From a virus: a stretch of DNA of 20,236 nt. The translations under genes were made by a program, and so were the position numbers. Positions within the stretch are counted from its first letter, which is position 1, and each line of letters starts with the position of its first letter. The DNA lies in the IMG/VR virus record IMGVR_UViG_3300036770_006489, positions 1 to 20,236 of that record; one strand, written 5' to 3'. The notes beneath the pieces were generated by a model that was given only the letters and a program-made list of their open reading frames with translations, did not search any database and was not told where the DNA came from. Below are positions 1-20,236 of the stretch, piece by piece.

Positions 1-1
1 A

Positions 2-163
2 CCCAAACATTTACAAGAGGCCAAAGTAATTTTAGACTTCCATAAAAAAATTTGTGTCAAGAATGGTATCAACCCCGAAGCCGGGTTTGACGACATGCTC
101 GAATTTTATAAGAGGTTGTTGGGGGATCGATTAACCCCCCACCTTCCTCAAGAGTCTCCGTAA
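2..163 (+). CDS. C-terminal fragment of an unrecognised protein (5' end outside window)
   Basis: An open frame enters from the left edge and runs 53 codons to a TAA at 161-163. The visible residues contain a mixed-charge, probably helical part (around DMLEFYKRLLGD) and a Pro-rich end. I do not recognise the family. Its last 16 bases overlap the 3' end of phoH on the other strand, so the two genes converge tail to tail with no room for a separate terminator. It could be a chance open frame, but convergent overlaps like this are common in compact phage genomes and the frame is open from the first complete codon. Confidence 0.5.
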   Translation, partial: PKHLQEAKVILDFHKKICVKNGINPEAGFDDMLEFYKRLLGDRLTPHLPQESP

Positions 164-876
164 ATCGCTAGGATTTCTTTGACAGCCTCGTGTCTCTCAA
201 TATCACCTACGGTGAAATGACAGATATCGACATAGCGGTGATTATCAAAGTTATTATATAACCCAAGGAATTCGAGCAGACCATTATTAGTTGGTCGATC
301 GGCCTGCTGTAGATCACCCGTGACTACCATTTGCGATCCTTGTCCCAATCTTGTTAGTAACATTTTCATCTGGCTTGGAGTTGCATTCTGCATCTCGTCA
401 GCTATGATGATAGCATTTTTAAAAGTGCGCCCCCTCATATAAGCTAGAGGACTAACCTCAATCACCCCCTCTCTTACCATGTTTTCGATTTCTCTAGCCG
501 AATAATTTTCTGTAAAAACGTCCATTATAGGTTTAGTCCAGGGTTCCATCTTCTGATTTAGATCACCGGGTAAAAATCCATGATCTTCATCCACCGAAAC
601 TGCTGGTCTTGTTATCACTATTTTACACGCTTCACCTGATTTAAGCTGCTCGATAGCCCATTGCACAGCCAACATTGTTTTACCTGTGCCGGCAGGACCT
701 ATGGCAAAAATTATCATTTTGCTAGGGTCGTTTAGCTTTAGTAGGTAGTTTTCTTGGCTTAGATTTTTGGGATAAATCTGGATTCTGCGTTTTTGATATG
801 GTGAATTGATGTTATAGACGTTGTTTACGTGGGTTTCTTGCTGCGACTTTAAAAGTGCTGCTTTTTTTCTCTTCAT
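148..876 (-). CDS. phoH: PhoH-like P-loop ATPase
   Basis: This 242-residue protein belongs to the PhoH family, cytoplasmic P-loop ATPases related to the helicase-1 core and often used as a marker gene of marine phages. Its exact role in infection is not settled; phosphate stress and RNA metabolism have both been proposed. Seen directly: a Walker A motif GPAGTGKT at residues 60-67, a Walker B region reading IIIADEMQNAT, and the conserved ITRPAV and VTGDLQQ segments. The N-terminal 35 residues are basic and variable. The start is supported by a strong ribosome-binding site (AGGAGG on the minus strand, plus-strand 887-892) ten bases upstream. It is the only clear minus-strand gene here and diverges from the late-type unit beginning at 1020. 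Family assignment is firm. Confidence 0.96.
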   Translation of the reverse strand: MKRKKAALLKSQQETHVNNVYNINSPYQKRRIQIYPKNLSQENYLLKLNDPSKMIIFAIGPAGTGKTMLAVQWAIEQLKSGEACKIVITRPAVSVDEDHGFLPGDLNQKMEPWTKPIMDVFTENYSAREIENMVREGVIEVSPLAYMRGRTFKNAIIIADEMQNATPSQMKMLLTRLGQGSQMVVTGDLQQADRPTNNGLLEFLGLYNNFDNHRYVDICHFTVGDIERHEAVKEILAIYGDS

Positions 877-886
877 ATAAGGTTAG

Positions 887-943
887 CCTCCTTTAAGTGT
901 GTTAGGCACAGACCTTTGACCGTTCGTGTCCGAGCCCGAACAC
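887..943 (-). promoter_or_regulatory. phoH leader: ribosome-binding site and two small RNA hairpins
   Basis: Read on the minus strand, 943-926 folds as a 7-bp stem around a GGCU tetraloop. One of its pairs is a U-G wobble, so the stem is good only in the phoH-strand RNA. A second hairpin at 910-898 has a 4-bp stem (TGTG/CACA) and a 5-nt loop, and lies just before the AGGAGG at 892-887. I see no convincing sigma70 promoter further upstream on this strand; a late-like octamer (GTTAAATA, complement of 948-955) is the only candidate. Folding is by eye. Confidence 0.4.
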
Positions 944-996
944 AATTTTATTTAACAAGATGGATTAAAAGTTATAAGTTACGTTTACTTTTTTCA

Positions 997-1004
997 GCTA
1001 AATA
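997..1004 (+). promoter_or_regulatory. T4-type late promoter motif (GCTAAATA)
   Basis: GCTAAATA matches the marine variant of the T4 late promoter (NATAAATA/CTAAATA). If the octamer sits at -13 to -6 as in T4, transcription would begin near 1010, immediately before the GGAG ribosome-binding site (1011-1014) of the gene starting at 1020. Confidence 0.6.
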
Positions 1005-1019
1005 TATTTGGGAGTTACT

Positions 1020-1550
1020 ATGACAGATCTTAAAGATATTCTTTCAAACATTGAAAATATTTACGGCTCTAACAACAGTCTGAACATATTAAAGGACTTT
1101 GAAAGGGTCGTAGATGAACTAGACGTCTATGTGTACGAAAACTGGATAGACGGTGAGTTAGTGCAGGGTCCTAAAGAAAGCAGATATTGGATACAATGCA
1201 CTTTTATGTGGCCTGAGGACAAAATGCCCGAACCTAAAGGCGGGTTAAGATTGATGGAGTACGGCTGCAAAGTAGAGTTTGCAGAATCAGTACTAGCCAG
1301 AGTAAGAAAAATACGAACTCCCGACGACATACGCCCTGGAACACGAAAGGGCAAAATTGATCATGATAACATATGGTTAGTTAGGATTACTATGCCTAAA
1401 AAGTTAATGCACGATATTAACAGGGGCTATCGTAACTTAGACGCCAATAAAGTAGAAGATATCTTGAATCAGAACGGAAAAGTACAGTTTATGCAAGATG
1501 AAGCACAAGCAGCGACCGGAGGAGAACAAAATGCAGAAGCCGCTGCTTGA
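1020..1550 (+). CDS. Conserved marine T4-like phage protein of unknown function
   Basis: This 176-residue protein resembles a small protein I associate with marine T4-like phages, but I cannot give it a function. Its features are a helical acidic N-terminus, a central block beginning YENWIDGELVQGP and continuing with SRYWIQCTFMWPEDKMPEP, a second conserved block (PDDIRPGTRKGKID, then WLVRITMPKKLM), and a low-complexity Ala/Gln-rich tail. The ATG at 1020 is preferred over the TTG at 1008 because GGAG at 1011-1014 lies between them at correct spacing. A late-type motif stands directly upstream, so late expression and perhaps a virion or assembly role are likely. The 3' end overlaps the next gene by 20 bases and contains that gene's ribosome-binding site, which suggests translational coupling. 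Confidence 0.85.
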   Translation: MTDLKDILSNIENIYGSNNSLNILKDFERVVDELDVYVYENWIDGELVQGPKESRYWIQCTFMWPEDKMPEPKGGLRLMEYGCKVEFAESVLARVRKIRTPDDIRPGTRKGKIDHDNIWLVRITMPKKLMHDINRGYRNLDANKVEDILNQNGKVQFMQDEAQAATGGEQNAEAAA

Positions 1551-2265
1551 AGGTCTACGACCCAATGATCTAGAGGATTTAGTATTTGGACTATTTGAAG
1601 TCGATACTTATAAATCTAAGATGGGGGAAGATCGAGACGTTTGCGTGGTAACCTTTAAAGTTAAGGATAGAAATCCTGCAAAAGACTTAATGGAGTTTAT
1701 AGAAAAAGGTTACCATTTTGTTTTAGATGCCGATGTCAGCTCGGGAGAAAACTCAGACGGAAACTATTATGTGTTCGTGGAAATATCAAGAAGCAAAGAT
1801 CTAGCAGAAAATATCAAAGACTTAATATCAGGAGTTTCAAAGCTCACTGGACTTAGAGAGTGGAGTTTTAAGTACCACAAGCAGGAATCTGTTAACGAAG
1901 CCAATTCTGAAAACCTCAAGTCTAAAATTCCCGACACTCCTGCATCATATGAAGGGTTCGTAGTTCAAGTTAAGACTGAAGGTGTTAAGAAATTTTTCAG
2001 TAAAACACTAATGGATGACCTGAAAATCGACGGTGATATTATAACAATTTATAAACCCTTTAACCAGAAACTAAGTTTCAAATGGCTGAATCAGGACGAT
2101 CCGCAGCCTGTTATCGAAGGTGCAGAGAGCCTAGATCCCAATTCTACCGCAGAAATTTTTTGGTTAACCAAGGTTTTAGGCGATTATGGCATAAGTAAGT
2201 TTGGAGACCGACTGCTTTTAACTAACGGTAACAAAAACATGTTATTGCAAAGGATAGAACTATGA
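1531..2265 (+). CDS. Conserved marine T4-like phage protein of unknown function
   Basis: A 244-residue protein. The first ~110 residues look like one compact alpha/beta domain: LRPNDLEDLVFGLFEVD, then SKMGEDRDVCVVTFKVK, then FIEKGYHFVLDADVSSGE and YYVFVEISR. This block recurs in marine T4-like phages as I remember them, always as a pair with the preceding gene. The rest has no motif I can name. The ATG at 1531 is chosen over the upstream in-frame ATG at 1498 because a near-perfect GGAGGAG (1518-1524) lies six bases before it. Its N-terminus (MQKPLLEG) also fits the LLE leader pattern described in the findings. It is coupled to the endolysin gene through an ATGA overlap. Confidence 0.85.
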   Translation: MQKPLLEGLRPNDLEDLVFGLFEVDTYKSKMGEDRDVCVVTFKVKDRNPAKDLMEFIEKGYHFVLDADVSSGENSDGNYYVFVEISRSKDLAENIKDLISGVSKLTGLREWSFKYHKQESVNEANSENLKSKIPDTPASYEGFVVQVKTEGVKKFFSKTLMDDLKIDGDIITIYKPFNQKLSFKWLNQDDPQPVIEGAESLDPNSTAEIFWLTKVLGDYGISKFGDRLLLTNGNKNMLLQRIEL

Positions 2266-2900
2266 GTTTTACTTTCGAATTTAAAAAAGAACAGCTAAGA
2301 GAAATTATAGGGAAAAACCCATATGTAGATAATTGGTTCGATGCTCTGCATCAAATATTACCAGATTATCAAATCAATACGCCACAACGTGTAGCAGCTT
2401 TCGTAGCGCAATGTGCTCATGAAAGTGGAGGATTTAAATTTCTCAAAGAAAATCTAAACTACAGAGCAGCCAGCCTACGTAAAGTATTTCCTAAATACTT
2501 TCCCGACGATGCTATAGCCAATGATTATGCTAGCCGTCCTAATAAACAAGAAGCTATTGCTAACCGAGTATATGCTAATAGAATGGGCAATGGCGACGAA
2601 GCTTCAGGTGACGGTTTTAGATATCTAGGAAGAGGCTTGATCCAGCTGACAGGAAAAAACAATTACACATTGTTCGCTGCCAGCGTGGGCGTTTCAGTAG
2701 AAGAAGCTGCTGAATATCTACAGACATTTGAAGGTGCTGTGCAGTCAGCCTGCTTTTTCTGGGAACAGAACAATTTGAACCAGTGGGCCGATCAAGGTGA
2801 CATCCTTACATTGACCAAAAGAATCAACGGCGGCACCATAGGATTAGAAGATAGAATAAAACATTACAAACATGCTTTGCATGTTTTCGGAGTCCACTAA
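2262..2900 (+). CDS. Endolysin, glycoside hydrolase family 19 (chitinase-like)
   Basis: A 212-residue GH19 enzyme, expected to cleave the beta-1,4 glycan backbone of host peptidoglycan at lysis. Seen directly: the catalytic-region signature VAAFVAQCAHESGGF, with the general-acid Glu at residue 54; the core segment GDGFRYLGRGLIQLTGKNNY, typical of GH19 endolysins; and the later helix AVQSACFFWEQNNLNQ followed by LTKRINGG. There is no signal peptide or transmembrane segment, so release across the inner membrane must depend on a holin. The start overlaps the upstream stop as ATGA, and the stop overlaps the next start as TAATG, placing it at the head of a translationally coupled lysis cassette with the two spanin genes. 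Confidence 0.93.
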   Translation: MSFTFEFKKEQLREIIGKNPYVDNWFDALHQILPDYQINTPQRVAAFVAQCAHESGGFKFLKENLNYRAASLRKVFPKYFPDDAIANDYASRPNKQEAIANRVYANRMGNGDEASGDGFRYLGRGLIQLTGKNNYTLFAASVGVSVEEAAEYLQTFEGAVQSACFFWEQNNLNQWADQGDILTLTKRINGGTIGLEDRIKHYKHALHVFGVH

Positions 2901-3400
2901 TGTTCGGTGCAGGTGCTGCGATTAAAATGATCGGGCTTTTGTTGATTGTCTTGCTGATAGCAGGCGGCTTCTGGTACGTCACTGGTCTTCGTGCCGATCT
3001 AGCTGTCAGCGAAGAAAACAATAAAAAAATGATAGAAGCAGTAGAAAAACAACAAGAAGCACTTGAATCTCTCAAAAAAGACCAGGAACAAATCAAGGAG
3101 CTCAACAATGAACTTAACACCACAATTAAGCTACAAAACAAAGATATGGAGAATCTTAAAGATAGATTCACAACAAGTGCCAGTGGTGAAAAAAGAGATT
3201 TTGGTAAAAGCGCTGCCGCCAAACCAAATTCATTAGAAAGAGCAGTAAACAGAGGAACAGTGAATGCACTACGCTGTTTAGAAATCGCATCAGGTGCACC
3301 ATTGACGGAATTAGAAAAAAATGCAACATTACCAAGCGAAATCAATAAGGAATGTCCTTCATTGGCCAATCCTAATTATAAGCCTTCTAGCGCTAACTAG
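2900..3400 (+). CDS. Inner-membrane spanin (Rz-like)
   Basis: This 166-residue protein has the architecture of an i-spanin. A short N-terminus is followed by one transmembrane helix (about residues 8-28, very Leu/Ile/Val-rich), a long Lys/Glu/Gln-rich coiled coil (about 32-85) that would cross the periplasm, and a C-terminal region with two Cys residues. I-spanins pair with an outer-membrane lipoprotein and fuse the two host membranes in the last step of lysis. The pairing partner begins inside this gene in another frame at 3321. Assignment rests on topology, coiled coil, position after the endolysin and the overlapping lipoprotein rather than on a catalytic motif. Confidence 0.82.
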   Translation: MFGAGAAIKMIGLLLIVLLIAGGFWYVTGLRADLAVSEENNKKMIEAVEKQQEALESLKKDQEQIKELNNELNTTIKLQNKDMENLKDRFTTSASGEKRDFGKSAAAKPNSLERAVNRGTVNALRCLEIASGAPLTELEKNATLPSEINKECPSLANPNYKPSSAN

Positions 3401-3758
3401 TCTCACTGGTTGCGCGAACTTTTCGTTATTCAAACCTAAGGTAAAACCTATAGAGGTCGTTACCAAGCCTTTAGAAAAAACACCGTTAGATATTCCGTTT
3501 CCAGATCCAATAAAGACCAAACCTATTTCATGGGTAGTCATAACTCCTGAAAACGTCGAATCTCAGTTTGCAAAATTACAAGAAGCAGGTACTGATGTTG
3601 TATTCTTTGCCATGACTCCAGACGGATATCAGCAGTTGGCCATAACCATCGCTGATTTAAGAAACATGATCAATCAGCAAAGAACCATAATTGCAAAATA
3701 TAAAGAATACTACGAACCACAGGTAAACAAGCCTGAACCAGTTCAAGAAAAGAAATAA
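3321..3758 (+). CDS. Outer-membrane lipoprotein spanin (Rz1-like)
   Basis: This 145-residue protein starts 80 bases before the end of the Rz-like gene in a different frame, the classic overlapping Rz/Rz1 arrangement. Residues 1-30 form a lipoprotein signal peptide: a basic start, a hydrophobic core (PILIISLLALTSLTG), and a lipobox LTGC with the lipidated Cys at residue 31. A Pro/Lys-rich linker follows, then a conserved block (WVVITPENVESQFAKL, then DVVFFAMTPDGYQQL) and a helical end with QQRTIIAKYKEYYE. This is longer than lambda Rz1 but fits T4-like two-component spanins. The ribosome-binding site is weak (GGA near 3309), so translation may be coupled to the inner spanin. Confidence 0.82.
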   Translation: MQHYQAKSIRNVLHWPILIISLLALTSLTGCANFSLFKPKVKPIEVVTKPLEKTPLDIPFPDPIKTKPISWVVITPENVESQFAKLQEAGTDVVFFAMTPDGYQQLAITIADLRNMINQQRTIIAKYKEYYEPQVNKPEPVQEKK

Positions 3759-3775
3759 GGATCATCAACGGAGCG

Positions 3776-3988
3776 ATGTCACAAAAAAAATTAGGATTCT
3801 TCGCTAGGCTGTTTAGAAAAAAAATTAAATTGACTTACTGGGTCAATGGACAACCTTACAGCATCGAAATCTGCGATTTCACAGAACAAAGTCCAGAATG
3901 TATAGTATATAAAGATTATTATACAGCTAAATCAACTTTGATCAAAAGCAATGACAAAATTCCCTACGTTTTAGAACAGATAAAGTGA
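3776..3988 (+). CDS. Small basic protein of unknown function
   Basis: A 70-residue protein not recognised by family. The N-terminal 20 residues are strongly basic and amphipathic with aromatics (KKLGFFARLFRKKIKLTYW), which could lie on a membrane surface. The rest is mixed, with two Cys residues and several Tyr. A GGAG lies unusually close to the ATG (only two bases between), so initiation may be weak. The stop codon overlaps the next start by one base (TGATG). Its place between the spanins and a holin-like membrane protein suggests a lysis or envelope role, but nothing in the protein proves it. Confidence 0.7.
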   Translation: MSQKKLGFFARLFRKKIKLTYWVNGQPYSIEICDFTEQSPECIVYKDYYTAKSTLIKSNDKIPYVLEQIK

Positions 3989-4386
3989 TGGGCAAGGTTA
4001 TGCAGAAAAAATTGTGCAGAGATTCAAGGTACAACAAATATGATGCTAACTGGGACGGTACCGTCGACGATGACGAGATCGATAATGCTCAAGAAATGTT
4101 GGAACTAGAACTACGAGAAGAAAAAGCTGATGCACACAGAAGGATGGCATGGGTAGCCATGATATCTATGATATTGTTTACCATAGCACTATTCCTTCCT
4201 ATAGTATCAGAGACCCGGGTGGCGGCATTGGCTGATCTGCTAGGACTGTTTTATATCGCACAGGCAGGAGTAGTCGGTGCGTATATGGGAGTCACTGCTT
4301 GGATGAGCAAAGGTCAACCAACTGTGGTGTCTAGGCCGGCTCCTAGACCAAAACGTGTGCCGGAAACTGAAGAACCAGAAATTTAA
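3988..4386 (+). CDS. Two-helix membrane protein with EF-hand loop; holin candidate
   Basis: A 132-residue protein with three parts. Residues 19-30 are a complete 12-residue EF-hand calcium loop (DANWDGTVDDDE: Asp1, Asn3, Asp5, Gly6, Val8, Glu12). A charged helix follows to about residue 52. Two transmembrane helices follow at about 53-73 and 82-106, then a Pro/Arg-rich tail. Two helices, small size and position beside the endolysin and spanins fit a holin or a lysis regulator; the family is not assigned experimentally as far as I know. The ATG at 3988 overlaps the previous stop (TGATG); a GTG lies one codon earlier and another ATG at 4000. No clear ribosome-binding site is present, so coupling is likely. 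Confidence 0.75.
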   Translation: MGKVMQKKLCRDSRYNKYDANWDGTVDDDEIDNAQEMLELELREEKADAHRRMAWVAMISMILFTIALFLPIVSETRVAALADLLGLFYIAQAGVVGAYMGVTAWMSKGQPTVVSRPAPRPKRVPETEEPEI

Positions 4387-4398
4387 AAGGAGATAAAA

Positions 4399-4695
4399 AT
4401 GAAACTATTAGGAACCGTTGTATTCGCAGGTCTTTTATCAATAAGCACAGTTGCCTGTGCTAAGGACGAGACCCCAGCCGTAAAAGTTGATGCTGCTAAA
4501 GTAACACAAGTGGCAGAAGCTAAGAAAGAAGAACCAGCCAAGCAACCTGAATTCAAAACTGTGTGTTTGGATGTACAGGGCAAGGACGGTAAGCCGGTGA
4601 TGGATCCAAAAACTGGAAAACCAAAACAAAATTGCACTAAAGTCAAAGTACATCAGAAGTTCGAAGGAACTAAAATCCCCGACGGTAAAAAATAA
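4399..4695 (+). CDS. Small exported protein or lipoprotein of unknown function
   Basis: A 98-residue protein with a clear N-terminal signal sequence (MKLLGTVVFAGLLSISTVACA). Cleavage after ACA by signal peptidase I or lipidation at the Cys are both possible; the lipobox (TVAC) is not ideal. The mature part is Lys-rich and contains two Cys residues (TVCLDVQ and KQNCTKVK) that could form a disulfide in the periplasm, around a KDGKPVMDPKTGKPK turn-rich segment. It has a strong ribosome-binding site (AAGGAG, 4387-4392). It ends the lysis-region unit just before a terminator. A periplasmic role at lysis or in superinfection exclusion is conceivable but not shown. Confidence 0.75.
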   Translation: MKLLGTVVFAGLLSISTVACAKDETPAVKVDAAKVTQVAEAKKEEPAKQPEFKTVCLDVQGKDGKPVMDPKTGKPKQNCTKVKVHQKFEGTKIPDGKK

Positions 4696-4714
4696 TACTG
4701 TCGTACTTTATCAT

Positions 4715-4722
4715 AGTAAATA
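4715..4722 (+). promoter_or_regulatory. Candidate late promoter motif (AGTAAATA) in front of dnaJ
   Basis: AGTAAATA is a weaker match to the T4-type late octamer (first bases differ). With T4 geometry, transcription would begin near 4728, inside the left arm of the terminator that follows, so the new RNA could not form the full hairpin. Position is attractive; the match alone is modest. Confidence 0.35.
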
Positions 4723-4754
4723 TATAGGACTGCACAACAGTCCTATATTTTATT
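4722..4754 (+). terminator. Rho-independent terminator after the lysis region
   Basis: A perfect 11-bp inverted repeat (left arm 4722-4732, right arm 4738-4748) with a CACAA loop is followed by TTTTATT. It lies 26 bases after the stop of the exported-protein gene and 5 bases before the start codon of dnaJ, so it separates the lysis unit from the chaperone operon. Confidence 0.82.
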
Positions 4755-4758
4755 AACT

Positions 4759-5595
4759 ATGGATTATTATAGCACATTAGGGTTAAAACGGGGAGCTTCA
4801 CCGGACGACATCAAGAAAGCCTATAGATCTATGGCTATGAAACATCACCCCGATAGAGGTGGCGATGAAAGAAAATTTAAAGAAGTCGAAGAAGCATATA
4901 GAACACTCAGCGATCCTGAAAAGAAAAAAATGGTTGACATGGGTTTAGACCCAAATAGTCAGGCTGCGCAAGGGTTCAGCGGGTTTGGTCAAGGTCCTTT
5001 TGAATTTCATTTTAACACAGGAAATTTTGACGATCTTTTCGGTCAATTCGGATTTGGCATGCCGAGGCGGCCTAGAAACAAATCATTTAACGTCGGTGTT
5101 GAATTAACCTTAGAAGAAATACTCACCGGCAAGGACGTAAATGCTGAGCTAGGTTTGCCGGGCGGAATCAAAAAGTTTGTTAATATAACCATACCGGCGG
5201 GCATAGAACACGGCCAAAGCATAAGATACCAAGGCATGGGAGATCATTCTTTAAAGGAATCACCAGCAGGAGATCTTATTGTCAATGTAAGAATAAAACC
5301 TCACAAAAGATTTAAAAGAGAAGGCGACAACATTCTATACGATTGTAGGTTGTCGGTCTGGGACGCTATCCTAGGCACAAATATAAGTTTAGAAACTTTA
5401 GATAAAAAAATCATCAATATTGCTGTACCTCCAGGAACTCAACCAGAGACTGTTCTTAGTTGTAAAGGAGAGGGTCTGCCGAATGTAAAAAGCAAAATGA
5501 GAGGAAATCTATTAATAAAGATATCCCTAGATATCCCAAGAAATTTAACCGAATCTCAGAAATTAATGGTAAAAAATCTAAAAGATGGACTATAA
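4759..5595 (+). CDS. dnaJ: DnaJ/CbpA-type Hsp40 co-chaperone
   Basis: A 278-residue J-domain protein that should stimulate host DnaK ATPase and deliver client proteins. Residues 1-65 are a J domain with the HPD motif at 30-32 (KHHPDRGG). Residues 70-110 are a Gly/Phe-rich linker (GFSGFGQGPFEF and so on). Residues ~115-278 are the two beta-barrel substrate-binding domains seen in type II Hsp40s (VELTLEEILTG, then IPAGIEHGQSIRYQGMG, then PPGTQPETVLSCKGEGLP). The CxxCxGxG zinc repeats of type I DnaJ are absent, making it CbpA/DnaJB-like. No ribosome-binding site is visible before the ATG, which lies just after a terminator stem. Its end overlaps the deformylase start by 11 bases. A full-length Hsp40 is unusual cargo for a phage. 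Confidence 0.94.
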   Translation: MDYYSTLGLKRGASPDDIKKAYRSMAMKHHPDRGGDERKFKEVEEAYRTLSDPEKKKMVDMGLDPNSQAAQGFSGFGQGPFEFHFNTGNFDDLFGQFGFGMPRRPRNKSFNVGVELTLEEILTGKDVNAELGLPGGIKKFVNITIPAGIEHGQSIRYQGMGDHSLKESPAGDLIVNVRIKPHKRFKREGDNILYDCRLSVWDAILGTNISLETLDKKIINIAVPPGTQPETVLSCKGEGLPNVKSKMRGNLLIKISLDIPRNLTESQKLMVKNLKDGL

Positions 5596-6082
5596 ACTAT
5601 CCACACACGCCACATTAAAACAGCGTAGCGATCCTTGGGACTTCGAAAAAGATACAGACGCCGAATCTCTAGAACAGCAAATGATAGAGATAATGCTTAC
5701 AAACAAAGGTATAGGGTTAGCTGCAAATCAGATAGGAATCGCAAAACGTGTTTTTGTTATGGGACATGTCAATGAACCTAGCTTACCTAAGCCTTTCGCG
5801 CTATTCAATCCAACTGTTATCGAAGCATCAGGAGAACAGGAATTATATGAAGAAGGATGTCTTAGTTTTCCAAACATATGGTTAAAAATCCGTAGGCCCA
5901 AAGATATCGCAATTTCCTATTACGATAGTAAAGGTTTAAAACATGCGATGGAATTGACCGGCCTAGCCGCTAGATGTTTTCAACACGAACTAGATCACTT
6001 GGATGGCATATGCTTTGTTGACAAAGTATCACCTCTGAAATTACAATTAGCACTTAAGAAATCAAGGAAACTTAAACGATGA
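5585..6082 (+). CDS. def: Peptide deformylase
   Basis: A 165-residue metalloenzyme that removes the N-formyl group from nascent proteins at the ribosome. All three family motifs are present: GIGLAANQ at residues 42-49, EGCLS at 90-94 (metal ligand Cys92), and HELDH at 134-138 (metal ligands His134 and His138, catalytic Glu135). The C-terminal extension is short and basic (LKKSRKLKR), as in other phage deformylases, which lack the long C-terminal helix of many bacterial enzymes. Deformylases are known auxiliary genes of marine phages. Here the gene sits between dnaJ and clpA with overlaps on both sides (11 bases; ATGA), so the three products are likely made together from one message. Confidence 0.95.
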   Translation: MDYKLSTHATLKQRSDPWDFEKDTDAESLEQQMIEIMLTNKGIGLAANQIGIAKRVFVMGHVNEPSLPKPFALFNPTVIEASGEQELYEEGCLSFPNIWLKIRRPKDIAISYYDSKGLKHAMELTGLAARCFQHELDHLDGICFVDKVSPLKLQLALKKSRKLKR

Positions 6083-8397
6083 TACAACCGAGTCAGAACT
6101 TGCAACAAATTTTTGAGTATGCGGTTAATCTAGCCAAAACTCTCAAACACGAGTATATAACTATCGAACACATTATCTATAGCATTACTATGGATAATCA
6201 CATTGGAAAAATGTTAACTGACTTTGGAGCCGACGTAAATTTTGTTAAAAACAATTTAGAAAATCACATTAAATTTAACTGTGACGATTTAAAGACTGAT
6301 CAAGAAAACTTTAAGCCAAAAAAGACCACAGCAGTAGAAAGGGTTTTAAACAGAAGTTTTTCTCAGGTTCTTTTCAGCGGGCGCCAAACTATAGAACCTT
6401 TTGACGTCATCATAAGTGTGCTCAGCGAAAGAAACAGCATGAGCTATTATTTTCTTAATAAAGCTGGTGTCAACAAAGAAAAATTTATAGGGTATCTACA
6501 AGCTCATTATCAGGAAGAAGAAGAATCAGAGAATCAAATCGTGCATGCGGCCCATATTGAAAAGATTATTAATCAGTATTGCACCAACCTTTCTCTATTG
6601 GCAAAACAAAGAAAAATTGATCCTGTAATAGGACGAGAAGAAGAATTAGAAAAAATACAATTGGTCTTGGCCAGAAGAAGTAAGTGCAATGTAATCATGG
6701 TAGGCGAGCCTGGGGTAGGTAAAACGGCTATTGCAGAAGGACTGGCCAGAAAGATTTTTGAAAAGAAAGTTCCCAAGTTTATTCAAGATCACAGTGTTTA
6801 TACTTTAGACATTTCTGCATTGTTAGCAGGATCTAAATATAGGGGTGATTTTGAAGAACGCATAAAGGCGGTGTTGGCAGCGTTAGAAAAGAAAGGCAAG
6901 ATCATTCTTTTCATCGATGAGGCTCACATGATGCAAGGAGCAGGAGCAGCAAATCAAAGCAGTAACGATTTGGCGAATATGCTCAAGCCAATTCTCACAA
7001 AGGGGGTGATTAAACTAATCGCATCTACAACTTGGGAAGAATATCGTAAGCACTTTGAAAAGGATCGTGCGCTGATGCGCAGATTCCAACGTGTTACTGT
7101 AGATGAACCCACCCCAGAGCTATCAGTGAAGATCCTCAAGGGTGTTAAAAAATATTACGAAAAGCACCATAGTGTAGTTATAACTGATGCAGCAATCGAA
7201 CATGCCGTTAAGCTATCAGTAAAATACATGAGTGATAAGAAACTGCCCGATAAGGCCATAGACATTTTAGATTGTGCCTGTGCTAGATACAAAATAAAAG
7301 ATGATCCAGCGGAAGAAGGCATTGATCAAATCGTAGATGTAGAACAAGTTAGCTACGAACTAAGCAAAATGATCAACATGCCTCTTGAGACTGTGGCGCA
7401 GCGAGAAAGCAAAAATCTTTCTGAACTCGAAGGACAAATGAAATCCGCAGTCTATGGGCAAGACAATGCACTAGACGTTTTATTGGATAAGATATTCGTA
7501 GCACAGGCCGGTATGAAGTCTCCTAATAAACCTATCGGAAGCTTCTTGTTTTTAGGGCCCACAGGCTGCGGTAAAACTGAAACAGCAAAACAACTGTCTG
7601 ATAAGATGGGCGTTCCTTTGATCAGATTCGACATGAGCGAATATCAAGAAAAGCACTCTGTGGCAAGATTAATCGGCGCTCCTCCGGGCTATGTCGGGTT
7701 TGATGAAAACGCCGGCCAACTGATTACCAAACTACAGGAATCACCCAATTGTGTGCTATTATTAGATGAAATTGAAAAAAGTCATCCTGATGTCAGCAAC
7801 ATTCTTCTACAGTTTATGGATAATGGGTTTGTCACTGGATCTAACGGAAAGCAAGCCGATGGTCGTAATTGCATTTTGATCATGACGTCGAATCTTGGAG
7901 CCAGAGATAACGAAAATAATACCATCGGTTTTGGCGATCTAGAACGAGACGGGGAAGATGACAAGGCAATTAAAAAACACTTCGCTCCGGAGTTTCGAAA
8001 TAGGCTAGATGCCGTAATTAAGTTCAATAAACTTGAAATTTCAGTAGTGAAGGAAATCGTCAAGAAGTTTGTTGGAGAACTTAATCAACAGCTTAAGGAT
8101 AAAAACATTGAAGTTCATCTTACACAGGATGCAACTAACTGGTTGGCCGAAAGAGGCTACAATCGTAAGTTGGGTGCTAGACCGTTAGCTAGACTTATCG
8201 ATAATAGCATAAAGAGCCCACTAAGCCGCAAAGTATTGTTCGGGGAATTAGTCAATGGCGGATATGTTTTGGTTAAAGTTGTTGGTAAGGAACTGGATTT
8301 CGAGATTAGACCAGAACCTTTTAGCAAAGCAGAAAAAAGAGCTATCAAACTAGGTTTACCTATGCCCGAGGTAAAGGAAGAGGCTCAGAGCTTATAA
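6079..8397 (+). CDS. clpA: ClpA-type AAA+ unfoldase with ClpP-docking loop
   Basis: This 772-residue protein has the layout of ClpA (E. coli ClpA is 758). A double Clp_N repeat domain (1-145) is followed by AAA-1 with Walker A GEPGVGKT at 209-216 and Walker B with Asp280-Glu281, then AAA-2 with Walker A GPTGCGKT at 493-500 and Walker B Asp563-Glu564, and a C-terminal D2 small domain (GARPLARLID). The long coiled-coil middle domain that marks ClpB is missing. Residues 616-618 read IGF, at the place of the IGL/IGF tripeptide that docks ClpA/ClpX onto ClpP. No ClpP or ClpS gene is seen in the window, so it would have to use host ClpP. It starts by ATGA overlap with def. Both ATPase sites look active. 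Confidence 0.94.
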   Translation: MIQPSQNLQQIFEYAVNLAKTLKHEYITIEHIIYSITMDNHIGKMLTDFGADVNFVKNNLENHIKFNCDDLKTDQENFKPKKTTAVERVLNRSFSQVLFSGRQTIEPFDVIISVLSERNSMSYYFLNKAGVNKEKFIGYLQAHYQEEEESENQIVHAAHIEKIINQYCTNLSLLAKQRKIDPVIGREEELEKIQLVLARRSKCNVIMVGEPGVGKTAIAEGLARKIFEKKVPKFIQDHSVYTLDISALLAGSKYRGDFEERIKAVLAALEKKGKIILFIDEAHMMQGAGAANQSSNDLANMLKPILTKGVIKLIASTTWEEYRKHFEKDRALMRRFQRVTVDEPTPELSVKILKGVKKYYEKHHSVVITDAAIEHAVKLSVKYMSDKKLPDKAIDILDCACARYKIKDDPAEEGIDQIVDVEQVSYELSKMINMPLETVAQRESKNLSELEGQMKSAVYGQDNALDVLLDKIFVAQAGMKSPNKPIGSFLFLGPTGCGKTETAKQLSDKMGVPLIRFDMSEYQEKHSVARLIGAPPGYVGFDENAGQLITKLQESPNCVLLLDEIEKSHPDVSNILLQFMDNGFVTGSNGKQADGRNCILIMTSNLGARDNENNTIGFGDLERDGEDDKAIKKHFAPEFRNRLDAVIKFNKLEISVVKEIVKKFVGELNQQLKDKNIEVHLTQDATNWLAERGYNRKLGARPLARLIDNSIKSPLSRKVLFGELVNGGYVLVKVVGKELDFEIRPEPFSKAEKRAIKLGLPMPEVKEEAQSL

Positions 8398-8400
8398 ATA
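8393..8400 (+). promoter_or_regulatory. Late promoter motif (TATAAATA) fused to the clpA stop codon
   Basis: This is an exact copy of the T4 late consensus. Its central TAA is the clpA stop codon (8395-8397). The next start codon is at 8405, so with T4 geometry (+1 near 8406) the transcript would begin within that ATG and be effectively leaderless. Confidence 0.55.
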
Positions 8401-8404
8401 TAAG

Positions 8405-8770
8405 ATGTCCGTCGAATCCTTCCTATTGTTAGCACAAACCAGCACAGAGTCTGCAGATCTGCAGGTATATTCTTATGGAGACAAAAGCAGAGGAGCAGGT
8501 TACTTCCGCAAAGCAGGAGGCCTGCATACTCTGCTGTTCGTGTTGGATAATTTCAAAGGCAGTATTAAGATACAGGGTACTTTAGAAATGTATCCTGGCG
8601 ATAATGATTGGATTGATCTAGACTATACCAACGGGTCTGCATTAGATTCATTAGATAGCACAGTGTTAACCACTAACGAAACACGCAATATACTAGGCAA
8701 CTGGCTCTGGATCCGCGCTGCTTACATCATTGAGCAGGGCACAATCAGCGAAATCCGATATAATTTCTAA
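8405..8770 (+). CDS. Putative virion-associated beta-rich protein
   Basis: A 121-residue protein with no named family that I can assign. It looks mostly beta-strand: SYGDKSRGAGYFRKAGGLHT, then LLFVLDNFKGSIKIQGTLEM, then NDWIDLDY, and near the end GNWLWIRAAYI. The combination of a GxIxIQGTL strand, an NDWxDLD turn and a WIRAAY strand is like small beta-sandwich modules I have seen in marine phage tail or fibre proteins, so a structural role is plausible (inference). No ribosome-binding site precedes the ATG; a consensus late-promoter octamer ends four bases before it. It is followed by 45 bases with a second late promoter. Confidence 0.75.
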   Translation: MSVESFLLLAQTSTESADLQVYSYGDKSRGAGYFRKAGGLHTLLFVLDNFKGSIKIQGTLEMYPGDNDWIDLDYTNGSALDSLDSTVLTTNETRNILGNWLWIRAAYIIEQGTISEIRYNF

Positions 8771-8782
8771 CTAGCTTTTTAT

Positions 8783-8808
8783 TATAAATATAGTATTATC
8801 CATCAGGA
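8783..8808 (+). promoter_or_regulatory. Late promoter (TATAAATA, 8783-8790) and ribosome-binding site (AGGA, 8805-8808)
   Basis: An exact T4 late consensus in the intergenic gap. Expected start of transcription is near 8796, giving a 20-base leader with AGGA seven bases before the ATG at 8816. This is the most textbook late promoter in the window and probably drives the long run of genes up to the terminator at 16419. Confidence 0.8.
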
Positions 8809-8815
8809 AAATACT

Positions 8816-9781
8816 ATGAGAGACCTATTATCTAAACTAGACAGAATACTCAACGAATCTGCTGATCTACAGGATGTTAAAAAGCATGAATTAGCCGACG
8901 ATCCTGTTATCAAAAAAGCCATAGATGATAAAGAAAAGCTAGAGCCATCGAAAACTGAGGAATCTTGGTTTTCTGTAGGCGATGAGTTTGGTATTAGCTT
9001 TTCCGAAGATATGGAAATTGCCACAGAAATCACTGATATTTTAGATGATGGTATAGTAGTAGACTTAGATGATGCAGCGTTAGAAATGTTAGAAGACCAA
9101 GGAGTTCTATTCCTGGAAGGTGAAATCACTGAGAGCGAGGCAATCAAAGGTGTAGACGGCAAACGTTGCTGGAAAGGTTATAGACGTATGGGCACCAAAA
9201 TGAAAGGTGGCAAGCGTGTAGATAACTGTGTTAAAGTAGGTGAAGGTAAGTTTGACTTCGATGACGAAGATGACGAAAGTCCAGAAGATCCGGAAAAAGA
9301 TAAAGTACAGCATATAGTAATGCAAGCTCGTAAAGCCTACGACGTCGAAGGTAACTATCCTTTGACATTTAAGGATGGCAGCAAGGCAAAAATGCCGTTG
9401 TCATTGTTGGCTAAATTTTTAATGGCTTACAACAGAAGCAAGCCTCTAGAAAAAGAACAACTTCAAAATCGTGCAGCACAGAGTCCTAAGGATTTCCAAA
9501 TGGCAGTCATGGGCGAAGCTGTAGCTGAAGGTGATGTTGACGAAGCCAAGTATCGCGGTAAAGAAGTTCCACTAGGTAAAAAACTACCAGGCGATGTTAA
9601 AAAATCAAAAGTATATGTACGCAAGCCGAATGGCAATATCGTTAAAGTAAACTTTGGCGATAAGAAAATGCGTATCAAAAAATCAAATCCCAAGCGCCGT
9701 AAGAGTTTCCGTGCAAGACATAATTGCAAGAATCCAGGCCCACGTTGGAAAGCACGTTATTGGTCTTGTAGGAGCTGGTAA
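8816..9781 (+). CDS. Modular basic phage protein, putative internal or structural protein
   Basis: A 321-residue protein, family not named. Parts in order: an N-terminal leader MRDLLSKLDRILNES (possible prohead-protease site after LNE, residue 14); an acidic region to ~120; a basic module with paired Cys (KRCWKGYRRMGTKMKGGKRV, then DNC); a very acidic DFDDEDDESPEDPE stretch; a helical segment; and a strongly basic C-terminus whose last 35 residues carry a second Cys pair (ARHNC, then YWSC). The charge pattern fits a DNA-associated head protein, but function is unknown. Its promoter is the clean late promoter just upstream. Its stop overlaps the next start (TAATG). Confidence 0.85.
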   Translation: MRDLLSKLDRILNESADLQDVKKHELADDPVIKKAIDDKEKLEPSKTEESWFSVGDEFGISFSEDMEIATEITDILDDGIVVDLDDAALEMLEDQGVLFLEGEITESEAIKGVDGKRCWKGYRRMGTKMKGGKRVDNCVKVGEGKFDFDDEDDESPEDPEKDKVQHIVMQARKAYDVEGNYPLTFKDGSKAKMPLSLLAKFLMAYNRSKPLEKEQLQNRAAQSPKDFQMAVMGEAVAEGDVDEAKYRGKEVPLGKKLPGDVKKSKVYVRKPNGNIVKVNFGDKKMRIKKSNPKRRKSFRARHNCKNPGPRWKARYWSCRSW

Positions 9782-10119
9782 TGTTATTAAAAGAAACTTT
9801 CAGTCCTGTAGGCGGACCGAAAACAGATCAATCCGACATCGATTGGATCGACGATCTAAAATTCTACATGGATAACGACGATGACGCTCTTAGCGACTAC
9901 TTTTTTCCAGCAATTAAAAAGCATAAAAAATATCTAGGTCATCCCAATGCTTATATGCTTTACATGAAACCACTTAAAGTTTGTCTTAAAAAATATTGTA
10001 CAAGATTCAAAATAGAAGATGCTGACGAAAAATTTCCAGAAGAAAAACTAAAAGAATTAGCTAAAAGCCTTTGCAAGCAACAAGAAACATTTATAAAGAG
10101 AGGCGATTATGATAGATAA
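9781..10119 (+). CDS. Small conserved marine phage protein of unknown function
   Basis: A 112-residue, probably all-helical protein. It opens with a short leader (MLLKET), then a DDLKFYMDNDDDALSDYFF segment, then KHKKYLGHPNAYMLYMKPL. Two Cys residues (KVCLKKYC) follow in the next helix, and the end is charged (KQQETFIKRGDY). The LGHPNAY helix is familiar from marine T4-like phage proteins, but I know no function. The start codon overlaps the previous stop by one base, and the last 11 bases overlap the nucleotidyltransferase gene, so it is translated as part of that operon. Confidence 0.82.
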   Translation: MLLKETFSPVGGPKTDQSDIDWIDDLKFYMDNDDDALSDYFFPAIKKHKKYLGHPNAYMLYMKPLKVCLKKYCTRFKIEDADEKFPEEKLKELAKSLCKQQETFIKRGDYDR

Positions 10120-10891
10120 ACTTCTCGAAGGCGGCAATGTTTTTAAAGATGCCGACAAACAGCCTCTGACTCGCAGAATCAAAAGAGACGAAATCAGTAG
10201 CACTATTTCTTTTTTAGAAAAGCAAACAGGCATCGATTTTTCTCTAGACAAAGACGAGGAGGGTGTACCAATTAAATGGTTAGGTACTACCGGAAGAAAA
10301 GAAGACTCTGGTGACTTAGATCTCAGTGTCGATGTCAACGAAGTAGATAAAAAAGAATTCGCTACTAAGCTAATCGGAATTTTCGGTAAAGATTCCGTGA
10401 AACTATCTGGTGATAACGTTCACTTAAAAACTCCTATCAACGGTGATCCTTCTTTAGGTTTCGCACAAACAGATTTCATGTTTTCTGCTAATCCTAAATT
10501 CCAGCAGGGTTCTATGATTGGTGGTCAGGGAAATTATAGAGGTGAGCATAGACATATACTATTGGCCAGCATAGCCAGAGGAAGAGGTTTAAAATACAGT
10601 CCAAAATTTGGTTTGGTAGATCCGGAAACCAACGAACCCTTGTCGGGCGGCGACGATTGGAATAAGATCGCTAAAGATTTATTAGGACAAACTGCCACTG
10701 TTAAAGACATTCGTTCTGTAGATAGTATAATAAACTATATCAAAAAATTACCTAACTATGAAGAGTTAGTTGCTGCTGCTAGAGATACTTTAGGAAAGCA
10801 AGGTATTACTTTACCAGAGAATAAAACTATAGAAACATTTCAACCGGGTACTATCGGTTGGATGAGACAAATGATAGATATCTGCAAATGA
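10109..10891 (+). CDS. Polymerase-beta superfamily nucleotidyltransferase-like protein
   Basis: This 260-residue protein carries the metal-binding core of the polymerase-beta nucleotidyltransferase fold. WLGTTGRKEDSGDLDLSVD (residues 57-75) supplies the GS-like turn and two Asp ligands (Asp69, Asp71), and a later TDFMF strand supplies the third acidic residue. Enzymes of this fold add nucleotides to RNA, proteins or small molecules; the substrate here is not predictable from sequence. The N-terminus MIDKLLEGG fits the LxE leader pattern. The C-terminal ~100 residues are helical and may bind the substrate. It overlaps the ligase-fold gene by ATGA, which hints that the two act together. Confidence 0.8.
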   Translation: MIDKLLEGGNVFKDADKQPLTRRIKRDEISSTISFLEKQTGIDFSLDKDEEGVPIKWLGTTGRKEDSGDLDLSVDVNEVDKKEFATKLIGIFGKDSVKLSGDNVHLKTPINGDPSLGFAQTDFMFSANPKFQQGSMIGGQGNYRGEHRHILLASIARGRGLKYSPKFGLVDPETNEPLSGGDDWNKIAKDLLGQTATVKDIRSVDSIINYIKKLPNYEELVAAARDTLGKQGITLPENKTIETFQPGTIGWMRQMIDICK

Positions 10892-11991
10892 GAGCATTTG
10901 AATTTTTAATAGAAGCTGAAGCACCTGCACCTAAAAAGGTAGGCAGAGAATTTCAGCATCTTGAAGATCTAGTTTTTACAGAACCCAATGGCGCTCAACG
11001 TGCCATAACTGTACTACAAAGTCTAGCCAGTCCCGATAAAAAGATATCAATCAAGTGGGATGGTAACCCTACTGTCTATTGGGGTAGGGACGAAGACGGT
11101 ACCTTCCGCATGGTAGGCAAGAACAACTGGGGTCGCGAAGAAGGTAAATCATCTAGCCCAGAGGAATTAAAATCTTTTATTATGAGTCGTGGCAAAGGTG
11201 AAGACTGGCGTGAAAAATTTGCCGGCGATATGGCGCAAATGTGGCCCATATTCGAAGCTGCTACTCCTAAAGATTTTCGCGGTTATGTCTACGGAGATAT
11301 CTTATTCCATCCAGGAAAACCTTATCAAGGAGCCGACGGAAGGATATCTTTTACCCCTAACCAAACAACCTATTCAGTAAAAGTTAACAGCGCCGATGGT
11401 AGAAAATTGTCGCAGGCGGATGTGGCCATTGCTGCACATAAAGTATTCGAGTACTTCGGCGACAAATCGGGAGAAGATTTCACACAACCGGAAATCTTTA
11501 AAGGTAACCCTAAGTTAGCTGTATACGGACAAACATATATTAGTTACAGACCTGAAGTCAAAGCAGACAATCTAGATAAGATTAAAAAATTAGCACAACA
11601 TCAAAACAGTATTAATAAATTTTTAGAACCTGTAGCAGGAATGGGTTATCTCAGTAACGAGATCTATTCTTTTGTTAATAATCAAAGTAAGACCAAGCAG
11701 CTGGATAATATAGACTCAGAGAATTTTTTTAAATTCGTAAGTAAAACTCCTGCAAAAGCTAAAAAAATATTAGAACACAGTCAAAAGCATCCAGGTGTTT
11801 TAGATAATTTGTTCGCATTAGTAAAAGAAATAATGGCTGCAAAAAACGAAGTCATAGCAGAATTAGATGCTGCCGAGGGCGATATTACTGCACACACGGA
11901 CGGCAAGCCCGGTGGCGAAGGATATGTCAGTGGCGATGACAGTGTAAAACTAGTGCCTAGAGATAGATGGACACCTTACAGGGCAGATTAA
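10888..11991 (+). CDS. Ligase-fold (KxDG) nucleotidyltransferase-like protein
   Basis: A 367-residue protein. Residues 53-66 (ISIKWDGNPTVYWG) match motif I of the ATP-dependent DNA/RNA ligase and capping-enzyme superfamily, with Lys56 as the candidate nucleotidylated residue. FRGYVYGDILF (130-140) resembles motif III (with Asp where Glu is usual). Near the C-terminus EGYV (344-347) followed by VKLV (Lys354) resembles motifs IV and V, although their spacing is shorter than in known ligases. It may seal or adenylylate RNA, or be a diverged relative with another use. The N-terminus MRAFEFLIEAEAPAP is strikingly like the T4 internal-protein leader MKTYQEFIAEA. The ATG at 10888 (ATGA overlap) is preferred over one at 10858. 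Confidence 0.78.
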   Translation: MRAFEFLIEAEAPAPKKVGREFQHLEDLVFTEPNGAQRAITVLQSLASPDKKISIKWDGNPTVYWGRDEDGTFRMVGKNNWGREEGKSSSPEELKSFIMSRGKGEDWREKFAGDMAQMWPIFEAATPKDFRGYVYGDILFHPGKPYQGADGRISFTPNQTTYSVKVNSADGRKLSQADVAIAAHKVFEYFGDKSGEDFTQPEIFKGNPKLAVYGQTYISYRPEVKADNLDKIKKLAQHQNSINKFLEPVAGMGYLSNEIYSFVNNQSKTKQLDNIDSENFFKFVSKTPAKAKKILEHSQKHPGVLDNLFALVKEIMAAKNEVIAELDAAEGDITAHTDGKPGGEGYVSGDDSVKLVPRDRWTPYRAD

Positions 11992-11992
11992 A

Positions 11993-13057
11993 ATGCTATT
12001 ATCAGAATTATTAGAAGCCAACGGTAAAACAGTAGCAGTAACTTTTGGAAGATTGAATCCTCCAACTATCGGGCATCAAAAATTAGTTAACGCAGTATTA
12101 AAACAAAAAGCAGATGCACATTATCTATTTGTTTCTCAAACGCAGAAAACCGAAGGCAAAAATAAAACAAGACTGAGTAATCCTCTACCGTTCGATATTA
12201 AATTAGGATTCATACAACAAGCATTTCCAGAAATCACTATAGGTGACACATCGGTGACCACTGCCATAGGTATGCTTCAATATCTAGAAAAACAAGGGTT
12301 TGACAAAGTAATTTTTGTAGGGGGTTCTGATAGAGTTTCAGACTTCCAACAGCTTTTTGACAAACAAAACGGCATAGATTATAATTTTGATTCTATTCAA
12401 GTAGTAAGTAGTGGCGACAGAGATCCAGACGCCGAAGGAGCTGAAGGAATGAGTGCCAGTAAGATGAGGGCGGCTGCTATACAAGGAGACTTTGATAACT
12501 TTAAAACAGGGTTACCAAGTAAGCTTCAAACATCGGCAGATGATGTTTATAAGAATGTAAGATTAGGTCTCGCACCGTGGATTTCAGATTCAAAGGAAGA
12601 ACAAATGAGATTTAACGATATTGTACCAGAAGCAAAAAATAAAAAACCGACTCCGTTAGTCAAAAATCCAAACCCTGTTGCTAAGAATGCCATGGCCGCT
12701 GTAGGCGGTGGCGGATTCGGCAGTCACAAAGACAAAAAGGCAGCGATGAAGCGTGGTGATGAAAAGCATAAGAAAGATTACGCAGCTATGGCAGAAGGCG
12801 ATGATGATTGGGGTAGCATGAGTAAAAGAGATTTCAAGCGTAAAGAATTAGAATGGGAATTACGCAACGAACCGCCTAACAATATTCAAGTGGTTATTAA
12901 CGGTAAGCCTTGGAAAGTTTTTGCAGGACGAGGTAGACCAGACAGTGCAGAAGAATTCAATCATTTAAGAAAAATGCAACAATGGGCCGATAGTAAAAGT
13001 GCTGCCACCGGCAAGAAGTGGCATGTACACTTAACTGGTGCACCGGCATCTAAGTAA
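11993..13057 (+). CDS. HxGH cytidylyltransferase-like protein with C-terminal extra domain
   Basis: A 354-residue protein. Residues 14-30 (VAVTFGRLNPPTIGHQK) hold the T/HxGH nucleotide-binding motif of the cytidylyltransferase-like superfamily (His28). GMSASKMRAAA around residue 150 matches the second signature (ISSTxxR-like). The fold covers NMN adenylyltransferases and glycerol-3-phosphate cytidylyltransferases; the substrate is open, with NAD metabolism one option. After ~220 comes a Gly/Lys-rich linker (VGGGGFGSHKDKKAA) and then a separate small C-terminal module (VVINGKPWKVFAGRG, then HLRKMQQWADSKSAATGKKW) that I have seen attached to unrelated marine phage proteins. The N-terminus MLLSELLEA is another LxE leader. 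It begins two bases after the previous stop. Confidence 0.85.
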   Translation: MLLSELLEANGKTVAVTFGRLNPPTIGHQKLVNAVLKQKADAHYLFVSQTQKTEGKNKTRLSNPLPFDIKLGFIQQAFPEITIGDTSVTTAIGMLQYLEKQGFDKVIFVGGSDRVSDFQQLFDKQNGIDYNFDSIQVVSSGDRDPDAEGAEGMSASKMRAAAIQGDFDNFKTGLPSKLQTSADDVYKNVRLGLAPWISDSKEEQMRFNDIVPEAKNKKPTPLVKNPNPVAKNAMAAVGGGGFGSHKDKKAAMKRGDEKHKKDYAAMAEGDDDWGSMSKRDFKRKELEWELRNEPPNNIQVVINGKPWKVFAGRGRPDSAEEFNHLRKMQQWADSKSAATGKKWHVHLTGAPASK

Positions 13058-13272
13058 TGGACATTGCAGATTTAAAACGCCTAGCCGGCATCACAGAATT
13101 CAAAGGTTACCAACCTTACCAAGGTAGTAACATAAGTATCACAGGAAATGAAAAGCGTCAGATAGAGCGTGAAAAGAAAATCAAGCCCGGCACACCGGAA
13201 TGGTTTCAATTATGGTTTAGTTTGCCTTATCTGACTGGAGAAAAGTTTGGGGATGATCAATGGTTGAGATAA
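13057..13272 (+). CDS. Small conserved protein of unknown function
   Basis: A 71-residue protein. It begins with a leader-like [15 protein letters not shown] and ends in a conserved-looking [20 protein letters not shown] segment; the middle is polar and basic. I have no function for it. The start overlaps the upstream stop (TAATG), and its last 13 bases overlap the Fe-S carrier gene, so it is coupled on both sides. The WFxLWFSxPYxTGEK signature looks specific enough for a database search to find relatives easily. Confidence 0.78.
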
Positions 13273-13619
13273 CAGAATCAGCAAAAACAAAAATCATGGA
13301 TATTTTCTACGAAGAAAATAATCCTAATTTAAAATTAAGGACATTCGTACAAGGAGGTGGATGTTCTGGAATGCAGTACGGGTTCACATTTGACGAAGAT
13401 CAAAATGATGATGATTTTGAGCTTGACATTGGTCCTACTAAAATGCTTATAGATGCGATCAGCATGCAATATCTAACAGGTGCTGTTATTGATTACAAAG
13501 AAGACATCATGGGCAGTAATTTTAGTATTAAAAATCCTAACGCCCAAACTACCTGCGGATGCGGTAGTAGTTTCAGTATGGCTGACGATTTTTACGACGA
13601 TCATAGTTTCCATCAATGA
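13260..13619 (+). CDS. A-type iron-sulfur carrier (ErpA/IscA/HesB family)
   Basis: A 119-residue protein of the HesB/IscA family, which carries Fe-S clusters or iron to target apoproteins. The three conserved cysteines are present: Cys35 in GGGCSGMQY, and Cys99 and Cys101 in TTCGCGSSF. Length is typical for ErpA/IscA (about 107-120), with a short acidic extension after the CxC motif ([13 protein letters not shown]). Seen in several marine T4-like phages as an auxiliary gene. It overlaps the gene before by 13 bases and the HAD gene by ATGA. It could help mature a phage or host Fe-S enzyme during infection; no client enzyme is identifiable in this window. Confidence 0.94.
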
Positions 13620-14581
13620 AATCTAGAGAGTTTATATCAAGGCAAATGCCTGTGCGAGAAAAGGTTAATCGCACAGAATCTACAGAATTGGTAATCTTCG
13701 ATATAGACGATACCTTGTTACACACTACTGCAAAAATTAATGTTGTCAAAGATGGCGAAATCGTCACGTCGTTAACTAATCAAGAATTCAACAATTATGA
13801 ATTAAAGCCGGGTGAAGAATTTGACTTTGGTGAATTTAGAAACGCTCGCAAGTTTGAAGAAGAGTCGGTGCCCATTGGTCCTATGTTAGATAAATTGCGA
13901 GGAGATTTAGCTGCTGGCAAAAATGTAGTTATGTTAACAGCCAGAGCAGATTTTGACGATCAAAAAACTGTATGGCGCACTTTTAAGCGTCACGGTATAG
14001 ATATCAACAAAGATGTACATTTATTTAGAGCAGGAAATCAACCGGGCGGAGCTAGTCCAGCTGCTAAAAAGGCCATACATGTAAGAGACTGGCTTAATGA
14101 CGGTAGATTCAAAAAAGTCGTGATGTACGATGACAGCGAGAAAAATCTAACAGTTTTTAAATCATTACAAAAAGAGTTTCCGGAAATTAAATTTGAAGCA
14201 CATCATGTAAGTGCTTCAGGTGATACTACAAAGTTTGAAGCAAGCTATCCCGGTAATATTGGCATAATGGAAATATCCTTATTTTATAAAATGGCTAAGG
14301 AAGAGCAGAAAAAATTATTCAAAGAACTTATAGCTAAGGGCAAAAAAGGACTTGCGTGGAAACTAGTACAGGATGTCGTGGGCGTTAAGTTACAAGGAAT
14401 GGAAGAAAACTTTGCAGACGGTAAGGTCAAAGGAAAAAGTCGCCCCGGTAGAGTTAAGAAGGCTGGTGCAAGTTGTAAAGGATCAGTTTCAGATTTAAGA
14501 GCCAAAGCTCGTAAATATGGCGGCGAAAAGGGTAAAATGTATCACTGGTGCGCTAACATGAAAAGCGGTAGGAATAAATAG
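13616..14581 (+). CDS. HAD-superfamily phosphatase-like protein with basic C-terminal module
   Basis: A 321-residue protein with a HAD hydrolase domain in residues ~23-200. Motif I is FDIDDT (Asp29 nucleophile, Asp31 acid/base, Thr33), motif II is VVMLTAR (Thr108), a Lys occurs near 151-152 (SPAAKK), and motif IV is [10 protein letters not shown] (Asp172, Asp173). This is the fold of polynucleotide 3'-phosphatases and of RNA-repair-linked HADs as well as many small-molecule phosphatases; the substrate is not fixed by sequence. The last ~60 residues form a separate basic module ([19 protein letters not shown], then SCKG and [12 protein letters not shown]) with a Cys pair, common in marine phage proteins in my memory. 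The start is set by an ATGA overlap with the Fe-S carrier. Confidence 0.87.
14573..14580 (+). promoter_or_regulatory. Late promoter motif (AATAAATA) at the stop codon of the HAD gene
   Basis: AATAAATA ends within the TAG stop of the HAD gene (14579-14581). With T4 geometry, +1 would fall near 14586, two bases before the next ATG at 14588, leaving almost no leader. Confidence 0.5.
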
Positions 14582-14587
14582 TTTATT

Positions 14588-14830
14588 ATGAAAATAAAAG
14601 AGCTTTTAGAAACAGCAACAGCGGGTTCGACTTCCTCGGGTAGTATTGCCACGATAGCTAATCCTCATATTAGTCCGGGCAAAGCCAGGGGAAAAAAGAG
14701 TTATACAGGAAGCCCTGGAAAAAGCGGAACAAAAGCTCCTCCCCAGCCCAAACCAGCTAATATGACCGGTAAAAATGCCCTGGACATGAAGACTAGTTTA
14801 TTCGGCGAAGGCAATTTTGTCAAAAGATAA
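14588..14830 (+). CDS. Small Gly/Ser/Pro-rich basic protein, leader-bearing; putative internal protein
   Basis: An 80-residue protein of low complexity. MKIKELLET is a T4-like leader with an LLE site at residue 8. A TSSGSIATIANPHISPGKAR segment follows, then a Gly/Lys/Ser/Pro-rich disordered part, and an end that reads NALDMKTSLFGEG. No enzyme fold is apparent. Removing the leader would leave a ~72-residue, strongly basic, unfolded peptide, which fits a packaged head protein (inference). There is no ribosome-binding site; a late-promoter motif ends seven bases before the start. Confidence 0.75.
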   Translation: MKIKELLETATAGSTSSGSIATIANPHISPGKARGKKSYTGSPGKSGTKAPPQPKPANMTGKNALDMKTSLFGEGNFVKR

Positions 14831-14833
14831 ATA
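14826..14833 (+). promoter_or_regulatory. Late promoter motif (GATAAATA) fused to a stop codon
   Basis: GATAAATA includes the TAA stop (14828-14830) of the preceding small gene. The next ATG is at 14838, so the expected +1 (about 14839) falls inside the start codon. Third case of this layout in the window. Confidence 0.5.
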
Positions 14834-14837
14834 ACAT

Positions 14838-15143
14838 ATGGACCTAATGAAACCCAAAGTCGACGATCACGAAGCTAAGATGGCTCGAGCCGATCTGATG
14901 AAATTGCACGAGTACAGTGCTAAATTATTCAGAATGATTGATGAAAATCAAGAATTAGACGGGTGGGTGCAGGCTAAGATAACAAAAGCATCTGATTATA
15001 TTTCTAGTGTATATCATTATCTAGAATATGAAACAGCAGCTCGCGAGCAGATAGAACAAGGTCCCAGAACATTCGAAGAACAAGTTCAGGCTGAAGTAAA
15101 GAATAATTTATTAGAGCAATGGAGCAAGAAAAAACATGGCTGA
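14838..15143 (+). CDS. Conserved helical marine phage protein of unknown function
   Basis: A 101-residue all-helical protein. Core: DHEAKMARADLMKLHEYSAK, then LFRMIDENQELDGWVQAKIT, then KASDYISSVYHYLEYE. This core is one I associate with marine T4-like phages, both as a stand-alone protein and as a C-terminal module; no function is known to me. The end is Glu/Gln-rich with a basic tip. The start at 14838 has no ribosome-binding site, and a second ATG lies three codons in. Its end overlaps the next small gene by eight bases and includes that gene's GGAG. Confidence 0.82.
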   Translation: MDLMKPKVDDHEAKMARADLMKLHEYSAKLFRMIDENQELDGWVQAKITKASDYISSVYHYLEYETAAREQIEQGPRTFEEQVQAEVKNNLLEQWSKKKHG

Positions 15144-15309
15144 TGATAGCATACAAAGGAAAGTCATAACTGCGTTACAGCCAGCTGAACATAATAAATC
15201 AGCGGTATTAGATCGCAGACAGGCTCTACTAAAGTCAAATGTAAAAGTTGAAAATTTGCCGCCTGAGCAAAAATTCGTAAAAAAATTAGATACTCCCCGA
15301 GGAAAATAA
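15136..15309 (+). CDS. Small unrecognised protein (57 aa)
   Basis: A short open frame, ATG at 15136 to TAA at 15307-15309, encoding 57 residues: a mostly helical, basic peptide (MADDSIQRKVITALQPAEHN, with DRRQALLKS later, ending KKLDTPRGK). It is supported by a GGAG at 15121-15124, overlap with the gene before, and a stop only one base before the next ATG, so it fills the gap exactly. I recognise no family. Confidence 0.68.
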   Translation: MADDSIQRKVITALQPAEHNKSAVLDRRQALLKSNVKVENLPPEQKFVKKLDTPRGK

Positions 15310-15310
15310 A

Positions 15311-16399
15311 ATGGATTTCAAATCATTGATTCAAAAAATAGATTCGCTGGACACACCTATCGAAACGGTGAAGGCTCCAACACTTGCTGCACCGATTCGC
15401 TTAGACGAAGATACAGAACTTCGTGTTTTAGCTGGTGTAACTGCTTTAACTGAGTCTGTGATCATGGAAAAGTCTGTGAGCAAGGCTCAGCAGAAAGCCG
15501 CTGGTGCAGCACTAGCAGCTAAAAGAGGCGATGCTCCTAAAAGTGAACTCAAGGGTGCTTCGAAAGAAATGATGAGCATGAGCACTAAAGAACTTGAAAA
15601 GTTCGCAGGAACCAAGCACAAAGGCCTACCAGAAAAGAAAACAGACGAGTCTGTTGAAGAAGCTTTTGATTCTGATGCAAAAGTAGGGGACAAGAAAAAA
15701 ACACAACACGGTACTTTGACCAAAACTGCTACTGGTGTAAAACACGAACGTTCTTATAAAGGCGACGACAGCGACAAAGATGATGCACCAAAAGCTAAAA
15801 AAGCTAAAAAGGAATCTGTAGAATTAGACGACGATTTTTCAGATAAATTCCAGGCCATGGTAGAAGCCAAGAAGAAAGAAAAAGACGATAAGAAAAAGAA
15901 AATGGAAGAAGCTAAAAAGTCCAAGATGACCAAAAAAGATGAAAAGATGGATGAAGCGGCCAAACCAGATTTCTTAGACGTCGACAAAGACGGCAATAAG
16001 AAAGAGCCGATGAAGAAAGCCGCTAAAGAAGCAGATAAAGGCGAAGATAAAAAAGAAACAAAGGGTCTTTCTGCCAAGCAGAAAAAACTACCTCCTGGAC
16101 TACAGAAAGCCATTGCTAAAAAGAAAGGTACAGCCGAGGGCGTAGAGACTAACAAAAAGGTAGTGGCAGAAAGTGTAGAACCAAAAATGTCATTCCGTGA
16201 CATGATGAAGCTAGTTGTAGAAAGTGGCGGGCAACAACAGATCGATCCACTAGACAAGGAATTATTTGCTTGGGCTACTCGCGTAGCTGAAAACAAATTA
16301 GGAGAAGGTCTAAAGGCCGAAGTATATGCAGGTCTTGTATACGAGCGCATGGGCGGCGTATTTGAAATGTATGATGTTTTAAGCGAAGATCAAAAATAA
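15311..16399 (+). CDS. Lys/Ala/Glu-rich phage protein, putative head-core or internal protein
   Basis: A 362-residue protein with extreme composition. The N-terminus is helical (MDFKSLIQKIDSLDTPIET), followed by Ala-rich helices. Residues ~90-285 are a long Lys/Asp/Glu-rich disordered or coiled region (EAKKKEKDDKKKKMEEAKKS) containing a calcium-loop-like FLDVDKDGNKKE. A folded C-terminal domain (SFRDMMKLVVESGG, then ELFAWATRVAENKLGEG and VYERMGGVFEMYDVLSE) ends the protein. The composition resembles T4 prohead core proteins, which are degraded or processed by the prohead protease; this is inference. It is the last gene before a strong terminator and may be the distal gene of the late unit that begins near 8800. 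Confidence 0.82.
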   Translation: MDFKSLIQKIDSLDTPIETVKAPTLAAPIRLDEDTELRVLAGVTALTESVIMEKSVSKAQQKAAGAALAAKRGDAPKSELKGASKEMMSMSTKELEKFAGTKHKGLPEKKTDESVEEAFDSDAKVGDKKKTQHGTLTKTATGVKHERSYKGDDSDKDDAPKAKKAKKESVELDDDFSDKFQAMVEAKKKEKDDKKKKMEEAKKSKMTKKDEKMDEAAKPDFLDVDKDGNKKEPMKKAAKEADKGEDKKETKGLSAKQKKLPPGLQKAIAKKKGTAEGVETNKKVVAESVEPKMSFRDMMKLVVESGGQQQIDPLDKELFAWATRVAENKLGEGLKAEVYAGLVYERMGGVFEMYDVLSEDQK

Positions 16400-16418
16400 T
16401 TATTATTTTTTGGTAAAC

Positions 16419-16450
16419 AAAAGCCAGTCATCCATTGACTGGCTTTTTTT
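16419..16450 (+). terminator. Strong Rho-independent terminator
   Basis: A perfect 12-bp stem (left arm 16419-16430, right arm 16436-16447, loop TCCAT) is followed by a run of T to 16450. It ends the 8.4-16.4 kb gene run, 19 bases after the stop codon of the Lys-rich gene. Confidence 0.93.
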
Positions 16451-16463
16451 ATGACTTTATAAT
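16435..16463 (+). promoter_or_regulatory. Sigma70-type early promoter with its -35 box inside the terminator
   Basis: TTGACT (16435-16440) and TATAAT (16458-16463) are separated by exactly 17 bases, a near-consensus host sigma70 promoter. Expected +1 is near 16470. The -35 box covers the last loop base and the first five bases of the terminator's right arm. It should drive dsbA, the membrane protein and gene 43 early in infection. Confidence 0.82.
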
Positions 16464-16491
16464 ATATAACACATTACCTGGAGAATTAATA

Positions 16492-16758
16492 ATGGCTAAA
16501 ATGTACGGTCCGGAAGAAAAGGCTAAACTAGAGCGTTTAATTACAGAAGGCAGCAATGTTCTTCGTGAAGTAGAAGATCTTCAAGAGGGTCTGAAAGAAA
16601 CTGTTAAAGCAGTTGCCGAGGAACTTCAAGTCAAGCCCAGTATCATCAATAAAGCGATTAGAATAGCACACAAGGATAATTGGAAATCACACGAAGAAGA
16701 GTGGGACGAAATCGAAATGATCTTAGGTGTCACTAAACGTCTACCAGAAAAAGATTAA
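16492..16758 (+). CDS. dsbA: DsbA-like double-stranded DNA-binding protein (late transcription accessory)
   Basis: An 88-residue helical protein matching T4 DsbA (89 residues), which binds double-stranded DNA and affects late transcription; it is unrelated to the bacterial disulfide oxidoreductase of the same name. The conserved central block is present: LERLITEGSNVLREVEDLQE, then GLKETVKAVAEELQVKPSII, then NKAIRIAHKDNW. The ATG at 16492 follows a GGAG (16480-16483) and lies downstream of the predicted +1, which excludes the TTG at 16435. In T4 this gene belongs to late control; here a strong early-type promoter precedes it. Its stop overlaps the next start (TAATG). Confidence 0.88.
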   Translation: MAKMYGPEEKAKLERLITEGSNVLREVEDLQEGLKETVKAVAEELQVKPSIINKAIRIAHKDNWKSHEEEWDEIEMILGVTKRLPEKD

Positions 16759-17063
16759 TGAACCAAATAACAAATGCCGTTGTCGATATCTACAAATGGG
16801 CAGAACGTGACTACAAAGAATGGCCTTTTAGGTTTTGTATTGAAGTTCTGGCTTGGGCCATTAGTATTGGTTGTAGTATTGCAATGGCTCTCACTGTTCC
16901 TACCCCTCCCTTACTCATTCTATATCCCATTTGGATTGCTGGGTGTGCTATGTATGGTTGGGCTAGTTTCACTCGTGGGAGCTTTGGCATGCTTGCTAAT
17001 TACATTCTGCTTGTCGCTATTGACACTGTGGGCTTGGTCAGAATGATAAGTAATCTAGCATAG
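16758..17063 (+). CDS. Small polytopic membrane protein of unknown function
   Basis: A 101-residue protein with an amphipathic N-terminus (AERDYKEWPFRF) and three predicted membrane helices at about 27-47, 51-71 and 77-96. Helix two contains YPIWIAGCAMYGWASF, and SFGMLANYILLVAID marks helix three. I recall similar proteins next to the DNA polymerase gene in marine T4-like phages, but I cannot name a function. It is coupled to dsbA by TAATG. Its position in the early replication operon argues against a holin role and for a host-envelope or replication-anchoring role (speculative). Confidence 0.8.
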   Translation: MNQITNAVVDIYKWAERDYKEWPFRFCIEVLAWAISIGCSIAMALTVPTPPLLILYPIWIAGCAMYGWASFTRGSFGMLANYILLVAIDTVGLVRMISNLA

Positions 17064-17070
17064 ATGGTCG

Positions 17071-17121
17071 GCGGGCCATAAACCGCTTGTTGGTATTTGT
17101 GAGCCATAAATCACATAGGAG
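17071..17121 (+). promoter_or_regulatory. Candidate gp43 translational operator: two hairpins with identical 8-nt loops, plus ribosome-binding site
   Basis: In the 63-base leader of gene 43, hairpin 1 pairs GCGG (17071-17074) with CCGC (17083-17086), and a G-U pair can extend it. Hairpin 2 pairs TGTGA (17098-17102) with TCACA (17111-17115). The stems are unrelated in sequence, yet both enclose the same 8-nt loop GCCATAAA (17075-17082 and 17103-17110). The ribosome-binding site AGGAG (17117-17121) starts one base after hairpin 2. T4 gp43 is known to repress its own translation by binding a hairpin with a 5-bp stem and an 8-nt loop (AAUAACUC) next to its ribosome-binding site. The same architecture is seen here with a different loop, and doubled. 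Confidence 0.78.
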
Positions 17122-17126
17122 AAAAA

Positions 17127-19793
17127 ATGAGTTACGTAGATGCTTTCTATGACAGAGAGCAGGACCTTATCAAGATAGTCGAAAGAGATGCCAAATCTCA
17201 AAGACAATTTAAAGAATATTCGCCAAGACATATTTTCTATTATCAAGATCCTAGAGGAAAATACGAGTCAATCTTCGGCGAACCTTTAACCAGAGTTACC
17301 TGCAAGAATATAAAAGAACTTAGAAAAGAGCTGGCTATCAACTCCAACCGGAGATTGTACGAGTCAGACATTAATCCTATCTATAGATGTCTTGAAGACA
17401 ATTATCTAAATGTAGACGCTCCAAAACTGCACATCGCATTTTTTGACATCGAGGTCGACTTTGATCCAGAAAGAGGTTATGCACTTCCAGAGGATCCATT
17501 CATGCCGATCACTGCTATCACAGTCCATTTGCAGTGGTTAGATACACTTTTTACTTTGGCTCTTCCTCCTAAAACACTGTCAATGTCAGAGGCAGAGAAG
17601 CAAGTTTCAAAATTTCCTAATACCATGCTGTTCGAGACTGAAAGAGAAATGTTAGATACATTTCTCAATCTTATCGAAGATGCAGACATATTAAGCGGTT
17701 GGAATAGCGAAGGGTTTGATATTCCCTATACCGTGAATCGTGTAACCAAGGTATTGAGCCGAGAAGACACACGTAGGTTTTGTCTTTGGGATCAATTTCC
17801 TAAAAAACGAGAATATGAAAAGTTTGGCAAAACTGCTGTCACTTACGATTTAGTTGGTCGTGTACATCTAGACAGTCTTGAGCTTTATAGAAAATACACC
17901 TATGAAGAACGCCACACTTATCGTCTTGACGCAATCGGAGAAATGGAAATTGGTGAGAACAAGACTGTCTATGAAGGTACGTTGGATCAGTTGTATAACA
18001 ATGACTTCGCTAAATTTATCGAATACAACAGACAGGACGTTGCACTATTAGATAAATTAGACAAGAAATTGAAATTCTTAGATCTAGCTAATAAAATCGC
18101 ACATGAGAATACTGTTCTACTACAAACTACTATGGGTGCTGTGGCAGTAACTGAACAGGCTATTATTAACGAAGCACACCGTAGAGGCATGATCGTTCCT
18201 AATAGGATCAAACGAGAACCAGGAAGTGAACCAGCCGCAGGCGCTTATGTTGCTTATCCCAAGAAAGGTATCCATGAGTGGATTGGTTCTTTAGATATTA
18301 ACTCACTGTATCCGTCAGCGATTCGTGCGCTAAACATGGGCCCGGAAACTATCGTAGGTCAATTGAGGCAAGATGGTACCAAGGCGTATATTGAAGCAGA
18401 AATGGCCAAGGGCAAATCATTCGCTGCTGCTTGGGAAGGCTTATTCGGTTCTTTAGAATATACTGCTGTAATGAACAGAGAAGTTGGTAGAGACATTACC
18501 GTAGACTGGGAAGATGGCAAAAACGATACGCTTAGTGCTGCACAAATCTATGATTTGATTTTTGAAAGCAATCAACCTTGGGTGTTAAGTGCTAACGGTA
18601 CTATCTTTACCTACGAAAAAGAAGGTATCATTCCTGGACTGTTAGCACGATGGTATAAAGAACGTAAAGAGATGCAGGCCAAACTCAAGGAATGTATCGC
18701 CGCAGGAAATAAAATCGAAGAAGAATACTGGGATAAACGCCAGTTGGTTAAAAAGATTAACCTCAACAGTTTGTATGGTGCTATTCTTAACCCCGGGTGT
18801 AGATTTTTTGATAATCGTATTGGTCAGTCAACTACACTTACAGGTAGACAGATCGCCAAGCACATGGCCGGTAAAGTCAATGAAGTGATTACCGGCGAGT
18901 ATGATTACAAGGGTAAAGCTATTATATATGGCGATACTGACTCTTGTTATTTTAGTGCATATAACGTCCTAATCAAGGATATAGAAAAAGGTTCGATTCC
19001 TTGGACTAGAGAAACTGTAGTTCAGCTTTACGATACTATTGGAGAAGAAGTAAATGGAACGTTCGTTAAATTCATGTCTGATGCATTCCACTGTCCTAAG
19101 ACCAGAGGTGAAGTCATCAAAGCAGGTCGCGAGATTGTTGCTTCCAAAGGACTTTTCATTACTAAAAAACGCTACGCAGTCCTCTACTATGACAAAGAAG
19201 GAAAAAGGGCGGACGCCGGCGGCTCTCCTGGCAAAATCAAAGCCATGGGACTTGACCTAAAACGTTCTGATACTCCTGTTATCATTCAAGACTTCTTGTC
19301 AGAAGTGCTTACAAAGGTACTAACTGGTCATAGCAAAGAAGAAATCCTCGAATATATCACAGACTTTCGAACTGATTTCAAAACTAGACCCGGTTGGGAG
19401 AAAGGATCACCTAAACGTGCCAATAACATCACAGAATACGCCAGTAAAGAGAAGAAACTTGGCAAAGCTAATATGCCGGGCCACGTTAGAGCAAGTCTTA
19501 ATTGGAATACGCTCAAACGAATGTTTGACGACAAATATTCAATGCAAATCACAGACGGAGCCAAAGTCATCGTCTGTAAAGTAAAAGATAATCCTATGGG
19601 ATATACCTCAGTGGCTTATCCCGTAGACGAACTTAGACTGCCTCAATGGTTCAAAGACTTGCCGTTTGATGACGCAGAAATGGAGAACACAGTTATTGAT
19701 GAGAAGTTAGAAAATCTCATCGGTGTGCTAGAATGGGATATCAGTTCTACTAGATCCGATAACACATTCTCAAAATTATTTGATTTTGAATGA
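17127..19793 (+). CDS. 43: T4-type family-B replicative DNA polymerase (gp43)
   Basis: This 888-residue enzyme (T4 gp43 is 898) copies the phage genome and proofreads. 3'-5' exonuclease motifs: FFDIEVDF (Asp107, Glu109), NSEGFDIPY, and YNRQDVALL. Polymerase motifs: motif A DINSLYPSAI (Asp390), motif B KINLNSLYG (Lys543), motif C YGDTDSCY (Asp603, Asp605), and the KKRYA element. The C-terminal tail FSKLFDFE fits the short peptide by which gp43 docks on the gp45 clamp, encoded immediately downstream. All sites look intact and the gene is not split or interrupted. A ribosome-binding site AGGAG (17117-17121) lies right after the paired-hairpin leader, so translation is probably autoregulated. Confidence 0.98.
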   Translation: MSYVDAFYDREQDLIKIVERDAKSQRQFKEYSPRHIFYYQDPRGKYESIFGEPLTRVTCKNIKELRKELAINSNRRLYESDINPIYRCLEDNYLNVDAPKLHIAFFDIEVDFDPERGYALPEDPFMPITAITVHLQWLDTLFTLALPPKTLSMSEAEKQVSKFPNTMLFETEREMLDTFLNLIEDADILSGWNSEGFDIPYTVNRVTKVLSREDTRRFCLWDQFPKKREYEKFGKTAVTYDLVGRVHLDSLELYRKYTYEERHTYRLDAIGEMEIGENKTVYEGTLDQLYNNDFAKFIEYNRQDVALLDKLDKKLKFLDLANKIAHENTVLLQTTMGAVAVTEQAIINEAHRRGMIVPNRIKREPGSEPAAGAYVAYPKKGIHEWIGSLDINSLYPSAIRALNMGPETIVGQLRQDGTKAYIEAEMAKGKSFAAAWEGLFGSLEYTAVMNREVGRDITVDWEDGKNDTLSAAQIYDLIFESNQPWVLSANGTIFTYEKEGIIPGLLARWYKERKEMQAKLKECIAAGNKIEEEYWDKRQLVKKINLNSLYGAILNPGCRFFDNRIGQSTTLTGRQIAKHMAGKVNEVITGEYDYKGKAIIYGDTDSCYFSAYNVLIKDIEKGSIPWTRETVVQLYDTIGEEVNGTFVKFMSDAFHCPKTRGEVIKAGREIVASKGLFITKKRYAVLYYDKEGKRADAGGSPGKIKAMGLDLKRSDTPVIIQDFLSEVLTKVLTGHSKEEILEYITDFRTDFKTRPGWEKGSPKRANNITEYASKEKKLGKANMPGHVRASLNWNTLKRMFDDKYSMQITDGAKVIVCKVKDNPMGYTSVAYPVDELRLPQWFKDLPFDDAEMENTVIDEKLENLIGVLEWDISSTRSDNTFSKLFDFE

Positions 19794-19801
19794 ATTCAAG
19801 G

Positions 19802-19830
19802 TTGATTTCAACTCACGATCTAAATATAAT
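19802..19830 (+). promoter_or_regulatory. Compound early/late promoter of gene 45
   Basis: A sigma70-like pair TTGATT (19802-19807) and TATAAT (19825-19830) has a 17-base spacer. A late-type octamer TCTAAATA (19819-19826) overlaps the -10 box by two bases. Expected starts are near 19837 (early) and 19832 (late), both just before the GGAG at 19842-19845. Confidence 0.7.
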
Positions 19831-19853
19831 CTTAATTACATGGAGACTTTATA

Positions 19854-20236
19854 ATGAAAGACATTCTACAAGACATAGTAAGCCATACTCAGAATCTTGG
19901 CTTCTTGACCACAGTTAAAATCACAGGCACAGAAGATAAAACCACAATGTTTTCGATGGCTGAGGATCGATCAGTTATCATGGAGGCAGACACTCATAAT
20001 CCATATCCGGATATGATCGGAACCTTCGGTATGCCTCAACTACAAAAGTTGAAATATCTGCTAGACGGATCAGAGTACAGCAAAGACGCTAAAATTAACG
20101 TAACCTTTGCAGATCGCAACGGAGAAACTATTCCTGTCGGCATCCACTTTGAAAACAAAGATGGCGACTTTAAAAACGATTATCGTTTTATGAATCAGGA
20201 AATCATCAACGAAAAGATGAAGACTGTCAAGTTTCG
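19854..20236 (+). CDS. 45: Sliding clamp, gp45-type (3' end outside window)
   Basis: The first 127 codons of a protein that runs off the right edge. The sequence MKDILQDIVSHTQNLGFLTT, with AEDRSVIMEADTH and IGTFGMPQLQKLKYLL after it, and the later IPVGIHFENKDGDFKNDYRF, match my memory of the gp45 sliding clamps of marine T4-like phages, which diverge strongly from T4 gp45. The clamp tethers gp43 to DNA and, in T4, activates late transcription with gp33 and gp55. Position directly after gene 43 agrees. GGAG at 19842-19845 gives a good start. There is no short sequence motif that proves a clamp, so context carries part of the weight. Confidence 0.82.
   Translation, partial: MKDILQDIVSHTQNLGFLTTVKITGTEDKTTMFSMAEDRSVIMEADTHNPYPDMIGTFGMPQLQKLKYLLDGSEYSKDAKINVTFADRNGETIPVGIHFENKDGDFKNDYRFMNQEIINEKMKTVKF

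What the first reader, a model, noticed from the sequence alone, without database searches (positions are those of the whole stretch)
17071..17126. Twin hairpins with an identical 8-nt loop in front of gene 43: a doubled polymerase autoregulation operator
Two stem-loops in a 63-base leader have different stems (GCGG/CCGC and TGTGA/TCACA) but the same loop GCCATAAA. Conserved loop with changed stem is what a protein-bound RNA looks like. The second hairpin ends one base before the ribosome-binding site. T4 gp43 represses its own mRNA through a hairpin with an 8-nt loop (AAUAACUC) at the same place, so this looks like the same control with a new loop specificity and two binding sites, which could allow cooperative or graded repression.
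Basis: partly seen in the sequence, partly recalled or inferred. Interest (0 to 1): 0.75.

Follow-up and report, generated by a model that had tools for sequence, protein, structure and literature searches.

The report
Twin RNA pseudoknots controlling phage polymerase
Just in front of the DNA polymerase gene of a large uncultivated group of T4-like phages sits a small conserved folded RNA, doubled in this phage and apparently found in front of no other gene, which probably lets the polymerase (or another signal) switch off its own production.

Summary
The twin hairpins are real (0 of 200,000 shuffles give two 8-nt-loop hairpins with the same loop) and conserved. Relatives show they are not free-loop hairpins. 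In each unit a GGY upstream of the stem is complementary to the GCC that opens the loop, giving an H-type pseudoknot: RGY / 1-4 nt / 3-6-bp stem / RCY / NNAAN / stem. Of 292 distinct gene-43 leaders from IMG/VR, 224 carry the ribosome-proximal unit. All 224 keep the upstream pairing: first pair G-C in 153, A-U in 71, none crossed. It changed on both sides at each of four switches on the polymerase tree. The window's clade carries two such units (75 leaders with both parsed), but the 8-nt loops are identical in only 2 of 75; what is kept is GCC and AA. In two ~275-kb relatives the only genome-wide matches are these two units. Of 240 exact-pattern hits in IMG/VR, 236 lead into gene 43. No Rfam family matches; RegA was not found in four genomes. 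Best reading: a dedicated cis-regulatory RNA of gene 43, most likely a gp43 autogenous translational operator, different in architecture from the T4/RB69 hairpin. Binding by gp43 is inferred, not shown.

The parts
17045..17052 (+). Promoter-like motif GATAAGTA (T4-late-type, cf. TATAAATA), which would start the mRNA just before unit 1
   Evidence: Motif of this type at -95 to -58 in 127 of 224 leaders against 14.6 expected in shuffles, clustered at -89 to -76 from the start codon. Promoter function inferred.
17066..17068 (+). Unit 1, S1 5' strand (GGT)
   Evidence: Complementary to loop bases 17075-17077. S1 complementary in 84 of 85 unit-1-type matches in relatives, including AGT/GCT in L020.
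17071..17086 (+). Unit 1, S2 stem GCGG/CCGC with loop GCCATAAA (17075-17082; GCC = S1 3' strand, ATAAA = L3)
   Evidence: Sequence; stem swapped to GATCA/TGATC or TAATCA/TGATTA in relatives.
17092..17094 (+). Unit 2, S1 5' strand (GGT)
   Evidence: Complementary to 17103-17105; 224 of 224 leaders, first pair G-C 153 / A-U 71 / 0 crossed.
17098..17115 (+). Unit 2, S2 stem TGTGA/TCACA with loop GCCATAAA (17103-17110; GCC = S1 3' strand, ATAAA = L3)
   Evidence: Three inner stem pairs formed in 224 of 224 leaders with several pair types; G.U present, A.C absent, so the + strand RNA folds.
17118..17121 (+). Shine-Dalgarno core GGAG, 2 nt after unit 2
   Evidence: SD core lies -4 to +6 nt from the last S2 base in 223 leaders; inside or overlapping S2 in 52 of them.
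17127..19793 (+). Gene 43, family B DNA polymerase (888 aa)
   Evidence: phrog_262 E 3.5e-199, Pfam DNA_pol_B and exo1 domains, best PDB matches RB69 gp43 (1clq, E 1.1e-64).

Best explanation
The leader of gene 43 carries two small H-type RNA pseudoknots in tandem, each RGY / 1-4-nt L1 / 3-6-bp S2 / RCY / NNAAN (the A-rich loop would lie in the S1 minor groove) / S2'. The second abuts the Shine-Dalgarno sequence. Most likely it is an autogenous translational operator: free gp43 not engaged on DNA binds the pseudoknot, stabilises the weak 3-bp S1 and blocks 30S binding, so polymerase is made only as needed. The upstream copy would raise affinity or sharpen the response. Shown here: pairing and covariation, position, restriction to gene 43. 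Inferred: that the ligand is gp43, the direction (repression), and the role of the second copy.
For: 224 of 292 distinct leaders have the unit; S1 complementary in all, first pair G-C 153 / A-U 71 / 0 crossed; four switches on the gp43 tree, all on both sides. Unit 1 of the window clade keeps S1, with one AGT/GCT replacement in L020; a related lineage shows NGTC/GACN' with A-U, U-A and G-C at N in its own unit 1. S2 inner three pairs formed in 224 of 224. SD within -4 to +6 nt of S2. Only matches genome-wide in a 270-kb and a 282-kb relative are the two leader units; in two other genomes the only SD-linked match is at gene 43. 232 of 240 exact-pattern hits in IMG/VR lie directly before gene 43 and 4 more before a small ORF followed by gene 43. 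RegA not found in four genomes, T4 control positive. T4 and RB69 gp43 repress their own mRNA (PMC3014915).
Against: No binding or expression data. Many relatives with 62-67% identical gp43 have no leader element at all, so it is not essential to this polymerase family. In four contigs a small ORF sits between the element and gene 43, so direct SD blocking there would hit the inserted ORF first. The sign test on the four tree events alone gives p = 0.125. The search pattern fixed R, C, Y and AA in the loop and RGY upstream, so S1 pairs 2 and 3 are not independent tests. Everything conserved could be needed for the fold alone and so says nothing about the ligand.
Confidence: 0.6

Rival explanations
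1. A small-molecule riboswitch: a compact H-type pseudoknot (of the general size of preQ1 aptamers) that senses a nucleotide or modified base and gates translation of the polymerase; the tandem arrangement would sharpen the response.
For: Compact pseudoknot with A-rich loop next to the SD, present in tandem; no Rfam family matched.
Against: It is found at one gene only, and that gene is neither a metabolic gene nor a transporter. The unpaired conserved core is small (AA plus a purine). The ligand is unknown.
Confidence: 0.1
2. The element is bound by another phage or host protein (for example the phage single-strand binding protein, whose T4 homologue recognises a pseudoknot in its own mRNA, or a ribosomal protein).
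For: T4 gp32 recognises an RNA pseudoknot in its own mRNA (PMC535899).
Against: A regulator of other genes would be expected to have targets elsewhere; two whole relatives have none. RegA not found in four genomes.
Confidence: 0.15
3. A purely structural leader: 5' stability element or ribosome-standby structure without a regulator.
For: It sits between the promoter-like motif and the SD; everything conserved could be explained by the fold.
Against: Restriction to gene 43 in large genomes; a general stability element should occur before other genes too. Long conservation of a 3-bp pseudoknot stem is hard to explain by stability alone.
Confidence: 0.15

Closest known systems
T4/RB69 gene 43 translational operator (gp43 autogenous repression)
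   Same: Leader of the same gene, homologous polymerase, a short stem with 8 nt between the strands near the ribosome-binding site.
   Different: T4 and RB69-like operators are single hairpins (loop AATAACTC) with no reported pseudoknot (PMC3014915). Here the first 3 loop bases pair upstream, the loop sequence is unrelated, and there are two copies.
T4/RB69 gene 32 translational operator (gp32-bound RNA pseudoknot)
   Same: RNA pseudoknot in the leader of a phage replication gene, autogenous control.
   Different: A different gene and protein; there a ~28-nt pseudoknot plus >40 nt of less structured RNA with UUAAA/UAAA repeats (PMC535899). No such repeats here.
Small H-type pseudoknot riboswitches (preQ1 type; from memory)
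   Same: Compact size, A-rich loop, next to the SD.
   Different: No Rfam match; no metabolic gene context; strand order differs as far as recalled.

Membership tests
T4-type gene 43 hairpin operator | Located in the leader of gene 43 close to the ribosome-binding site | tested here: met
T4-type gene 43 hairpin operator | Simple hairpin with unpaired 8-nt loop, UAAC (or UAAA in RB49) core | tested here: not met
   Loop bases 1-3 are complementary to an upstream triplet in 224 of 224 leaders with covariation; loop is RCYNNAAN. UAAA in the window's loop is not conserved: position 5 is T in 116 of 224.
T4-type gene 43 hairpin operator | Specific binding by gp43 and repression of its own translation | not testable with these tools
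   Needs purified protein or a reporter.
H-type RNA pseudoknot | Two interleaved stems supported by compensatory change | tested here: met
   S1 and S2 both covary.
H-type RNA pseudoknot | Both stems form at once in the RNA | not testable with these tools
   Loop lengths (L1 1-4 nt, L2 0, L3 5 nt) allow it; needs probing or a structure.
Known Rfam family | Match to a covariance model | tested here: not met
   No match in the leader even at E up to 5.
gp32-type operator | Pseudoknot followed by UUAAA/UAAA repeats over the RBS of gene 32 | tested here: not met
   The gene is 43, and only 11 nt (including the SD) separate unit 2 from the start codon.

The most novel reading that the evidence does not exclude
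A previously undescribed family of tandem H-type pseudoknots that acts as a two-site switch for a replicative DNA polymerase, sensing either the free polymerase by its fold rather than by a loop sequence or, less likely, a nucleotide ligand.
Probability: 0.4. Interest if true: 0.8.

Novelty: new variant of a known kind. Interest (0 to 1): 0.62.

Why it matters
Autocontrol of gp43 is a textbook case that also served as the first SELEX target, yet it is described from few phages and as a simple hairpin. A covarying pseudoknot in front of the same gene, spread over a large uncultivated T4-like group and dedicated to this one gene, suggests that polymerase autocontrol was re-invented or remodelled with a different RNA architecture. 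Sub-lineages with none, one or two units would make the evolution of a protein-RNA pair and the value of a second site directly testable.

Tried and rejected
Single-sequence folding energy: uninformative. Conserved GCCATAAA loop as the specificity word: rejected, identical loops in 2 of 75. S1 read as GAG/CTC in the L116 lineage: replaced by AGT/GCT in register with all others. Same pseudoknot in the upstream hairpin of the L145/L165 lineage (GAGTCGCTCACGTTACGAGC): no consistent S1 found, left as a plain hairpin. Same element in cultivated relatives (Phosso, Atu_ph07, Vibrio 2.275, CBB, SCTP-2, MIJ3) and in T4, RB49-like, RB69-like, S-PM2, P-RSM6, Vibrio D481: none seen by eye. blastn of the leader against isolate phages: only chance-level short matches. 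My first stem-extension parser swallowed the RGY triplet and was replaced by a fixed-distance rule. Literature searches found no description of such an element; the library lacks most subscription papers, including Petrov and Karam 2002.

Full report
Observation. The window holds GCGG-GCCATAAA-CCGC at 17071-17086 and TGTGA-GCCATAAA-TCACA at 17098-17115, then TA, GGAG and the ATG of gene 43 at 17127. The gene encodes an 888-aa family B polymerase whose nearest solved structures are RB69 gp43. The pair of same-loop hairpins is not chance (0 of 200,000 composition shuffles), although the folding energy of this one sequence is ordinary.

Relatives. gp43 searches of IMG/VR gave leaders from polymerases 83-88% identical to the window's, and from more distant ones, mostly 62-67% identical. 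After removal of duplicates 292 distinct leaders remained. Of these 224 have a stem with an RCYNNAAN loop within 48 nt of the start codon. Most of the other 68 show no leader element, many because the start abuts the preceding gene; a few have a variant stem, such as L045, L068 and L069 with a 9-nt loop that still keeps GGT/GCC.

Pseudoknot. In all 224 an RGY triplet stands 5-8 nt before the loop and is complementary to its first three bases. The first pair is G-C in 153 and A-U in 71, never crossed; the third is U.G, C-G or, where the loop begins with A, U-A. Shuffling the partners among leaders lowers pairing at the first pair to 78%. On the gp43 tree the first pair switched four times, each time on both sides (sign test p = 0.125, so the tree events alone are few). 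The first unit of the window clade adds one more replacement (L020, AGT/GCT). Unit 1 of another lineage reads AGTC/GACT, TGTC/GACA or GGTC/GACC around its stem, with one mismatch, L412. The stem S2 forms its three inner pairs in 224 of 224 with several pair types; it holds 35 G.U and no A.C cells, so the + strand RNA is what folds. The geometry (L1 1-4 nt, no L2, L3 NNAAN) fits an H-type pseudoknot. The search pattern itself fixed the classes R, C, Y and AA, so only the R-Y association at the first pair, the universal presence of the RGY and the S2 pairs count as independent evidence.

Two units. The window clade has a second unit of the same kind, loop to loop 28-30 nt upstream; 75 leaders had both units parsed. 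The two 8-nt loops are identical in only 2 of those 75, while GCC..AA is shared in 74. In the L145/L165 lineage the upstream element is a different, plain hairpin.

Place and specificity. The SD core lies within -4 to +6 nt of the end of S2 in 223 leaders, inside or overlapping S2 in 52. A T4-late-like motif is found upstream in 127 of 224 against 14.6 expected, mostly 76-89 nt before the start codon, so the transcript probably begins just before unit 1. A descriptor scan of four relatives of 270-321 kb gave one SD-linked match each, at gene 43; in the two from the window clade the only matches of any kind are the two leader units. RegA was not found in the four genomes, with T4 as positive control. 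Rfam has no match.

Interpretation. A dedicated cis-regulatory RNA of gene 43 is well supported. Because T4 and RB69 gp43 repress their own mRNA (PMC3014915) and no other gene was found to carry the element, gp43 itself is the likeliest ligand; I put that at about 0.6. The weak 3-bp S1 would be stabilised by the bound protein, and the pseudoknot would then block the 30S subunit. This, the direction of control and any cooperativity are inference. The element fails the T4-operator definition in its architecture, so I file it as a new variant of replication-gene autocontrol rather than as a member of the T4 hairpin family.

Noticed in passing
L637, L763, L767, L789: In four contigs a small ORF lies between the pseudoknot element and gene 43 (75 and 180 aa in L767 and L763; the ORFs of L637 and L789 both begin with a PC[DE]DC motif near the N terminus). 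The element may then control an operon.
   Followed up: partly
L145, L165, L173, L196 and relatives, about 30 nt upstream of unit 2: A different conserved hairpin, GAGTCG[stem]ACGTTAC or CGTAA[stem]CATG, with covarying stem but no consistent pseudoknot pairing, in the place of unit 1.
   Followed up: partly
window 17045-17052: T4-late-promoter-like motif, mostly 76-89 nt before gene 43, in 127 of 224 leaders; unexpected for a replication gene that is early/middle in T4.
   Followed up: partly
window 16389-16459: Weak below-threshold Rfam matches on both strands (Yfr10, 32 bits against a cut-off of 43), probably a hairpin/terminator after the ORF ending at 16399.
   Followed up: no
window 16471-16758: Small DsbA-like transcriptional regulator homologue (phrog_12534, phrog_639; Pfam PF11126 just under its cut-off) two genes upstream of gene 43, a context also seen in relatives.
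   Followed up: no
L001, L002, L182, L198 and other relatives: Many relatives start gene 43 with TTG rather than ATG.
   Followed up: no
L792-L795: Contigs of this phage group are binned in archaeal and bacterial MAGs (Thermoplasmata, Euryarchaeota, Halobacteroidaceae, Bacteroidia), probably contamination; the host remains unknown.
   Followed up: no
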